A DNA stretch of 64,000 nt from Bifidobacterium moraviense (GTDB lineage: Bacteria > Actinomycetota > Actinomycetes > Actinomycetales > Bifidobacteriaceae). The first letter of the stretch is position 1. Each line of letters opens with the position of its first letter. Shown here piece after piece: positions 1-64,000 of the stretch. The stretch spans positions 310,001 to 374,000 of the forward strand of contig NZ_JAAIIH010000001.1 in assembly GCF_012932365.1 (NCBI RefSeq), given 5' to 3'. The notes beneath the pieces were generated by a model that worked only from the letters and a program-made list of their open reading frames with translations, made no database searches and was not told the DNA's origin. The position numbers were made by a program, and so were the translations under genes.

Positions 1-77
1 ATCTCCCGGACGCTGCCTGCCCGGCCTACAATGGAGCGCATCGAACATCGTGCGCGCCACGGGCGAAGGGGGACGTC

Positions 78-638
78 ATGGGAACCAATCTCAAGAAGCT
101 GGCGAAGAAGATCGACGGATACGATCACGTGCTCGTGATCATGCGCCACGCCAAGGCCGAGTCGTTCGGCTCGACGGGCGACGACCGCGGCCGCGAGCTC
201 ACGGACAAGGGCCGCAAGCAGGCCAAGATCGTGGGCCGCGGGCTGACCGAACTCGGGCTGGTGCCCGACCGCATCGCGGTGTCCGGCGCCACGCGCGCGC
301 AGCAGACGCTCGAGCGCATGCTCAAGTCCTTCGGCGACCGTCCGCGCGTGGACAACCGCCAGAGCCTGTACGACGGCGGCGTGCAGGCCGTGCTCGACGA
401 GCTTGCGCACACGCCGGCCAAGAACCGCACGCTCCTGATCCTGGGCCACGAGCCGACCATGTCCATCAGCTGCCAGTGGCTCGCCTCGTCCGGCTCCGAC
501 CCCAGCGCGCTGGACCTGCTCACGCTGGGGATGTCCACCGCGTCCGTGGCGATCTTCGGCTCGGACAGGCCGTTCGACCAGTGGCAGGTGCATTCGGGCG
601 ATTTGCTCGCCGTGCTCAACGTCAAGGACTTCGACTGA
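78..638 (+). CDS. SixA-like histidine phosphatase family protein
   Basis: This 186-residue protein belongs to the histidine phosphatase (phosphoglycerate mutase-like) superfamily and most resembles the short SixA branch, which removes phosphate from phosphohistidine. The catalytic RHA motif (VIMRHAKAES) puts the nucleophile at His24. The SGATRAQQT segment near residue 70 and LGHEPT near 122-127, with the second His at 124, complete the active site. The ATG at 78 follows a strong AGGGGGA ribosome site. No signal peptide is visible, so it should be cytoplasmic. It stands alone ahead of metE, separated by about 110 bases. The substrate cannot be told from sequence; a small-molecule phosphatase is the alternative. 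Confidence 0.85.
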   Translation: MGTNLKKLAKKIDGYDHVLVIMRHAKAESFGSTGDDRGRELTDKGRKQAKIVGRGLTELGLVPDRIAVSGATRAQQTLERMLKSFGDRPRVDNRQSLYDGGVQAVLDELAHTPAKNRTLLILGHEPTMSISCQWLASSGSDPSALDLLTLGMSTASVAIFGSDRPFDQWQVHSGDLLAVLNVKDFD

Positions 639-747
639 ACGGACCTATAAATCCCGCTTATACCGACATGCAACCTGTTCTGATGGCGGATGTGCCGGGA
701 CCTCGTGGTAGGTTGGCCGGGTTAAGACTGCACGATCAGGAGGTAGC

Positions 748-3051
748 ATGTCCGTTCTGACTTCCGTTTCCGGCTTCCCGCGCATCGGCCAGAACCGTGA
801 GCTCAAGAAGATCATCGAAGGCTATTGGAAGGGCGCCAACGACATCGACGCCGTGCGCGCCACCGCCAAGGAGCTGCGCGCCAGGCACTGGAAGCTCCAG
901 CAGGCGGCGGGCATCGACCTGATCCCGAGCAACGACTTCAGCTACTACGACCAGATGCTGGACACCGCGATCCTGCTCAACGTGATCCCGCAGCGCTACC
1001 AGCGCCTGTCCCTCGACGAGGAGGGCACGCTGTTCGCCATGGCCCGCGGCTATCAGGGCGAGGCCGGCGACGTGACCGCGCTGCCGATGAAGAAGTGGTT
1101 CACCACCAACTACCACTACCTCGTGCCCGAGTTCGACGCCGCCACCGAGGTGAGGCTCAACTCCACCAAGGCGTTCGACGAGTTCGCGGAGGCCAAGGAG
1201 CTGGGCATCCTCACCAAGCCGGTGTTCATCGGCCCGTACACGTTCCTCAAGCTGGCGCGCAACTCCGAGGCGCAGGAGCTGGAGCTGGACAAGGGCCTGG
1301 TGTCCGCCGTGGCCGACGTGTACGCGCAGGTGCTCGCGAAGTTCATCGAGCTCGGCGCCGAATGGGTGCAGCTCGACGAGCCGTATCTGGTGCTGGACAA
1401 GGAGCCCGGCGACGTGGAGCTCTTCAAGAGCCTGTACGCCAAGATCCTGCCGGCGCGCAAGGGCGCCGTCAAGGTGCTGCTCAACACGTACTTCGGCCAC
1501 ATCGCCGACGTGTACGAGACCGTCAACCTCCTCGGCTTCGACGGCGTCGGCCTCGACCTCAACGAGGGACGCGACGAGAACCTGGACGCCGTGGATCGCT
1601 ACGGCGTGAACTCCGCCACCACGCTGTTCGCCGGCGTGGTCAACGGCCGCAACATCTGGCGCAACAACTACGCCGTGAGCCTGGGCCTCGTGGACGCGCT
1701 GAAGGAGAAGACCCCCAACGTGGCCGTCTCCACCGCCAGCTCCCTGCTGCACGTGCCGTTCAGCACCGAGGGCGAGACCGGCATCGCCGCCGAGCAGCTC
1801 AAGCACTTCGCGTTCGCCGTGGAGAAGCTCGGCGAGCTCCGGGAGATCGCCGACCTGGCCGGCAAGGACGATGCCGAGCTCAAGTCCGATCCCGCGCTGG
1901 CCGCCAACCAGACGCTGTTCGACGGCACTCGCGTGGCCGCCGATCCGGCCGTGGCCGCCCGCGTGGCCGGCCTGACCGACGAGGACTTCGTGCGCCAGCC
2001 CGCCCGCGCCGAGCGTCAGAAGCTCCAGCGCGAGGCCCTCGGCCTGCCGCTGCTGCCCACCACCACCATCGGCTCCTTCCCGCAGACCCGCGAGATCCGC
2101 GCCGAGCGCGCGAAGCTGCGCAAGGGCGAGATCACCAAGGCCGAGTACGACGCGTTCATCAAGGCGCAGATCGACGCCTGCATCAGGCATCAGGAGGAGA
2201 TCGGCCTCGACGTGCTGGTGCACGGCGAGTTCGAGCGCAACGACATGGTCGAGTACTTCGGCCAGAACCTCAACGGCTTCCTGTTCACCAAGAACGCCTG
2301 GGTGCAGTCCTACGGCACCCGCTGCGTGAAGCCCCCGATCGTGTGGGGCGACGTGTCGCGCGCCAAGCCGATCACCGTGGAGTGGTCCGCCTACGCGCAG
2401 TCGAAGACCGACCACGTCATGAAGGGCATGCTCACCGGCCCGGTCACCATCCTCAACTGGTCCTGGCCGCGCGAGGACATCACCCACGAGCAGCAGACCC
2501 AGCAGCTCGCCCTCGCCATCCGCGACGAGGTGCTCGACCTCGAGTCCGCCGGCATCAGGGTCATCCAGATCGACGAGGCCGCGCTGCGCGAGAAGCTGCC
2601 GCTCAGGAAGTCCGACTGGCACGTCAAGTACCTCGACTGGGCCGTGCCCGCGTTCCGCCTGGTGCACTCCGCCGTGAAGCCCACCACGCAGATCCACACG
2701 CACATGTGCTACTCCGAGTTCAACGACATCATCCGCGACATCGACGCGATGGACGCCGACGTGATCTCCTTCGAGGCGTCCCGCGGCGACCTCGTGGTGC
2801 TCGACGCGATCCACGAGGCGCACTTCGAGACCGAGGCCGGCCCCGGCGTGTACGACATCCACTCGCCGCGCATCCCCTCCGAGCAGGAGATCGAGGAGCG
2901 CATCGGCGAGATCCTCGCGAAGATGGACGTCGAGAAGGTCTGGATCAACCCCGACTGCGGTCTGAAGACCCGCGGCGACGCCGAGACCTGGCCGAGCCTC
3001 GAGCACATGGTGGCCGCCGCCAGGGCCGTGCGCGCCAGGCTCGCCAAGTAA
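748..3051 (+). CDS. metE: Cobalamin-independent methionine synthase
   Basis: MetE transfers the methyl group of 5-methyltetrahydropteroyl-tri-glutamate to homocysteine, the last step of methionine synthesis. The 767-residue length is normal for the family. It opens with the N-terminal [13 protein letters not shown] signature. The C-terminal catalytic barrel begins around residue 430 ([10 protein letters not shown]). Zinc ligands are visible as His652 and Cys654 in [10 protein letters not shown] and Cys737 in NPDCGLKTR. The ATG at 748 is preceded by CAGGAGGTAGC. metF, which makes its methyl donor, follows after 129 bases that contain a hairpin, so the two may be only partly cotranscribed. Confidence 0.98.
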
Positions 3052-3101
3052 GCCTGACCGCCGGACCCGGAACGACCGATCCGCGCTCCGGAGCGCGGAC
3101 C

Positions 3102-3139
3102 CGCCGAAGGCTCCTCCCACGCCGGGGGAGCCTTCGGCG
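3102..3139 (+). terminator. Hairpin between metE and metF
   Basis: A 13-base perfect inverted repeat (CGCCGAAGGCTCC at 3102-3114 pairing with 3127-3139) encloses a 12-base loop. No T-run follows, so it may attenuate or process the transcript rather than terminate it fully. It lies 40 bases upstream of metF. Confidence 0.55.
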
Positions 3140-3180
3140 TACGAGGACCCCTCACCAGCCCCATCCAGCAAAGGACACCC

Positions 3181-4026
3181 ATGACCACGCCCATGTTCTC
3201 CCTCGAAGTCTTCCCGCCCAAGCGCAACGCGCCCGTGGGCACCATCTACGACACCCTCGACGGCCTCGAGGGCCTGCACCCCGACTTCATCTCCGTCACC
3301 TACGGCCACGGCACCCAGTCCGACCGCACCGCCACCGCGCGCATCGCCAACACCATCCGCACCGAGTACGGCATCCCCACCGTGGCGCACCTGACCGCTT
3401 TGTACTCGGACCACGAGGTGATCGACCAGGCGCTCGACATGTTCGACAAGGCCGGCGTGACCGCCGTGCTCGCCCTGCGCGGCGACGAGCTGCCCGACCA
3501 CGAGCGCGTGGGCGTGTTCCCGCACGCCAGCGACCTGGTCGCATACATCCGCGAACGCCGCCCCGACATGAAGGTGTTCGGCGCCTGCTACCCGGAGGGA
3601 CACTACGAGTCCGCGTCGCTGGACGACGACATCGCCAACCTCAAGGTCAAGGTGGACGCGGGCGTGACGCACCTCATCTCCCAGCTGTTCTACGACAACG
3701 ACGACTTCTACCGCTTCCTCGACAAGGCACGCGCCGCCGGCATCGACGTGCCGATCGAGGCGGGCATCATGCCGGTGCGCGGCGCCAAGTCGGTGCGCCG
3801 CATGGCCGAGCGCAACGCGTCGCGCATCCCCGCTCGCCTCGCCCGCCTGCTCGACCGCTGGGAGGGCAACGCCGAGGCGCTCAGGGCCGCCGGCATCAAC
3901 TACGCGTCCGAGCAGATCACCGACCTGGTCTCGCACGGTGTGGACGGCATCCACCTGTACACCATGAACCATCCCGGTTCGACGCGCCGCATCTGGTCCA
4001 ACGTGGAGCCGCTCTTCACCCGCTGA
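3181..4026 (+). CDS. metF: Methylenetetrahydrofolate reductase
   Basis: MetF reduces 5,10-methylene-THF to 5-methyl-THF with a flavin cofactor, supplying the methyl group used by MetE just upstream. The 281-residue protein is a single TIM barrel. The family N-terminus FSLEVFPPKRNAP holds the conserved glutamate. SVTYGHGTQSDRT and the later THLISQLFYDNDDFYRFL segment are typical of the family. The ATG at 3181 follows CAAAGGACACCC. It lacks the C-terminal regulatory domain of eukaryotic enzymes, as expected for a bacterium. Context with metE strongly supports the call. Confidence 0.97.
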   Translation: MTTPMFSLEVFPPKRNAPVGTIYDTLDGLEGLHPDFISVTYGHGTQSDRTATARIANTIRTEYGIPTVAHLTALYSDHEVIDQALDMFDKAGVTAVLALRGDELPDHERVGVFPHASDLVAYIRERRPDMKVFGACYPEGHYESASLDDDIANLKVKVDAGVTHLISQLFYDNDDFYRFLDKARAAGIDVPIEAGIMPVRGAKSVRRMAERNASRIPARLARLLDRWEGNAEALRAAGINYASEQITDLVSHGVDGIHLYTMNHPGSTRRIWSNVEPLFTR

Positions 4027-4050
4027 ACGCCATCGAGTACATTGGAAGAC

Positions 4051-7000
4051 ATGCCTCAGAATCCCCAGGGCGCGGTCAGCGCGCGCGAACTCATCCATGC
4101 CGGCATACTCGACCTCGACGAGGCGAAGCGGCAGATCGGGCTGCTCTCCGAGGCGGGGCTCACCCGCGACAGGCTCGCGGTGCTGCTCTCCGCCCTCGGG
4201 CACGCGTACGACCCGGACGTGGCCCTGCGCAACCTGCAGAGCATCGTGGCGGCGCTGCCGAGCCATCGCACCACGCTCGACGAGCTCGCCCCCACCGAGG
4301 ACGACCAGCGCCGACTCATCGCCGTGCTCGGCGCCTCGGACGAGTTGGGCAAGCTCATGCGCATCCGCCCTACGCTGGTGGCCGCCGCGGCCGCGGACCC
4401 GTGCCGCAGCAACCGGCGCAACGCCGCGGAACGCCGAGCGCTCATCCTCGAGGCGATCGGCGCGGACCCGTCCTCCGCGGCCCCTGTGGCCGGCCTCGAC
4501 CTGGCCGACGCCACCACGCAGCTGCGCCGCACGTACCGCAAGCACCTCGCCGCCATCATGGCCGCGGACGTGACCGCCGAGGACCCGCTGTACATGCAGC
4601 CGGCCATCAGCCGCATGCTCTCCGACTTGGCCGACGCGGCACTCGAGGGCGCCCTGGCCATCGCGCGCCACGAGGTCGACGGCAGCGAGGACTGCCGCTT
4701 CGCCGTCATCGGCATGGGCAAGCTGGGCGCACAGGAGCTCAACTACGTCTCCGACGTGGACCTCATCTACGTGGTGGAGCCCGCGAACCCGGACGTGGAC
4801 CGCCAGCGCCTCATCCGCGTGGGCACCAAGATGGGCACCATGCTGCAGCGCGTCTGCCAGTCCGTCATCATGGGCTGCGCCGAACCGGCCCTGTGGCAGA
4901 TCGACGGCGGGCTGCGCCCCGAAGGCAAGGACGGCCCGCTGGTGCGCACGCTCGACTCGCATCAGGGCTACTACGAGCAGTGGGCGGAAAGCTGGGAGTT
5001 CCAGGCGCTGCTCAAGGCGCGCCCCGTGGCCGGCGACCAGGAGCTCGGCCGCGCCTACTACGAGATGACGCGCCCGTTCGTCTGGTCCGCGTCCACCCGC
5101 AAGAACTTCGTGTACGACTGCCAGCAGATGCGCAAGCGCGTGGAGGACCTCATCCCCGCGCCGCTCAAGGACCGCGAGATCAAGCTCGGCCGCGGAGGCC
5201 TGCGCGACGTGGAGTTCACCGTCCAGATGCTGCAGCTCGTGCACGGGCGCACCGACGAGTCGCTGCACACCACGTCCACGCTGCAGTCGCTGCAGGCGCT
5301 GTCCGACGGCGGCTACGTCTCGCGCAAGCAGGCGGTGAGGCTCTCGCACGACTACCGGTTCGAGCGCGTGCTGGAGCACCGCCAGCAGATGTGGGCCCTG
5401 AAGCGCACCCACCTGTTCCCGGACCTCGGCGCCGGCAGCCTCGGCGGCATCGAACGCAAGCGCCAGATCGACAGGGACTCCCTCGCTCGCAACGCCGAGC
5501 TGCGCAGGCTCTCCCGCGCGCTCGGCAAGCACCCCGAGGAGCTCGTGGAGGAGTTCGACGCGGTGCGCCGCGAGGTGCGCAAGCTGCATCAGGACATCTA
5601 CTTCCGCCCCATGCTGCCCATCGCCGCGCAGGCCGGGTCCGACGAGGTGACGCTGAGCTCCGACGCGGCGCGCACACGCTTCGCATCCATCGGATTCGCC
5701 GATCCGGACAGCGCCATGCGCCACGTGGCCGCCCTGACCAGCGGCGTCTCCCGCGCGGCCAAGATCAACCGCATCATCCTGCCCGCGGTGCTCTCGTGGC
5801 TCGGCAACGGCCAGAACCCGGACATGGGCCTGCTCGGCTGGCGCAAGCTCGAGGAGAAATTCGGCACCGAAAGCGAATATCTCGGGTTCCTGCGCGACTC
5901 GCCGTCCGCCGCGCAGCGCCTGTGCCACGTGCTGTCCAACTCGCGCTTCCTCGGCGACGCGCTGACCAAGTCGGTCGAGTCGATCACATGGCTCGGCAAC
6001 GACGACGACCTCGCCGTGCGCACGCGCGGGAGCCTCGACGTGCAGTGCCGCGCCACGCTGGAGCGCAACGAGGGCAGCATCAACGACTTCGCCACGTCGC
6101 TGCGAGCCATGCGCCGCCACGAGATCGAACGCATCGGGCTGGCGTGGATGAGCGGCGTGATCGACGACGCCGCTAGCCTGAAGGGCATGACCGACGTGTA
6201 CGACGCGGTGATCCAGGCCTCGCTCGACTGGGGGCTGCGCCATCAGGTTGCGCAGCGTGGACTGGACGCGCCGGCCGCCTCGATCGCCGTCATCGCCATG
6301 GGGCGCTACGGCGGCGGCGAGGTGAACTTCAGCTCCGACGCCGACGCGATCCTCGTCTACCGTCCCGCCGACGGTGCCGACGATCACGAGGCGGGCGTGT
6401 TCGCCAAGGCCGTGGTGGACGACATGCGCCAGATCCTCGCCGGGCCCACGTCCGTGGAGCAGAAGATCGAACTCGATCTGGACCTGCGTCCGGAAGGCAA
6501 GAACGGGCCGATCGTGCGCTCGTACGCCTCCTGCCGCGAATACTACGCGTCATGGGCCAGCACGTGGGAGCACCAGGCGCTGCTGCGCGCCCGGTTCGCC
6601 GCCGGCGACGCCGTGCTCGGCCATGACTTCCTCACCGAGATCGCCGACCCGCTGCGCTATTCGGACGAGCCGCTCACCGCCGCCCAGCTCGCGGACATCC
6701 GCAAGCTCAAGGCGCGCATGGAGGCCGAACGACTGCCGCGCGGCGTGCGGCGCGACCGCCACCTGAAGCTCGGCAAGGGCGGGCTCTCGGACGTGGAGTG
6801 GACCGTGCAGCTGCTGCAGCTGCGGCACGCGGGGGAGCACGAGGAGCTGCGCGTGTGCGGCACGCTCGATGCGCTCGAACGGCTGGTCGCGCTGCATCTC
6901 ATCGACGTGGGCGACGCGAGGATCCTCGAACAGACCTGGCGCATGTGCACGGCCGCGCGCAACGGCAACTACCTGTGGAGCGGACGCGCCAACCAGGCGG

Positions 7001-7233
7001 ACATCCTGCCCGACGACATGTACTCGCTGGGCGGCATCGCCGTGTACCTCGGGCACGACGCGCACCGAGGCCAGCAGTTCGACAACGAGCTGCTGGGCAT
7101 GATGCGCCGCTGCCGCGAGGTCGTCGAACGCCTGTTCTACGGCATCTCGAAGACCAAGCCGGTCGCGCCCAAGGCGCCGGTGCGCGTGCTGTCCGTGCGC
7201 CCCGGCCGCCGCCACACGCGCTTCAGCCGCTGA
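4051..7233 (+). CDS. glnE: Bifunctional glutamine synthetase adenylyltransferase / adenylyl-removing enzyme
   Basis: GlnE attaches and removes AMP on glutamine synthetase, tuning nitrogen assimilation. The roughly 1060-residue protein carries two nucleotidyltransferase domains: the first with GMGKLGAQELNYVSDVDLIY near residue 222, the second with GMGRYGGGEVNFSSDADAIL near residue 750. Each domain has the G-x(n)-SDxD metal-binding signature. Helical regulatory segments (KLGRGGLRDVEFTVQ and KLGKGGLSDVEWTVQ) follow each. The first ATG is at 4051; a TTG at 4042 in frame is a weaker alternative. It begins 24 bases after metF, with no hairpin between, so it may be cotranscribed with it. Confidence 0.97.
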   Translation: MPQNPQGAVSARELIHAGILDLDEAKRQIGLLSEAGLTRDRLAVLLSALGHAYDPDVALRNLQSIVAALPSHRTTLDELAPTEDDQRRLIAVLGASDELGKLMRIRPTLVAAAAADPCRSNRRNAAERRALILEAIGADPSSAAPVAGLDLADATTQLRRTYRKHLAAIMAADVTAEDPLYMQPAISRMLSDLADAALEGALAIARHEVDGSEDCRFAVIGMGKLGAQELNYVSDVDLIYVVEPANPDVDRQRLIRVGTKMGTMLQRVCQSVIMGCAEPALWQIDGGLRPEGKDGPLVRTLDSHQGYYEQWAESWEFQALLKARPVAGDQELGRAYYEMTRPFVWSASTRKNFVYDCQQMRKRVEDLIPAPLKDREIKLGRGGLRDVEFTVQMLQLVHGRTDESLHTTSTLQSLQALSDGGYVSRKQAVRLSHDYRFERVLEHRQQMWALKRTHLFPDLGAGSLGGIERKRQIDRDSLARNAELRRLSRALGKHPEELVEEFDAVRREVRKLHQDIYFRPMLPIAAQAGSDEVTLSSDAARTRFASIGFADPDSAMRHVAALTSGVSRAAKINRIILPAVLSWLGNGQNPDMGLLGWRKLEEKFGTESEYLGFLRDSPSAAQRLCHVLSNSRFLGDALTKSVESITWLGNDDDLAVRTRGSLDVQCRATLERNEGSINDFATSLRAMRRHEIERIGLAWMSGVIDDAASLKGMTDVYDAVIQASLDWGLRHQVAQRGLDAPAASIAVIAMGRYGGGEVNFSSDADAILVYRPADGADDHEAGVFAKAVVDDMRQILAGPTSVEQKIELDLDLRPEGKNGPIVRSYASCREYYASWASTWEHQALLRARFAAGDAVLGHDFLTEIADPLRYSDEPLTAAQLADIRKLKARMEAERLPRGVRRDRHLKLGKGGLSDVEWTVQLLQLRHAGEHEELRVCGTLDALERLVALHLIDVGDARILEQTWRMCTAARNGNYLWSGRANQADILPDDMYSLGGIAVYLGHDAHRGQQFDNELLGMMRRCREVVERLFYGISKTKPVAPKAPVRVLSVRPGRRHTRFSR

Positions 7234-7259
7234 CGCGAACGCCGGCTCAGGACATCCGC

Positions 7260-7462
7260 GCGGAATGAGCGGATCCAGTCCTTATGGCGCGCGGAATGAG
7301 CGGATCTGGTTCCGTACGGCCCCGATTCGGTCCGCCCGGGACTGGATCCGCTCATTTTGCGATGTGCGGAGACTGGAACCGCTCATTCCGCGGTGTGCGG
7401 AGACTGGAACCGCTCATTCCGCGGTGTGCGGAGACTGGAACCGCTCATTCCGCAGTGTGCGG
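7260..7462. repeat. Cluster of short alternating repeats with a 31-bp tandem array
   Basis: Between glnE and pyrB lie six copies of a roughly 22-base element with consensus GCGGAATGAGCGGATCCAGT. Copies at 7260-7281 and 7291-7313 point one way; copies at 7338-7360, 7371-7391, 7402-7422 and 7433-7453 are reverse complements. The last three sit in a perfect or near-perfect 31-base tandem array (7363-7393, 7394-7424, 7425-7455). The same family reappears at 19311-19484. There are no unique spacers, so this is not CRISPR. The adjoining stretch 7463-7565 shows no gene. Confidence 0.85.
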
Positions 7463-7565
7463 CCGGATCCACTGCAGTCCGCAGCACGTCGGCCAGACGC
7501 GGACAGGCGAACGGACGCGGCATGGACGGCGGGTGAACACGCCATGTCGCGCAAGTAGATTACCC

Positions 7566-7596
7566 TTGACAAGGTCACATCAACGTGGCCACCTTG
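7566..7596 (+). promoter_or_regulatory. Candidate promoter/operator of the pyr operon
   Basis: TTGACA at 7566-7571 overlaps the first arm of an inverted repeat, CAAGGT (7570-7575) and ACCTTG (7591-7596), about 30 bases upstream of pyrB. A good -10 box at the right distance is not evident. The symmetry suggests a protein-binding site for pyrimidine control; this is inference. Confidence 0.3.
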
Positions 7597-7627
7597 CAAC
7601 GCACGCAACGCATGAGAAAGGTGAGCC

Positions 7628-8614
7628 GTGTCAGAACAACCTGAAGTTCCGCTCAAGGGTCGCAGCCTCGTCACTCTGGACGACATCTCCACCCGTCAGA
7701 TCGAAGAGCTGCTGCACAAGGCCGCGTACATCGACGCACACCGGCGCGAGGTCGCGCACACGTGCGACGGCCGCGTGCTGGCCACCCTGTTCTACGAGCC
7801 GTCAACGCGCACGCGTCTGAGCTTCGAGACCGCCATGCTGCGCCTCGGCGGCAGCGTGATCGGCTTCGCCGGCGCGCAGCTGAGCTCCGTGAGCAAGGGC
7901 GAGTCGATCGCGGACACGCTCAAGACCGTCTCCAACTACGTGGACATCGTCGCCATGCGCCACCCCAAGGAGGGCGCCGCGCTGGTCGCCTCCCGCGCCG
8001 CATCCGTGCCGGTCATCAACGCCGGCGACGGCGGCCATATGCACCCCACACAGACGCTCGCCGACCTGGCCACGCTCATGTCGCGCTTCGGGCGCATCAC
8101 CAACCTCACCGTGGGCCTGTGCGGCGACCTCACGTTCGGCCGCACCGTGCACTCGCTCATCGAGACGCTGTGCCGCTTCGGCAACGTGAACTTCGTGCTC
8201 ATCAGCCCGGACGAGCTCAAGACCCCGCAGTACGTGATCGACCGCATCAAGGCCACGCCGAGCTGCACGTACGTGGAGGTCAAGGACCTCGCCGCCGTGA
8301 TCGGCGACCTCGACGTGCTGTACATGACGCGCGTGCAGCAGGAGCGCTTCTTCAACGAGGACGACTACCTGCGCCTGCGCGACACCTACATCCTCGACGA
8401 GGAGAAGCTCGCCCTCGCCAAGCCGGACATGGCCGTGCTGCACCCGCTGCCGCGCATCAACGAGATCGCCGTGGAGGTGGACAACGACCCGCGCGCCGCC
8501 TACTTCGAGCAGGTCAAGAACGGCATGCTCATGCGCATGGCGCTCGAAAGCTCGCTGCTCGGCGACGAGCTGCCCGGCTACGTTCCGCTCGATCCCAAGG
8601 AGGTTCAGGCCTGA
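7628..8614 (+). CDS. pyrB: Aspartate carbamoyltransferase catalytic subunit
   Basis: PyrB joins carbamoyl phosphate to aspartate, the committed step of pyrimidine synthesis. The 328-residue length is slightly above the usual 305-310. The carbamoyl-phosphate loop STRTRLSFETAM is at about residues 59-70. HPTQTLADL and the C-terminal HPLPRINEI are the other active-site signatures. The GTG at 7628 follows GAAAGGTGAGCC. Its stop codon overlaps the start of pyrI (TGATG), so the two subunits are translationally coupled. It is the first gene of the operon. Confidence 0.97.
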   Translation: MSEQPEVPLKGRSLVTLDDISTRQIEELLHKAAYIDAHRREVAHTCDGRVLATLFYEPSTRTRLSFETAMLRLGGSVIGFAGAQLSSVSKGESIADTLKTVSNYVDIVAMRHPKEGAALVASRAASVPVINAGDGGHMHPTQTLADLATLMSRFGRITNLTVGLCGDLTFGRTVHSLIETLCRFGNVNFVLISPDELKTPQYVIDRIKATPSCTYVEVKDLAAVIGDLDVLYMTRVQQERFFNEDDYLRLRDTYILDEEKLALAKPDMAVLHPLPRINEIAVEVDNDPRAAYFEQVKNGMLMRMALESSLLGDELPGYVPLDPKEVQA

Positions 8615-9033
8615 TGGAAGTCACCAGCATCCAGAACGGCATCATCATCGACCACGTGCCCGCGGGCACGGCCCTGAAGGTGCTCAAGTACCTCGACGTG
8701 GACCCGTCCACCACCAAGCTGGCGCTCATCATGAACACCGACAGCCGTCTGTACGGCTCCAAGGACATCATCAAGATCGAGGACGCCGAGGACGTGAACC
8801 TCGACGTGCTCGGATTCGTGGCGCGTCAGGCCACCGTGGACGTGGTGCGCGGAGGCAGGATCGTGGAGAAGATCAAGCCGAACCTGCCCGAGCACATGGT
8901 CAACGTCATCACCTGCGTGAACCCGCGCTGCGTGACCAGGACCGAACGCGGCATCGACCAGATGTTCCACCTCGCGCACACCGCCAAGCAGGAGTACCGC
9001 TGCGACTACTGCGACGAGGAGGCCAAGCTCTGA
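8614..9033 (+). CDS. pyrI: Aspartate carbamoyltransferase regulatory subunit
   Basis: PyrI forms the allosteric, nucleotide-binding dimers of the class B aspartate carbamoyltransferase holoenzyme. The 139-residue protein opens with the nucleotide-binding domain (IQNGIIIDHVPAGTALKVLK). It ends with the zinc domain: CVNPRC followed by CDYC about 30 residues later supplies the four cysteines. The ATG at 8614 overlaps the pyrB stop by one base. Its presence implies feedback regulation of the enzyme by CTP and ATP as in enteric bacteria; this is family knowledge, not visible here. Confidence 0.97.
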   Translation: MEVTSIQNGIIIDHVPAGTALKVLKYLDVDPSTTKLALIMNTDSRLYGSKDIIKIEDAEDVNLDVLGFVARQATVDVVRGGRIVEKIKPNLPEHMVNVITCVNPRCVTRTERGIDQMFHLAHTAKQEYRCDYCDEEAKL

Positions 9034-9131
9034 CGCCGCCCGCCGTCGTCGCCGGCCCGGACGCCCGGAACGGCGACGACGGGCACTGAATCGAGATGCC
9101 GCAGCAAGACGAGAACGGAAGGGAACCCGAA

Positions 9132-10613
9132 ATGCTGACCCTGCGCAACATCAAGGTGTGGAACACCGACGAGGTCATCGATCTGGTCGTGCCCAGCGCG
9201 CACGCCGGATTGTTCGCCGAGGACGGCGCCGCGACGGACGGCGACGTCGACGCCACGGGGCTCACGCTCGCCCCCGGATTCGCGGACCCGCACGTGCACT
9301 ACCGCGACCCCGGCCAGACCTACAAGGAGTCCATGGTCTCCGGATGCGCGGCGGCGGCGTCCGGCGGCTACACGAACGTGCTCGTCATGCCCAACACCGT
9401 GCCTGCGATGGACGGCGAACCCGTGCGCGCAGGCGAGCCGGGCGCCAGCGAGGTGCTCGACGCCGGCTACGGCACGGTCATCGACTACCTGCAGCACTAC
9501 GGCGAGGCGCACGACGTGGCGCTGCCCGTGCGCTACGACCTGTGCGTGTGCGCGTCCAAGGGCCGTGCGGGGCGCGAGGCGACCGAATTCGCGCGCTGGC
9601 GCCGCTACATGCCCGGCGTGGACGACGAGACGAAGGACGCCGCCCAGCTCGCGCACCCGGTCACGGCGATCAGCGACGACGGATCGGCCGTCACGCCCGC
9701 CACGCTGGACGACGTGTTCGCGCTGGCGAAGGAGTCCGGCCTGCCGCTCATCGAGCACTGCGAGCACCATGACGCCGGCGCCGTCAACGAAGGCTCCGTG
9801 TCCCGCAGGCTGGGCGTGCCCGGCATCCCCGAGGACACCGAGCTGCGCGTGGTGGAGCGCGACATCGCCAAGGCGCGCGAGACCGGCGTGCACGTGCACT
9901 TCCAGCATGTGAGCACCGCCATCAGCTTCGACGCGATCCGCAGGGCCAAGGCCGAAGGCCTGCCCGTCACCTGCGAGACCGCGCCGCACTATCTGGCGCT
10001 GAGCGACGAGGCGCTGCTCGAATACGGCACGCTCGCCAAGATGAACCCGCCGCTGCGCAGCGAGGCGGACCGCGAGGCCACCGTGGCGGCCATCGCCGAC
10101 GGCACCGTGGACATGCTCGCCACCGACCACGCGCCGCACACGCTCGAGGAGAAGGAACGCGGATTCCTCGAGGCGCCCAACGGCATCATCGGACTCGAAT
10201 GCGCGTACGGCGTGGCGCACAGGGTGCTCGTGGACGGCGGACACATCTCCGACGCGCGCCTGATCGAGCTCATGTCCGTGGCGCCCGAGCGCCTCATGGG
10301 GCACGAGGCCACCGACGTGGCCGCCCTCGTGGAGGCGTTCTCCGAGCCGGCGCCCAACGAGGCGCATGGCGGGGAACCCGACGGTCCCGGCACCGGCGCG
10401 GAGAGCCGCAACCGGCTGCTGGACCTGTCCAGGGTGGACGATCCGGACGCCGTGGACCTCGTGGTGCTCGCCACCGACGCGGCGTGGACCGTGGATCCGG
10501 AGCGCTTCCACTCCAAGGCGCGCAACACGCCGTTCGGCGGATGGGACGTGACGGGCCGCCCGCTGGCCACGATCATCGGCTCCGGGCTCGCCTTCAGCAG
10601 GCTGCACGCGTAG
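9132..10613 (+). CDS. pyrC: Dihydroorotase
   Basis: This amidohydrolase cyclises carbamoyl aspartate to dihydroorotate. The metal-binding HVHYRDPG motif is at about residue 53, with further ligands in EHCEHH, HFQHVST and ATDHAPHT. The 493-residue length exceeds the usual 425 or so because of an acidic, Pro/Gly-rich insert near residues 400-435 (PNEAHGGEPDGPGTGAE) before the C-terminal strand. The ATG at 9132 follows GAAGGGAACCC and is preferred; an upstream ATG at 9096 has no clear ribosome site. It is a type I (class I) DHOase by its motifs. Confidence 0.95.
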   Translation: MLTLRNIKVWNTDEVIDLVVPSAHAGLFAEDGAATDGDVDATGLTLAPGFADPHVHYRDPGQTYKESMVSGCAAAASGGYTNVLVMPNTVPAMDGEPVRAGEPGASEVLDAGYGTVIDYLQHYGEAHDVALPVRYDLCVCASKGRAGREATEFARWRRYMPGVDDETKDAAQLAHPVTAISDDGSAVTPATLDDVFALAKESGLPLIEHCEHHDAGAVNEGSVSRRLGVPGIPEDTELRVVERDIAKARETGVHVHFQHVSTAISFDAIRRAKAEGLPVTCETAPHYLALSDEALLEYGTLAKMNPPLRSEADREATVAAIADGTVDMLATDHAPHTLEEKERGFLEAPNGIIGLECAYGVAHRVLVDGGHISDARLIELMSVAPERLMGHEATDVAALVEAFSEPAPNEAHGGEPDGPGTGAESRNRLLDLSRVDDPDAVDLVVLATDAAWTVDPERFHSKARNTPFGGWDVTGRPLATIIGSGLAFSRLHA

Positions 10614-10691
10614 CCGCATGCCGCGGCGACGGGCCGCGGCGGAACGCGCGCCACGGGACGCGCACAGGAACGTTCGAGGAAAGGAACCGAT

Positions 10692-11645
10692 ATGGACCGC
10701 TTGATCGAGGCGATCGAGGCGAAGCAGAACCCCAGCGTCGTCGGACTCGACCCCACCGAGGCGCTCGTGCCCCCGCAGGTGGTGGCGAGCTTCGCCGACG
10801 AGGTGCGCGGCGAAGTCGAAAGCGACGAGGAGGCGCCCGCGGCGCAGCTCGCCGTCGCGTTCTACGAATTCAACCGCGCCGTCATCGACGCCGTGGCCGA
10901 CATCGTGCCCGCCGTCAAGCCGCAGATCGCCATGTACGAGGCGCTCGGCACCAGCGGCGTCGACGTGTACACGATGACCTGCGAGTACGCGCGCGAACAG
11001 GGCCTGTACGTGCTCGGCGACATCAAGCGCGGCGACATCGGCTCCACGGCCGCCGCCTACGCGCATCACCTGAGCGGCGTGGGGGAGTACGACCCGTGGC
11101 ACGAGGACGCCGTCACCGTCAACCCGTACCTCGGCACCGACGGCATCACCCCGTTCGTCGACGCCGCGGCCGCCGCTGACAAGGACATCTTCGCGCTCGT
11201 GCGCACCTCCAACCCGTCCTCCAGCGAGATCCAGGAACTCGAGCTGGCCGACGGCGGCAAGGTGTACGAGCACGTCGCCGACCTCGTGGAGCGCTGGGGC
11301 GAATCCACGCGCGGCAAGCGCGGCTACTCGCGCGTCGGCGCCGTCGTGGGCGCCACGCATCCCGAGGAGGGCAGGGCGCTGCGCGAGCGCATGCCGCACA
11401 CGTTCTTCCTCGTGCCCGGCTACGGCGCGCAGGGCGGCACGGCGGCCGACGTGGCCGGCATGTTCGATCAGGACGGCTCCGGCGCGATCGTCAACTCGTC
11501 GCGCGGCATCATCGGCGCTTGGAAGAAGACCGGATCGTACGGCGAGGCCATGAGCGCGGACGAGGCGCTGGACCTCGTCGCGGAATCGGCGCGCGCCGCC
11601 GCGATCGACATGCGCGACAGCCTGCGCGTGGCCGTGTACCGCTGA
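10692..11645 (+). CDS. pyrF: Orotidine 5'-phosphate decarboxylase
   Basis: PyrF decarboxylates OMP to UMP, the final step of the pathway. The 317-residue length and sequence match the long actinobacterial type 2 family. SVVGLDP is at the N-terminus and the catalytic DIKRGDIGSTA motif carries the Lys/Asp network. VGAVVGATHPEE and LVPGYGAQGG form the phosphate-binding end. The ATG at 10692 follows GGAAAGGAACCG. It lies 78 bases after pyrC within the same operon. Confidence 0.96.
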   Translation: MDRLIEAIEAKQNPSVVGLDPTEALVPPQVVASFADEVRGEVESDEEAPAAQLAVAFYEFNRAVIDAVADIVPAVKPQIAMYEALGTSGVDVYTMTCEYAREQGLYVLGDIKRGDIGSTAAAYAHHLSGVGEYDPWHEDAVTVNPYLGTDGITPFVDAAAAADKDIFALVRTSNPSSSEIQELELADGGKVYEHVADLVERWGESTRGKRGYSRVGAVVGATHPEEGRALRERMPHTFFLVPGYGAQGGTAADVAGMFDQDGSGAIVNSSRGIIGAWKKTGSYGEAMSADEALDLVAESARAAAIDMRDSLRVAVYR

Positions 11646-11724
11646 CCCGCGACCGCCGCGCCTCCGGCACGTTCCGAGGCCCACGTACCGCAATCACGAC
11701 CATCAGCATCAGAAGGATTCAACC

Positions 11725-12561
11725 ATGACCACCCCCACCGCAACCGCACCGTCCGCACCGCCCGCCGCGGACATCGTGGCGCAGGCCACAGCGGCCGGAT
11801 TCTTCCCGCCGCGCCACCCCGTGCGGGTGACCCGCGTCGACGAACTCGTCCCCGGCGTGACGCGCCTCGCGTTCCGCGACCCGTACGTCGCCGAACACGC
11901 CAGGCCCGCACAGTTCGTGGACCTGTTCAGCCCCGACCCGCTCAGGCCCATGCCGCGCCCGTTCGGCGTGAGCGAAGTGGACGGCGACGAGGTGAGCGTG
12001 ATCTTCGCGGTCATCGGCAAGGGCACCGCCGATCTGGCGAGGCTCGAGCCCGGCGACATGATCGACGTGCTCGGACCGCTCGGCCGTCCGTTCAACGTCA
12101 GGGAGGCCGCGCACTATGTGCTCGTAGGCGGCGGACTCGGCGTGCCGCCGCTCATCCACACGGCGCAGCGCCTCGCCGACCGCGACGACGTGACCTGCAC
12201 CGCGGTGTTCGGCTACCGCAACGAGCACTTCGCGGACCGGTACGTGGGCCGCTACGCGGACACCACGCTGAGCATCGACGAGTCCGAGGGCAACGTGATC
12301 ACGCTGCTCGACCGCCACGAGGAGGCGCTGCTGGGATCCGGCGGCAAGGTGACGATCCTCTCCTGCGGACCGCTGCCGATGATGAAGGCCGTGGCCTCGT
12401 GGGCCGCGAAGCGCGATCTGCCCTGCCAGCTGAGCATGGAGCAGCACATGGGCTGCGGCTACGGCACGTGCGTGCTGTGCACCGTGGACACCGTGGACGG
12501 ACGGCTCAAGGTGTGCTCGGACGGCCCGGTGTTCACCCGCGAGCAGCTGGGATGGGAGTGA
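11725..12561 (+). CDS. pyrK: Dihydroorotate dehydrogenase electron-transfer subunit
   Basis: PyrK is the FAD/[2Fe-2S] partner that passes electrons from class 1B dihydroorotate dehydrogenase to NAD+. The 278-residue protein has an FAD-binding barrel with RPMPRPFGVSE and an NAD-binding Rossmann segment (VLVGGGLGVPPL). Near the C-terminus MGCGYGTCVLC plus VCSDGPVF hold the four cluster cysteines. The ATG at 11725 follows AGAAGGATTCAACC. Pairing with pyrD four bases downstream confirms the class 1B, NAD-linked enzyme, suited to anaerobic growth. Confidence 0.96.
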   Translation: MTTPTATAPSAPPAADIVAQATAAGFFPPRHPVRVTRVDELVPGVTRLAFRDPYVAEHARPAQFVDLFSPDPLRPMPRPFGVSEVDGDEVSVIFAVIGKGTADLARLEPGDMIDVLGPLGRPFNVREAAHYVLVGGGLGVPPLIHTAQRLADRDDVTCTAVFGYRNEHFADRYVGRYADTTLSIDESEGNVITLLDRHEEALLGSGGKVTILSCGPLPMMKAVASWAAKRDLPCQLSMEQHMGCGYGTCVLCTVDTVDGRLKVCSDGPVFTREQLGWE

Positions 12562-12565
12562 GACG

Positions 12566-13537
12566 ATGGCGAACGTGACTTCGACCGCGACGATGGACAA
12601 GCCGGCGATGAACCCGTACGAGGCGCACGAGTGGAAGCATCCCACCGTGGTGGCGGGCGTGACGTGGAAGAACCCCGTGGGCACCGCCTCCGGCACGTTC
12701 CAGTACGCCGCCGTGCGCTGGTTCTACGATGTGAGCCAGCTCGGCACGGTGTGCACCAAGGGCGTCTCCCCGGTGCCGTGGGAGGGCAACCCCGGCGTGC
12801 GCACCGCCGAGGGGCCCGGCAGCAACATCAACGCCGTGGGACTGCAGAATCCCGGCGTGGACCACTATCTGGTGGACGACCTGCCCAAGCTCAAGGCGGC
12901 GGGCGCCACCGTCATCTCGAACGTGGCGGGCCACTGCGACGACGACTACGCGCAGGTGGTGGAGAAGCTCGCCGATTCCCCGGCGGACATGCTGGAGATC
13001 AACGTGAGCTGCCCGAACGTGAGCCACGGCGGCATGAGCGTGGGCGCCGACCCGGACGCGCTCTACCGGCTCATCTCCCGTCTGCGCGAGCTCACGGACA
13101 AGCCGATGATCGTCAAGCTCACGCCCAACGTCACCGACATCACCCTGCCCGCGCGAGCCGCGGTGGAGGCGGGCGCGGACGCGCTGAGCCTCATCAACAC
13201 CGTCGTCGGCATGCGCATCGACGTCCGCACCGGCAGACCGATCATCGACCACGTGACCGGCGGCGTGTCCGGGCCGGCCGTGCTGCCCATCGGCCTGGCG
13301 CGCGTGTGGCAGGTGCGCACCGCGCTGCCCGAGGTGCCGATCATCGGCATCGGCGGCATCGACTCCGGCGAGAAGGCGCTGGAGTACCTGTACGCCGGCG
13401 CCAACGCCGTGGAGGTGGGCGCCGCCGCGCTGTTCGATCCGATCGCGCCGCTGCGCGTGGCGCGCGAGCTGGACGACCTGCTGGACGACCGCCCCGAGCT
13501 CGCCGCCAAGCTCGCCGCCGGCAGGACATGGCGCTGA
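12566..13537 (+). CDS. pyrD: Dihydroorotate dehydrogenase, class 1B catalytic subunit
   Basis: PyrD oxidises dihydroorotate to orotate on bound FMN. The 323-residue protein has a 19-residue N-terminal extension before [16 protein letters not shown]. The active-site loop [13 protein letters not shown] carries the catalytic cysteine typical of cytosolic class 1 enzymes. Phosphate binding of FMN is seen in [27 protein letters not shown]. It starts at the ATG at 12566, five bases after the pyrK stop. No membrane anchor is present. Confidence 0.97.
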
Positions 13538-13586
13538 CGGCGTTCCGCAAGAGCAATCCCGCACCAACCGAAGGAGCATCATCCAC

Positions 13587-14285
13587 ATGACCACCACGAG
13601 CCTCGACCATCGCTTCACCGAGTTCCTGCTCGCCTCGCAAGCGCTCAAGTTCGGCGAGTTCACCCTCAAGTCCGGCCGCAGGTCGCCGTACTTCATCAAC
13701 GCCGGCGCGTTCAACGACGGCCGCAAGATCGCCACGCTCGGCGCGTTCTACGCCGAGAAGATCGCGTCCGAGATCGCCGCCGGCAACCTGCCCGCGGACA
13801 TCGACACCGTGTTCGGCCCCGCCTACAAGGGCATCCCGTTGGCCGTGTCCACGGCGATCGCGCTGACCGGCGCGCACGACATGGAGATCGGCTACACGTT
13901 CGATCGCAAGGAGAAGAAGGACCACGGCGACGGCGGCATGATGGTGGGCACGCAGCTGACGGACGGCATGAAGGTGCTGCTCGTCGACGACGTGATGACC
14001 GCCGGCACCGCCGTGCGCGAGGTGATCCCCAAGCTCAGGGCCGAGGCGGACGTCGAGGTCGTGGGCCTCGTGCTGTCCGTGGACCGCATGGAGAAGACGA
14101 AGGATTCCGACACGTCGGCCGTGAAGGCCGTGGAGGCGGAGTTCGGCTTCCCCGTGTTCTCCATCGCCAACGTGCGCGAGATCTTCGAAGCCGGCCAGCA
14201 CATCGCCACCGCGTCCGGCGAGCCGTACGTGACGCCGCGGATCAAGGCCGCCGCCGACGCGTACCTCGCCGAATACGGCGCCTGA
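13587..14285 (+). CDS. pyrE: Orotate phosphoribosyltransferase
   Basis: PyrE makes OMP from orotate and PRPP. The 232-residue length is normal. The PRPP-binding motif [16 protein letters not shown] is clear at about residues 131-146, and [10 protein letters not shown] and DRKEKKDHG are the expected substrate loops. The ATG at 13587 follows CGAAGGAGCATCATCC. It is the last gene of the operon. carAB and a PyrR regulator are not in the operon, so their functions must be elsewhere. Confidence 0.97.
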
Positions 14286-14328
14286 TCTGCGCGTGCGCCA
14301 CGGGCGCCCCCGAACCGCGCGAATAGCG

Positions 14329-14368
14329 AGTGAGGCTCCGACGGATATGCATCCGTCGGAGCCTCACT
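14329..14368. terminator. Bidirectional terminator hairpin after pyrE
   Basis: An 18-base perfect inverted repeat (14329-14346 with 14351-14368) closes a four-base ATGC loop. It lies between the convergent pyrE and flavin reductase genes and could stop transcription from both sides. T-runs are short. Confidence 0.75.
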
Positions 14369-14396
14369 TACATATTGACGCCGAGCGTCGGTACGA

Positions 14397-14963
14397 TCAG
14401 GCGTTCAGCGCGGCCAGCAGATCGTCGGCCTGCTTGGCGAGGGCCTGCTTGGTCTCCTCGGTGAACTCGTTCTTGCCGGTGGTGAACGCCTCGGGCGCGA
14501 GGGAGGCGCCGGTGCCCTCGCCGTCGACGAGCGTGTTCTTGGTGAAGTCGAAGCTGAACAGCTCGGCCAGCTTGGAGCGCACGCCCTTGCCGGCGGACTG
14601 GCCGGCGATGGAGGCGAGGGCCACGGTCTTGCCGCTCAGCGCGGTCGGGCCGCCGAAGTCATAGTCCTTGAGCGGACGGGACAGCCAGTCGAGCAGGTTC
14701 TTCAGCACGCCCGGGTAGCTGTAGTTGTACTCGGGGGAGAAGATCCAGATGGCGTCGGCGTCCACGACCTCCTGACGCACGCGGGTCACGGCGGCCGGGG
14801 TGGGGTACTCGTCGTCCTGGTCGAACAGCGGGACGTCCGCGTAGTCGAGGTAGGAGACCTCGGCGCCCTTGGCCTTGAGATCGGCCTCGGCGAGACCAGC
14901 GAGCTCCTTGTTGAAGGACTGCTCGCGCAGGGAGCCGACGATGAACAGGATCTTCTTGGACAT
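14397..14963 (-). CDS. NADPH-dependent FMN reductase family protein
   Basis: This 188-residue flavodoxin-fold protein opens with KILFIVGSLREQSFNKELA, the FMN phosphate-binding loop of NAD(P)H-dependent FMN/quinone/azo reductases. The second flavin contact is SPEYNYSYPGVLKNLLDWLS at residues 87-106. A start at 14963 is preceded by GAGGAAAGC. It is transcribed away from, and 290 bases downstream of, a LysR gene on the same strand. An inverted repeat (TATATC...GATATA) lies in its promoter zone. A redox or quinone-detoxifying role is likely; the acceptor is unknown. Confidence 0.88.
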   Translation of the reverse strand: MSKKILFIVGSLREQSFNKELAGLAEADLKAKGAEVSYLDYADVPLFDQDDEYPTPAAVTRVRQEVVDADAIWIFSPEYNYSYPGVLKNLLDWLSRPLKDYDFGGPTALSGKTVALASIAGQSAGKGVRSKLAELFSFDFTKNTLVDGEGTGASLAPEAFTTGKNEFTEETKQALAKQADDLLAALNA

Positions 14964-15022
14964 GCTTTCCTCCTGATGGTGACTGCTTCACGCCGCGTGC
15001 GGCGCATCAACTCATTAGGAAA

Positions 15023-15041
15023 TATATCATGCTGAGATATA
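15023..15041. promoter_or_regulatory. Inverted repeat upstream of the flavin reductase gene
   Basis: TATATC (15023-15028) and GATATA (15036-15041) form a perfect inverted repeat with 7-base spacing, 60 bases before the reductase start. It may be the binding site of the neighbouring LysR protein or overlap the promoter. This is inference from position and symmetry. Confidence 0.35.
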
Positions 15042-15164
15042 CCGACACGGCCGATACGCCCACGGCGGATATCGGAATAATCGATGGCGGGCTATCGGGA
15101 CGGGTTCCGTGGGGCCGCGTCCCTCGGAATTTCGCTGTACTACGTGCGTGCATAACAGCGCTCC

Positions 15165-15206
15165 CCCACTGTATTGCCGACGTGCAATACAGTGGGGGAG
15201 CGGGTG
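15165..15206 (-). terminator. Hairpin downstream of the LysR gene
   Basis: GCTCCCCCACTGTATTG pairs perfectly with CAATACAGTGGGGGAGC across an eight-base loop, giving a 17-base stem. It lies about 50 bases past the LysR stop codon and is the likely end of that transcript. Coordinates are good to a few bases. Confidence 0.6.
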
Positions 15207-15253
15207 CCGAAGTCACAGCGGGATGCCGAACGCCGGTCCGAACGATCGGCGGA

Positions 15254-16177
15254 CTAGTCGATCAGGTTGTAGCCGTGGTCGGCCACCACGGACTTGAGCT
15301 TGCTCAGATAGGTCTCCGCGGCGGCGGAGAGCTTGGCGCGTTCGTTGGTGATCCAGCCGACGAGCATGGTCTCGTCGGATTCGAGCGGCACGGTGACGAT
15401 CTTCTCGTTGTTGAGGTCGCCGTTGTCGATGCCCGTGCACACCGTGTAGCCGTTGAGGCCGATGATGAAGTTGAGGATCGTGGCGCGGTCGGTCACGTTG
15501 ATCTGCTTGGGGGAGTAGTCCGGCCAGACCGCCTCCTCGTAGAAGTAGAAGCTGCCCTCCTCGCCCTGCTCGTACTGGATGAACGGATAGGGCTTCAGAT
15601 CCTCCATGGTGATCTTCTTCTTGGCGGCCAGCGGGTTGGTGCGCGCCAGGAACACGTGCAGCGGGGCGCGGAACAGCGGGTGGAACGCGAGGTGCTTCTC
15701 GCGCAGCAGCTTGCCGATCACGTCCTTGTTGAAGTCGGACAGGTAGATGATGCCGAGGTCGGACTGCATGTTCGCGGTCTGGTTGATGATGTCGCGCGTG
15801 CGGGTCTCGCGGATCGTGAACTCGTACTCGTCGGATTTGATGGAGTTGATCATCTCCACGAACGCCTCGACGGCGAACATGTAGTGCTGCGTGGAGACCG
15901 TGCACAGCTGCTTGCGCGGCTTGGCGTGCTTGTAGCGCTCCTCGAGCAGGTCGGCCTGGTCGAGCACCTGACGGGCGTAGGTGAGGAATTCGGCGCCGTC
16001 CACCGTCAGCGCGATGCCCTGCGAGTGGCGCGTGAAGATCTCGATGCCGAGCTCGTTCTCGAGCTCCTTGACGGACGAGCTCAGCGCCGGCTGTGAGACG
16101 TAGAGCTCATGCGAGGCCTCGTTCATGGACCCGCATTCGACGATCTTGACGATGTAGCGCAGCTGGAGAATAGTCAT
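15254..16177 (-). CDS. LysR family transcriptional regulator
   Basis: The 307-residue protein has the LysR N-terminal winged helix (LQLRYIVKIVECGSMNEASHELYVSQPALSSSVKELENELG), followed by a linker helix and a periplasmic-binding-like effector domain from about residue 90. The N-terminal VSQPALSSSVKELE helix is the DNA reader. The start at 16177 is preceded on its strand by GAGGGGTATTAATTGCTCTT. It is on the same strand as, and upstream of, the flavin reductase. CysB/CysL-like regulators have similar openings, but the effector is not predictable. Confidence 0.92.
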   Translation of the reverse strand: MTILQLRYIVKIVECGSMNEASHELYVSQPALSSSVKELENELGIEIFTRHSQGIALTVDGAEFLTYARQVLDQADLLEERYKHAKPRKQLCTVSTQHYMFAVEAFVEMINSIKSDEYEFTIRETRTRDIINQTANMQSDLGIIYLSDFNKDVIGKLLREKHLAFHPLFRAPLHVFLARTNPLAAKKKITMEDLKPYPFIQYEQGEEGSFYFYEEAVWPDYSPKQINVTDRATILNFIIGLNGYTVCTGIDNGDLNNEKIVTVPLESDETMLVGWITNERAKLSAAAETYLSKLKSVVADHGYNLID

Positions 16178-16382
16178 AAGAGCAATTAATACCCCTCAGG
16201 GCCAACAGCGTCTCCGCTTATACCCCCTTGGCGTCCACACTGCGGCCGCGGACGTGGACCGCGGATCGGTTCCGACGCGCCGTGTCCCGCCGACGTCCCA
16301 CGATGCCGCATAATGGTCCGAGTCGAAAATCTGTTCGATTCCATCCGTTCGGCGATCCCGAACGTCCATCGAAGGAGCCTGC

Positions 16383-17159
16383 ATGCATCTGAGGAAGATC
16401 GCCGCCGCGCTGCTGGCGGCCGTCACCCTGCTCGTCCCGGCCGGATGCGCCGTGGACCCGTCCGCGATCGGCGATCTGATCGGCCCTTCGGCGTCCTCGG
16501 GCGCGCAGGTGACCGAATGGTCGCTGGCCGCCGCGCCGGACTACTACACGGTCACGGGCAAGGCCGACTTCACGGGCGTCACCCTGCCCGCCGCCGGCGA
16601 GATCACGTATGCGCAGCCCGACTCGCTCGGCCGCTCCGGCCGCGCCGTCGGCGTGATCACCAAGCAGCTGCGCGACGACGGCTCCGAGCGCGACCGCGAC
16701 ATGCCGAGCACCATCACCGGCTGGCCGAAGAGGAACCCCGAGGTGGACATCAACCTCACCGCGGACAACACGTGCGCACAGGACAAGTCCACCTGTCCGA
16801 AGAACACCTGCTACCACGGCTACCTGTTCAACAAGAGCCACCTCATCGCCAAGTCGCTGGGCGGCGCGGACAAGGCGGAGAACATGGTCACCGGCACCCG
16901 CACCCAGAACGTGGGGAAGAACAACCCCGCCGGAGGCATGGCGTACACGGAGACCGAGGCGCGCGACTGGATCGACAAGCATCCCGACGGCACGATCACG
17001 TACATGGCCACGCCGAACTACACGGGCAACGAGCTGCTGCCGCGCACCGTGACCGTGGACATCCGCACGTCCGACGGATCGATCGACCAGCACGTGACCG
17101 TGTGGAACACCGCCAACGGGTACTCGATCGACTACGCCAAGGGCGGCACGCTGCAGTAG
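16383..17159 (+). CDS. Secreted DNA/RNA non-specific endonuclease lipoprotein
   Basis: The 258-residue protein starts with a basic, hydrophobic signal peptide ending in the lipobox LVPAGC (Cys22), so it should be tethered to the outer face of the membrane. Its mature part resembles the beta-beta-alpha metal nucleases of the EndA/NucA type: the catalytic histidine sits in NKSHLIAKSLGG (about residue 156) and TGTRTQNVGKNN supplies the metal-binding asparagine. Two nearby cysteines (CAQDKSTC, CPKNTCYHG) may form disulfides. The ATG at 16383 follows GAAGGAGCCTGC. Roles could be nutrient scavenging from nucleic acids or DNA entry. Confidence 0.85.
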   Translation: MHLRKIAAALLAAVTLLVPAGCAVDPSAIGDLIGPSASSGAQVTEWSLAAAPDYYTVTGKADFTGVTLPAAGEITYAQPDSLGRSGRAVGVITKQLRDDGSERDRDMPSTITGWPKRNPEVDINLTADNTCAQDKSTCPKNTCYHGYLFNKSHLIAKSLGGADKAENMVTGTRTQNVGKNNPAGGMAYTETEARDWIDKHPDGTITYMATPNYTGNELLPRTVTVDIRTSDGSIDQHVTVWNTANGYSIDYAKGGTLQ

Positions 17160-17190
17160 GACCGGCGGCCTGAGGCGCGGGGAGACGCCG

Positions 17191-17814
17191 CTAGCGCAGC
17201 AGCGACAGCGGCGTCATGCGCTTGTTGATCTCGATGTACTTGGTGATCTCCTCCGGGGACTCCGTGAAGCCGCGGCGCACCCACAGCCAGATGATCGACG
17301 TGACGGAGGAGACCACCACCTCGGTGCCGTATTCATGCGGGATCGCGCCGAGCGCGGGGCGGATGTGCATCGCTTCAGCCTTCTCCTCGAGCAGCCGGCG
17401 CAGGATCTTCTTGGTCTCCTCGTACATCGTCATGTCGTGGCCGCTGCGGGTGACCGCGTCGAAGAACGCGGCGTCGTTGCGGATGTAGCGCAGCGCGGCC
17501 AGCGTGGACTGCGGGGAGATCACGTCGAGCACGCTCGGGTGCTGGCGGGCCGCGGTTCCGGGCTGCGGGACGGCCGCGGCGCCCGACGCCTCGGAATCGG
17601 TGAGGATGCGGCGCAGATCGAACAGGGCGTTGTCGAGGAGCTGCTGGCGCAAGTCGAACTTGTCCATGTAGTGCATGTAGAACGTGCCGCGGTTGATGCC
17701 CGCGATGCGCGCGATGTCGCTCACCGTCATCGCGTCGAAGCCCTTCTCCTTGAGCAGCTGCGTGAACGCGACCTTGATCTTGGCCTCGGTGCCGGTGTTG
17801 CGCTTCCTGACCAT
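17191..17814 (-). CDS. TetR family transcriptional regulator
   Basis: The 207-residue protein has a TetR helix-turn-helix at the N-terminus (AFTQLLKEKGFDAMTVSDIARIAGINRGTFYMHYMDKFDL) and a variable ligand domain. The ATG at 17814 follows GGAGATCGTC and is preferred; an ATG 12 bases upstream at 17826 is in frame. An inverted repeat, TCCATATC...GATATGGA (17822-17862), overlaps its start region and suggests autoregulation. No obvious target gene is adjacent: the flanking nuclease gene is convergent. Confidence 0.9.
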   Translation of the reverse strand: MVRKRNTGTEAKIKVAFTQLLKEKGFDAMTVSDIARIAGINRGTFYMHYMDKFDLRQQLLDNALFDLRRILTDSEASGAAAVPQPGTAARQHPSVLDVISPQSTLAALRYIRNDAAFFDAVTRSGHDMTMYEETKKILRRLLEEKAEAMHIRPALGAIPHEYGTEVVVSSVTSIIWLWVRRGFTESPEEITKYIEINKRMTPLSLLR

Positions 17815-17821
17815 GACGATC

Positions 17822-17862
17822 TCCATATCCGAATCAACAACGTGTCGTTCGAATGATATGGA
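17822..17862. promoter_or_regulatory. Candidate TetR operator
   Basis: TCCATATC at 17822-17829 pairs with GATATGGA at 17855-17862, with CGAA/TTCG continuing the symmetry inward. The site covers the region just upstream of the TetR start codon. Such placement is typical for autoregulated TetR genes. Confidence 0.45.
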
Positions 17863-17952
17863 GGCGGCTGACGAAAGTCAACACGGTGTGCGAACAGAGG
17901 GCGGACGGGAGGCTCACTCGTCCGTCTCCGGCATTCCTGCCCCGTTCGTGCG

Positions 17953-18528
17953 CTACCGTTCCGCCGCGGCGGGGTCGTACCACGTCAGCACCAGATGGGC
18001 GTCGCCGCCGGCATCGTGCCATCCGCGGAATCCGAGATCGTTCCAGGACAGCGGTTCGGCTGCGTCCGTGTCCTGCCGTCGCATGGAATCCGCCAGCTCG
18101 CCGCGCGTGGCTGCGGGCATGTTCAGGGCATCGGCCATGCAGACGAACTCCGGCGTCGTCTCGTATGCGTCCGCCGTGCCGTCGCCGCGGCGGCGGGGGG
18201 CCGCGACGGCGATCAGGACGTTCATGGGCGGATGCTTCTCCGTGGTTCCCGGGCTCCGTTCCTCCACCGAGAACGGACGTTCCGGTGCGAGACGCTCGTT
18301 GCAGGAATCCGCCAGCTCGACGATCTCGCTGCGCGTGAAGCGGCGGGACGTCCGCCCGGACAGCTCCCGGGCGCCCATGGATCCGTCGCCCGCTCCGGGA
18401 ACGCGGCCGCCTCCGCCGCAGGCCCACGAGCAGGAGAGGATCGCGACGGCCGCGGCCGCCGATGCGGTCGCGCGGACGATGCGTCTTGCGGCCACGCCGC
18501 CGATGTGGGTATTGCCGCTGCCGGTCAT
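17953..18528 (-). CDS. Putative lipoprotein of unknown function
   Basis: I do not recognise this family. With the ATG at 18528 the protein has 191 residues; a start at 18588 would add 20. The N-terminus has two arginines, an alanine-rich hydrophobic stretch and a possible lipobox (AILSC, or SWAC four residues later), followed by Gly-rich sequence. The rest is hydrophilic with no catalytic motif I can name. The C-terminal part (SWNDLGFRGWHDAGGDAHLVLTW) looks structured. It could be a surface-bound protein; codon use is less biased than in neighbours. Confidence 0.5.
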   Translation of the reverse strand: MTGSGNTHIGGVAARRIVRATASAAAAVAILSCSWACGGGGRVPGAGDGSMGARELSGRTSRRFTRSEIVELADSCNERLAPERPFSVEERSPGTTEKHPPMNVLIAVAAPRRRGDGTADAYETTPEFVCMADALNMPAATRGELADSMRRQDTDAAEPLSWNDLGFRGWHDAGGDAHLVLTWYDPAAAER

Positions 18529-18657
18529 GGGGATCACCGCCTTTGCCTTCCGTATCCGGCGCGCCGTCGCGTCCGGTGATGCCTTCATGCTATCCGCGCG
18601 GACGATGCGTGGGGAGGATCCGTCATGACGTGCATGACACGGCGTGCGCGAGACGCC

Positions 18658-18987
18658 TCAGTTCGTCGCGTCGTTGTCCCCGACGCCTTCCCTGACGGGA
18701 TCGAGCAGCGTCTTGAGAGCGGTCAGATAGCGGGCGAAGGCCAGACCGCCGGCGTGCGTGAGCACCGCGTACGTGGCGGGCTTGCGTCCTCTGAACGTCT
18801 TGTCGATGCGCACGTATCCGGCCGTTTCGAGCTTCGTCAGATGCACCGAGAGATTGCCCGGCGTCATGTCGAGACGTTCGGCGAGAAGCGCGAACGGCAT
18901 CGCCTTGCCTTCTCCCGCGGCGACGAGCGTGGTCATGATCCTCAGTCGGGAAGCCGGGTGGATCACCGGATCGAGTTCCGCGGTCAT
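18658..18987 (-). CDS. Winged-helix transcriptional regulator (ArsR/MarR-like)
   Basis: This 109-residue protein is a single winged-helix domain of the DNA-binding family often found next to membrane genes in actinobacteria. HPASRLRIMTTLVAAGEGKAMPFALLAERLDMTPGNLSVHLTKLETAGYV contains the recognition helix, and the FRGRKPATYAVLTHAGG wing follows. The start at 18987 is preceded by CGGAAGGAGCGAACC. Its leader contains a 14-base-stem hairpin and, further upstream, two ACAATCTAC direct repeats, which point to autoregulation. No obvious target gene is adjacent. Confidence 0.85.
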   Translation of the reverse strand: MTAELDPVIHPASRLRIMTTLVAAGEGKAMPFALLAERLDMTPGNLSVHLTKLETAGYVRIDKTFRGRKPATYAVLTHAGGLAFARYLTALKTLLDPVREGVGDNDATN

Positions 18988-19017
18988 GGTTCGCTCCTTC
19001 CGAAGAGTTGCGGGCGT

Positions 19018-19052
19018 GGTGTCCGGGCCGGTGCAAGGCCGGCCCGGACACC
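19018..19052 (-). promoter_or_regulatory. Leader hairpin of the winged-helix regulator
   Basis: A 14-base perfect inverted repeat (19018-19031 with 19039-19052, starting GGTGTCCGGGCCGG) folds in the leader, 30 bases before the start codon. It could act as an attenuator or a stability element. Confidence 0.45.
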
Positions 19053-19060
19053 GGATTCCG

Positions 19061-19087
19061 ACAATCTACCTCATATATACAATCTAC
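19061..19087 (-). promoter_or_regulatory. Direct-repeat operator and promoter zone
   Basis: ACAATCTAC occurs at 19061-19069 and again at 19079-19087, 18 bases apart, inside an unusually AT-rich stretch (TATATA between them). The spacing puts both on nearly the same DNA face. It is the likely promoter and operator of the regulator at 18658-18987. Confidence 0.45.
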
Positions 19088-19310
19088 TTTATATCACAGA
19101 ATATCCAATTTCATCAAGTATACGCATCCGCACAATCCACAAACCGACTGATGCATGTTCACGGGCATCTGCATCACAACACACCGATGCGGCACCGATG
19201 CCAGAGGGCTTATCCGGGGACCGGCGCGGTGCAGATCGAACGGCCGCGGTCCGCAGAGGCGACGATTCGCCGTTCGAGGGATTCGGATGTGGACGCATTG
19301 CCGCATCAGG

Positions 19311-19484
19311 GGACCGGATCCGCTCAATACGCGCGGAACCTCATGGCGTTCCTCGCGGAATGAGCGGATCCGGTTCCCGTCTGACGTGGATTGAGCGGAG
19401 CCAGTCCCGCACTAGGCGAATCCCGGTTCCCGCGAACCGGATCCGCTCAATCCGCCGCGCGCGGGACGTGATCCGCTCAGTGCG
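19311..19484. repeat. Second cluster of the GAGCGGATCC repeat family
   Basis: Five copies of the element seen at 7260-7462 lie here: 19311-19332 (reverse), 19355-19377 (forward), 19386-19408 (forward), 19434-19455 (reverse) and a degenerate 19463-19484 (reverse). Shared core is GAGCGGATCC(G/A)GTTCC or its complement. The last copy overlaps the stop codon of the ClC gene. The stretch 19088-19310 shows no gene. Confidence 0.8.
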
Positions 19485-20862
19485 TGCGGTGCGGCATACG
19501 GCGCAGCATGCGGTCAGGCAGATGCGGCCGCAGCGCGGGAACGCCGTCGAACGTGCGGGGGAGCGGCACCAGGCTCGCCGCATAGGCGGCAGCGAGCAGC
19601 AGGGGGAATGAGGGGAGCGGCATGACGAGCATCATGATGAGGGAGGCGATGAGCGGACGACGGATCACCATGGCGATCAGCGCGCCGGAGGAGCATGCGG
19701 CGCAGAACACCGGATCGGCTCCGGTCGCGCCTCCCAGCGCGTAGCCCAGCGTCACGCCGACGAAGATCATCGGGAAGAACTGGCCGCCGCGCCATCCCAT
19801 GCCGATGCACAGCGGCGCCGTCACGCACCGTGCGACGGCGATCAGCGCCAGCAGCACGGGACCGGCCTGCGCGGCGTGCGCCACGAGCAGGTCGAGATCC
19901 GATTCGCCGGAGAACAGCATGAACGGCAGCGTGCAGCTCGCGGCGGACACTACGAGCGCCACCGCCAGATCGCGCGTCAGCACGTGGTCGCCGAACCGTT
20001 CGGCGACGAGCCGGCTCAGCCGTGTCATGCCGACGAACAGCGCGCCTGCAGCGATGCCGGCGATCAGCGCGGGCACGGCCCAGAGCGCGTCCTGCGCATG
20101 CCAACGGATGGGGGAGAGTCGCGGCAGTGCGAGACCGTAACCGGTCAGACGCCCGAGCCCGAAGAACACGGCGACGCCGCATGCGACGGCCGCGGCGTCC
20201 ACCGTGCGTCGTGCGGCGGCGGACAGCTCGGCGGACGGCGCGTTCTTCTTCCCGGTCTTCGCCGATGCGTCGGAAACCGTCGCATCGGACCGCGCGGAGT
20301 CCTCGTCCTCGTCCGCTGTGCGCGCGCCGTCCGGCTTGCGTTTCTCGCCGTCGAGACGAGGATCGTCCCCGATGCGCATGGCGCGCAGGCATTCCGCCGC
20401 GGCGGCATGCATCGCGCCGCCGAAGCGCGTCGCGGCCGAGGCGACCACGTTCGCCAGCCCGGCCTCCGGTCCCGCCGCCGCACCGAACGCCAGCGGCAGC
20501 CATGCGGCCACGAAATACGGCAGCACCAGCGCGCGGCGGCCATATCGACCCGTCCTGCGCACCTCGTCGATCACGCCCATGATCGGCGTGACGGTCACGG
20601 AGTTCGTCCGCTCGTTCACCATGAGCAGCACCGCACCCACCGCCATGATCGGGAACGTGAACCAGAACGGCCATTGCGCCAGATCGGCGTCGCGCACGGA
20701 GCCCACGCCCAGCCGGAGCGGCAGATCATGCCACAGCCATCGGATCGCCAGCCCCGTCGCGGCGGCGAACGCCCATCCCGCGACGCCCACGGCCACGCCC
20801 GTGGCCACCGTGACCTCCAGCAGCATCGCCGCGGCCCGCACCCGGCGCATCATCCGCCTCAT
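19477..20862 (-). CDS. ClC-type chloride channel / ion exchanger family protein
   Basis: This 461-residue membrane protein resembles the ClC family by its many hydrophobic helices and two signatures. AAGPEAGLANVVA near residue 135 sits where ClC proteins have GREGP, and GWRGGQFFPMIFVGVTLGYALG near residue 365 is the GxFxP selectivity-filter motif. The middle holds a long charged insert (about residues 165-220) between helices, with Asp/Glu/Lys-rich sequence. The ATG at 20862 follows AGGAAGG; upstream ATGs at 20880 and 20898 are alternatives. The missing canonical GxExP glutamate makes channel versus exchanger uncertain. Confidence 0.75.
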   Translation of the reverse strand: MRRMMRRVRAAAMLLEVTVATGVAVGVAGWAFAAATGLAIRWLWHDLPLRLGVGSVRDADLAQWPFWFTFPIMAVGAVLLMVNERTNSVTVTPIMGVIDEVRRTGRYGRRALVLPYFVAAWLPLAFGAAAGPEAGLANVVASAATRFGGAMHAAAAECLRAMRIGDDPRLDGEKRKPDGARTADEDEDSARSDATVSDASAKTGKKNAPSAELSAAARRTVDAAAVACGVAVFFGLGRLTGYGLALPRLSPIRWHAQDALWAVPALIAGIAAGALFVGMTRLSRLVAERFGDHVLTRDLAVALVVSAASCTLPFMLFSGESDLDLLVAHAAQAGPVLLALIAVARCVTAPLCIGMGWRGGQFFPMIFVGVTLGYALGGATGADPVFCAACSSGALIAMVIRRPLIASLIMMLVMPLPSFPLLLAAAYAASLVPLPRTFDGVPALRPHLPDRMLRRMPHRTH

Positions 20863-20996
20863 CCCATCCGCCTTCCTCATGCCGTGCCGCACGTCCATGC
20901 GCAGCCGCGTGCATGATATCGCAGATTCCCGAGACGTCGCGCGGCGCGCGCACCCGCCCGCGGGCCACGTCAACGCGCGACGCTACGGTGAATCGC

Positions 20997-21872
20997 ATGA
21001 CGCAAGACGCACTGCTCATCGGATCGCATCTGTCCACCACCGGCGGCTGGCCGGCCCTGCTCAGGCGTTCGCATGCCGAAGGCGGCACCACGTTCGCGTT
21101 CTTCCCGCGGTCTCCGTACGGCCGCAGATCGAAGTCGCTCACGCCGGACGGCGCCGTACGGCTGGGGGAGGAACTGCGGGCCGAACACTACGGGCCGATC
21201 GTCGCGCATGCGCCGTACGTGTACAACCTGTGCGCCAAGGACGAGGCGAAGCGCGCGTTCGCCGTCTCCGCGATGGCCGAGGACCTGACGCTGCTCGGCG
21301 CGTTCGCGCAGGGCGGCCAGCCCGTCTACCTCAACATCCATCCCGGCTCGCACGTGGGGCAGGGCGCCGAGGAGGGCATCCGCCTCATCTCCGCCGGCCT
21401 CGAACGCGTGTTCGACCAGACCGACGCTGACGTGCCCGTGCTGCTGGAGACCATGGCAGGCAAGGGCACCGAGTGCGGGCGCAGCTTCGAGCAGATCGCG
21501 GCGATCATCGACGCCGTGGACGCCGGGATGCGCGGCCGCGTGGGCGTCACGCTCGACACCTGCCACGTGTTCGACGCCGGATACGACCTGCTCGGCGACT
21601 TCGACGGCGTCAAGCGCCGATTCGACGAGACCGTGGGACTGGGCCGCCTCAAGGCCATCCACGCCAACGACTCGCAGTTCGGGCTCGGCTCGCGCAAGGA
21701 CCGCCATGCCAACATCGGCGACGGCAGGCTCGGCATCCCGTTCTTCGCGCGGCTGGTCAACGACCCGGATCTTGCGAAGCTGCCGATGATCCTGGAGACC
21801 AAGGAGCTCACCGAGACCACGCATCGCGACGAGATCGCCCTGCTGCGCGGCCTGCGCGATCCGCGCGGCTGA
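20997..21872 (+). CDS. nfo: Endonuclease IV (AP endonuclease family 2)
   Basis: Nfo cuts DNA at abasic sites in base-excision repair using three zinc ions. The 291-residue TIM-barrel protein shows LLIGSHLSTTGGWPALLRRS at the start, YLNIHPGSHVGQG, VLLETMAGKGTECG, VTLDTCHVFDAGYD, HANDSQFGLGSRKDRHANIGDG and a final ETKELTE: these are the conserved metal-ligand segments in order. The ATG at 20997 is used; no clear ribosome site precedes it. It is divergent from the ClC gene. Confidence 0.95.
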   Translation: MTQDALLIGSHLSTTGGWPALLRRSHAEGGTTFAFFPRSPYGRRSKSLTPDGAVRLGEELRAEHYGPIVAHAPYVYNLCAKDEAKRAFAVSAMAEDLTLLGAFAQGGQPVYLNIHPGSHVGQGAEEGIRLISAGLERVFDQTDADVPVLLETMAGKGTECGRSFEQIAAIIDAVDAGMRGRVGVTLDTCHVFDAGYDLLGDFDGVKRRFDETVGLGRLKAIHANDSQFGLGSRKDRHANIGDGRLGIPFFARLVNDPDLAKLPMILETKELTETTHRDEIALLRGLRDPRG

Positions 21873-21911
21873 ACGCTGGCGCCGACGGCGGGCCGGCGTA
21901 CGCTGGAGGCC

Positions 21912-22331
21912 ATGCTCGATCATCTCACGCTGCACGTGCGGGACGTGGCCCGCAGCATCGACTTCTACCGGAAGGCTTTGGCCCCGCTCGGATACGTCGT
22001 CAAGGCGCATCACGAGCCGACGCTCGGGTTCGGCGTGGACGACGGCACGCCGCATGCCGACTTCTACGTGTCCCCGGCCGACTCCGCCGACGCCACCGAA
22101 CCGTCCCCGGTGACGCACATCGCGTTCCTGGCCGAAAGCGAACGGGCCGTGCGGGAATTCCACGCCGCCGCGCTGGCGGCGGGCGGACGCGACAACGGCG
22201 GGCCCGGACCGCGCCCGTACCACCCCGGCTACTATTCCGCGTTCGTGCTCGACCCCGACGGCAACAACGTGGAGGCCGTGGTCGACTGGGCGCACGCGCC
22301 GCACGATTCGTCCGACGCGCCCAGAATGTAG
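21912..22331 (+). CDS. VOC family (glyoxalase/dioxygenase-fold) protein
   Basis: The 139-residue protein has the VOC fold signature at both ends: MLDHLTLHVRDVARSIDFYRKALAPLGY and the closing YYSAFVLDPDGNNVEAVVDW. Metal-ligand positions are suggested by His4 in DHLTLHV and the late glutamate in NNVEAV. These proteins include glyoxalase I, dioxygenases and antibiotic-binding proteins, so function is open. It sits 39 bases after nfo and just before trpCB, with no evident link. Confidence 0.85.
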   Translation: MLDHLTLHVRDVARSIDFYRKALAPLGYVVKAHHEPTLGFGVDDGTPHADFYVSPADSADATEPSPVTHIAFLAESERAVREFHAAALAAGGRDNGGPGPRPYHPGYYSAFVLDPDGNNVEAVVDWAHAPHDSSDAPRM

Positions 22332-22400
22332 GACGGGCGCGTCCTCGGCGGACGGGCGGGGCTTAGAGTGTCGCATGATCCGCCAAACAAAGGGAGGGAC

Positions 22401-24488
<2,088 letters not shown>

Positions 24489-24533
24489 TCCGCCGCATCC
24501 GGAACACATGCAACGTTGGAGAGGACACACATC

Positions 24534-25403
24534 ATGAGCAACACCGCAACCACGCCGTCGGGACAGCCCCTCGGCATCAGCCACAGGCCCAGCCCCACGG
24601 CGGCCATGTTCGAGCGGCTCGACAATGCCGGCCGCCCGGCGTTCATCGGCTACCTGCCCTACGGTTTCCCGGACCCCGAGGTCTCCCTGAAGGCGTTCCG
24701 GACGCTGGTGGAGCACGGCGTCGACGCCGTCGAGATCGGTCTGCCGTACTCCGATCCGGTCATGGACGGCCCGGTCATCCAGGCGGCCAGCCAGATCGCG
24801 CTGAACAACGGCGAAAGCATCAACGGCGTGTTCAGGGCCGTGGAGACCGTGGCCAACGCGGGCGGTACCCCGCTGATCATGAGCTACTGGAACCTCATCT
24901 ACCACTACGGCGTCGAGCGCTTCGCACGCGACTTCGAGAACGCCGGCGGCGCCGGACTCATCACCCCGGACCTCATCCCGGACGAGGCGGGGGAGTGGAT
25001 CGAGGCGTCCGACCGCCATGGCCTGGACCGCATCTTCCTCGTCTCCCCGGACTCCGCCGACGAACGTCTCGAGGTCGTCGCCAAGGCGGCCCGCGGCTTC
25101 GTCTACGCCGCCTCGCGCATGGGCGTGACCGGCGAGCGCAACACGCTGAGCTCGTCCCCGGAGCAGCTGGTGGAGCGCACCCGCCGGGCCGGCGCCGGGC
25201 GCGTGTGCGTGGGCATCGGCGTCTCCACGGCCGAGCAGGCCGCGAAGGTGGGCGCCTACGCCGACGGCGTGATCGTCGGTTCCGCGCTGGTGCACCAGCT
25301 GCTCGACGATTCCGGCCGCAACGCGCTGGATGAGGCCGAGGGGCTGAGCAGGCTCGCCGCGAAGACCGACGAGCTCGTGGCCGGCGTGGCCGGGGCCAGG
25401 TAG
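24534..25403 (+). CDS. trpA: Tryptophan synthase alpha subunit
   Basis: TrpA cleaves indole-3-glycerol phosphate to indole, which is channelled to TrpB. The 289-residue protein shows AFIGYLPYGFPDPE and the catalytic EIGLPYSDPVMDGPVIQ, containing the Glu and Asp acid/base pair. GITPDLIPDE and the phosphate-binding GIGVSTAEQAAKV and DGVIVGSALV close the barrel. The ATG at 24534 follows GGAGAGGACACACATC; an upstream TTG would place this ribosome site inside the gene. It directly follows the TrpB half of the fusion. Confidence 0.97.
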   Translation: MSNTATTPSGQPLGISHRPSPTAAMFERLDNAGRPAFIGYLPYGFPDPEVSLKAFRTLVEHGVDAVEIGLPYSDPVMDGPVIQAASQIALNNGESINGVFRAVETVANAGGTPLIMSYWNLIYHYGVERFARDFENAGGAGLITPDLIPDEAGEWIEASDRHGLDRIFLVSPDSADERLEVVAKAARGFVYAASRMGVTGERNTLSSSPEQLVERTRRAGAGRVCVGIGVSTAEQAAKVGAYADGVIVGSALVHQLLDDSGRNALDEAEGLSRLAAKTDELVAGVAGAR

Positions 25404-25428
25404 AGGGGTCCCGCCTAGGATAGGGACC

Positions 25429-26448
25429 ATGAATCTCGCTTACATCCCGTCTCCCACGATCTCGCAGTTCCAGATCGGTCCGGTGACGATACGCTTCTAT
25501 GCCCTGTGCATCCTTGCCGGGATCGTCGCCGCTGTCTGGATGACCTCCAAGCGGTGGCGACGCTACGGCGGCACGTTCGACCAGATCCTGGACATCGCCA
25601 TCGTCGCGGTGCCCTGCGGCATCGTGGGCGCGCGCCTGTACCACATCGTCACCACGCCGGAACGGTTCTTCGGCCCGAACGGCAACTGGGTGGAGATGTT
25701 CAAGATCTGGAACGGCGGACTGGGCATCTGGGGCGGCATCCTGCTGGGCGCTCTGGGCACGTGGGCGTGGTGCCGGCACAAGCACTATCCGATGGCGCTG
25801 CTGGGCGACGCGGTGGCCCCGGGGCTGCTGGTCGCGCAGGCGATCGGACGTCTGGGCAACTGGTTCAACCAGGAGCTCTACGGCGCGCCCACCACGCTGC
25901 CGTGGGGTCTGAAGCTCAACACCGCGGGCGCCGCCATCGGCGCCACCGAGCAGTGCTACGACGGGCAGACCTGCCCCACCGGCACGCTGTTCCATCCCAC
26001 GTTCCTGTACGAGATGATCTGGAACCTGATCGGCGCGCTGCTCATCGTCTGGATCGGGTCGAAGGCCATCAGGGCGCTGAAGGCCGGCTCGCTGTTCGCC
26101 ATCTACGTGATGTGGTACACGGCGGGACGCACCTGGATCGAGGCGCTGCGCATCGACTTCGCGCACACGTTCCTCGGCGTGCGCATCAACGTGTGGGTGT
26201 CGATGGTCGTGTTCGTGCTCGGCGCCGTGGCGCTCGTGCTCATCATGCAGCACGGCAAGTCCGCCGCGCTGCTCGCCGAGAAGCTGCGCACCGTCACCGA
26301 GATGGAGGCCGAGCTCGAGTCGGACGGCGACGGCCGTGCCGCCGGTCCGCGGACGCGGGACGCGCAACGCGAGGCCGAACCCGACAACCACGCCGAACCT
26401 GCCGAGCGGCCGGACGGCGAGCCCGACGACGTACCTACCCGTCCATAG
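25429..26448 (+). CDS. lgt: Prolipoprotein diacylglyceryl transferase
   Basis: Lgt attaches diacylglycerol to the lipobox cysteine of prelipoproteins in the membrane. The 339-residue protein has about seven hydrophobic segments and the family signature GRLGNWFNQELYG at residues 142-154. A long charged tail from about residue 290 (ESDGDGRAAGPRTRDAQREAEPDNHAEPAERPDGE) is typical of actinobacterial members and is not conserved. The ATG at 25429 lies 26 bases after trpA. It would process the two predicted lipoproteins in this window. Confidence 0.96.
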   Translation: MNLAYIPSPTISQFQIGPVTIRFYALCILAGIVAAVWMTSKRWRRYGGTFDQILDIAIVAVPCGIVGARLYHIVTTPERFFGPNGNWVEMFKIWNGGLGIWGGILLGALGTWAWCRHKHYPMALLGDAVAPGLLVAQAIGRLGNWFNQELYGAPTTLPWGLKLNTAGAAIGATEQCYDGQTCPTGTLFHPTFLYEMIWNLIGALLIVWIGSKAIRALKAGSLFAIYVMWYTAGRTWIEALRIDFAHTFLGVRINVWVSMVVFVLGAVALVLIMQHGKSAALLAEKLRTVTEMEAELESDGDGRAAGPRTRDAQREAEPDNHAEPAERPDGEPDDVPTRP

Positions 26449-26459
26449 AATGAGGAGCC

Positions 26460-27125
26460 ATGAGCATTCAGATCGCACCCAGCATCCTGTCCGCCGATTT
26501 CTGCAACCTCGAGCGTGACCTCAAGGCCATCGCCAACGCGGATCTCGTCCACGTCGACGTGATGGACCATCACTTCGTCCCGAACCTCACGCTCGGCGAG
26601 CCGATCGTCAAGCGCATCTGCGAGGTCACCGACCTGCCCGTGGACGTGCATCTGATGATCGAGGATCCGGACCGCTGGGCCCCCGAGTTCGCCAAGTGCG
26701 GCGCCGCCTCCGTGACGTTCCACATGGGCGCCACGCATGCGCCGGTCCGTCTCGCCCGCCAGCTGCGCGACATGGGCGTCAGGGCGTGCTTCGCCGTGCG
26801 TCCCGCCGAACCGGTCGAGCCGCTGTTCGACATCCTCGACGAGTTCGACATGGTGCTCGTCATGACCGTGGAGCCCGGCTTCGGCGGCCAGAAGTTCCTC
26901 GGCAACCAGATGAACAAGGTCCGTCGCCTGCGCGACGAGATCACGCGCCGCGGACTGGACGTGAGGATCCAGGTGGACGGCGGCGTGAGCCCCAAGACCG
27001 CCGACATCGTGGCCGCCGCGGGCGCCGACGTGCTGGTGGCGGGTTCCGCCGTGTACGGCGCGCCCAGCCCCGCCGAGGCGATCGACCAGATCCGCGCCAA
27101 GGCCGAGGCCGCGTTCAGAGCCTGA
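26460..27125 (+). CDS. rpe: Ribulose-phosphate 3-epimerase
   Basis: Rpe interconverts ribulose-5-phosphate and xylulose-5-phosphate in the pentose pathway and the bifid shunt. The 221-residue barrel shows IAPSILSADFCNLERDL, VHVDVMDHHFVPNLTLG, MTVEPGFGGQKFLG and IQVDGGVSPKTA, which include the metal-binding histidines and catalytic aspartates. The ATG at 26460 follows GAATGAGGAGCC. It is 11 bases after lgt and may share its transcript. Confidence 0.97.
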   Translation: MSIQIAPSILSADFCNLERDLKAIANADLVHVDVMDHHFVPNLTLGEPIVKRICEVTDLPVDVHLMIEDPDRWAPEFAKCGAASVTFHMGATHAPVRLARQLRDMGVRACFAVRPAEPVEPLFDILDEFDMVLVMTVEPGFGGQKFLGNQMNKVRRLRDEITRRGLDVRIQVDGGVSPKTADIVAAAGADVLVAGSAVYGAPSPAEAIDQIRAKAEAAFRA

Positions 27126-27214
27126 CCGCCGTAACGGACGCAGACAACACAAGCGACACCTGCGCGCGCATGAGCGCGTCCCCGCAGGCACAACAGTAAG
27201 GATTCCCAATCATC

Positions 27215-27478
27215 ATGAAGACGTTCGAATCGCTCTATGCCGAGCTGCTGGAGAAGTCCAAGACCCGTCCCGAAGGGTCGCTGACCGTCGACGAGCTGGA
27301 CAAGGGCACCCACTTCATCGGCAAGAAGATCGTGGAGGAGGCCGGCGAGACCTGGATTGCCGCCGAATACGAAGGCAACGAGCGCATGGCCGAGGAGATG
27401 AGCCAGCTGCTCTACCACGTGCAGGTCATGATGATCAAGCACGGCGTCACGCTCGAAGACGTGTACAAGAACCTGTAA
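27215..27478 (+). CDS. hisE: Phosphoribosyl-ATP pyrophosphatase
   Basis: HisE removes pyrophosphate from phosphoribosyl-ATP, the second step of histidine synthesis. The 87-residue protein is a MazG-like all-alpha domain with the metal-binding helix [18 protein letters not shown]. The ATG at 27215 is preceded by AAGGATTCCCAATCATC. It is followed at once by hisG, the first enzyme of the pathway, in the order usual for actinobacteria, apart from the rest of the his operon. Confidence 0.96.
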
Positions 27479-27536
27479 GGCAAAGTCGGCCCGCGGCGGG
27501 ACCGCGGGCATCGCACGAGAAGGGAAAGTGACCGAT

Positions 27537-28388
27537 ATGCTTCGCATCGCCGTGCCCAACAAGGGCATGCTGTCCGAACCGGCGTGGAACATGCTCGCGG
27601 AGGCGGGATACCGTCTGCGCACCAATCCGCGTCAGCTCGTGGTGCAGGATCCGGACAACGAGATCGAGCTGTTCTACCTGCGTCCGCTCGACATCGCCGT
27701 GTACGTGGGTTCCGGCACGATCGACGTCGGCATCACCGGCGAGGATCTGCTCAAGAACTCCGGCACCAAGGCGCTCGAGCACATGCCTCTCGGCTTCGGA
27801 GCGTCCACGTTCCGCTTCGCCGCCCCCAACGAATCGCCCATCAGCCGCCTCGAGGACATCGAAGGCAAGCGCGTCGCCACCACGTTCGACAAGCTCGTGC
27901 ACGACTATCTGACCGAGCACGGCATCAGCGCCGAGACCATCCATCTCGACGGCGCCGTCGAATCGTCCGTGCAACTCGGCGTGGCCGACCTCATCGCCGA
28001 CGTGGTCTCCACCGGCACCACGCTCAGGAATGCCGGCCTGCGCATCTTCGCCGATCCGCTCATGCACTCCGAGGCGTGTCTCATCCGTTCGCCGCGCCTG
28101 GACGAGAAGGACCCGCGCCTCACGGTGCTCACCCGCCGCCTGCAGGGCGTGCTCACCGCGCACCAGTACGTGCTCATGGACTACGACATCCCGGTCGACA
28201 AGGTCGCCGCCGCCGTGGCCGTGACCCCCGGCTTCGAAAGCCCCACGATCTCCCCGCTGCACGACAAGCAGTGGAACGCCGTGCGCGTCATGGTGCCCAA
28301 GAAGAAGGTCAACCAGCTCATGGACGACCTGTACGAAGTGGGCGCCCGAGGCATCATCGTCACGGCGCTGCAGGCGTCGCGCATGTAG
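27537..28388 (+). CDS. hisG: ATP phosphoribosyltransferase, long form
   Basis: HisG condenses ATP and PRPP, the committed and feedback-inhibited step of histidine synthesis. The 283-residue length with a C-terminal extension past residue 210 ([28 protein letters not shown]) marks the long form with its own histidine-binding domain. The N-terminus [24 protein letters not shown] and the PRPP motif [20 protein letters not shown] are clear. The ATG at 27537 is preferred because AAGGGAA sits ten bases upstream; a GTG at 27528 would overlap the site. Confidence 0.95.
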
Positions 28389-28393
28389 TTTCC

Positions 28394-28430
28394 GGCGTCG
28401 CCGTGCGGTCCCATGCCGCGCGGCGACGCC
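28394..28430 (+). terminator. Terminator hairpin after hisG
   Basis: GGCGTCGCCG (28394-28403) pairs perfectly with CGGCGACGCC (28421-28430). It falls between hisG and pgsA and is the likely end of the hisEG transcript. The loop of 17 bases is long for a terminator. Confidence 0.55.
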
Positions 28431-28455
28431 CACATTTATCACGGAGGCTGATTCG

Positions 28456-29097
28456 TTGACAACGCATCGGGAAGACACGGCATACAGTCCTGAGGCACGG
28501 GACCTGATCTGGACCGTACCCAATGCCATCAGCCTGCTGCGCATCCTCACGATCCCCGTGTTCGCCGTGCTGGTGGTGCACCGCGAGATGATCTGGGCCC
28601 TCGTGGTGCTCGCCGTGGGAGCCCTGTCCGACGGGCTCGACGGGATCGTGGCGCGGCGATTCAACCAGGTGAGCAAGATCGGACAGATTCTCGATCCGAT
28701 CGCGGACCGTCTGCTCATCTTCTGCTCGGTGGTGGCGCTTGGCATCGCGCAGATCATCCCGTGGTGGGTGCTCATCGTGGTGGGCGCGCGCGATCTGGTC
28801 ATGGCGATCGAGATCCTCGTGCTCGCGCAGTACGGCTACGGTCCGCTGCCGGTGCACTTCGTGGGCAAGGCCGGCACCGCGGTGCTCATGATGACGATCC
28901 CGGCGTTCATCATCGCCGAGCTGTGGGCCGGCAGGCTCACCACCGCGCTGCATCTCATCTGCGTCGCCGGACTGATCTGGGGCGCGGCCCTGTACTGGAT
29001 GGCGGGCATCATCTACCTCAAGCAGGGGCACGACGTGATCCGCGACGAGCGTCGCTCCACGCGGAACGCCGCGGTCGAGGCGGATCCGCGGCCATGA
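28456..29097 (+). CDS. pgsA: CDP-alcohol phosphatidyltransferase (phosphatidylglycerophosphate synthase type)
   Basis: The enzyme moves a phosphatidyl group from CDP-diacylglycerol to an alcohol, probably glycerol-3-phosphate. The 213-residue membrane protein has the diagnostic motif as SDGLDGIVARRFNQVSKIG followed by QILDPIADRLL, i.e. DGxxAR...G...D...D. Five to six hydrophobic helices are visible. It starts with TTG at 28456 with GGAGG eight bases upstream. It opens the conserved actinobacterial block with DUF881, sbp, garA and merR, and its stop overlaps the next start (ATGA). Confidence 0.92.
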   Translation: MTTHREDTAYSPEARDLIWTVPNAISLLRILTIPVFAVLVVHREMIWALVVLAVGALSDGLDGIVARRFNQVSKIGQILDPIADRLLIFCSVVALGIAQIIPWWVLIVVGARDLVMAIEILVLAQYGYGPLPVHFVGKAGTAVLMMTIPAFIIAELWAGRLTTALHLICVAGLIWGAALYWMAGIIYLKQGHDVIRDERRSTRNAAVEADPRP

Positions 29098-30062
29098 GCG
29101 GCACGGACGGCAACGAGCCGATCCCGGAGAGCATCCCCGTCCCGGGATCGTTCACCCCCAGACGACGCCGCACCACGTTCTCCGCGGGGGCCCTAGGACT
29201 CACGCGGCAGTACGCCGAAGGCCCCATGGGCATCCGCACGCAGAACGCCACGCGCCGCCGCAGGCTCGCGGACGACTCCCTGCGTCTCATCGACGACCTG
29301 ACCAACCGCCCGATGGACTCGCTGTACGCCGACTCGCTGCTGGACCAGCGGCCCCGCTCCGCGTTCACCGTATGGGCCACCCGCGTCATCGTGTTCGTCA
29401 TCTGCGTGGCCGTGGGCGTGGCCGGATCCGTGGTGGTGCAGCGTCTGCACGCCGATCCGCGCAAGCAGCAGCGCGACTGGTACATCAGCCGCATCGAGGA
29501 GGTGTCGCAGCGCTCCGACGCCCTGACGAAGGACGTGAGCGACCTGCGCGGGCAGATCGACGCCCTGTCCGACCAGGTCGGCGCCGACACCGTGGATCCC
29601 ACGCAGCTGCGCGACGAGATGACCATCGGCGCGGTGGCCGTGCAGGGGCCGGGCATCTCCGTCACCCTGGCCAATCCGCTGGCCGCGAAGTCGGACGACG
29701 CCTCGTCATCGTCCCAGCTGCGCGTGATCACCGACGGCGACCTGCAGTGGTACGTGTCGCAGCTGTGGGGCGCCGGCGCCGAGGCCATCGCGGTCAACGG
29801 GAACCGGCTCGGCATCCAGAGCGCGATCCGCAAGGCCGGCGGCACGATCCTGGTGGACCTGACCAAGATCGAAAGCCCGTACGTCATCGAGGCCATCGGC
29901 GACGGCGACGCGCTCAGGGCCGCCGTGGACGTCGGCGGGGGAGAAGGCCGCAACGCCGTGCTCGAACAGGCCGGCATCTATCCGAAGATTTCCTCGCAGA
30001 AGACGATTACACTGAAAGCGGCGGAACCGAAGAACCTCTCATATGCAAGGAGCGTCGACTAG
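29094..30062 (+). CDS. DUF881 family membrane-anchored protein
   Basis: A 322-residue DUF881 protein. The N-terminal cytoplasmic part (about 95 residues, Arg-rich) leads to one transmembrane helix (VIVFVICVAVGVAGSVVVQRL) near residues 98-118, a short coiled coil (DWYISRIEEVSQRSDALTKDV) and a DUF881 domain with LRVITDGDLQWYVSQLWGAGAEAIAVNG. Start ATG overlaps the pgsA stop (ATGA). It is the larger of two DUF881 paralogues flanking sbp. Its function is unknown; the fold is related to YlxW of Firmicutes. Confidence 0.88.
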   Translation: MSGTDGNEPIPESIPVPGSFTPRRRRTTFSAGALGLTRQYAEGPMGIRTQNATRRRRLADDSLRLIDDLTNRPMDSLYADSLLDQRPRSAFTVWATRVIVFVICVAVGVAGSVVVQRLHADPRKQQRDWYISRIEEVSQRSDALTKDVSDLRGQIDALSDQVGADTVDPTQLRDEMTIGAVAVQGPGISVTLANPLAAKSDDASSSSQLRVITDGDLQWYVSQLWGAGAEAIAVNGNRLGIQSAIRKAGGTILVDLTKIESPYVIEAIGDGDALRAAVDVGGGEGRNAVLEQAGIYPKISSQKTITLKAAEPKNLSYARSVD

Positions 30063-30395
30063 ATGGCTGCTGTACTGGGTTTGATCATCGGCGTGGTGAT
30101 TGGCATCTTCCTGCAGCCCGACATCCCGATCGTGCTGCAGCCGTACCTGCCGATCATGGTGGTGGCGGCGCTGGACGCGCTGCTGGGCGCCGCCCGTGCC
30201 TACTTCGAACGCAGCTTCTCCAACAAGGTGTTCGTGATCTCCTTCTTCTCCAACGTCGTCACGGCCACGCTGCTCGTGTTCCTGGGCAACCAGCTCGGCG
30301 TGGGCTCGCAGCTCACCACGGCCGTGATCGTGGTGCTGGGCATCCGCATCTTCTCCAACGTCTCGGCCATCCGCCGCTTCGTGTTCAGGAGCTGA
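30063..30395 (+). CDS. sbp: Small basic protein family (DUF1290/Sbp)
   Basis: This 110-residue protein has three hydrophobic helices (AAVLGLIIGVVIGIFLQPDI, LPIMVVAALDALLGAARAY, and VISFFSNVVTATLLVFLGNQL). Family members of this size sit near cell-division genes and with DUF881 genes. The start codon directly follows the TAG of the previous gene (no spacer), implying translational coupling. It lies between two DUF881 genes in the order seen in Mycobacterium. Molecular role is unknown. Confidence 0.9.
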   Translation: MAAVLGLIIGVVIGIFLQPDIPIVLQPYLPIMVVAALDALLGAARAYFERSFSNKVFVISFFSNVVTATLLVFLGNQLGVGSQLTTAVIVVLGIRIFSNVSAIRRFVFRS

Positions 30396-30399
30396 CGCC

Positions 30400-31284
30400 A
30401 TGACGCAGGACGCGAACGAGCTCAACGATCCCAGGGACGATTCCCGACCGGACAACGGCGGGGAGAACGCCATGCGCCAGATGCGGCGCCGGCATCACCG
30501 CGACAAGGCGAACGACCGCACCGACACGGGCGTGTTCCCCGCCGTGCGGCGCAAGGGCGGCAGGCGCGACCGCAGAGGGCGCGGGGGGCTGGACGCGAAC
30601 GCCACGCGCACCCGCCTGATCACCAGCGCGCTGGTGGCGGTGCTGTGCGCGCTGCTCGGATTCGGCTACATGGTGCAGGTGCACAACACGCAGTCCTCGT
30701 ACGAGTCGATGACCGAGGACGAGCTGAGGCGCCTCTTCACCGAGACCAGCACGCAGGTGACCAAGCTCGAGGAACGCAAGGCGGAGCTGACCGAACAGCT
30801 CGACTCCATCAAGGTGGCCGCCGACAAGCAGGAGCAGGCGCGCCGTATCGCGCAGCAGAACGAGCAGACCGCCGGCATCCTGTCCGGGCGTCTGCCGGCT
30901 CAGGGCAAGGGCGTCACGATCACCGTGTCCGAACAGCCGGGCACGCCCATCGACGCCGCCACCATGTTCCATCTCATCGAGGAGCTGCGCAACGCCGGCG
31001 CCGAGGTCATCGAGTTCGACGGCGTGCGCGTCATCACCTCCACGTCCATCCGTCGCAGCGGCGATGCGCTCGTCTGCGACGACCAGGTGATCTCCAGCCC
31101 GTACGTGGTCAAAGCCATCGGCGACCCGCCGACGCTGCAGAGCGCCGTCGACATCGCCGGGGGAGTGGGATCCAGCCTCAAGCTCGACTTCGGCGCGACC
31201 GTGACCATCGCGCAGTCCGACGACGTGAAAATCGAAACGGTGCGGGAAGTTCCCACCTATACGTATGCCGAGACGGTACAATAG
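30400..31284 (+). CDS. DUF881 family membrane-anchored protein (second paralogue)
   Basis: The 294-residue protein has a strongly charged, disordered N-terminal 65 residues (RRRHHRDKANDRTDTG), a transmembrane helix (LITSALVAVLCALLGFGYMVQV) at about 69-90, a coiled-coil stretch (TSTQVTKLEERKAELTEQLD) and a C-terminal DUF881 domain with MFHLIEELRNAGAEVIEFDG and VVKAIGDPPTLQSAVDIAGG. It starts four bases after sbp. The pair of DUF881 proteins probably act together at the membrane; function unknown. Confidence 0.88.
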   Translation: MTQDANELNDPRDDSRPDNGGENAMRQMRRRHHRDKANDRTDTGVFPAVRRKGGRRDRRGRGGLDANATRTRLITSALVAVLCALLGFGYMVQVHNTQSSYESMTEDELRRLFTETSTQVTKLEERKAELTEQLDSIKVAADKQEQARRIAQQNEQTAGILSGRLPAQGKGVTITVSEQPGTPIDAATMFHLIEELRNAGAEVIEFDGVRVITSTSIRRSGDALVCDDQVISSPYVVKAIGDPPTLQSAVDIAGGVGSSLKLDFGATVTIAQSDDVKIETVREVPTYTYAETVQ

Positions 31285-31289
31285 CTTGC

Positions 31290-31736
31290 ATGACTGATCC
31301 GATTCCCACCGCAGGCGAAACCACCATCATCGGTCTGCCTGCCATCACCATTCCCGTCACTTCCACCGGCGATCGTCCGCTCACCCAGGAGGATCTGGAC
31401 ACGATCGCCAGACTCGCGGACGGCACCGCGCTGCTGATCTCCACCCGTGGCGCCGTGACCGGTTCCCGCTATCTGCTCGACGAGGACGAGGTCAGCGTCG
31501 GACGCGATCCCAACGCCGACATCCTGCTCGACGATTCGACCGTATCCCGCGCGCATGCCGTGTTCCACCGCATCGACGGCGTCTACCACGTCACGGACGC
31601 GGGCAGCCTCAACGGTACGTACGTCAACCGCCGCCGCGTGGACGACCAGGCGCTGCGCAACGGCGACGAGATCATGATCGGCAAGTTCCGCCTGGTCTTC
31701 TTCACGAAGTCGGCGGTTCTGACGCAGCCTCGCTGA
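31290..31736 (+). CDS. garA: GarA/OdhI-like FHA-domain protein
   Basis: The 148-residue protein has a Forkhead-associated domain that binds phosphothreonine: SVGRDPNADILLDDSTVSRAHAVF and DAGSLNGTYVNRRRV hold the GR, S, H and NG hallmarks. Near the N-terminus is GETTIIG at residues 9-15. It resembles the ETT phospho-acceptor motif that serine/threonine kinases modify in mycobacterial GarA and corynebacterial OdhI, which then control 2-oxoglutarate metabolism. The same neighbours as in Mycobacterium support orthology. Its ATG has no ribosome site, 5 bases after the previous stop. Confidence 0.85.
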   Translation: MTDPIPTAGETTIIGLPAITIPVTSTGDRPLTQEDLDTIARLADGTALLISTRGAVTGSRYLLDEDEVSVGRDPNADILLDDSTVSRAHAVFHRIDGVYHVTDAGSLNGTYVNRRRVDDQALRNGDEIMIGKFRLVFFTKSAVLTQPR

Positions 31737-31813
31737 GACTGCCGTTAGACTGGACACCGGATGCATCACATGGACGTGGTTCGCGGCCGTTGGACCTGCA
31801 AGGAGGTGTCCGG

Positions 31814-32455
31814 ATGAATGAGCCGAACCTGCGCGGCGCCGAGGCCGAACGCGACGCGGTCGGTGCCGACGCCGCCGTCCAGGGAGAGCTGTTCGAGGTC
31901 TCGGACGCGCAGGACGCCAAACGGGGATACCGGGGGACCGTCGCCTCGAAGGTGGCCGGCATCACCTACCGTCAGCTCGACTACTGGGCGCGCAAGCAGA
32001 TCGTGGAGCCGTCCATCAATCCCTCGCACGGATCCGGATCCCGAAGGCTGTACTCGTTCAAGGACGTGGTGATCCTCGCGGTGTCCAAGCGTCTGCTCGA
32101 CGCCGGCGTGAATCTGCAGAACGTCACCACGGCCATCGGCTTCCTCACGCAGCGCACCGCGGCGCAGCTGGAGAACGTCACCATCATGTGCGACGGCGAC
32201 GAGGTGCACGAATGCACCACCAACGAGCAGGTCATCGAACTCGTCCACAGCGGCAAGGCCGTGTTCGGCGTATCCGTCGGATCGCTCTGGCACCAGATCG
32301 ACGCGGCGCTGGCGAACGAGGACTACGTGGATCTGACCGCGCTGCGGGGCTCGGTCACCAAGGCGGCCGGCCGTCCCATCGACGATCTGACGGCCATGCG
32401 CATGCGCATGAAGCTCGAGGCCCGCAAGGCCGAGCGCGCAGCCGCCAGGGCGTGA
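31814..32455 (+). CDS. MerR family transcriptional regulator (Rv1828-like)
   Basis: This 213-residue regulator has a MerR winged helix at about residues 40-110 (SKVAGITYRQLDYWARKQIVEPSINPSHGSGSRRLYSFKDVVIL). A C-terminal domain (QVIELVHSGKAVFGVSVGSLWHQIDAALA) follows that lacks metal-binding cysteines in MerR positions. Position after garA mirrors mycobacterial Rv1827-Rv1828. The ATG at 31814 follows AAGGAGGTGTCCGG. The regulated genes are unknown; control of its own cluster is possible. Confidence 0.9.
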   Translation: MNEPNLRGAEAERDAVGADAAVQGELFEVSDAQDAKRGYRGTVASKVAGITYRQLDYWARKQIVEPSINPSHGSGSRRLYSFKDVVILAVSKRLLDAGVNLQNVTTAIGFLTQRTAAQLENVTIMCDGDEVHECTTNEQVIELVHSGKAVFGVSVGSLWHQIDAALANEDYVDLTALRGSVTKAAGRPIDDLTAMRMRMKLEARKAERAAARA

Positions 32456-32544
32456 CGGGGTGATGCCGCGATCGGCGACGCACACGAACCGGATCAACGC
32501 CCCCGGCTGCCCGGGGCAACACCACGACACCAGGAAAGGCGTTG

Positions 32545-33123
32545 TCAGCGCGTCAAGCTGATCGACGTGAGGATGTTGGTTCGCCGCCAGTAGGTGACGT
32601 CCACAGTGTCGCCCGCCGAAATCGGCGGATCCGGTTCGTCGGCCAGCGTCCATTCGCGGGTGTCTCCGTCAGGCAGTCGAATGGTGAGGATCCAGTCCAC
32701 GTCCGTGACATGGTTCGTGTCGTCGTCCCGGTATTCCTTCTCCCGGACGTCGAGGACGGTGGCGGTCGCATCCTGCGGTCCCTCCCGTCGATCCGCATCC
32801 CACCGGCCGACGCATTGGGCGCCGTAGATGATGAGCGCCAGTCCGCCGACGGCGCACAGGATCATGCCGATGTTGCGCGTGGCCTTGTCGGATGCCCGCA
32901 GTTTCTGCACCGGTACGCCGACCAGTAGGATGACGCCCAACCCGATCGTCACCCAGTAGAGTCTGAGCGCGGCGGCGGGAGCCTGAAGACTGGGCGTGTG
33001 CATGGCAAGCCCGTTCACGCCCATCATGCCGAAAGCACCCAAGGCGAGGATGATCCATAGGATGCCCAACCATCGGAAGCGAGATGAAGACCGGTTGCCG
33101 TTCGCCGTCATGACATCAATCAT
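32545..33123 (-). CDS. DUF3592-like membrane protein
   Basis: A 192-residue protein of unknown function with three hydrophobic helices (LGILWIILALGAFGMMGVNGLAM, LYWVTIGLGVILLVGVPVQKL, IGMILCAVGGLALIIYGAQCV). A soluble C-terminal domain then resembles the DUF3592 beta-barrel: ATATVLDVREKEYRDDDTN...GDTVDVTYWRR. An alternative start is the ATG at 33111. No ribosome site is clear for either. A smaller related protein lies at 41518-41922. It stands alone, convergent with the merR gene. Confidence 0.65.
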   Translation of the reverse strand: MIDVMTANGNRSSSRFRWLGILWIILALGAFGMMGVNGLAMHTPSLQAPAAALRLYWVTIGLGVILLVGVPVQKLRASDKATRNIGMILCAVGGLALIIYGAQCVGRWDADRREGPQDATATVLDVREKEYRDDDTNHVTDVDWILTIRLPDGDTREWTLADEPDPPISAGDTVDVTYWRRTNILTSISLTR

Positions 33124-33634
33124 ATACGGTGGATGGGGAAATCAGCCTGTGAGGGGAGGATCAGAGATACCTGACCCACGGCTAATCTGACATAACGTAC
33201 ATTATCGGCTATATGGAACGATATCCGGGAACCGCTTCGCGCGGCATCGTCTACGCACCTGCGGTTTCTTGGCGTCCGTCCCGCATCGCCGCGACGCGTT
33301 CTGCACCATGCACGTCGTGCATACGGTGGCCGCCGCATCGTTCCTCCGATATGTCTTGCGTCGTCCGCCGCACTCCGGCGTCCTTTTCCGTGTTGTCGCC
33401 GCGACACGGTACGCCAAGCAACGCCCGACAAGTCGGATGCGCGCGTTTCGGCGGATGCATACATTCTGCATAATCGAACGCCTGTTATGCAGGACTATGC
33501 ATGATCCCGTGCATATATGCAGTCGGATATGCAAAATCCCGCATGCAGGATGCCGCATGCGGGATTCGTCCTTCTCACGTGTTTTCTGACATAACCGAAT
33601 CGTTCCGGGGGCTCACCCGAACCGGAACGGATGA
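33124..33634. other. Intergenic region, no convincing gene
   Basis: About 510 bases hold no gene I can support. The half from 33440 to 33566 is rich in ATGCA/TGCAT words (more than eight in about 110 bases). It ends in the inverted repeat listed separately. The open frames here are Cys- and Arg-rich and look like noise. Confidence 0.6.
33535..33566 (-). terminator. Hairpin downstream of the HAD phosphatase gene
   Basis: AATCCCGCATGC (33535-33546) pairs perfectly with GCATGCGGGATT (33555-33566), loop of eight bases. It is 70 bases beyond the stop of the gene at 33635-34354 and is its likely terminator. Confidence 0.6.
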
Positions 33635-34354
33635 TCAGCGCGCGGCGAAGTAGGCGTTCACCGCCGGCTCGATCTCGTCGACGCGCTCGATGATCCGATA
33701 CGCGCCGTGTTCCTCCATCTCGCCGGCGGGCGCGTAGCCCCAGCGGCAGCCGATCGTGTCGACGCCGCATGCGCGTGCGCCGTCGATGTCGGTGTACCGG
33801 TCGCCGATCATCAGCGCCCTGTCGCCGGCGGCCGAATCGAAGCCGATGCTCTCGAAGCAGTATCGGATCACCTGATCCTTGTCGAGACGCGAGCTGTCGG
33901 TGCTGGCGCCGTAGATGCCGTCCAGCAGCGGCGTCAGATGGAATCGCTCGCAGATCGGATGGCACTGGTATTCGGGCTTGCAGCTGGCCAGCGCCAGGAA
34001 GTAGCCGTCGGCGCGCAGCTTGGTGAGCTGCTCGGGAATGCCGGGGAAGACGACGTTGACGAAGCGTCCGGGAACCTTCTCCCCCGGATTGTTCGGATCG
34101 TCGAACACGGCCTTGTCGGCGTAGTAGCTGCGGTAGATGGCGATGGCGTGGTCGAGCTCGTCGTCAGGCACGTGGTTGCGCTGCAGCGATTCGCTGATGG
34201 CCGGGCCGATGAACCGGTGCAGCTCGGCGTCGTCCGGCACCGGGCGCCCGAGCGCCTCGAAGGTCTTGACGACGCTCTGGATGATGCCCTGATCGGACTT
34301 GGTGAGCGTGCCGTCCAGATCGAGCAGCACGACGTTCCGGGGATGCTGGGCCAT
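33635..34354 (-). CDS. HAD-superfamily phosphatase (phosphoglycolate phosphatase-like)
   Basis: The 239-residue HAD hydrolase opens with the catalytic LLDLDGTLTKSDQG, the nucleophile and acid aspartates. LALASCKPE supplies the motif II region and KDQVIRYCFESIGFD with MIGDRYTDIDGARACGVDTIG is motif III/IV. The helical cap lies between residues 22 and 90. It resembles Gph/PgpB-type nucleotidase-phosphatases; the substrate is unknown. The ATG at 34354 follows GAGAGAGGAACC. It is upstream-independent of rbpA, 100 bases away. Confidence 0.88.
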   Translation of the reverse strand: MAQHPRNVVLLDLDGTLTKSDQGIIQSVVKTFEALGRPVPDDAELHRFIGPAISESLQRNHVPDDELDHAIAIYRSYYADKAVFDDPNNPGEKVPGRFVNVVFPGIPEQLTKLRADGYFLALASCKPEYQCHPICERFHLTPLLDGIYGASTDSSRLDKDQVIRYCFESIGFDSAAGDRALMIGDRYTDIDGARACGVDTIGCRWGYAPAGEMEEHGAYRIIERVDEIEPAVNAYFAAR

Positions 34355-34460
34355 GTGATGGTTCCTCTCTCTCACGTCTCGCATGACAAATGCTCCGCAA
34401 TGCATTATGCCCGGTCGCTATGACCGGGCATGCAATGCGGTTTGCGGCGATGCCGCGAAA

Positions 34461-34805
34461 TCACTCGTAGTCGGGAATCCAGCCGTCGCGGTGCATCTGC
34501 AGCCGCTTCTCCAGCAGCGCCTTGAGCTCGTCCTCGCTGCGGCGTTCGAGCAGCATGTCCCAGTGGGTGCGGGTGGGCTTGGCGATCTCGTTCGCCTCGG
34601 TGTCCTCGCCCTCGCGATGCGCCACCGCGCCGCAACGGCACTCCCACTCGTCGGGCACCTCGGCGCCGTCCGCGAAGGGCAGGATGGTGCGATGCCCCTT
34701 CGGACAGATGTACGCCACATCGTTGCGCGCCGCGAAATCGACGTTCTCGTCGGATTCCAGCGACTTCGCGCCGATGCTCATGCCCCTGAGGGAACGTTCC
34801 GCCAT
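34461..34805 (-). CDS. rbpA: RNA polymerase-binding protein RbpA
   Basis: RbpA binds the RNA polymerase holoenzyme and stabilises open complexes at housekeeping promoters in actinobacteria. The 114-residue protein has the N-terminal tail MAERSLRGMSIGAKSLESDENV. A core domain with CPKGH and CRCGA segments in the zinc-ribbon-like barrel follows. The sigma-interacting C-terminal helices KPTRTHWDMLLERRSEDELKALLEKRL complete it. The start at 34805 follows CAAGGAGGCAAT. It is a marker of the actinobacterial lineage. Confidence 0.96.
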   Translation of the reverse strand: MAERSLRGMSIGAKSLESDENVDFAARNDVAYICPKGHRTILPFADGAEVPDEWECRCGAVAHREGEDTEANEIAKPTRTHWDMLLERRSEDELKALLEKRLQMHRDGWIPDYE

Positions 34806-34869
34806 ATTGCCTCCTTGGATTCAAACCTATGCAACAATACTCAACAGTTGGGACGACGCGGTATTCCCG

Positions 34870-37485
34870 CTACTCCACGCCGGTGTAGGCGACGATGCCG
34901 CGGTTGACGCCTTCGACGGCCCTGCACGCGGACTGGGCGAGCCGTTCTCCCCCGTCGCCCAGCAGCGATGCGGTCGCCGCGACCTGCTGCAGCACGTCAG
35001 CCAGACGCTTGGCGTTGCGCACGAAGTCTCCGCCGGTCAGTTCGTTGTCGTACAGCACGGTGGCCAGATCGCGCCCGCACGTCCACTCGTAGATGATGTC
35101 GCAGATGCCGAAGTCGAGCTTGGGCAGGTCGTCGAGGCCGTTGTCCTGGCAGATCACGCCGAGCTGGCCGCGCAGACGGACGAGCGCGCGCGCCGCATTC
35201 GCGACGGCTCCGTTGGCTCCGCCCGGGTAATGCCTGGGCTCGCCGCCGGATCCCCGACGCGACTCGTAGACGATGCCGGACAGCGCCGCGGCGAGGCCCG
35301 GAGCGTCCAGACCGTCGAGCACCCCGGTCTCCAGCGCCTCGGCCAGCACCAGATCCTGTTCGCTGTAGATGCGCCGCAGCAGCTGGCCGCGATCGGTCAG
35401 ACGGTAGTCGACGTCGTGCTCCGCATCGGCGGCATACGGATCCGGCTGCGTCGTGCGCTCGACGTAGCCGAGCTGATGCAGGACGGTGCAGATGCGGTCG
35501 AACTGGCGCGCCACGGATCCGGTGCGCGACTCGTACCGGTTGCGCACGCGTTCCAGCTCGCGCGTCTCCCGCGCCCAGCGGTGGCCCCAGCGCAGATGCT
35601 GCTGCAGATCCGGGCAGTCGCGGCACGGATGCTCGCGCTCCCGCTCCTTGAGCGCGGCGATGCGGCGGTCCAGACTGCGCCACGCCTTCTTCCTCGCGTC
35701 CTCGGAGGCGAAGACCGCGTGCTTGAGCGCCCGCCGCTCCCCCTTTTCAAGGTCGGCCAGCGTCATGCGGATGGTCATGAACTCCCGGAAGTCGCCGTGC
35801 TGGCAGGCGAACGCCCGCTCGTAGCCGTCCAGGGCGCGTTCGAGCGTGCCGATCTGCGCCTCGAGCTGGGTGGCGGACTCGTTGGCCTCCCACTGCGCGA
35901 AGGAGTGGTCGAGGGTGAGGCGCGCGGTGGCGTAGTCGCTCGTGTTGAGCAGGTTGACGGCCATGTTGAACGTCGGTCGGAAGCTCGAATGCAGCGGGTA
36001 GACGCGCTTGGAGGACAGCGCCGCCACGGTCTGCGGCGTGAAACCGGCGTGGTCCACCACCACGGCGTGGCCGATGGTGTCGATGCCGCGGCGTCCCGCG
36101 CGTCCCGTGAGCTGGGTGTACTCCCCCGGCGTCAGCGGCACGTGGCCGGTGCCGTCGAACTTCTCCAGCTTCTCCACCACCACGCAGCGCGCCGGCATGT
36201 TGATGCCCAGCGCCAGCGTCTCGGTGGCGAACACCATCTTCACGAGCCCCTCCTCGAACAGACGTTCGACGATCTGCCGGAACAGGGCGATCATGCCGGC
36301 GTGGTGGGCGGCGAAGCCCTCCTCAAGCGCGAACCGGAACTGGGCGAACCGCAGGGTCTTGAGATCGGCGTCGGACAGCTGCCCGTCGATCATCTCGTCC
36401 ACGATGGCGCGGATGCGCGCGGCCTCGGCGTCCGTGGTGAGCTCCAGACCGGCGTTGATGCACTGGTCCACGGCCTGGTCGCACCCGTTGCGCGAGAAGA
36501 TGAAGTAGATGCCGGGCAGCATGCCCAGGAAGTTCAGCTCGTCGACCACGGCCCAGCGCCGCGGCGTATGACGCTGCGGCCTGCGCTCGCGCGAACCCTG
36601 GGGATGCTTGCCCGGACGCCGGTCATGACGCGGGGCGCTCTGCCTCCGCGCGGCCTGCCGGTCGAGCTGCGCGAGGCGCGCGATCAGCCGCTGGTCGACG
36701 GACGTGGTCTGCTCGCCGTTCGCGTCGTGCAGGTAGAGGTCGAGGACCTCGGGCTCGGTGCGGTCGTCCTGCTGCACGAGCACGTGCTGCTCCAGCGGGA
36801 CCGGACGACGCTCCGAGACCACGAGCCGCGTGTCGCCGCGCACGGAGGCGATCCACTGCGAGAAGTCCTCCACGTTGGAGACGGTGGCGGACAGGCCCAC
36901 CACCTTGACCGTGCGGGGCAGGTGGATGATGACCTCCTCCCACACCGGCCCGCGGAACCGGTCCGCCAGATAGTGCACCTCGTCGAGGATCACGTAGCGC
37001 AGCGCGTCCAGCGTGACGGAGCGCTCGTAGAGCATGTTGCGCAGCACCTCGGTGGTCATCACCACGATGTCCGCCTCGGAATTGATCGAGTTGTCGCCGG
37101 TGAGCAGACCCACGCGGTCCTCGCCGTACACGTCCACCAGATCGTGGTACTTCTGGTTGCTCAGCGCCTTGATGGGCGTGGTGTAGAAGGCCTTGACGTT
37201 GCGCTCGCGGGCGAGGAACACCGCGAAGTCGGCCACGATGGTCTTGCCTGCGCCCGTGGGGGCGGCCACGAGCACGTTGTCGCCGTCCTCGAGCGCGTCG
37301 ATGGCCTCCCGCTGGAAGTCGTCGAGCGGGAAGTCCAGCGTGGCCTCGAACCGCGCGGCCGCGGTCTCGGCGTGGCGCCGGCGCTCCCTGAACGCCGCGT
37401 AGCGCGCGGACGGCGAGGACGCCCTGTCCTGCGCGGTGCGGCTCTCGGCCTGCCGGTCACGTTTGCGATGATGATGTGCTGCCAT
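34870..37485 (-). CDS. helY: Ski2-like DEAD/DEAH RNA helicase HelY
   Basis: The 871-residue ATPase is a Ski2/Mtr4-type helicase. The Walker A APTGAGKT (Lys81), the DEVH box (168-171), GLSATVSN motif III and later QLTGRAGRRGIDTIG motif VI are clear. The C-terminal third includes a helical DSHCT-like domain. The central part (about residues 270-320) is basic and linker-like (RQSAPRHDRRPGKHPQGSRERRPQR). It is transcribed downstream of pafBC, matching the mycobacterial helY neighbourhood. Likely role is RNA processing or decay. Confidence 0.94.
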   Translation of the reverse strand: MAAHHHRKRDRQAESRTAQDRASSPSARYAAFRERRRHAETAAARFEATLDFPLDDFQREAIDALEDGDNVLVAAPTGAGKTIVADFAVFLARERNVKAFYTTPIKALSNQKYHDLVDVYGEDRVGLLTGDNSINSEADIVVMTTEVLRNMLYERSVTLDALRYVILDEVHYLADRFRGPVWEEVIIHLPRTVKVVGLSATVSNVEDFSQWIASVRGDTRLVVSERRPVPLEQHVLVQQDDRTEPEVLDLYLHDANGEQTTSVDQRLIARLAQLDRQAARRQSAPRHDRRPGKHPQGSRERRPQRHTPRRWAVVDELNFLGMLPGIYFIFSRNGCDQAVDQCINAGLELTTDAEAARIRAIVDEMIDGQLSDADLKTLRFAQFRFALEEGFAAHHAGMIALFRQIVERLFEEGLVKMVFATETLALGINMPARCVVVEKLEKFDGTGHVPLTPGEYTQLTGRAGRRGIDTIGHAVVVDHAGFTPQTVAALSSKRVYPLHSSFRPTFNMAVNLLNTSDYATARLTLDHSFAQWEANESATQLEAQIGTLERALDGYERAFACQHGDFREFMTIRMTLADLEKGERRALKHAVFASEDARKKAWRSLDRRIAALKEREREHPCRDCPDLQQHLRWGHRWARETRELERVRNRYESRTGSVARQFDRICTVLHQLGYVERTTQPDPYAADAEHDVDYRLTDRGQLLRRIYSEQDLVLAEALETGVLDGLDAPGLAAALSGIVYESRRGSGGEPRHYPGGANGAVANAARALVRLRGQLGVICQDNGLDDLPKLDFGICDIIYEWTCGRDLATVLYDNELTGGDFVRNAKRLADVLQQVAATASLLGDGGERLAQSACRAVEGVNRGIVAYTGVE

Positions 37486-37581
37486 CGGTCCCCACTGTCG
37501 TTCGGTTGTTCGTCTCCGCGGCGGACCGCGATCCGTGGTCGGCCGCGATCGGCGCCCGATGTCCGAGCGCCCTCGGCATGC

Positions 37582-37893
37582 TCAGTCCTCGGCCCAGCGT
37601 CTCCACGCGTCGGCGTGACGATCCTCGACGGCCGCCCTGCGCCGCAGCTTGGCCGCGTGCGCGATCTCGTACCGCTCCACGCTGGCGCGCAGCGGCTGCG
37701 CGAAGGAGGGATCCTCGGGACCGGTCGGCTCGGTCCGCTGCTCGGCCATGCGGCCGAGCGGTTCCGCGAGACGCTGGCCGGTGTCTCCGATGACGTGCAG
37801 GGCGCGCAGCCCGTGCCGTGCCGCGATCACCAGACCGGCGACGATCATTGCCAGCATGAAGACCACGCACAGCAGCCACACCCACCACGGCAT
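37582..37893 (-). CDS. Small membrane protein overlapping pafBC
   Basis: A 103-residue protein starting MPWWVWLLCVVFMLAMIVAGLVIAARHG, one clear transmembrane helix, then a charged helical tail (VERYEIAHAAKLRRRAAVEDRHADAWRRWAED). Its ATG overlaps the stop of pafBC (ATGA), so it is translated from the same message. It lies where the short TatA gene is found in some pafBC loci, but the tail lacks the TatA amphipathic-helix pattern. I do not recognise the family. Confidence 0.6.
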   Translation of the reverse strand: MPWWVWLLCVVFMLAMIVAGLVIAARHGLRALHVIGDTGQRLAEPLGRMAEQRTEPTGPEDPSFAQPLRASVERYEIAHAAKLRRRAAVEDRHADAWRRWAED

Positions 37894-39791
37894 CACTGAT
37901 CGTCTCCGGCGCCGAGGCTGAGCTCGCGCTGGGCGCGGGCGATGATCATGGAGCGCAGCGTGTTCGGCGCCACCGCGACGATGTGCCTGGCGTGCGCGAT
38001 GCAGAAGGCCACGAACCACGAGTCCGAGGAGACCGTGAGGTTGACCTTCTCCCCCGTGCCGTACGCCTCGACGCTGGCGCCGGGAAGGCTCTTGATGAAC
38101 GACAGTTCGGGCTGGTCGGTGATGAACGTGACCGCGGTGCCGTTGTCGAAGCTCCACTTGCGCAGCTCGGCCACGGGCACGTCCTCGAACTGCGGCTTGT
38201 GCTCCGGCTTGACGATGTCCGCGTGCTCGATGCGCGACAGTCTGAGCACCTGCCACTGGTGGTCGGACGGTTCGTGCGCCTTGCCCTTGTCCTTGGACTT
38301 GCCGGAACGGTCCACGTCCGTGCAGACCGCCACGTAGTACAGGCCCTCCTCGACGAAGATCTTGGCCGGGGCCACGAGCTTGCGGCGGGTGCGTCCCGCG
38401 CCATCCGTGTACTCCATGTCCAGCAGGGCGCCGTCGTTGATGGCGCGGCGGACCACGGCGAAGCTGTTCGGCTCGAGCTCGTACCCGGTCAGGCTCAGCC
38501 ACGGGGTCTCCCCCGCCTTGACGTGCGGGCGCAGACGCTGGTACAGGGACTGCGCCTGGGAACGCGACTGCTCGGGCAGCAGCGGCGAATGCGCCAGATA
38601 GCTCACCGATGCGGTCAGCAGGCTCAGGTACTGCGGGGAGATGCCCGCGAGACGTTCGAGTCCCAGCGAGTTGGTGGCGGAGACGATGCCCTCGGCGTCG
38701 AGCAGCGACCAGTCGATGTCGAAGAACTGGCTGCCGGCCATCTCGCCGTCGTCGGACACGGTGGTGAGCGTGTTGATGTCCTTGTGGATCACCGCGACCG
38801 ACTTCTTGAGCTCGTCCTCGGTGCGCGCGCGGCCGATGAAACGCTCGGCCAGCTCGGCCAGCGAATACTCCTCGCCCAGATGCGCGGAGAGGAACAGCAT
38901 CAGACGCAGTCGGCGGTCCACCTCGGATCCGGTCTGGAACGACCCCGAACCCTTCTTGTGCGACTTGCTCCGCTCCTCGGAGCCCGTCTCCTGGGCGCGC
39001 ACGAGCGGCTGCGAGATGACGGTGGCGGCGGACGGACCGCTGGCCGCATCGTCGTCGTTGAGTTCCTGCAGGTTCACCGCGGCGTTGAGCCTGCGGTGGA
39101 ACGCGTCCACCGCCTCGCGCGGGCTGACGATCGAGGCGCCCGGATGCTCGAGCACGTACATGGCCAGATCGTCGGTGTCGCGGTACGCGACGTTGATGTG
39201 CTCGCCGTCCACGTCCACGGTGGCGGCGAAGCGGCGCGAATCGATGACCTTCACCAGCGATTCGGGGATGGTCTGCGTGCCGAGTCCCGGGGCGATCGAG
39301 TCGAGGCCGAGGCCGGGGATGGGCATCTGCGGCACACGCGGCGCGGTGCGCGACGTCTGCTGCTGGTGCTCCTCCTGCTCGGATGCCTGCGACATGGAGA
39401 TCGAGCGCGCCAGATAGTTCGCGGCGGCCAGCACGGGCAGGTCCTCCTGCTCGAAGTGCAGGCGCACGCGCGGCTCGTCGCCCAGCTGCAGACGGTAGGA
39501 CGCGAAGTCCTGTCCCTCCGACTTGGACGAGTATTCCGGCTGGCGCGATTCGATGGCGATGCCCATGGCGGCCAGCTTGGCGCGGTCGCGCTGGAACTGC
39601 TTGGCGAACGCGGCCTTGGCGGCCTGATCGGCCAGCTCCCCGTAGGAGTCGGCGTAGGCCTTGACGCGCTGGGCGATCTGGCGGGACGTGAGCCACTGGG
39701 GGAACGCCGACGACAACACGGCCAGCACGTCCAATTCGTGCTTTCCCCATTTATCGGAGAACCGCCGCCTGCCGTTCGATCCCTCTGCCAT
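37893..39791 (-). CDS. pafBC: PafB-PafC-like fused WYL-domain transcriptional regulator
   Basis: The 632-residue protein looks like PafB and PafC joined in one chain. Half 1 has an N-terminal winged helix (KHELDVLAVLSSAFPQWLTSRQIAQRV) and a WYL-like section to about residue 230. A low-complexity linker (ISQPLVRAQETGSEERSKSHKKGSG) precedes half 2 with its own helix-turn-helix (RRLRLMLFLSAHLGEEYSLAELAERF) and WYL domain near residues 460-500 (VRRAINDGALLDMEY). PafBC activates DNA-damage genes in mycobacteria; that role is inferred by homology. It is upstream of helY. Confidence 0.88.
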   Translation of the reverse strand: MAEGSNGRRRFSDKWGKHELDVLAVLSSAFPQWLTSRQIAQRVKAYADSYGELADQAAKAAFAKQFQRDRAKLAAMGIAIESRQPEYSSKSEGQDFASYRLQLGDEPRVRLHFEQEDLPVLAAANYLARSISMSQASEQEEHQQQTSRTAPRVPQMPIPGLGLDSIAPGLGTQTIPESLVKVIDSRRFAATVDVDGEHINVAYRDTDDLAMYVLEHPGASIVSPREAVDAFHRRLNAAVNLQELNDDDAASGPSAATVISQPLVRAQETGSEERSKSHKKGSGSFQTGSEVDRRLRLMLFLSAHLGEEYSLAELAERFIGRARTEDELKKSVAVIHKDINTLTTVSDDGEMAGSQFFDIDWSLLDAEGIVSATNSLGLERLAGISPQYLSLLTASVSYLAHSPLLPEQSRSQAQSLYQRLRPHVKAGETPWLSLTGYELEPNSFAVVRRAINDGALLDMEYTDGAGRTRRKLVAPAKIFVEEGLYYVAVCTDVDRSGKSKDKGKAHEPSDHQWQVLRLSRIEHADIVKPEHKPQFEDVPVAELRKWSFDNGTAVTFITDQPELSFIKSLPGASVEAYGTGEKVNLTVSSDSWFVAFCIAHARHIVAVAPNTLRSMIIARAQRELSLGAGDDQ

Positions 39792-39941
39792 TAGTCCTCA
39801 CGTCTCGTTAAGATATGCGTCACCGTGCGCATTGCCGCGCACTTCACCCTATTGTAAGGGGTGTTTGTGTTGCCGCGAACGTTTTGCATGAATTTTCGTC
39901 CGGTTTCTTGTCCGGCGGAACGCGTCCGCGGCGCCGCGCGA

Positions 39942-41384
39942 TCACACCACCCAGTCGTCCGGTTCCACGCCCTGCGGCCCCACGTACTCGCCGTTCGGCA
40001 CGTACGCCGGCTCGCCCTTGTCCTCCAGCAGCGCGTCGGCGAAGAGCCTCACGTTCTGCCCGAAGGTCCAGTCGCCGTGGATGGTGACCGACTTGGCGGC
40101 CGCGAGGGACGGCACCGAGTACGGGAAGCGCTCGTTGAAGTCGTCGATGTTCTTGTAGTAGCGCGGATCCAGATCCACGTTCGGGAAGATGTAGTTGCCG
40201 TCCTCCATCTCGTAGGAGTCGGTGAGATGGAAGCGGTCGGACCTCATGATGAACAGGTCGTTCGTGGTCTTCACCGGCAGGAAGCGCATGCGGTCCACCT
40301 GCACGCAGATCGCGCCCTCGAACAGGCCGATGGCCGCGCCCATGGCGGTCTCCAGCTGGATGACCTTGGTGGTGGAGGGATCCGTGGGATCCACGGTCTT
40401 GGCATTGCGGATCACCGGCAGCGGCAGCACGCCGTCATACTCGGCGAGCTTGGCCTTGAGCGCGTCCACGCGCACCCAGATCGAGTTGGTGTTGAAGTAC
40501 GGGTGCTTGGCGATGTTCTGCGCGTCGGCCTTGTCGTCCGCATGCACCTGGCTCATCTCGCGCAGCATCAGGTTGCCGGTCGCCCTGTCCCGCACGATGT
40601 GGCCGCCCTTGCGGTCGGCGTAGGTGCGGGTGGCCACCTCCACCATGAACGGCGCGCCGGTGTTCTCGAAGTACTGCGCCAGCGTGCGCGACGGACGCGC
40701 GCCGAGGTTGTCGGAGTTGGAGATGAACAGGTACTCGTAGCCGCGCTCCTCGAGCACGTCAAGCAGACCGGACTCCCAGATCGTGGAGAACAGGTCGCCG
40801 TGGCCCGGCGGGCACCATTCGAGGTCCGGGTTCGCCGGGAAGGAGACGGGCAGGCCGGTCTCGGCGTCGATCTTCGGCTCCTCGTGCTGCATGATCTCCA
40901 CGGGGACGCCCTCCTGATGGAACTTGCGGTTGTGCTCCACCACCTTCATCGTGTCCGCCGAGGTGCGGAAGGAGTTCATGAGCGTCAGCGGGAGCTCCAC
41001 GCCGAGGCGTGCGCGCGCGGTGATGACCTGCCCGAGGATGATGTCCAGGAAGCGCATCGGCTTGGCCTTGTGGCGGCGCACCGGCAGCAGCGACTTGGCG
41101 CACGCCAGACCCATCGACGTGCCCAGACCGCCGTTGAGCTTGAGGAACGCGGTCTTGGCGAAGGCGTTGACCGCCTTGTCGTGGTCGATGGTGCTGTAGA
41201 CGTCGTGGAAGCTGGGCACGTCGGTGAGCGGCTCGACGTCCGCCTCGCGGATCCAGCTCGACGCCTCCTCGTTGCGCCAGACGCGGTACAGACGCTCGAA
41301 CTGAGAGATGGACACCTCGCTCATGCCGTGGTCGCGCATCTTGGCGGCGCAGGCGACGAACGGATCCTCGTTGGCGTTGGCCAT
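39942..41384 (-). CDS. galU: UTP-glucose-1-phosphate uridylyltransferase (UDPGP family)
   Basis: This 480-residue enzyme makes UDP-glucose and belongs to the eukaryote-like UDPGP family rather than the short bacterial GalU. The nucleotide loop is LNGGLGTSMGLACAKSLLPV at about residues 65-84. VPVEIMQHEEPKI and WCPPGHGDLFSTIWESGLLD are typical substrate-binding segments. The ATG at 41384 is preceded by AAAGGGAAGGT. UDP-glucose serves galactose (Leloir/LNB) use and cell-envelope polysaccharides. A 7-base inverted repeat lies just upstream. Confidence 0.93.
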   Translation of the reverse strand: MANANEDPFVACAAKMRDHGMSEVSISQFERLYRVWRNEEASSWIREADVEPLTDVPSFHDVYSTIDHDKAVNAFAKTAFLKLNGGLGTSMGLACAKSLLPVRRHKAKPMRFLDIILGQVITARARLGVELPLTLMNSFRTSADTMKVVEHNRKFHQEGVPVEIMQHEEPKIDAETGLPVSFPANPDLEWCPPGHGDLFSTIWESGLLDVLEERGYEYLFISNSDNLGARPSRTLAQYFENTGAPFMVEVATRTYADRKGGHIVRDRATGNLMLREMSQVHADDKADAQNIAKHPYFNTNSIWVRVDALKAKLAEYDGVLPLPVIRNAKTVDPTDPSTTKVIQLETAMGAAIGLFEGAICVQVDRMRFLPVKTTNDLFIMRSDRFHLTDSYEMEDGNYIFPNVDLDPRYYKNIDDFNERFPYSVPSLAAAKSVTIHGDWTFGQNVRLFADALLEDKGEPAYVPNGEYVGPQGVEPDDWVV

Positions 41385-41395
41385 ACCTTCCCTTT

Positions 41396-41419
41396 CACTA
41401 TTCCGCTTGTGCAATAGTG
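41396..41419. promoter_or_regulatory. Inverted repeat upstream of galU
   Basis: CACTATT (41396-41402) and AATAGTG (41413-41419) form a perfect inverted repeat 12 bases before the galU start codon. It may be an operator or leader hairpin. No regulator is identified. Confidence 0.35.
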
Positions 41420-41517
41420 TCCAGTGTACCCATCGGCGCGCGGCCCCGCTGCGCGCCGGCTGACAAAATCGTGAACGCGCGGTGGAAAACGGCCATGGCG
41501 GAAGACGACGTCCGGCG

Positions 41518-41922
41518 TCATGCGGCAAGGCCCGCGAGACCGGCGAAGCCAAGGCCGAGGAACAGCGCCGAGCACACGGCGAGCAGGCCGACGACGCCGG
41601 GGCCGGTCCACTGCATCGAGCGCGTTCCCGCCGCGTCGCGCACCACGTAGACGCGCGATCCCGGACCGTACGGCCACCGTCCGCGGACGTTCCAGTGCGG
41701 CACCGCCGCGTTCTCGTCGATCCACTGATGCGTGCCCTCGTCGTCTCGCCACCGGTAGGTGGGCACGTCGCATTCGGCGCGGTGGGTGAATCCCACGAAC
41801 CATGCAACGTTCACGCGCGCCCTGCCGGAAGCCACCAGCCGATTCGCCTGCACATGGGGCCACAATGCCGTGAGCATGCCCAGCAGGAACATCGCCCCCA
41901 CGATCAGCGACATGACAGCCAT
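41518..41922 (-). CDS. DUF3592-like small membrane protein
   Basis: With the ATG at 41922 the protein has 134 residues: a transmembrane helix (VMSLIVGAMFLLGMLTALWP), a beta-rich soluble part (ARVNVAWFVGFTHRAECDVPTYRW...GSRVYVVRDAAGTRS), and a final helix (VVGLLAVCSALFLGLGFAGLAGL). This is the topology of DUF3592 proteins. GGAG four bases upstream supports the start; an upstream ATG (42006) gives a Cys-rich extension that looks untranslated. Function unknown. It lies 130 bases from galU on the same strand. Confidence 0.6.
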   Translation of the reverse strand: MAVMSLIVGAMFLLGMLTALWPHVQANRLVASGRARVNVAWFVGFTHRAECDVPTYRWRDDEGTHQWIDENAAVPHWNVRGRWPYGPGSRVYVVRDAAGTRSMQWTGPGVVGLLAVCSALFLGLGFAGLAGLAA

Positions 41923-42349
41923 CGCACTCCGATCCGCGCAACAACAACCACGCCAAGTGTATGGCAGCGCATGGCACAAGAACGAGCCGCGGTCTGGCGA
42001 TGGCACGGTCAGTCATCGGAGTCATCGGATGGCATCGGCGCCAAGTCTGCCCCCGCTTCTGTTTGCCTTCTGCCTATGACACTGCGGCGTGGGACGCTGA
42101 CGCGTTGCGACTTATCCATGCGAATCATCCTATCTGCCTATTCCAGTGGCACTGGCAGTGCGGGAGGCTGTGTGCGTATGGACGATGCTTGTTCGGGCAT
42201 CGCTGAGCGTTGATCTGCAAGTTGCTGCGTTGTCGAGCCGGTGATCAGTCCCTTTGTGAGACAAAGTAGTTTTCAATGAGGCGCGAGCGCGAACCGAGGA
42301 TGACCGCGGACGCGAAACCGTCTCGCCGCCGAAAGAATGCATCCGGCTC
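41923..42349. other. Intergenic region, no convincing gene
   Basis: No open frame here has a recognisable protein. A short hairpin CTTTG TGAGA CAAAG is near 42250. A related-looking stretch (ACAAAGTA...TTGAGGCG) appears again near 43020, suggesting a decayed repeat. Confidence 0.5.
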
Positions 42350-42853
42350 TCAGTAGTTGATCATCTCGAGTTCGAGGCCCAGATCCTCGGTCTGGGTGCG
42401 GCCGGTCTCGCGGAATCCGAGATGACGGTAGAAGCCGCGCGCGTTGACGTTGAACGCGCAGACCCACAGTACAAGCCGCTCGCCGCCGATGGCCCGCTCT
42501 CCCGCTTCGACGAGCGCCCGCCCGACGCCGCGGCGATGCCGGTCGGCGAGCACGTACAGCGACGCAAGCTCGGCCGCTTCGGAGCGGTCGGCGGACGGAC
42601 CGCGCGGCTCGCGCAGCAGTTCGGCGAATCCGATGACCTCATCGCCGTCAAGCGCAACCAGCGTGATCTGCCCATCGCCCTTCGCGGCATGCGCCCGAGT
42701 GAGCTTCAGCGCGAATTCGGGCGTGATCGCCTCCACGATCTCCTGCGGAATGTGCCCTTCGTTGAGTTCGCGCCACGTGCGGGACTGCACCTGCGCCTTC
42801 TGGCGGAACCATCGCGGCTCGATCGGCGCGACGCGAAACGAATCAGCCGGCAT
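42350..42853 (-). CDS. GNAT family N-acetyltransferase
   Basis: The 167-residue protein has the GNAT fold. The acetyl-CoA loop is LASLYVLADRHRRGVGRALVEAGERA at residues 93-118, with Q/RxxGxG/A as RHRRGVG. AFNVNARGFYRHLGFRETGR is the usual C-terminal strand-helix. The N-terminal part (FRQKAQVQSRTWRELNEGHIPQEIVE) resembles actinobacterial members of unknown substrate. The ATG at 42853 follows GGGGAGGTATGAATGCC. It stands alone. Confidence 0.9.
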   Translation of the reverse strand: MPADSFRVAPIEPRWFRQKAQVQSRTWRELNEGHIPQEIVEAITPEFALKLTRAHAAKGDGQITLVALDGDEVIGFAELLREPRGPSADRSEAAELASLYVLADRHRRGVGRALVEAGERAIGGERLVLWVCAFNVNARGFYRHLGFRETGRTQTEDLGLELEMINY

Positions 42854-43122
42854 TCATACCTCCCCATGCGATGGCATCGCGGTGCAGTCAATCATAGGCC
42901 GGACAATTTCGATGCCTTTGCTGCAGGCGATGCATGTGCGATGACGTGCTTCGGCAATGTTTGGTTGCGATATCGCTGACGCAGAGAGTGCCGCGGTCTG
43001 TTGCAGATATTCTGCGATACAAAGTATTTTGCGTTGATCATTGAGGCGAAGGCCCTACAGGAAAAACCGCGAAGTGACACGATCGCCCCAAGCCGCGTGA
43101 GAAGACCCGCGGGCTGGAACGA
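42854..43122. other. Intergenic region
   Basis: I see no gene. The stretch 43000-43060 is AT-richer than its surroundings and resembles part of 42245-42275 (see 41923-42349). Confidence 0.5.
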
Positions 43123-43254
43123 ATGAGCCGCGTCGCCTCCCTCGCCTACGAAACCGGCATGCTCGGCAGCTTCGCCGTGGCCGCCGCCGTCATCGCCGTC
43201 ACGCTCGGCGTCGCGCCGATCTTGACGAGGCTCTTCGGTGTCGTCGACGAATAG
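43123..43254 (+). pseudogene. Possible remnant of a membrane protein, antisense to the toxin gene end
   Basis: A 43-codon frame on the plus strand reads SRVASLAYETGMLGSFAVAAA then a hydrophobic VIAVTLGVAPILTRLFGV, one clear transmembrane segment. Nearly every codon ends in G or C, as in real genes here. It overlaps, in antisense, the unusual C-terminal extension of the YafQ-like gene. It may be a fragment of a transporter left by a deletion, or a small membrane protein; no ribosome site is obvious. Confidence 0.3.
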
Positions 43255-43538
43255 AGTTCGTCGTGTGTGCCGGTGCGAGTCAGAACGAGCACCAGTCTGT
43301 CTGCGTCGATGAAGTAGACAAGCAGCCAGTCGCCGTCGATGTGTAGTTCCCGGAATCCGTTCCATTGCCCGGTCAGCGCGTGGTCTCGATACCTCGTCTT
43401 CAATGCATCGGCGTCGCCGTTCGCCAGCGCGCGGATCGCGGGCTTCATCCGCCTGAGATCGACATGCTTCTTCTTCAGGGCCTTCGCATTCTGATCGAAC
43501 GCCCTGATGGTCTCGATGCTCAGCGGTTCAGAGCGCAT
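43146..43538 (-). CDS. YafQ-type mRNA interferase toxin with odd C-terminus
   Basis: The first 95 or so of 130 residues form a YafQ/RelE-fold endoribonuclease. Histidines in YRDHALTG, LHIDGDWLLVYF (His-x3-Asp-Trp) and the final TGTHDELY match the catalytic set of YafQ. The ORF then runs on for about 35 extra residues (SSTTPKSLVKIGATPS and on), which are not part of the family and read like the antisense of another gene. Its ATG overlaps the last 11 bases of the antitoxin gene, so translation is coupled. Confidence 0.85.
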   Translation of the reverse strand: MRSEPLSIETIRAFDQNAKALKKKHVDLRRMKPAIRALANGDADALKTRYRDHALTGQWNGFRELHIDGDWLLVYFIDADRLVLVLTRTGTHDELYSSTTPKSLVKIGATPSVTAMTAAATAKLPSMPVS

Positions 43539-43821
43539 CGAAATAGTCGTCCATGTCATCGACGGACTTGAAGGAATGCGTGTATTCGCCGTGCAGCGCC
43601 TGACGTCGCGCCTCCGCGTTACGCAGCTCCTTGACTTCCTCCTCCAATTCGCGGAAATGGCGGTAGTCATGCTCGTTGATGATGAAATACACGGGCTCGT
43701 TGTTGCGAAGCACGGTGACGGGCGTGTTGTCCGCGACCTTCGCGAATTCGGCGCTTGCGGTTCCGCGGCCGAATCGGCTGATGGGAACCAGAGTATCCAC
43801 GGGGACGGTCAGCATAGCCAT
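43528..43821 (-). CDS. PHD/YefM-type antitoxin
   Basis: The 97-residue antitoxin precedes the toxin, as in classic type II pairs. Its DNA-binding, dimerising N-terminus (VPISRFGRGTASAEFAKVADNTPVTVLRNNEPVYFII) is of the PHD/YefM fold. The acidic C-terminus (RHFRELEEEVKELRNAEARRQALHGEYTHSFKSVDDMDDYFDAL) would clasp the toxin. The ATG at 43821 follows GGAGGTTTGAC. Mixed pairing of PHD antitoxins with YafQ toxins is known. Confidence 0.88.
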   Translation of the reverse strand: MAMLTVPVDTLVPISRFGRGTASAEFAKVADNTPVTVLRNNEPVYFIINEHDYRHFRELEEEVKELRNAEARRQALHGEYTHSFKSVDDMDDYFDAL

Positions 43822-43908
43822 GTCAAACCTCCATGTTCTGAACCATGTATATTTGCATGCTATCGCACGCCATCGCCGCATGTTCTCTGCACAGCCGCCG
43901 AGACCTGC

Positions 43909-43937
43909 TTGACAGACCGACCGACGGTCGGTATTGT
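43909..43937 (+). promoter_or_regulatory. Promoter with embedded TetR operator
   Basis: TTGACA (43909-43914) and TATTGT (43932-43937) are -35 and -10 boxes with a 17-base spacer. The spacer is filled by GACCGACCGACGGTCGGT (43915-43932), containing the palindrome ACCGAC-G-GTCGGT. Repressor binding here would block RNA polymerase. The same 18-mer recurs at 44726. Confidence 0.8.
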
Positions 43938-43965
43938 CTGGGAGGACACGCGAAAGGGAGACTCC

Positions 43966-44628
43966 ATGGCACACGTGCATTCCGACGGGACCGAGCGGCG
44001 GATCCTCAACTCCGCCCGCAGGCTCTTCGCCGAAAAGGGCTACGAGAAGACCTCCGTCCAGGACATCCTGAACGACCTGCATCTGTCGAAGGGCGGGCTC
44101 TACCACCACTTCACATCGAAGGAAGCGATCCTCGACCGGCTGAACGCCGACGAATGGGCCGTCACCGCCCGACTCCTCGACGCGCTCATCCGGCGCACGG
44201 ACATGAGCGCGCTCGAGAAGCTGCGCACGCTCATCATCTCCGCCGTGGACGACCCCGAGCACCTGGATCTCGTGCGCTCCCAGCTGGCGCTGCTCAAGGA
44301 CCCCGCGTTCTTCACCGCGAACATGCGCTTCTGGTCGGCGAAGCTGCCGGAGTCCTTCCGCTCCCTCATCGACATGGGCGTGCAGGACGGCTCCATCCCC
44401 ACGCCGTACCCCGAGGAGGCGGCACAGCTGCTCGCGCTCCTGTGCAACTACTGGCTCATGCCCTGCTTCTACCCCACCGGACGCGACGGCATGGAACACC
44501 GCATCCGCTGCCTTGCCGCGATGCTCGACGCCATCGGCGTGCCGGTGTTCGACGAGGCGCTTGCCTCGCGGGCCGTCAAGGGCCTCATGGCCCTGATGCC
44601 GGACGAGGGACAGTCGGCGTCCGCGTAG
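43966..44628 (+). CDS. TetR family repressor of the adjacent MFS exporter
   Basis: The 220-residue protein has a TetR helix-turn-helix (ARRLFAEKGYEKTSVQDILNDLHLSKGGLYHHFTSKEAIL) and a helical ligand domain (about residues 60-205). It starts at the ATG at 43966 after AAAGGGAG. Its promoter contains a perfect palindrome that is repeated before the MFS gene downstream, so it very likely controls both itself and the transporter. The inducer is probably a substrate of the exporter. Confidence 0.92.
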   Translation: MAHVHSDGTERRILNSARRLFAEKGYEKTSVQDILNDLHLSKGGLYHHFTSKEAILDRLNADEWAVTARLLDALIRRTDMSALEKLRTLIISAVDDPEHLDLVRSQLALLKDPAFFTANMRFWSAKLPESFRSLIDMGVQDGSIPTPYPEEAAQLLALLCNYWLMPCFYPTGRDGMEHRIRCLAAMLDAIGVPVFDEALASRAVKGLMALMPDEGQSASA

Positions 44629-44725
44629 GCGACGAGCCAAGCCGCCCGTCTCGAAGATCGCAGCGGGATGGGCGGCAGGATTCCCGCATTCCTGCGCCCC
44701 GGAAAGGGCACATTTTTACCACCAT

Positions 44726-44744
44726 GACCGACCGACGGTCGGTC
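44726..44744 (+). promoter_or_regulatory. Second TetR operator, before the MFS gene
   Basis: GACCGACCGACGGTCGGTC is identical over 18 bases to the operator in the tetR promoter. Its core, GACCGAC-G-GTCGGTC, is a perfect 15-base palindrome. It sits 75 bases before the transporter start. Confidence 0.8.
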
Positions 44745-44763
44745 TTTTACTGACCGAGGAGAA

Positions 44764-44778
44764 CCCCCCCCAAAAAAA
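44764..44778 (+). repeat. C8-A7 homopolymer run in the MFS leader
   Basis: Eight C residues (44764-44771) adjoin seven A residues (44772-44778) in the untranslated leader, between the operator and the start codon at 44819. Such tracts can vary in length by replication slippage. Confidence 0.6.
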
Positions 44779-44818
44779 CGGAACGGCCACGGCCAGCCAA
44801 GGAAAGGAACACGCCATC

Positions 44819-46138
44819 ATGACGAACGTATCCCGGCACACGGCGCAGCGCACAACCGAGCACACAACCGAGCGAACGCCTGAACGCACGGGCCAGCCAC
44901 GAACGGCCCGCGCCGCCGATCCCCTGCGCTCACGCGACTTCCGGCTGCTCATCGCGGGTCTTGGCATATCGCTCTTCGCCAATCTCATGCTGCGGTTCGC
45001 CATGTCCATGTGGGTGCTCGACGAGACCGGTTCGGCGGCGGCGTTCGCCTCCATTCTCACCGCGAGCATCCTGCCCACGATCCTGCTCTCGCCGCTCGGC
45101 GGCGTGGCGGCGGACCGCACGAACCGCCGGACCGTTATGGTGGCGCTCGACGCGCTCTGCGCCGCAACGGTGCTCGCCTGCGTCGCGATCTTCTCGGCGG
45201 CCGGCTTCAATCTGGCGGCGATCGCCGTGATGCAGGTGACGCTTGCCGTGCTCGACGCCATGGAGACGCCCACGGTGCAGGCGGCGCTCCCCCAGATGTT
45301 CCGCTCCCACGGCGAGGACGTGATGCGCCGCGCCATGGCCGCGGTGAACGTGGTGAACCAGACGAGCACGCTCGTGCCCGCCGTGCTCGGCGGCGTGCTC
45401 TACGCGGCGGTGGGCGCCATGCCCATGATGGGCATCACCGCCGCAGGGTTCGCCGCGGCCGCCGTCGTGGAGTGCTTCATCCGGCTCGGCGCCCCGCAGC
45501 GCAGCGACGACGGACGTGCCTCCGCTCTGGACGATCTGCGCGCGGCCGGTCGATTCCTCACGCGCGAGCGTCCCGCCGTGCTGCATCTGGTGCTGATCTG
45601 CGCCGCGCTCAACTTCCTGGTGACGGGGTACGCGGAGGTCGGCTTCCCCTACATGGTGCGCACCGTGCTGGGATTCGGCTCCACGGCGTACGGTCTTGCA
45701 TACGGCCTCGTGGGAGCGTCGGGCCTGCTCGGCGCGCTCGCCGGCGGACGGGCCGCGAAAACGCTCTCCATGCGGCGCTTCCCGACCGCGATCGGCGTCT
45801 TCTCGCTCACCATCCTGCCCCAGGCGCTCGCCATGATCCTCCCCGCGGCCGCGGGACTGCGCCTCGCCGCGCTCACGGCGGGCACCTGCGCGACCATGGT
45901 CGCCATCACGTTCGCGAACCTCATCGCCGTGCCGGCGGTTCAGATGGGCTGTCCCGAGGACATGACCGGCAAGGTGATGTCGCTCGCGCTCTCCGCGAGC
46001 ATGTGCGCCCAGCCCCTCGGACAGATCGCGTACGGCTGGGCATACAGCGCCTTCCCGTCAGGAACGGTTCTGGCGATGACGTTCGTGCTGGCCGTCGCGA
46101 TGCTGCCGCCGGTCGTGCATGTGGCGCGGCGGTTCTAG
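44819..46138 (+). CDS. MFS-type efflux transporter
   Basis: This 439-residue membrane protein has about 12 transmembrane helices. It begins with RSRDFRLLIAGLGISLFANLMLRFAMSMWVLDETGSAAAFA and the inter-helix loop LSPLGGVAADRTNRRTVMVALD, the motif A of the major facilitator exporter families (MdfA/NarK/macrolide-efflux type). The N-terminal 35 residues are Thr/Arg-rich and polar. Its leader carries the operator and homopolymer run. Co-regulation by the TetR neighbour points to drug or metabolite export; the substrate is not evident. Confidence 0.92.
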   Translation: MTNVSRHTAQRTTEHTTERTPERTGQPRTARAADPLRSRDFRLLIAGLGISLFANLMLRFAMSMWVLDETGSAAAFASILTASILPTILLSPLGGVAADRTNRRTVMVALDALCAATVLACVAIFSAAGFNLAAIAVMQVTLAVLDAMETPTVQAALPQMFRSHGEDVMRRAMAAVNVVNQTSTLVPAVLGGVLYAAVGAMPMMGITAAGFAAAAVVECFIRLGAPQRSDDGRASALDDLRAAGRFLTRERPAVLHLVLICAALNFLVTGYAEVGFPYMVRTVLGFGSTAYGLAYGLVGASGLLGALAGGRAAKTLSMRRFPTAIGVFSLTILPQALAMILPAAAGLRLAALTAGTCATMVAITFANLIAVPAVQMGCPEDMTGKVMSLALSASMCAQPLGQIAYGWAYSAFPSGTVLAMTFVLAVAMLPPVVHVARRF

Positions 46139-46171
46139 GGCGGGCGCCTGCGAGCGCCGTGCCTGTGGGCG

Positions 46172-46795
46172 TCAGTTGCAGCCGACGATCGCCGACGCGA
46201 GACTCCTGACGACCGACAGCGGATGATCGGGGAAGGCGTCGTCGAACTGGCTGTCTTCCGAGAGGTTCATGAGGATGCCGCGCCGGTATTCGGCGTCGTA
46301 GGGGTCGCGGGACCAGCCGCGGCCCTGGTCGTCGATCCATCCGTGCTGCCGTGCGAACTCGTAGACCTGCGCTTCGCGGATTCCGGTCGCGCCTGCTTCG
46401 CTGGCGAATGCCTGGGCCTGCAGCGCGAAGCCGCCACAGTCGAGGTGCAGGGTCAGGGCGTATTGCGCGCCTTCGGTCTGGGAGACCGTCTTGACGATGC
46501 TCCAGATGACGTTTCGCCCTGCGTCGGTGGCGCCGCCGGCGACTTCGATCAGGCCCTGGTCGTCGCCCAGCGACCGGTGGATGCCGTCCGCCACGGCCTG
46601 CTCGTTGCCGAACGGCATGGCATGGTCGGCGGGTATGGGCTGCAGGAACATCACGCATGTCGCCTGCGGCGTCTCGGCGCCGTACGCCGTCATGTCGGGC
46701 GGATCGTCCGGCATGCGGTTCAGCCTGCTGAACGCGTGCGGAATGGCGACGTCGATGCCGCCGACCGTGACCTGCTGCATATCCATATCCGACAT
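46172..46795 (-). CDS. Hypothetical protein
   Basis: I do not recognise this 207-residue soluble protein. The N-terminal half (QQVTVGGIDVAIPHAFSRLN) is followed by PQATCVMFLQPIPADHAMPFGNEQAVADGIHRSLGDDQGLIEV. GARYALTLHL-like strands (EGAQYALTLHLDCGGFALQAQAF) suggest an alpha/beta structure. No signal peptide, membrane helix or catalytic motif is seen. The start at 46795 follows GGCAAAGGAGCCGAATATG; internal ATGs give shorter options. It lies downstream of, and convergent with, the MFS gene. Confidence 0.7.
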   Translation of the reverse strand: MSDMDMQQVTVGGIDVAIPHAFSRLNRMPDDPPDMTAYGAETPQATCVMFLQPIPADHAMPFGNEQAVADGIHRSLGDDQGLIEVAGGATDAGRNVIWSIVKTVSQTEGAQYALTLHLDCGGFALQAQAFASEAGATGIREAQVYEFARQHGWIDDQGRGWSRDPYDAEYRRGILMNLSEDSQFDDAFPDHPLSVVRSLASAIVGCN

Positions 46796-46976
46796 ATTCG
46801 GCTCCTTTGCCGTAAGTAGCTGCTATGGGTCATGATAGCTGGTTTAACAGGACTGCAGGCTTCGCATGGCTTCGCAAGGTGAAATGCGCCTGATGGCAGC
46901 TCGGCCGAGGACGCGTTCGGTCAGGCCGCCAAGGGAAGCGGCGCCCGCAGGAATTGCCTGCGAGCGCCGCTTGCAT

Positions 46977-47190
46977 TCAGTCGTCGGTCTTGGGATGCTT
47001 GCGGGGTCGTCCTCCGCCGACGCCGCGGCCGGGGCGGTTGGCATTCCACTCGTCGATGGTGGCCTCGCTCCAGCCCCGTGCCCTGCCGACGGTCACGTCG
47101 GCTTCGGGGAGCTTGTATTGCGCGAGGGCGCCCTTGGTGATGCCGAGTTTTTCGGCGACCTCGGTGAGGCTGAGGCAATGCCTAGTCCTG
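46977..47190 (-). pseudogene. AlpA/excisionase-like helix-turn-helix, start missing
   Basis: A C-terminal stretch of 70 codons reads LSLTEVAEKLGITKGALAQYKLPEADVTVGRARGWSEATIDEWNANRPGRG, a MerR/AlpA-type phage or plasmid helix-turn-helix, ending in a basic GGRPRKHPKTDD tail. There is no ATG, GTG or TTG in frame near its proper start; the only long extension, to 47309, is antisense-like and Ser/Pro-rich. It thus looks like a truncated excisionase-type gene. It marks the left part of the prophage remnant. Confidence 0.5.
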
Positions 47191-47340
47191 ACGGCCTCCG
47201 AACAGTCCGAGGGTGAGACAGTCGACGCCGGCCGCGATGGCGAACAAGGCCGTGATCCACGGGGCGAAGCCGGTGAACGCGCAGGCGGCGGCGATGAGCC
47301 CGAAGGCAAGCCCGAAGATTCCTTGAAGTTTGTCGTTCAT
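47182..47340 (-). CDS. Small membrane protein
   Basis: A 52-residue frame, MNDKLQGIFGLAFGLIAAA then CAFTGFAPWITALFAIAAGVD, has two hydrophobic helices. It overlaps the helix-turn-helix remnant in another frame. A longer frame starting at 47481 adds a polar leader. Such small proteins are frequent in actinobacterial phage and accessory regions; function unknown. Confidence 0.4.
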   Translation of the reverse strand: MNDKLQGIFGLAFGLIAAACAFTGFAPWITALFAIAAGVDCLTLGLFGGRQD

Positions 47341-47595
47341 GATGGTTTGCGGGATGATGGTTGGCCCGAGGCACCCGGATAGACTCAGAATCCGGGTCTC
47401 GGTTCGTCTCTTCCTGGGCCTGTCTCGCCCATCGTGCCACGTGGCGATGTCGGACGCCAGCTTGGCGGTCTCAACGACCACGGCCCATGACCAAGATCGT
47501 TGTCCATCCCGCTTTCTCCTTTCTCTGTTGAGTTGCCGTCAGTCTTCCCTGCCAGCATATCCATTGCGACGCAATAGCCGTGAACACGCCAAGGC

Positions 47596-48360
47596 ATGGC
47601 GATCACGGCCGATATCCAGACGCGACGCGTGTGGGATTCCACGCTCGACGTGAACGACCTGAAGGGCTCGCAGCCGATCCGGAAGAACGCGATCCTCCAG
47701 CTGCTGGAGACGTGGCGGAGGATCAGCGCCGAGACCGCCGCAGCCTACCTGCCGCGCTTCCGCGAGGCGGAGACCGGCGACGGCTCGTTCGAGACGGCCA
47801 TGCCGCTCTTCGACCGCAAACATATGGCCGATCAGATCGATTGGACGGGCGCGACCAGCGTGCTGTGGCACATCGCCCGCGGCGAGACGCAGGAGGCCGC
47901 GTACGCGGCCGCGCGCAGCCTGTTCCTCGGCATATTCCACGAGGCAGTGCTCACCGGCGGGCGCACCACGGTCGAGAACTGGGCGAAGAAGGACCATCGG
48001 GCGATCGGCTGGCGGCGCGCGTCCGACGGCGACCCGTGCGCGTTCTGCGCGATGCCGTCGCCCGAGGCCCCGCATACACCAGCCGGTAGACGGCCCTGAC
48101 GACCTCGAATCCTGCGCCGGGCATCCCAGCCGGCACGCTGCACAAGTACCATCCGCACTGCGGGTGCACCGTCGAGGTCGTCTACGGCGATTGGAAGCCC
48201 GACGAAAAAGAACAGCAGTGGATCGACGACTACTACCGCGCCGCCGAAAGCCTGCCCGACAAGACGCCGCGCACCGCCGACGTGATACTGCCGATCCTGC
48301 GCAAGAACGGCTCGTTCCGTGATTCCGCAAGCCGGCGGAGCGTCCCGGAGTTTCTCGAAC
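47596..48360 (+). pseudogene. Prophage minor capsid (VG15/MuF-type) gene, frameshifted and interrupted
   Basis: The first frame (47596-48050) reads a phage minor head protein: TRRVWDSTLDVNDLKGSQP, WHIARGETQEAAYAAARSL, GWRRASDGDPCAFCAM. Near 48050 the frame shifts by one; the true continuation ARGPAYTSR is in the other frame and is followed at once by an in-frame TAG (48087-48089) where a Glu/Gln codon is expected. After the TAG the same frame resumes perfectly with KYHPHCGCTVEVVYGDW, the Cys-x-Cys signature of this family. Two lesions thus inactivate it. The 5' end also seems truncated. Confidence 0.75.
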
Positions 48361-48821
48361 GAAAAAGACTCCAACGGAGAACGTTGCGGTCTTCGGCCGA
48401 CGTCAGAAAGACCCCTAGTGGACTGTCCGCAGTCCGGCATGACGACGGGTATTGGATAGAGACCGGCGCCAGCCCCGATTCCAACGAGCGCGCCGTCGCC
48501 AAACAGCTGAGCGACCTCGGCCATGACGTCGTCTTTCGAAAGCTCTCCGACGAACGGAACGTCAAAACCTCCGATTTCTACATCGACGACGAACCATGGG
48601 AGTTGAAGACGCTGCACGGAGCCGGGAAAAACACGGTCACGAATGCTTTGAAGAAAGCCAAAAAGCAGAGTTCGCGGGTGATCCTTGAGATCAGTGATTG
48701 TCCGAAACCGCTCAGCCAGATCGCGGATGACTGCCTCGACAAACTGCGTCGTCCCAACTCCAGCATCGTCGAGATAGTGCTATTGTGCAACGGTTCGATC
48801 GAAAGACGTCTGACACGATAG
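48282..48821 (+). pseudogene. CdiA-like C-terminal tRNase toxin domain, 3' end of the broken capsid-toxin gene
   Basis: This is the C-terminal part of the fusion started at 47596, in one frame from the KYHPHCGC segment to 48821; the GTG at 48282 is only the first codon an ORF finder accepts. Residues 58-179 counted from there match CdiA C-terminal tRNase toxins. DSNERAVAKQLSDLGHDVVF precedes the PD-(D/E)xK nuclease core, SDFYIDDEPWELK with Asp98, Glu107 and Lys109. Downstream no immunity gene follows directly. The domain itself is intact, but the gene can be expressed only by readthrough or reinitiation. Confidence 0.7.
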
Positions 48822-48965
48822 AATAGTGCGTGAAGGCCGCGCCTTTCACCCTTAAAACCGTTCGACGGACATGGTGGAAGGTTCGGCCTTCCTTGATTTT
48901 CAAGCCATCATGAAGTTCATGGTGGCTTTTCTTATGCCCGCAGGACGGGAGGAAAGGAAACCACA
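48822..48965. other. Spacer with two hairpins after the toxin
   Basis: GGAAGG-TTCGG-CCTTCC followed by TTGATTTT (about 48876-48898) is a terminator-like hairpin. It is followed by cassette boundary copy 1 (48902-48930). No ORF here could encode an immunity protein. Confidence 0.55.
48902..48930 (+). terminator. Cassette boundary hairpin, copy 1
   Basis: AAGCCATCATGAA pairs with TTCATGGTGGCTT (one T-G pair) and is followed by TTTT. TTATGCCC plus AGGAAAGG lead into the scaffold fragment. Copies 2 and 3 lie near 49730-49783 and 50418-50441. Confidence 0.65.
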
Positions 48966-49227
48966 ATGGCCGACGAGAGCATCGAAGACCAGAACCAGAA
49001 CGCCGACACCGCCGGCGAGCAGACCCCGCCCGACGCGGACGGAGGCCAGAAGCCGCCGTGGGAACGCGACAGCGAGGAGTTCAGCCCGGAGAAGGCGTGG
49101 AGCCTCATCCAGCATCTGCGCGACGACAACGCGAAGCTCAAGACCGCGAACGAGACCAGCTCGGCGAAGCTGCGCGAGTTCGAGGACGCCGGGCTCAACA
49201 GGGGTACGGTACGCGCGCGTGCCCTCG
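48966..49227 (+). pseudogene. Truncated phage scaffold protein
   Basis: The N-terminal 80 or so residues are acidic and then coiled-coil, like a phage head scaffold: MADESIEDQNQNADTAGEQT, PEKAWSLIQHLRDDNAKLKT, NETSSAKLREFEDAGL. At about 49200-49230 the frame runs, without its own C-terminus, into DCDCKIIPS, which belongs to the minor head family instead. It appears to be a junction made by deletion. The ATG at 48966 follows AGGAAAGGAAACCACA. Confidence 0.6.
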
Positions 49228-49500
49228 GACGCAAACCCGACTGCGACTGCAAGATCATCCCCAGCTCAGCGGGAAGAACCTGAAGATGCAGAGCTATGAC
49301 GCCTCCCGATATGAGTCAAAGGGCTGTATGGGTTTAGATAAGAGGGATAGCACCAACATCATGCGGCGCAATCTTGATCCGGCGCTTACGATTCTGGAGA
49401 CATGCTCGGATTCCCGCAGACGCAGGCGCACATCCGGCAATGGTTCCCGCAATCGGCTAAACTGTTAGACAAGATGATACGGGAGGCGCTCAATGGATAA
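49228..49500 (+). pseudogene. Remnant of a second minor-head/toxin C-terminus
   Basis: Three frames must be joined. DCDCKIIPSSAG ends in one frame, GKNLKMQSYDASRYESKG and NIMRRNLDPALTI continue in the next, and MLGFPQTQAHIRQWFPQSAK with LLDKMIREALNG finish in a third. The Cys-x-Cys opening matches capsid proteins such as the one at 48150. The end resembles the end of the remnant at 49821-50133. Its last codons (AAT GGA TAA, stop 49498-49500) overlap the start of the next gene at 49493. At least two frameshifts. Confidence 0.45.
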
Positions 49501-49711
49501 CGACACTCTCTTCAAGGAATTCTGCGAAGAAGGCAAGAGCATGTCCTTGGGTGATCTTCTGAGTGATTACGCACACACTTTCCATGCGGCGTTCTTCGTC
49601 ATGGGGGAAGACGGCCCGTACGTCACCGACAAAGAATTGCGTGACTGGCTGAACTGGTGCGTCTTCTACGGCAAGCCGCGCAACGAGTATCCGCTCGCTA
49701 ATAAGGACTAG
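49493..49711 (+). CDS. Small acidic protein, candidate immunity protein (family member 1)
   Basis: The 72-residue protein is acidic: DNDTLFKEFCEEGKSMSLGD, LLSDYAHTFHAAFFVMGED and an end WLNWCVFYGKPRNEYPLANKD. It shares LLSxYAxxF and a GKPRxxYxxP close with the protein at 50130-50396, so the two form one family. Its start overlaps the end of the toxin remnant (8 bases), as expected for toxin-immunity pairs. ACGGGAGGCG is the ribosome site. Immunity function is inferred, not shown. Confidence 0.55.
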   Translation: MDNDTLFKEFCEEGKSMSLGDLLSDYAHTFHAAFFVMGEDGPYVTDKELRDWLNWCVFYGKPRNEYPLANKD

Positions 49712-49729
49712 ACTGTCCGATCGATTTTC

Positions 49730-49783
49730 AAGCCACCTTCGGGTGGCTTTTCTGTTATCTGACCACCCACACGGGTGGTTTTT
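49730..49783 (+). terminator. Cassette boundary hairpins, copy 2 (tandem)
   Basis: AAGCCACC-TTCG-GGTGGCTTTT (49730-49751) is followed by ACCACCC-ACAC-GGGTGGTTTTT (49762-49783), then ATGCCC and AGGAAAGGACACCACC. Both have T-runs, so they look like strong intrinsic terminators. Confidence 0.75.
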
Positions 49784-49820
49784 ATGCCCAGAAGGGCAAC
49801 TCCGAGGAAAGGACACCACC

Positions 49821-50133
49821 GTGTTCCGCCACCAGTGGTCCCGACGCATCCGCCTGATCGACACGCCAGCCGACGAGATTCACTCCCAAGGCAAGGGAGC
49901 GGATTTCGATGTGGACGACATTCTCGAATATGCGCTCGGCGACGAATGGCATCAATACTCCGAGATGCAGCATCCGATCGGCTATTTCAAGAAATGCTCC
50001 GTGGAAACGGAAGCATTCGCGGAAATGCTCAGCGGGCAGCTGTCCAATGAGAACACATGGGAACTGTTCGAGAAAATACTTCCCAAGAAACTGTAAAATG
50101 TTCCAAGACATGGTAAGGAGCATGGCAGCATGA
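49821..50133 (+). pseudogene. Toxin-tail remnant with late frameshift
   Basis: From GTG at 49821 (ribosome site AGGAAAGG) the frame reads IRLIDTPADEIHSQGKGADF, LEYALGDEWHQYSEMQHPIG, FAEMLSGQLSNENTWELFEK and stops at KKL. In the neighbouring frame the sequence goes on KMFQDMVRSMAA and stops at 50131-50133, overlapping the ATG of the next gene (ATGA). The ending mirrors the remnant at 49228-49500. It is probably the end of another capsid-linked toxin broken by a frameshift near 50090. The frame to 50096 alone may still be made as a 91-residue protein. Confidence 0.5.
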
Positions 50134-50396
50134 AACGTGGAGACCCCGGATACTATCCTGACCCGGCCGACTACGCGTCGCTGAAGGACATGTACGCGTC
50201 CCCGGAATTCGCTGCGCTCCCGGCGGATGACGTTCTTTCGTACTATGCCCTTGCGTTCGATGGCGATTCCATCTATCACTTCAACGATCCGCAGAACCCT
50301 CGGAACGACGCGGAGGCCAAGAAGATGGCCATCGAATGCCTGATCGCCGGAAAGCCTCGTCCTTGGTACAAAATCCCCGAAGGCGCGGTCGCCTAA
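50130..50396 (+). CDS. Small acidic protein, candidate immunity protein (family member 2)
   Basis: This 88-residue protein reads DPGYYPDPADYASLKDMYAS, ALPADDVLSYYALAFDGDSI and ends IECLIAGKPRPWYKIPEGAVA. It shares VLSYYALAF and GKPRxWYxIP with the protein at 49493-49711, so it is the second member of that family. The ATG at 50130 overlaps the ancestral stop of the toxin remnant, which suggests coupled translation. Acidic and compact, as immunity proteins are; the true partner is not known. Confidence 0.55.
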   Translation: MKRGDPGYYPDPADYASLKDMYASPEFAALPADDVLSYYALAFDGDSIYHFNDPQNPRNDAEAKKMAIECLIAGKPRPWYKIPEGAVA

Positions 50397-50417
50397 CGAT
50401 CTGTTCCAGATTTCCGT

Positions 50418-50441
50418 AACCACCCGCATGGGTGGTTTTTT
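50418..50441 (+). terminator. Cassette boundary hairpin, copy 3
   Basis: AACCACCC-GCAT-GGGTGGTTTTTT, followed by ATGCCCGGAACGGG and AGGAGG before the next gene. It matches the second half of copy 2. Confidence 0.75.
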
Positions 50442-50483
50442 ATGCCCGGAACGGGCCCCATCACCATCCATAGGAGGATCACC

Positions 50484-50700
50484 ATGGCCGAGGAAGCCAA
50501 CAACACCGACCAACTGCAGGACGCGGGCGAGCCACACGGCGAGCAGTCCACGGGCTGGGAGTCCAAGTACCGCGAGGCCGTCTCCCACTCGCACGAGTGG
50601 GAGACGCGCGCCAAGGACAACAAGGCCGTGGCCGACGAGCTGCAGCAGCTCACGGAATCGCAGATGAGCGAACAGCAGAAGGCCGAGGCGTGGCTGCGCT
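50484..50700 (+). pseudogene. Truncated phage scaffold protein (second copy)
   Basis: From the ATG at 50484 (AGGAGGATCACC) the sequence is MAEEANNTDQLQDAGE, KYREAVSHSHEWETRAKDNK and QQLTESQMSEQQKAEAWL, a coiled-coil scaffold N-terminus like the fragment at 48966. After about 50700 the frame loses scaffold character (CDAQSTMMFSGQLPRAHS). The stop at 50783 is probably foreign. It is the last piece of the prophage head remnant. Confidence 0.6.
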
Positions 50701-51230
50701 GCGACGCGCAGTCCACGATGATGTTCAGCGGACAGCTGCCGAGAGCGCACAGCATGCCGATCGTGACCATCTTGCCCGCCTGACGGCGGATCGAGATGAC
50801 CACATAGCCGATGTCCGCCGCGTGCAGGCCGCTTCTGAACCCGTACGGCTTCCGCCTTTCGACACCGGAGCAGCTCATCTCCACACGTACAGGTCGACCA
50901 CGTCGCATCCGGTGGCCTGTGCGGAACGCACGCAGGTGTCCATGCGCCCGATGGAGAACCATCGCTGCAAATCGGCAATCGTGGCGGGTTAACTTTCGGG
51001 GTTCATGCTGGTTATGCTACCGGCGAATACCCCGGCATGTCACTCATGCGAAACATCATGAAACCCCGGGGATCGTTCTTTTCGCAATAAATCTCAACGA
51101 CCGTTGTCAACCTCGGCGCGGTGGCCGTGACGGGTCGAGGCAAACCTCGTGAGACCCGGAGACTGAGGGCATGGTCCCGAAGCAATGTACCCGATGTGTA
51201 CCCGATTGTGGTCCCCGGATATGAGAATGG
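50701..51230. other. Decayed region at the right end of the prophage remnant
   Basis: No intact gene is seen. On the minus strand about 50996-50878 a 38-codon frame (DLQRWFSIGRMDTCVRSAQA then TGCDVVDLYVWR) and, further left, HAADIGYVVISIRRQAGKMV look like protein remnants. GTACCCGAT occurs twice near 51188-51206. The nature of the ancestor is unclear. Confidence 0.4.
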
Positions 51231-51257
51231 GCGGAAAACCATTGGAATTCCGCCCTT
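51230..51257 (+). terminator. Hairpin next to tRNA-Pro
   Basis: GGGCGGAA and TTCCGCCC form a perfect inverted repeat around AACCATTGGAA, followed by TTTT. It is five bases from the 3' end of the tRNA gene. It could end transcription from the left or process the tRNA precursor. Confidence 0.5.
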
Positions 51258-51261
51258 TTGG

Positions 51262-51335
<74 letters not shown>

Positions 51336-51563
51336 ATCGTCGCTTGAAGCAACGAGAAGATAACTTAGCACAGAATGCCGAAGCTGCCCAATTCCCGCGT
51401 GTCGCGTCTGCGGCGTCCGATGGCATCGCCGGCTGCCGCATCGGCGAGCGCGCCTTCGTGTTCCCCCGCACCTTTCGGGTCATCGCTTCCTGATACTCCA
51501 AGATGCACAGCTCTCGTGGAGAGCGTCGCAAAGCGTCGACCATGCATCGGAAAGGAAGCCGTC
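51336..51563. other. Spacer upstream of the tRNA and of the gene at 51564
   Basis: No gene is supported. The open frame that crosses it is a 5' extension of the gene at 51564 without a ribosome site. It should contain the promoters of the divergent tRNA and downstream gene. Confidence 0.5.
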
Positions 51564-51902
51564 ATGGATGCCGTCATGGATCCGTCGAATCCCGCATACG
51601 CGGAGCTCATGCATGAGGTCACGGGATACATCGTCGGCTATTGGGAGGACGCGGCCGACGGGCACCCGTATCACGCCCGAAACCATCCGGGGAGGACGGC
51701 GCGGGACATGGCCTGCGCATACATGCTCGAACGGTACGGGGACTGGCTGCGGGACGTGGCGTGGGTCGACCCGGATCGGCTGGGCCGTTACGCTTCGCTT
51801 GGCGTCGGAGCCACGCCGATCGAAGCTGCCATGGACGCCTGCGAGCGCATGTTCGGCGCCGTCTGGCCGAAGACGGACGGCGACGATCCGGATCTGCCGT
51901 GA
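51564..51902 (+). CDS. Hypothetical protein
   Basis: The 112-residue protein starts at the ATG at 51564 after AAAGGAAG. It reads DPSNPAYAELMHEVTGYIVG, YHARNHPGRTARDMACAYML, RYGDWLRDVAWVDPDRLG and an acidic end. The mix of aromatic, His and Arg residues (ADGHPYHARNHPG) could form a helical fold; no family is recognised. It lies 38 bases before the YbaK gene and probably shares its transcript. Confidence 0.65.
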   Translation: MDAVMDPSNPAYAELMHEVTGYIVGYWEDAADGHPYHARNHPGRTARDMACAYMLERYGDWLRDVAWVDPDRLGRYASLGVGATPIEAAMDACERMFGAVWPKTDGDDPDLP

Positions 51903-51940
51903 CGTGTCCGGGATACCATTCGGAGAGGAAAGGAGCCGGC

Positions 51941-52405
51941 ATGGGCAGGTTCGAGGAGATCGTGCGCTTCGCCGCCGAGCATCCCGGCGAGGCGCGGATC
52001 ATTGCGCATGAGACGGCGATCGTCGACTTGGAGTCCGGGGCGGAGGTGTTCGACGTGGCCCGGGCGGTGGCCACGTACGTCGTCGAGGCCCGGGAAGGCG
52101 TGTTCGCCATCGTGGCCTCCGCCGTGGGGCATCTTCGGTGGCGGCAGCTGGGGCGCGCGCTGGGGCTGCACGGGATCCGTCTGGCCTCGCCGGAACTGGT
52201 CAGGGAGCGCACCGGCTACGACGTCGGCACGGTCGGCCCGTTGCTGCTCGGCGTGCCCGTGTTCCTCGACGGGCGGCTTCTGGAGCTCGGCACGGCGTAC
52301 TGCGGCACCGGGGACGCGCATCACACGCTGGAGATCGTCCCGCGGCTCATCGTCGAGCACAACGACGTCGTGGGATACTTCGACGGCGCCGAGTTCCTGA
52401 ACTAG
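51941..52405 (+). CDS. YbaK/aminoacyl-tRNA deacylase family protein
   Basis: The 154-residue protein shows the YbaK/ProX editing fold: EIVRFAAEHPGEARIIAHET, ATYVVEAREGVFAIVASAVG and the ending AYCGTGDAHHTLEIVPR, with the loop GPLLLGVPVFLDGRL between. Homologues hydrolyse misacylated tRNA-Pro (Ala or Cys) or related species. The ATG at 51941 follows GGAAAGGAGCCGGC. It is 600 bases from tRNA-Pro, which may be coincidence. Key catalytic residues cannot be confirmed by eye; I rate the family well above the substrate. Confidence 0.75.
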   Translation: MGRFEEIVRFAAEHPGEARIIAHETAIVDLESGAEVFDVARAVATYVVEAREGVFAIVASAVGHLRWRQLGRALGLHGIRLASPELVRERTGYDVGTVGPLLLGVPVFLDGRLLELGTAYCGTGDAHHTLEIVPRLIVEHNDVVGYFDGAEFLN

Positions 52406-52428
52406 CGTCGTCGAAGTGCCGAGCGGCG

Positions 52429-53841
52429 TCAGGCGGAGGTCTGGGACTCCGTCTCGGGGGCGGCCGGCTCGGCCGATGGCACGTCGGCGTTGAGCGCCTC
52501 GCGGCGCAGGATCATGAAGCCGATGAGTCCGGCGACGATGGACGCGGCGAGGATGGCTGTCTTGGCCACGGCGGCGATCTGCAGGTCCGCGAACGAGAGG
52601 TTCGTGACGAAGATCGCCATCGTGAAGCCCACGCCGCCCAGCACGGACACGCCCACGATGTGTCCCCATTCCACGCCCGTGGGCAGCTTCGAAACGCCGG
52701 TCCTCACGGTGATCCACGTGGCGAGGAAGATGCCGGCCGGTTTGCCCACCAGCAGGCCCAGGAACACGCCGATGGCCACCGGGCTCGTGACGATCTGTCC
52801 GAACGACATGCCGGTGAGCACCACGCCCGCGTTCGAGAACGCGAACAGGGGCAGCACCACGAAGTAGACGAACGTGTGCAGCGCCTTCTCCAGACGGATG
52901 GTGGGCGGGATGGACGCGCTGGAGACGCGGCGGATCGAATACACCTCGCGCAGGTACTCCTTCTGCGCCACGTCAGGCTCGCCCGGATCGTAGCGGCTCT
53001 CGATGGAGCCGCCGTGGCTGGCGAACCAGCGGCCCACGCGGTCCAGCTCGATCTCCGAGCGGGCGGGGATGGTCAGCGCCAGCAGCACGCCCGCCAGCGT
53101 GGCGTGCACGCCGGAGAACAGCACGCACACCCACAGCGCGAACCCCACCACGAGGTACGGCGTCAGGTCGTAGACGTGACAGCGGTTGAGCGCGACGAGC
53201 AGCGCCAGCGGCACGCAGGCGGCCAGCAGCCAGGGAAGGCTGAGGTCCTGCGTGTAGAACAGGGCGATCACGCCGATGGCGATCATGTCGTCCGCGATGG
53301 TGAGCGTGGACAGGTAGGCGCGCAGTCCCGCCGGGACGCGGCGGCCCAGCAGCGCCAGCAGGCCCAGGCAGAAGGCGATGTCGTTCGCCATGGGCACGCC
53401 CCAGCCGCCCGCGTACGGCCCCCACGCGTTGATGGCCAGGTAGACGAGCGCCGGCATCAGCGCGCCTCCCGCGGCGGCCACGATGGGCAGCACCGCCTTG
53501 CGCGGCTCGGTCAGCTCCCCCGCCCGGATCTCGTGCTTGATCTCCAGTCCGACCATGAGGAAGAACAGCGCCATGAGGAAGTCGTTGATGAAGTGCTCGA
53601 GGCTGATCGTCACGTCCAGGCCGCCCACGCCGAACGCGAGATGCACGGAATGCCACAGCTCGCTGAAGTACGGCAGCGCCGGCGTGTTCTCGATGACGAA
53701 CGCCAGCAGGGCCGCGCCCACCATGAGCATGGTGGCCCTGGTGGACGAATGGGTGAGCTCGACGAGCCGCTGCTTGCCTCGCCGCACCCTGACGGCACCC
53801 GGTTTCAGGATGTCCTCATGGATCTGGGCTGGCTGGGTCAT
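52429..53841 (-). CDS. nhaA: Na+/H+ antiporter NhaA
   Basis: The 470-residue transporter has about 12 membrane helices and the NhaA hallmarks. These include FLMALFFLMVGLEIKHEIRAGEL, KAVLPIVAAAGGALMPALVY, GWGVPMANDIAFCLGLLALL with the ion-binding aspartate region, and LSTLTIADDMIAIGVIALFY with paired aspartates. A cytoplasmic charged N-terminus of 30 residues precedes helix 1. The ATG at 53841 follows GAAGGAGCGTC. It extrudes sodium in exchange for protons at high pH or salt. Confidence 0.96.
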   Translation of the reverse strand: MTQPAQIHEDILKPGAVRVRRGKQRLVELTHSSTRATMLMVGAALLAFVIENTPALPYFSELWHSVHLAFGVGGLDVTISLEHFINDFLMALFFLMVGLEIKHEIRAGELTEPRKAVLPIVAAAGGALMPALVYLAINAWGPYAGGWGVPMANDIAFCLGLLALLGRRVPAGLRAYLSTLTIADDMIAIGVIALFYTQDLSLPWLLAACVPLALLVALNRCHVYDLTPYLVVGFALWVCVLFSGVHATLAGVLLALTIPARSEIELDRVGRWFASHGGSIESRYDPGEPDVAQKEYLREVYSIRRVSSASIPPTIRLEKALHTFVYFVVLPLFAFSNAGVVLTGMSFGQIVTSPVAIGVFLGLLVGKPAGIFLATWITVRTGVSKLPTGVEWGHIVGVSVLGGVGFTMAIFVTNLSFADLQIAAVAKTAILAASIVAGLIGFMILRREALNADVPSAEPAAPETESQTSA

Positions 53842-53984
53842 GACGCTCCTTCGTGTCGGCGGCAAACATGGCTCGGCGTTCCGGCGGGACGCGCCCGGCC
53901 CCGGAATGCACCGCCCTCCATGGTATCAACAGGGGTACCACGAAGACGCGCGGCGCATGTCCCGCCGGAACCCGGCCGGGCCGG

Positions 53985-54608
53985 TCAGCTGTTCTTCATG
54001 ACGACGCCGTCGACCACGTCTGCCACATGCTCGCAGTCGTCGGTGCAGCGCTCCAGGTGCGCATACACCTCATGCCAGGCGAAGACCTGCAGCGGGTCGT
54101 CGCAGCCGGTGTGCAGGGCGCGCATCGCCTCCACGAACAGGCGGTCGGCGTCCTCCTCGGTCTTGTTGATCTCGAAGACGTGCTCGCGCAGCGTCCTGGA
54201 GTGCTTGAACCTCGGCAGCTCCTCGATGAGCCGCACCATGCGCTCGCAGGACCGGGTCATCATGTCCACGAGCTGCAGCGCGTCGGGGCGCATGTCGGTC
54301 ACGTTGTCGTAGTAGAGGCGCAGCAGGACGCCCTCGATGCGGTCCGTCACGTCGTCCAGCGTGCTGCTCAGCTGCGCGATGTCCTCGCGTTCGAACGGCG
54401 TGATGAAGGCCGTCACCAGCTCGTCCATCAGACGGTGGCGCACCTCGTCGGCGGCCTGCTCGATGTGGTGCATCTCGTCCATGCGCTCGCGCAGGCGCGA
54501 CGGGTCGTAGTCGTGCATGACCTCGGACAGCAGGCGGGCGGCGCGCAGGGCGTGCTCGGCGCTGTCCCTGAACCCGTCGAAGTAGAAGGCGTCGTTCTTT
54601 CGTGCCAT
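53985..54608 (-). CDS. PhoU-like DUF47 protein partner of the PiT transporter
   Basis: A 207-residue all-helical DUF47 protein, related to PhoU. The first helix pair is FYFDGFRDSAEHALRAARLL and HHIEQAADEVRHRLMDELVT. FITPFEREDIAQLSSTLDDV follows with the metal/phosphate-type acidic clusters, then INKTEEDADRLFVEAMRALH. It lies 30 bases downstream of the PiT gene and probably regulates it. No DNA-binding domain is present. Start ATG 54608 follows GAAAGGAAACCC. Confidence 0.92.
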   Translation of the reverse strand: MARKNDAFYFDGFRDSAEHALRAARLLSEVMHDYDPSRLRERMDEMHHIEQAADEVRHRLMDELVTAFITPFEREDIAQLSSTLDDVTDRIEGVLLRLYYDNVTDMRPDALQLVDMMTRSCERMVRLIEELPRFKHSRTLREHVFEINKTEEDADRLFVEAMRALHTGCDDPLQVFAWHEVYAHLERCTDDCEHVADVVDGVVMKNS

Positions 54609-54638
54609 GGGTTGGGTTTCCTTTCTTCTCTGCGGCGG

Positions 54639-55691
54639 CTAGAACACGAGCATGCACAGCCTGGCCATGGCGTAGCTGATGATGCCGCAGCCGGGGAACG
54701 TGAACACCCAGGTGAGCATCATGTCGCGCACCACGCCGAAGTTGATGGCGGACAGGCGTCGCACGGCGCCGACGCCCATGATGGCGCTGGTCTTGGTGTG
54801 CGTGGTGGACACGGGGATGCCGAGCACCGTCATGACGAGCAGGCACAGGGCGCTGGACAGGTCGGCGGAGAAGCCCTGGTACTTCTCGAGATGCACCATG
54901 TCCTGCCCCACGGACTTGATGATGCGCTCGCCGCCCACGGACGTGCCCACGCCCATGATGACGCTGCACAGCAGCATGAGCCACACGGGGATGACCACGC
55001 CGGCCACGCTGGACTGGCCGTTGCAGAACGCCATTCCCAGGAACAGCACGCCGATGAACTTCTGGCCGTCCTGCGCGCCGTGCATGAAGCTCATGCAGGC
55101 GGCGCCGGCGATCTGCGCGTACTGGAAGAACCCGTTGGTGCGCCTGCGGTCGAACCCGGCGCACACGAGCGTCACCGCCTTGCACACGATCCAGCCCATG
55201 GCGAAGCCGATCAGCAGGCTCGCGGCCAGACCGTACAGGACCTTGACCCACTCCCCCATGTTGATGCCGCCGATGCCGCCCTGGATGGCGATGGCCGCGC
55301 CGGACAGGCCGGCGATGAGGCTGTGGCTCTCCGACGTGGGGATGCCGAGCAGCGACGCGCCCACGGAATAGACCACGATGGAGAACAGCGCCGCGCACAG
55401 GGCGATGAGCGCCGCGTTCGTGTCTCCGCCGAAGTCGACCATGTTGCTGATCGTGGAGGCCACCGACGCGTTGAGCTGCGTCATGATGAGCACGCCGAGG
55501 AAGTTGAACACGGCCGCCATGACGACCGCGGGACGCACCCGCATGCACCGCGTGGTCACGCAGGTGGCGATGGCGTTGGGCGCGTCGGTCCAGCCGTTGA
55601 CGAAGATCACGCCCAGCGTCAGCAATGTCGTGATCGCCAGTGCGGGGCTGGAAAGCACCTGCTGGAGGAACGTCGTCAGGGACACGTCCAC
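54639..55691 (-). CDS. pit: PiT family inorganic phosphate transporter
   Basis: The 350-residue membrane protein has the PiT duplicated signature: FVNGWTDAPNAIATCVTTRC near residue 30 and SFMHGAQDGQKFIGVLFLGM in the second half. About ten hydrophobic segments are visible, with IPVSTTHTKTSAIMGVGAVRR before the end. It imports phosphate, probably with protons or sodium. A TACAAT box (55737-55742) lies upstream. DUF47 follows directly in the same operon. Confidence 0.94.
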   Translation of the reverse strand: MDVSLTTFLQQVLSSPALAITTLLTLGVIFVNGWTDAPNAIATCVTTRCMRVRPAVVMAAVFNFLGVLIMTQLNASVASTISNMVDFGGDTNAALIALCAALFSIVVYSVGASLLGIPTSESHSLIAGLSGAAIAIQGGIGGINMGEWVKVLYGLAASLLIGFAMGWIVCKAVTLVCAGFDRRRTNGFFQYAQIAGAACMSFMHGAQDGQKFIGVLFLGMAFCNGQSSVAGVVIPVWLMLLCSVIMGVGTSVGGERIIKSVGQDMVHLEKYQGFSADLSSALCLLVMTVLGIPVSTTHTKTSAIMGVGAVRRLSAINFGVVRDMMLTWVFTFPGCGIISYAMARLCMLVF

Positions 55692-56074
55692 GTGAAGTCA
55701 CCTTCTTCTTCGAGGGGTCGGTAATCCGTCACGCCGATTGTAGCCGATGACTACGTAGTTTTTGACGTTCTGCCGTATCGTGTCGCCGCGTCCACGCCGC
55801 ATCCGCCCTGAGCCCGCACCGCGCCCAAGCGCTCCGCCGGACGCGCACATACCGGACGGAACGCCGCACATACCGGGCTCAAAAGGACGAAATCCGCGAT
55901 TCCAAGCGCCAAATGGACGCCCCGGCGGGGGTTTGGTACTTGGAATCGCGGATTTCGTCCGTTTCGGCCCGTATTTCGGCACGTATGTCGGGGTGCATCG
56001 ACCCGTACCGCGACCCGCACGCCCAGCCTGCATCGTCGGCAGGCATCGCGCGCGGGCCGCCACGTACGACGCCG
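55692..56074. repeat. Intergenic inverted-repeat element between cmk-der and pit
   Basis: This 380-base gap contains a 22-base perfect inverted repeat (55885-55906 with 55939-55960, starting GGACGAAATCCGCGATTCC). The loop of 32 bases itself folds (CCAAA...TTTGG, GCCCCGGC). Outside, GCACATACCGG occurs twice (near 55845 and 55866) and appears in imperfect inverted form on the right (near 55979). The whole imperfect repeat is about 130 bases. No gene is present. It may be a MITE-like insertion or a large terminator for cmk-der. Confidence 0.7.
55737..55742 (-). promoter_or_regulatory. Candidate -10 box of the pit promoter
   Basis: TACAAT on the minus strand, 46 bases before the pit start codon, fits a -10 element. 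The -35 at normal spacing (TCAAAA/GTCAAA) is poor. A phosphate-responsive activator could compensate; this is inference. Confidence 0.4.
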
Positions 56075-58210
56075 CTACCGGCGCTTCTTCTTCTCGCGGA
56101 TGTTCACCGAGATCTGGATCGGCGTGCCCTCGAAGCCGAACTCCTCGCGCAGCGAGCGCTCGAGGAACCGGCGGTAGCCGTGCTCGAGGAAGCCGGTCGC
56201 GAAGATCACGAAGCGCGGAGGACGGTTCGACGCCTGCGTGGCGAACAGGATGCGCGGCTGCTTGCCGCCCCTGAGCGGATGCGGATGCTCGCTCTGGATG
56301 CGGCCGAGGAATGCGTTGAGCTTGCCGGTGGGCACGCGCTGGTCCCACGACTCGAGCGCCTGGCGCATCGCGTTCGCCAGACGGTTCGTGTGCCAGCCGG
56401 TCTTGGCCGACAGGTTGACGCGCTGCGCCCACGTGACGCGTTCGAACTCGGTCTTCCACAGGCGTTCGAGGCGCTGCTTGTCGAACTCGTCCATGGCGTC
56501 CCACTTGTTGAACACCAGCACGATGGCGCGGCCCGCGTCCACGGCCTGACTCATGACCTTGAGGTCCTGATCGGAGACGGGCTGGGAGGCGTCGAACAGC
56601 ACGAGGGCCAGCTCGGCGCGCTCGAGCGCGGCGGTGGTGCGCAGCGATGAGTAGTATTCGGCGCCCGAGAGCTTGTGCAGTCGGCGCTTGATGCCGGCGG
56701 TGTCGATGAACAGCCAGTCCTCGCCGTCGATGTCGATGATCTCGTCGACCGGGTCGCGCGTCGTGCCCGCCAGATCGTTGACCACGGCGCGCTCCTCGCG
56801 CGCCAGCTGGTTGAGCAGCGACGACTTGCCGACGTTCGGGCGGCCGATGAGCGCCACGCGGCGCAGGCCGGTCGGCGTGAGCGTGCCGGAGCGCCTGTCG
56901 GCGGCGTCGAGCTTCCTCATCGCCTCGTCGAGCAGGTCGCCCACGCCGCGCCCGTGCATGGCGGAGATCGGGTACGGCTCGCCCAGGCCCAGCTTCCAGA
57001 ACTCGGCGGCGAGGTACTCGCTCGCGCCGTCGTCGACCTTGTTCACAGCCAGCGTGACCGGCTTGCCGCTGGCGCGCAGCATCCTCACGATGCGCTCGTC
57101 ACTGGCGGTCAGGCCCACCTGGCCGTCCACCACGAGCAGCACCGCGTCGGCCAGGCGCACGGCCACCTCGGCCTGGTTGGCGATCGCGGAGTCGATGCCC
57201 TCCACGTCGGTCTCCCAGCCGCCGGTGTCGACGAGCTTGAAGTCCTGTCCGGCCCATTCCGCGTCGTAGCTGATGCGGTCGCGCGTCACGCCCGGAGTGT
57301 CCTCCACCACGGCGGCGCGGCGGCGCAGGATGCGGTTGACCAGCGTGGACTTGCCCACGTTCGGACGGCCCACCACGGCCAGCACGCCCACGTTGCGCGT
57401 GGCGTCGGCCTCGTCGGAGCCGAAGTCGCCGCGCCCCTCGATGAGCGCCTCGTCGGCCTCGTCCAGATCGTAGCCCTCGAGGTTGGCGGCGTACCGCTCG
57501 TACGCCTGCTCCTCCATGGCGTCCTCGACGATGCGGCACATCGTCGCGACGGTCTCGTCGAGCGTCATGTCGGAGTTGTCGAGCGTGATCACGCCGTCCG
57601 CCGCAGAGGTGAAGTTCGTGACCTTCGAGTCCTGCGCGTCGCGCTTCGCCACGTCGTCGGCGCCCACGCCGGCCTCGGACGAGGCCTGTCCGGCGCGGCG
57701 GGCGGCGCGCACCTCCTCGCGGGCGGTGAGCAGCACGCGCACCTCGGCCTCGGGCGCCACCACGGTGGTGATGTCGCGGCCCTCGGCCACGATGCCCGCG
57801 CCCTCGGAGTACGAGTCGGCCGCGGACTCGCGCGCGATGTACGCGCGCTGCGCGGCGATGAGGATGCTGCGCACGGGAAGGACGCCCGAGACCACGGAGA
57901 CGTGCGACGACACCTCGGCCGATCGGATCGCCTCGGAGATGTCCTCGCCGTCGCAGAACACGCCGGGCGCGTCCGGCGCCACGGCGATGTCGAAGTGGTC
58001 GTCGGTGAAGAACGCGCCCACCTCGGTGATGATGCGCTGCTCGTCGGGGGACGCGGCGTCCAGGTCGACGCCCCGCCTCAGGCACCACCAGGCGCACGCG
58101 CGGTACATGGCGCCCGTGTCGAGGTAGGCGAGGCCGTAGCGGCGCGCGATCTCGCGCGACACGGTGGACTTGCCGACGCCGGCGGGCCCGTCGATGGCGA
58201 CCGTGATCAC
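56075..58210 (-). CDS. cmk-der: Cytidylate kinase / GTPase Der fusion
   Basis: The 711-residue protein joins CMP kinase (residues 1 to about 240; Walker [47 protein letters not shown]) to Der/EngA, a ribosome-assembly GTPase. Der has two G domains, [15 protein letters not shown] near 277 and [15 protein letters not shown] near 460, with NKVDDG and NKWDAM guanine-specificity motifs, and a C-terminal KH-like domain. The fusion is common in actinobacteria. Its ATG overlaps the rluB stop (ATGA), so they are coupled. Confidence 0.97.
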
Positions 58211-58983
58211 AGGCCGACCTCCTTGCTCAGGGAGCGCAGCTCGACCTGCGACAGCACGCGGTAGGAGCCCGGCTTGAGCTCGCCCAGCTTGATCGGGCCG
58301 ATCTGCGTGCGCACCAGGCGCGTGACCGGGAATCCGATGGAGCCGAAGATGCGGCGCACGATGCGGTTCTTGCCCGAATGCAGCGTCACCTTCACCAGCG
58401 TGTGCTCGCGGTTCTGATCGAGGATCGCGCAGTGGTCGAGCCTGATCCAGCCGTCGTCGAGCTTGACGCCCTGCGTGACCAGACGGCGCGCCACCGTGCC
58501 GGACAGCTTGCCCTCCACCGTGGCGACGTACGTCTTGGCCACCTCGTACTTGGGGTGCATGACGTGCTGGCTCAGCTCGCCGTCGTCCGTCATGAGGATC
58601 AGGCCCTCGGAATCATAGTCGAGACGGCCCATGTGGAACACGCGCTCGTACTTGTCGCCGATGATGTCGCGCAGCGTGTAGCGGCCCTTCGGGTCCTCCA
58701 TGGCGCTCAGGACGCGGCGCGGCTTGTTCAGCGCGAGCGTGACGTGGTTGGTGTTGATGCGGATGCGCGAGCCGTCCACACGCACCTGCTGACGGGACAT
58801 GTCCACGCGGGTGCCGAGCTCGGTGACGAGCTCGCCGTCCACCTCCACGCGGCCGTCGAGGATGATCTGTTCGCATTTGCGGCGCGAGCCGAATCCGGCC
58901 TGGGCCAGGATCTTCTGGAGGCGCTCGCCGTCGTTGTTCTTGGAATCTTGTGCGCCGTTGGCGCGGGAATACTGGTGTGGCAT
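58207..58983 (-). CDS. rluB: Pseudouridine synthase RluB type
   Basis: The 258-residue enzyme isomerises uridine in 23S rRNA or similar RNA. An N-terminal S4 RNA-binding domain ([29 protein letters not shown]) is followed by the RsuA/RluB-family catalytic motif [20 protein letters not shown], with the catalytic aspartate in LDYDSEG. It is transcribed just upstream of cmk-der and overlaps it by four bases. The substrate position is inferred from the RluB/E/F subgroup and is not certain. Confidence 0.93.
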
Positions 58984-59126
58984 CGTTCTCCCAACGTGGC
59001 CTGATCAGATTGATGATTCGTATGATGCGGTGCCTCGGCACCAAAGACATAAGTATTGCACAAAGGGTCGACTGCTAGACTGTGAGGCGTTTGTCCATCC
59101 AATACCGATTCCAACAAAGGAACGAC

Positions 59127-60203
59127 ATGTCAGATTCCATGTTCCCCGCCGGCGGAGAGACGCGCCACGGCGCCGACGACCGCGACGAGCGGGCCACCAT
59201 CGACCGGACCACGATCTTCGAGCCGCACGACGGCGACGACCGCCCGGTGTACACCACGTCGACGCCCCGCCGGGGCGTCGACGCCGGCAGGCTCGCCATG
59301 CGCTTCGCGGCCGAGTTCGTCGGCACCGCGCTGGTGGTCTTCCCCATCCTCCTCGTCTACACGCTCAGCCAGCTGATCTACCAGTACGCGGGCCTGATGC
59401 CGATCATCACCGTCACCGCGCTCGCCTACGGCGCCGTCTCCGCCATGATGGGCCGGGTCTCCGGCGCCCAGCTCAACCCCGCGGTCACCGTGGCCGCCAT
59501 GCTCACGTCCAGGACGCACTGGCTCGACGGCATCGTCTACGTCGTCGCCCAGGTGCTCGGCGGCATCGCCGCGGCGGCGCTCTACGTCTTCATCCTGCCG
59601 GTGAGCGAGTCGGTGCCCGCCTCCACGTGGCTCACGATGGCCGTCAAGGGCTTCGACGAGGCATCCCGCTCCAGCGGCGCCCTCGCCAACGCTGGCATCT
59701 CCTTCGGATCCACCATGGCCGTCGTCGTGGAGCTCGTCGCCGGCCTGATCGTGGTGGGCGCCTCCGTGGCCACGCTGCGCCGCGACGGCACCGCGTCCAA
59801 GGCGCATGCCTGGGTGGCGGCGCTCGCCTACGGTCTGGCCGCGTCGTTCACCTACCCGGTGACCGGCGCGTCGCTCAACCCCGCGCACGCCACCGGCATC
59901 GCGCTGCTGGCGCACGGCAAGGGACTGGACGTCGAGCCGCTCAGCCAGCTGTGGGTGTTCTGGATCGCGCCGCTGTTCGCCGCCGCCATCGTGGCGGTCG
60001 CCATGCTCGTCAACGGGATGGTGCAGGGCACCCTTCCGGTCCGCGCGGACGGCGCCGACGACGCGCTGCCCGCCGACATGGACGTCCCGTCGGAGGAGAC
60101 GGACGATCCGGCCGCCGATTCAGTACATGAATTCGAAGGACACGTCGAGGACGGCCAGTCCGATGCCCAGCCCGAAGCTGATGAAGGCGTCGAACGCGAC
60201 TGA
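59127..60203 (+). CDS. MIP-family (aquaporin/GlpF-like) channel lacking the selectivity arginine
   Basis: The 358-residue protein has an N-terminal polar extension of about 65 residues, six helices and both NPA loops: SGAQLNPAVT and GASLNPAHAT. The position after the second NPA is His where almost all channels have Arg (the ar/R filter). ERATIDRTTIFEPHDGDDRP forms part of the extension, and an acidic tail (PADMDVPSEETDDPAADSV) follows. The ATG at 59127 follows CAAAGGAACGAC. It should carry water or small solutes; specificity cannot be assigned. Confidence 0.85.
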   Translation: MSDSMFPAGGETRHGADDRDERATIDRTTIFEPHDGDDRPVYTTSTPRRGVDAGRLAMRFAAEFVGTALVVFPILLVYTLSQLIYQYAGLMPIITVTALAYGAVSAMMGRVSGAQLNPAVTVAAMLTSRTHWLDGIVYVVAQVLGGIAAAALYVFILPVSESVPASTWLTMAVKGFDEASRSSGALANAGISFGSTMAVVVELVAGLIVVGASVATLRRDGTASKAHAWVAALAYGLAASFTYPVTGASLNPAHATGIALLAHGKGLDVEPLSQLWVFWIAPLFAAAIVAVAMLVNGMVQGTLPVRADGADDALPADMDVPSEETDDPAADSVHEFEGHVEDGQSDAQPEADEGVERD

Positions 60204-60407
60204 TCGCACCTTGAAGGGACTGCGCCGACGCAACGCGAGGCGCAGCAGCCCGCACACGAGGGCCGTGACGGCGAGCACCGCCGTCGCGGCCCTCGTGTAT
60301 CCGACGGCAGCTACGACGGCGGCGACCGCCACGACCGCCAGCAGCCCCCACTCGAACAGCGGATTGCCCTCGTGCGCCTCGGACACGAACGGATGGTCGG
60401 ATGCCAT
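60120..60407 (-). CDS. DUF3017 family membrane protein
   Basis: The 95-residue protein has three hydrophobic helices (WGLLAVVAVAAVVAAVGYTR, ATAVLAVTALVCGLLRLAL, AFISFGLGIGLAVLDVSFEF). RRRSPFKVRSVAFDA between helices 2 and 3 is the family hallmark in actinobacteria, where it sits near purH. Its 3' end overlaps the last 84 bases of the convergent MIP gene, which is unusual. The start at 60407 follows GGGGAAAGGCGACGAC. Function unknown. Confidence 0.85.
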   Translation of the reverse strand: MASDHPFVSEAHEGNPLFEWGLLAVVAVAAVVAAVGYTRAATAVLAVTALVCGLLRLALRRRSPFKVRSVAFDAFISFGLGIGLAVLDVSFEFMY

Positions 60408-60488
60408 GTCGTCGCCTTTCCCCTACCGCATGCGCTCGGGCGCGCATGCACGTGACTCGCATATGCCGCTACCCTACCGCTCATGCGC

Positions 60489-60536
60489 GGGCATGGCAAA
60501 GGCCGGCGTGCGCGCACGCCGGCCTTTGCCATGCCC
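60489..60536. terminator. 48-base perfect palindrome after purH
   Basis: Positions 60489-60512 and 60513-60536 are perfectly complementary, giving a 24-base stem with no spacer (GGGCATGGCAAAGGCC at the start). It lies 30 bases beyond purH and would form a strong terminator or cruciform. Confidence 0.75.
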
Positions 60537-60565
60537 GTCGGACGCCTTCGGCGCCCGTCCGCCGA

Positions 60566-62206
60566 TCAGTGGAAGAAGTGGCGGATGCCGGTGAGGTACA
60601 TCGTCACGCCGGCCTTCTTCGCCGCCTCGATGACCTCCTCGTCGCGGATGGAGCCGCCGGGCTGCACGATGGCCTTGACGCCGGCGTTGATGAGCACCTC
60701 GGCGCCGTCCGCGAACGGGAAGAACGCATCGGATGCGGCGACGGCGCCCGTGGCGCGGTCCTGGCCGTCCGCGAGCGTGTTGGCGCGCTCGACGGCCAGA
60801 TGGCAGGAGTCGACGCGGTTGACCTGGCCCATGCCGATGCCCACGGTCGCCTGATCGTGCGCGATGAGGATGGCGTTGGACTTCACGCAGCGGATCGCGC
60901 GCCACGCGAACACGAGGTCCCTGAGCGTGTCGGCGTCGGCCGGCTCGCCGGACACGAGCCTCCACGCGTTCGGATCGTCGCCGGAGGCGTCGATGAGATC
61001 GGTATCCTGCACGAGCAGGCCGCCGTCGATCTGGCGGATCGCCTCATGGCCCTTCGGCGGCTCGGCCACCTTGAGGATGCGCAGGTTCTTCTTCTTGGTC
61101 TGCAGCAGCTCCAGCGCCTCGGGCTCGTAGTCAGGCGCCACGATGACCTCGGTGAAGATCGGGCGCACGCTGTTGGCCATGTCGAGCGTCACCGTGGAGT
61201 TGCAGGCGATCACGCCGCCGTACGCGCTGACCGGGTCGCAGGCGTGGGCCTTGCGGTGCGCCTCGGCCGCGGTGGCGCCGATGGCCAGGCCGCACGGATT
61301 GTTGTGCTTGACGACGGCGACGGCGATCGCGGGGGCGAGATCCCACACGGTGCGCCAGGCGGCGTCGGCGTCCACGTAGTTGTTGTAGCTCATCGGCTTG
61401 CCGCCGAGCTGCTCGGCGTGCGCGAAGCCGGTCTGGTCGAGCGGGTCGACGTACAGCGCGGCCTGCTGGTGCGAGTTCTCGCCGTAGCGCAGGATGTGCT
61501 GCTTGTCCCACGTGCGCGTGAACTGCTTCGGGAACTTGGCGTCGGCCTCGGCGGTCTCCTCGGCGCGCTCCTCCTCGGATTCGCTCGCCTCGATGGAGGC
61601 CGGCTTGGGCCAGTGCCTGGCGGTCCACTCGTTGATCGTCGCGTCGTAGGCGGCGGTGTGGGCGAACGCCTTTGCGGCGAGCCACTCGCGCTCCTCCAGC
61701 GAGAAGCCGGTGCCGTCCTCCACGCGCCGGGCGACCAGTGCATAGTCGGCCGGGTCGGTGACGATGGCGACCGTGGCGTGGTTCTTGGCCGCGCCGCGCA
61801 CCATGGACGGGCCGCCGATGTCGATCTTCTCGATGACGTCCGCCTCGGAGGCGCCGGAGCGCACGGTGTCGGCGAACGGGTACAGGTTCACCACCACGAG
61901 GTCGAACGGCTTGATGCCGAACTCCTCGAGCTGCTTGGCATGATCGGGGTTGGTCATGTCGGCGAGGATGCCGGCGTGGATGTACGGATGCAGGGTCTTG
62001 ACGCGGCCGTCGAGGCACTCCGGGAAGCCGGTGACCTGCGAGACCTCGGTGACCTTGACGCCGAGCTCGGCAAGCCTCTTCGCGGTGGATCCGGTGGACA
62101 CGACGTCGGTGCCCGCGGCGACGAACGCCTCGGCCAGACGCTCGATGCCCTCCTTGTGGAACACCGAGACCAGCGCGCGCTTGATCGGACGGTTCGTGGT
62201 GGTCAT
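60566..62206 (-). CDS. purH: AICAR transformylase / IMP cyclohydrolase
   Basis: PurH performs the last two steps of IMP synthesis. The N-terminal 200 residues form the MGS-like cyclohydrolase domain: [38 protein letters not shown] and [17 protein letters not shown]. The C-terminal transformylase has [12 protein letters not shown] and the catalytic [14 protein letters not shown] with the Lys-His pair. An acidic linker ([17 protein letters not shown]) near residue 203 is unusual. The ATG at 62206 follows AGAAGGAGATTGC. DUF3017 and DUF6350 flank it as in other actinobacteria. Confidence 0.97.
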
Positions 62207-62308
62207 GCAATCTCCTTCTGCGTTGCGGAACGGACCGCTGCCCGTCCCGATGGTTCCATGGTAGAGACGGCCCGCAACAACGGGCGGGTCACGCGGCTTC
62301 CTCCCGGG

Positions 62309-63712
62309 TCACGACTCCTCGGGGCGCGGAGACGGTTCGCGCGAAGACGCGACCCTCGGACGGCGAGCCGTTCCGCGGACCGGCTCGCGGCCCTCCCCGC
62401 GGCCTTCGGAGCCGGAGCCGTCACCGGAGTCGGCGGGGACGGACGTTTCGGCGGTCTCCGCCGTCGCGGCGCCGCGGCGCATGCGCCCCGCGGCCCATCG
62501 GATCCCGAAGTACGAGGCGACGCCGACGAGCGTCATCAGCCACGCCGCCAGCAGGCCGAGAGCCACGCCGTGGCCCGTCGCCCGCGTCGAAGCGACGACG
62601 TCCACGCCCACATGGGCGAGCCGCCCGGTGCCGAGCGCCCCGTTCGACAGCGAGAACGCCAGCGTGGCGAACAGCGACACGAGCGCCGCGGCGAGGCACG
62701 AGGACGCCGCCGGATATGCCAGCAGCGGCACGGCGGTCCTCATCCCGGGCTCCGCCCCACCGGCGCGCAGCCGGGCGACGACGCCGAATCCCTGACGTCC
62801 GACGAGTACGAGCAGGCCGACCGCCAGTCCCACGACGCACGGCACGGCCATGAGCGCGAGCCGCACGGTGCCGTCCTGGACGGGCTGCGGGAACAGGCCG
62901 AACACCGGCAGCGGGGGCAGGTCCGTGGACTGGCCCGTCCACAGGGTGAACTGCGCCGCGTCGCCGACGCTGAACCCGGCGCCGATCAGCCACGACAGGG
63001 CCCAGATGACGAGGTTCGGCAGCCATGCGAGGGAGGCGACCGTGGTCATGATGCGCGATCCGGTACCCATGTCGGTCATGGCGAACAGCGTGTTCATGGC
63101 GTCGTAGTCCATCACGATCCACGCGACCAGCGTGGCGAGTCCCGCCAGCGTGAGCGCCATGACGATCAGCGCCGCGGCGACGCACCCGAAGATGATGGTC
63201 CGGCGCACCTGCACCGAGATGGGGTCCCACACCCTGCCGCGGAAGGTCTCGGCGAGTTCCGCATGCGGCAGCGCCACGAGGCCGTAGCCCACGGCGAAGA
63301 CCAGCAGCGCCTTGCCCATGAGCGCGCCGGGAGCGTCGAGCAGACCCACCTGCACGCCCTGCGAGGCGTACCAGCTCATGAGAACCCACGCCGCGGCCCC
63401 CGAGACGAATCCGGGCAGACCGGTGCCGATGCGCGCCGCGAGCACGGCGATGAGCGCGACGAGCATCACGGTGAGCAGCAGGGGGACGATGGTCAGCGTC
63501 ACCGAACCGGTCGTGAACCCCACACCCTGCGACAGCAGGATCATCGCCTCGGTCAGCGGCACGGTCGCGTTGGACAGCGTGGCGCCGCCCTCCTCCATGG
63601 AGACGATCAGCAGCAGCAGGGCGATGAAGCAGCCCAGGGCGACGGCGTAGATGGCCATGGCGAGCACCGCGACCGCGATGCCCGCCCCGAACGACTTGAG
63701 TCGTCCAAGCAT
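62309..63712 (-). CDS. DUF6350/PerM-like multi-pass membrane protein
   Basis: The 467-residue protein has about ten hydrophobic helices (GAGIAVAVLAMAIYAVALGC, TIVPLLLTVMLVALIAVLAA, LGLLAAWLMTLVGVASYFGI). It ends with a 65-residue disordered, charged tail (GDGSGSEGRGEGREPVRG). The place between sucCD and pur genes equals that of mycobacterial Rv0955 (PerM, linked to cell division), and the hydrophobic profile fits. The start at 63712 is three bases after the sucD stop, so it is probably cotranscribed. Biochemical role unknown. Confidence 0.8.
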   Translation of the reverse strand: MLGRLKSFGAGIAVAVLAMAIYAVALGCFIALLLLIVSMEEGGATLSNATVPLTEAMILLSQGVGFTTGSVTLTIVPLLLTVMLVALIAVLAARIGTGLPGFVSGAAAWVLMSWYASQGVQVGLLDAPGALMGKALLVFAVGYGLVALPHAELAETFRGRVWDPISVQVRRTIIFGCVAAALIVMALTLAGLATLVAWIVMDYDAMNTLFAMTDMGTGSRIMTTVASLAWLPNLVIWALSWLIGAGFSVGDAAQFTLWTGQSTDLPPLPVFGLFPQPVQDGTVRLALMAVPCVVGLAVGLLVLVGRQGFGVVARLRAGGAEPGMRTAVPLLAYPAASSCLAAALVSLFATLAFSLSNGALGTGRLAHVGVDVVASTRATGHGVALGLLAAWLMTLVGVASYFGIRWAAGRMRRGAATAETAETSVPADSGDGSGSEGRGEGREPVRGTARRPRVASSREPSPRPEES

Positions 63713-63715
63713 GGA

Positions 63716-64000
63716 TCACCCGAGCTTGGCCATGACCTCGCGCATGTACTGCGCGGTCTGGCCCGGGGTCCTGCCGACCTTGATGCCCACGGCCTCGAGG
63801 GCCTCCTTCTTGTCCTTCGCAGTGCCCTTGCCGCCGGAGACAATGGCGCCGGCATGGCCCATCTGCTTGCCCTCGGGGGCGGTGAAGCCGGCGATGTAGG
63901 CGACGATGGGCTTGGTCATGTGCTCATGCGCCCATGCCGCGGCCTCCTGTTCGGCGCTGCCGCCGATCTCGCCGATCATCACGACGGCCTTGGTGTCCGG
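63716..64000 (-). CDS. sucD: Succinate-CoA ligase alpha subunit (C-terminal part, cut by window)
   Basis: Ninety-five residues from the 3' end of sucD are present; the 5' part lies beyond the window. [18 protein letters not shown] is followed by [20 protein letters not shown] and [15 protein letters not shown], with the phosphorylated active-site histidine in GHAGAIV. The enzyme converts succinyl-CoA to succinate with ATP or GTP gain. In bifidobacteria, which lack a full citric-acid cycle, it likely serves succinyl-CoA supply. The gene is three bases from the DUF6350 start. Confidence 0.95.

Follow-up and report, generated by a model that had tools for sequence, protein, structure and literature searches.

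The gap between a phosphate permease gene and a cmk-der fusion gene in Bifidobacterium moraviense (genome G000) contains a large inverted repeat, and the question is what kind of element this hairpin represents. The original prediction, made from the 64,000-nucleotide stretch of DNA analyzed herein (“the window”), described perfect 22-base arms and a loop that folds again, and considered the feature to be more than a terminator needs and possibly a repeat of the mobile type. Direct reading confirms the perfectly complementary arms (left arm, GGACGAAATCCGCGATTCCAAG), which are enclosed by 40-nt arms at positions 55874-55913 and 55932-55971 that are 88% complementary (Table 1). The RNA fold of positions 55870-55975 reaches -70.3 kcal/mol, whereas shuffled sequences average -36.3 (z -9.65; none of 200 folds as well), and the loop does form further structure of its own. 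Because this loop is asymmetric, copies of the hairpin have an orientation.

Table 1. Features of the hairpin region in window coordinates
Feature	Position	Strand	Basis
Palindromic repeat element	55868-55977	+	98-bp core 55874-55971 plus 6 AT-rich bases per side; 25 aligned copies and the AT content across their edges
Left perfect arm, 22 bases	55885-55906	+	Read directly; within the 40-nt inverted repeat
Right perfect arm, 22 bases	55939-55960	+	Read directly; within the 40-nt inverted repeat
Structured asymmetric loop (GGACG...GCGGGGG)	55907-55938	+	Fold; conserved alignment columns
Phosphate permease gene (PHO4/Pit), neighbor	54639-55691	-	Pfam PF01384, E 4e-79; context only
cmk-der fusion gene, neighbor	56075-58210	-	Pfam Cytidylate_kin and MMR_HSR1; stop 104 bp from core; context only

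The hairpin is a member of a repeat family. A 151-bp query produced 26 matches in its own genome, both strands counted. We built a covariance model from 25 copies (alignment A1, which excludes six partial copies and four further full copies from Bifidobacterium avesanii, genome G018), and this model matches positions 55867-55978 of the window on both strands (G000:C1:365867-365978). Searches with the model revealed 12 full copies plus a truncated one in B. moraviense and 17 full copies at distinct sites in B. avesanii, which is the only one of 59 relatives to yield many copies in a DNA search. The hairpin is thus not the single-copy sequence that the original prediction had set against a mobile-type repeat. 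Additional copies of approximately 122 bp with similar ends are present in other species, for example in genomes G064, G021, G016, G078, G069, and G026.

The borders of the element are well defined. The core is exactly 98 bp long in 24 of the 25 aligned copies of the two species, whose mean pairwise identity is 82%, and conservation stops abruptly approximately 6 bases beyond this core on both sides. This delimits an element of about 110 bp with AT-rich ends (consensus AAWTTACGGGC and GCCCGTAAWTT), rather than the symmetry of about 130 bases that had been proposed. Likewise, the duplicated flanks noted earlier do not bracket the element. The sequence CGCACATACCGG occurs at 55844-55855 and 55865-55876, the second overlapping the left edge of the element, and because both copies lie to the left they do not constitute a target-site duplication.

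Two loci carry unusual arrangements of copies. At L038, the truncated copy (3286-3367; G000:C2:18785-18866) has an internal deletion and lies near a full copy at 4156-4253, in a segment common to B. avesanii. At L045 of B. avesanii (G018:C8), hairpins at 2990-3254 and 11166-11430 are 98% identical and lie 8.2 kb apart. An identical degenerate partial copy follows both of them, suggestive of a segmental duplication.

The position of the hairpin, 104 bp downstream of cmk-der, and its strong fold could indicate a structured RNA or a bidirectional terminator, in which case the repeats would be 3′-end modules kept for their hairpins. Alignment A1 provides some support for conserved pairing: 94.7% of cells are paired compared to 92.6%, and the covariation score is 0.110 compared to 0.077, both values being higher than in any of the 500 column shuffles or any slid control. 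Moreover, 24 cells are changed on both sides versus 14.6 in shuffles. However, the number of pairs with change on both sides shows no excess (5 versus 5.6 in shuffles), and no Rfam family matches at its gathering score, the sub-threshold matches to a microRNA and a Brucella sRNA being judged to be chance. There is also no T-tract or terminator-like site within 55874-55971 on either strand, and the sole terminator-like match in 55600-56200 is at 56070. According to heuristic gene calls for 24 copies, 10 are in co-directional, 4 in convergent, and 3 in divergent gaps, whereas 5 overlap a predicted open reading frame and 2 are unplaced. Based on the lack of a T-tract and on the copies in divergent gaps, we reject an intrinsic terminator. 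A kept RNA or terminator module would also leave the association with a nuclease gene described below unexplained, and we consider it extremely improbable. The multiple copies, the majority of them intergenic by these gene calls, instead agree with the proposal of a mobile-type repeat.

The original prediction suggested a genome search for copies with target-site duplications. Copies were found, but among 25 of them no target-site duplication signal rises above that of re-paired flanks, although at a mean identity of 82% such a signal could have been lost. None of the compared B. avesanii loci presents an empty site with a clean border. This genome is without the copy of locus L034, where divergence of the intergenic DNA prevents an insertion from being delimited; only a short remnant aligns at L033, and one L038 site is rearranged. 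Among 11 genomes read, adjacency of the pit and cmk-der genes with a hairpin between them occurs only in B. moraviense and B. avesanii.

The main finding lies outside the window, and is the pairing of these palindromes with a dedicated nuclease gene. Several hairpin copies occur in pairs approximately 1.2-1.5 kb apart. In both B. moraviense and B. avesanii, one such pair encloses a 318-330-codon gene that neighbors rpmA and obgE (G000:C8:273-1265, locus L039, in the former), and in B. avesanii and its relatives the rpmA-obgE gap contains only this gene and the hairpins. The gene product is 57-77% identical across species, and hairpins are present on both sides of the gene in all 10 species for which the fetched loci included it, with a hairpin-gene distance of up to 0.9 kb on one side in G097. 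Inspection of the flanks revealed that rpmA and/or obgE adjoin the gene in 9 of the 20 species with a close gene, and not in G030, G097, or the other nine.

The presence of the hairpin is strongly associated with the presence of this gene. Among 112 genomes of the genus, a close protein (E below 1e-90) is encoded in 20, a hairpin match is present in 16, and both occur in 14 (P 1.7e-11, uncorrected for shared ancestry). The two hairpin-positive exceptions are G124, which has a fragment of the gene, and G005, which has two weak hairpin matches without a close gene. Conversely, G020, G110, G106, G074, G024, and G012 have the gene and no match to the hairpin model, and carry different palindromes at the gene. 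A separate observation concerns locus L171 of G005, where tandem palindromes of another set lie upstream of the phosphate permease gene.

Scanned members of the bracketed protein family have no NCBIfam match and only sub-threshold Pfam matches, among them AbiEi_4, and the Y1 transposase models of Pfam do not match the bracketed protein. In contrast, PADLOC profiles for AbiEi match its N-terminal half (best E 9e-10). For the AF2 model of the protein (pLDDT 92.6, pTM 0.88), Foldseek alone returned no match at E<=0.001. In a second structural comparison, in which Z 7 to 8 is typical of models lacking a clear match, residues 202-320 superpose on the homing endonuclease I-Bth0305I (3r3p; Z 10.9, rmsd 2.9 Å over 95 residues), residues 200-314 on Vsr (1cw0; Z 9.4), and residues 2-197 on AbiEi (6y8q; Z 9.9, with a high rmsd of 6.8 Å over 179 residues). 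We consider these predicted fold matches, at Z 9-11, to be good, if not overwhelming. Because a profile search against PDB sequences had no hits, the fold relations rest on the AF2 model.

The conserved residues agree with this assignment. Ten positions are invariant in 52 sequences (G204, E205, Q223, R237, D239, E253, D255, G256, K259, and R281; alignment A2, from which L116, interrupted by a stop within the aligned region, and the fragment L132 were excluded). In our reading of the model, these residues sit on the helix and strands expected for a PD-(D/E)XK active site, and from that layout we take E205, D239, E253, and D255 to be the catalytic acidic residues. Given the fold matches, the invariant residues, and their placement, the protein joins an AbiEi-like DNA-binding half to a probably active nuclease half. 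The modeled folds assign both halves positively, to AbiEi and Vsr, rather than to an HUH/Y1 enzyme.

The arrangement is general. For each gene, the 800 bp on its upstream side were searched against the 800 bp on its downstream side with blastn, and a repeat was counted at E<=1e-8. In Bifidobacterium, including paralogues down to approximately 30% identity, a flank repeat was detected at 40 of the 52 testable loci and not at the other 12 at this threshold; loci within any one genus are not independent. A phylum search yielded a match in 25 of 296 genomes, and the protein also occurs in one record of the plasmid collection, that of Collinsella. Outside the genus (loci of the phylum search and one Collinsella record), flank repeats were detected at 18 of 29 testable loci and not at the other 11; the own-genome locus included in the phylum-set test has none. 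Three loci were too short for the test (L110 and L114 in Bifidobacterium, L220 in the phylum set), and the flank match at L234 directly adjoins the gene and may include coding sequence. As controls, none of 104 open reading frames of 700-1300 bp, drawn from 20 arbitrary 20-kb regions in the set genomes as well as the window, has a flank repeat, and random window positions gave 2 of 200 at E<=1e-8. When repeats were folded, 30 of the 40 tested gave z below -3 (simple block shuffle).

The repeats differ from one protein lineage to another. Of 28 gene pairs with at least 65% protein identity, 17 have similar palindromes, versus 2 of 713 pairs below this value; the palindromes change with the protein lineage and are mostly unrelated between lineages. 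In the source genome itself, five of the six other AbiEi-Vsr family genes also have flank repeats. Positions 7259-7392 and 19354-19479 of the window are copies of a second, unrelated palindrome family, and arrays of that family flank another AbiEi-Vsr gene (G000:C12, locus L274). Long palindrome arrays rather than single repeats are likewise found on both sides of the AbiEi-Vsr genes at L134, L137, L138, L139, and L275.

Palindromes of other lineages are dispersed as well in three further cases that were checked. In G280, a 62-bp palindrome is present at 28 sites (from 52 matches), and the two sites most similar to the query (100% and 98%) flank the gene. A 0.9-Mb record of Collinsella aerofaciens carries its palindrome at 15 places, and the L124 palindrome has copies at several sites in G087, G098, and G062.

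One locus departs from this pattern. In G020 (L112, gene at 1504-2445), a 66% identical protein occupies the same rpmA-obgE site and has an unrelated palindrome on both sides. It looks as though palindromes could be replaced in place, and this case weakens a simple history of one protein with one palindrome.

These data bear on the classical miniature element (MITE) that had been suggested originally. Like bacterial MITEs, the repeats are short, multi-copy, and dispersed, with terminal inverted repeats and defined ends, and an unseen transposase of the DDE or HUH type might mobilize them, with the AbiEi-Vsr gene as a passenger between two copies. However, the 25 copies, averaging 82% identity, lack the target-site duplication signal of such elements, and the bracketed gene encodes an AbiEi-Vsr protein and no recognizable IS transposase. 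A passenger would also not explain why, in other lineages and genera, genes of this protein family lie between copies of palindromes unrelated to these. A MITE of this kind therefore seems highly improbable.

Another interpretation is that chromosomal palindromes act as self markers or decoys that control or sequester a nuclease of a defense or addiction system, and that they spread by ordinary duplication and recombination. The AbiEi profiles do come from a defense library (PADLOC), and the nuclease half is Vsr-like. Yet neither a palindrome-free target nor a link to phages was seen: phage records do not hold the protein. Moreover, plain duplication fails to account for short elements that are dispersed without their flanks. 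We regard this arrangement as very unlikely.

A related possibility is that the palindromes are operators bound by an AbiEi-like regulator at its own and at scattered loci, with their spread owing nothing to its nuclease. The palindromes do lie near the gene, and AbiEi is described as repressing its own promoter by binding inverted repeats (PMC3985639). In contrast, both flanks of the gene carry palindromes, in some cases long arrays of them, and copies occur in convergent as well as divergent gaps. In addition, sharp-bordered elements of approximately 110 bp exceed what an operator needs, and the residues of the nuclease half are invariant. An operator function alone is thus rather unlikely.

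We favor, as a reasonably likely explanation, that the hairpin is a dispersed copy of the palindrome family of a two-part, REPtron-like system in which the AbiEi-Vsr protein promotes the spread of the palindromes. The observations on which this is based are the dispersed copies, the bracketing of the gene, the recurrence across Actinomycetota, the lineage-specific palindromes, and the conserved nuclease residues. Because AbiEi binds inverted repeats, the second half resembles a homing-type nuclease, and the gene lies between dispersed palindromes, we propose a model of palindrome recognition and copying. The AbiEi half would bind the palindrome, and the nuclease half would cut at or beside it, perhaps in the form of a duplex, a cruciform, or a single-stranded hairpin. 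Repair or strand transfer may then create copies of the palindrome at new sites, most of them intergenic, with the gene for the most part inherited in place. With a single locus across several species and palindromes in multiple copies, the main-clade gene would in this respect resemble that of a domesticated, non-mobile enzyme. Counting against the proposed system are the absence of a target-site duplication signal and of clean empty sites, the loci without flank repeats, G020 and G005, and the high rmsd of the AbiEi match.

To our knowledge, REP sequences with RAYT enzymes are the only recognized pairing of a palindrome with an enzyme. The likenesses to these REPtrons, as they are described in PMC3116915, PMC3733652, and PMC8266576, include dispersed and mostly intergenic palindromes that bracket the gene for a DNA-processing enzyme, repeats that are specific to a gene lineage, and an enzyme gene that is largely stationary. 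RAYT has been proposed to recognize and copy REPINs (PMC3116915, PMC8266576). The present palindromes differ in length (approximately 60-124 bp versus 20-40 bp for REP units) and have no GTAG foot, and the enzyme is an AbiEi-Vsr fusion instead of an HUH/Y1 transposase of the IS200/IS605-like type. By analogy, the same logic as in REPtrons would be executed by an unrelated enzyme.

The relation to other systems is more limited. The N-terminal half shares the AbiEi winged-helix fold and profile matches with AbiE type IV toxin-antitoxin systems, in which AbiEi is reported to repress its promoter through inverted repeats (PMC3985639). Here, however, this half is fused to a nuclease, no AbiEii nucleotidyltransferase toxin gene adjoins at the loci read, and the palindromes lie on both sides of the gene and are dispersed. 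Similarly, residues 200-320 are predicted to share the fold of the Vsr mismatch nuclease and I-Bth0305I (EDxHD), but are joined to an AbiEi half and associated with palindromic repeats, and the loci read place the gene neither in an intron nor beside a cytosine methyltransferase. CGTC-tagged REPs, which are mainly found in Alphaproteobacteria, are alike in being palindromic repeats with no transposase linked to them in the account of PMC3733652, according to which REPs have been linked to no enzymes other than tyrosine transposases and the CGTC REPs lack a dedicated one. Given a bracketed gene that is not of the HUH type, no GTAG foot, no AbiEii, and no target-site duplication seen, although old copies could have lost it, we place the system in none of the REPtron, AbiE, or MITE classes. 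In the open PMC literature, from which subscription papers are mostly absent, we found no link of AbiEi, DUF559, or Vsr proteins to palindromic repeats.

A broader proposal, which could equally prove right or wrong, is that Actinomycetota possess a phylum-wide class of repeat-nuclease systems that is convergent with REP/RAYT and uses a homing-type nuclease unrelated to HUH enzymes. Genomes would hold several co-diverging pairs of protein and palindrome, with each protein replicating its palindromes, and relatives of the Vsr/DUF559 type might mobilize other orphan repeats such as the CGTC REPs.

The origin and spread of bacterial palindromic repeats that lack a transposase is an open question, for which AbiEi-Vsr proteins provide a second candidate enzyme family, unrelated to RAYT. 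The dozens of protein and palindrome pairs in bifidobacteria, Collinsella, and other actinobacteria allow direct tests of the specificity of binding and cleavage. The proposed system would also assign a function to a protein family whose scanned members have no NCBIfam model and only sub-threshold Pfam matches, and would account for strong intergenic hairpins, such as the one described herein, that are otherwise liable to be annotated as terminators or RNAs.
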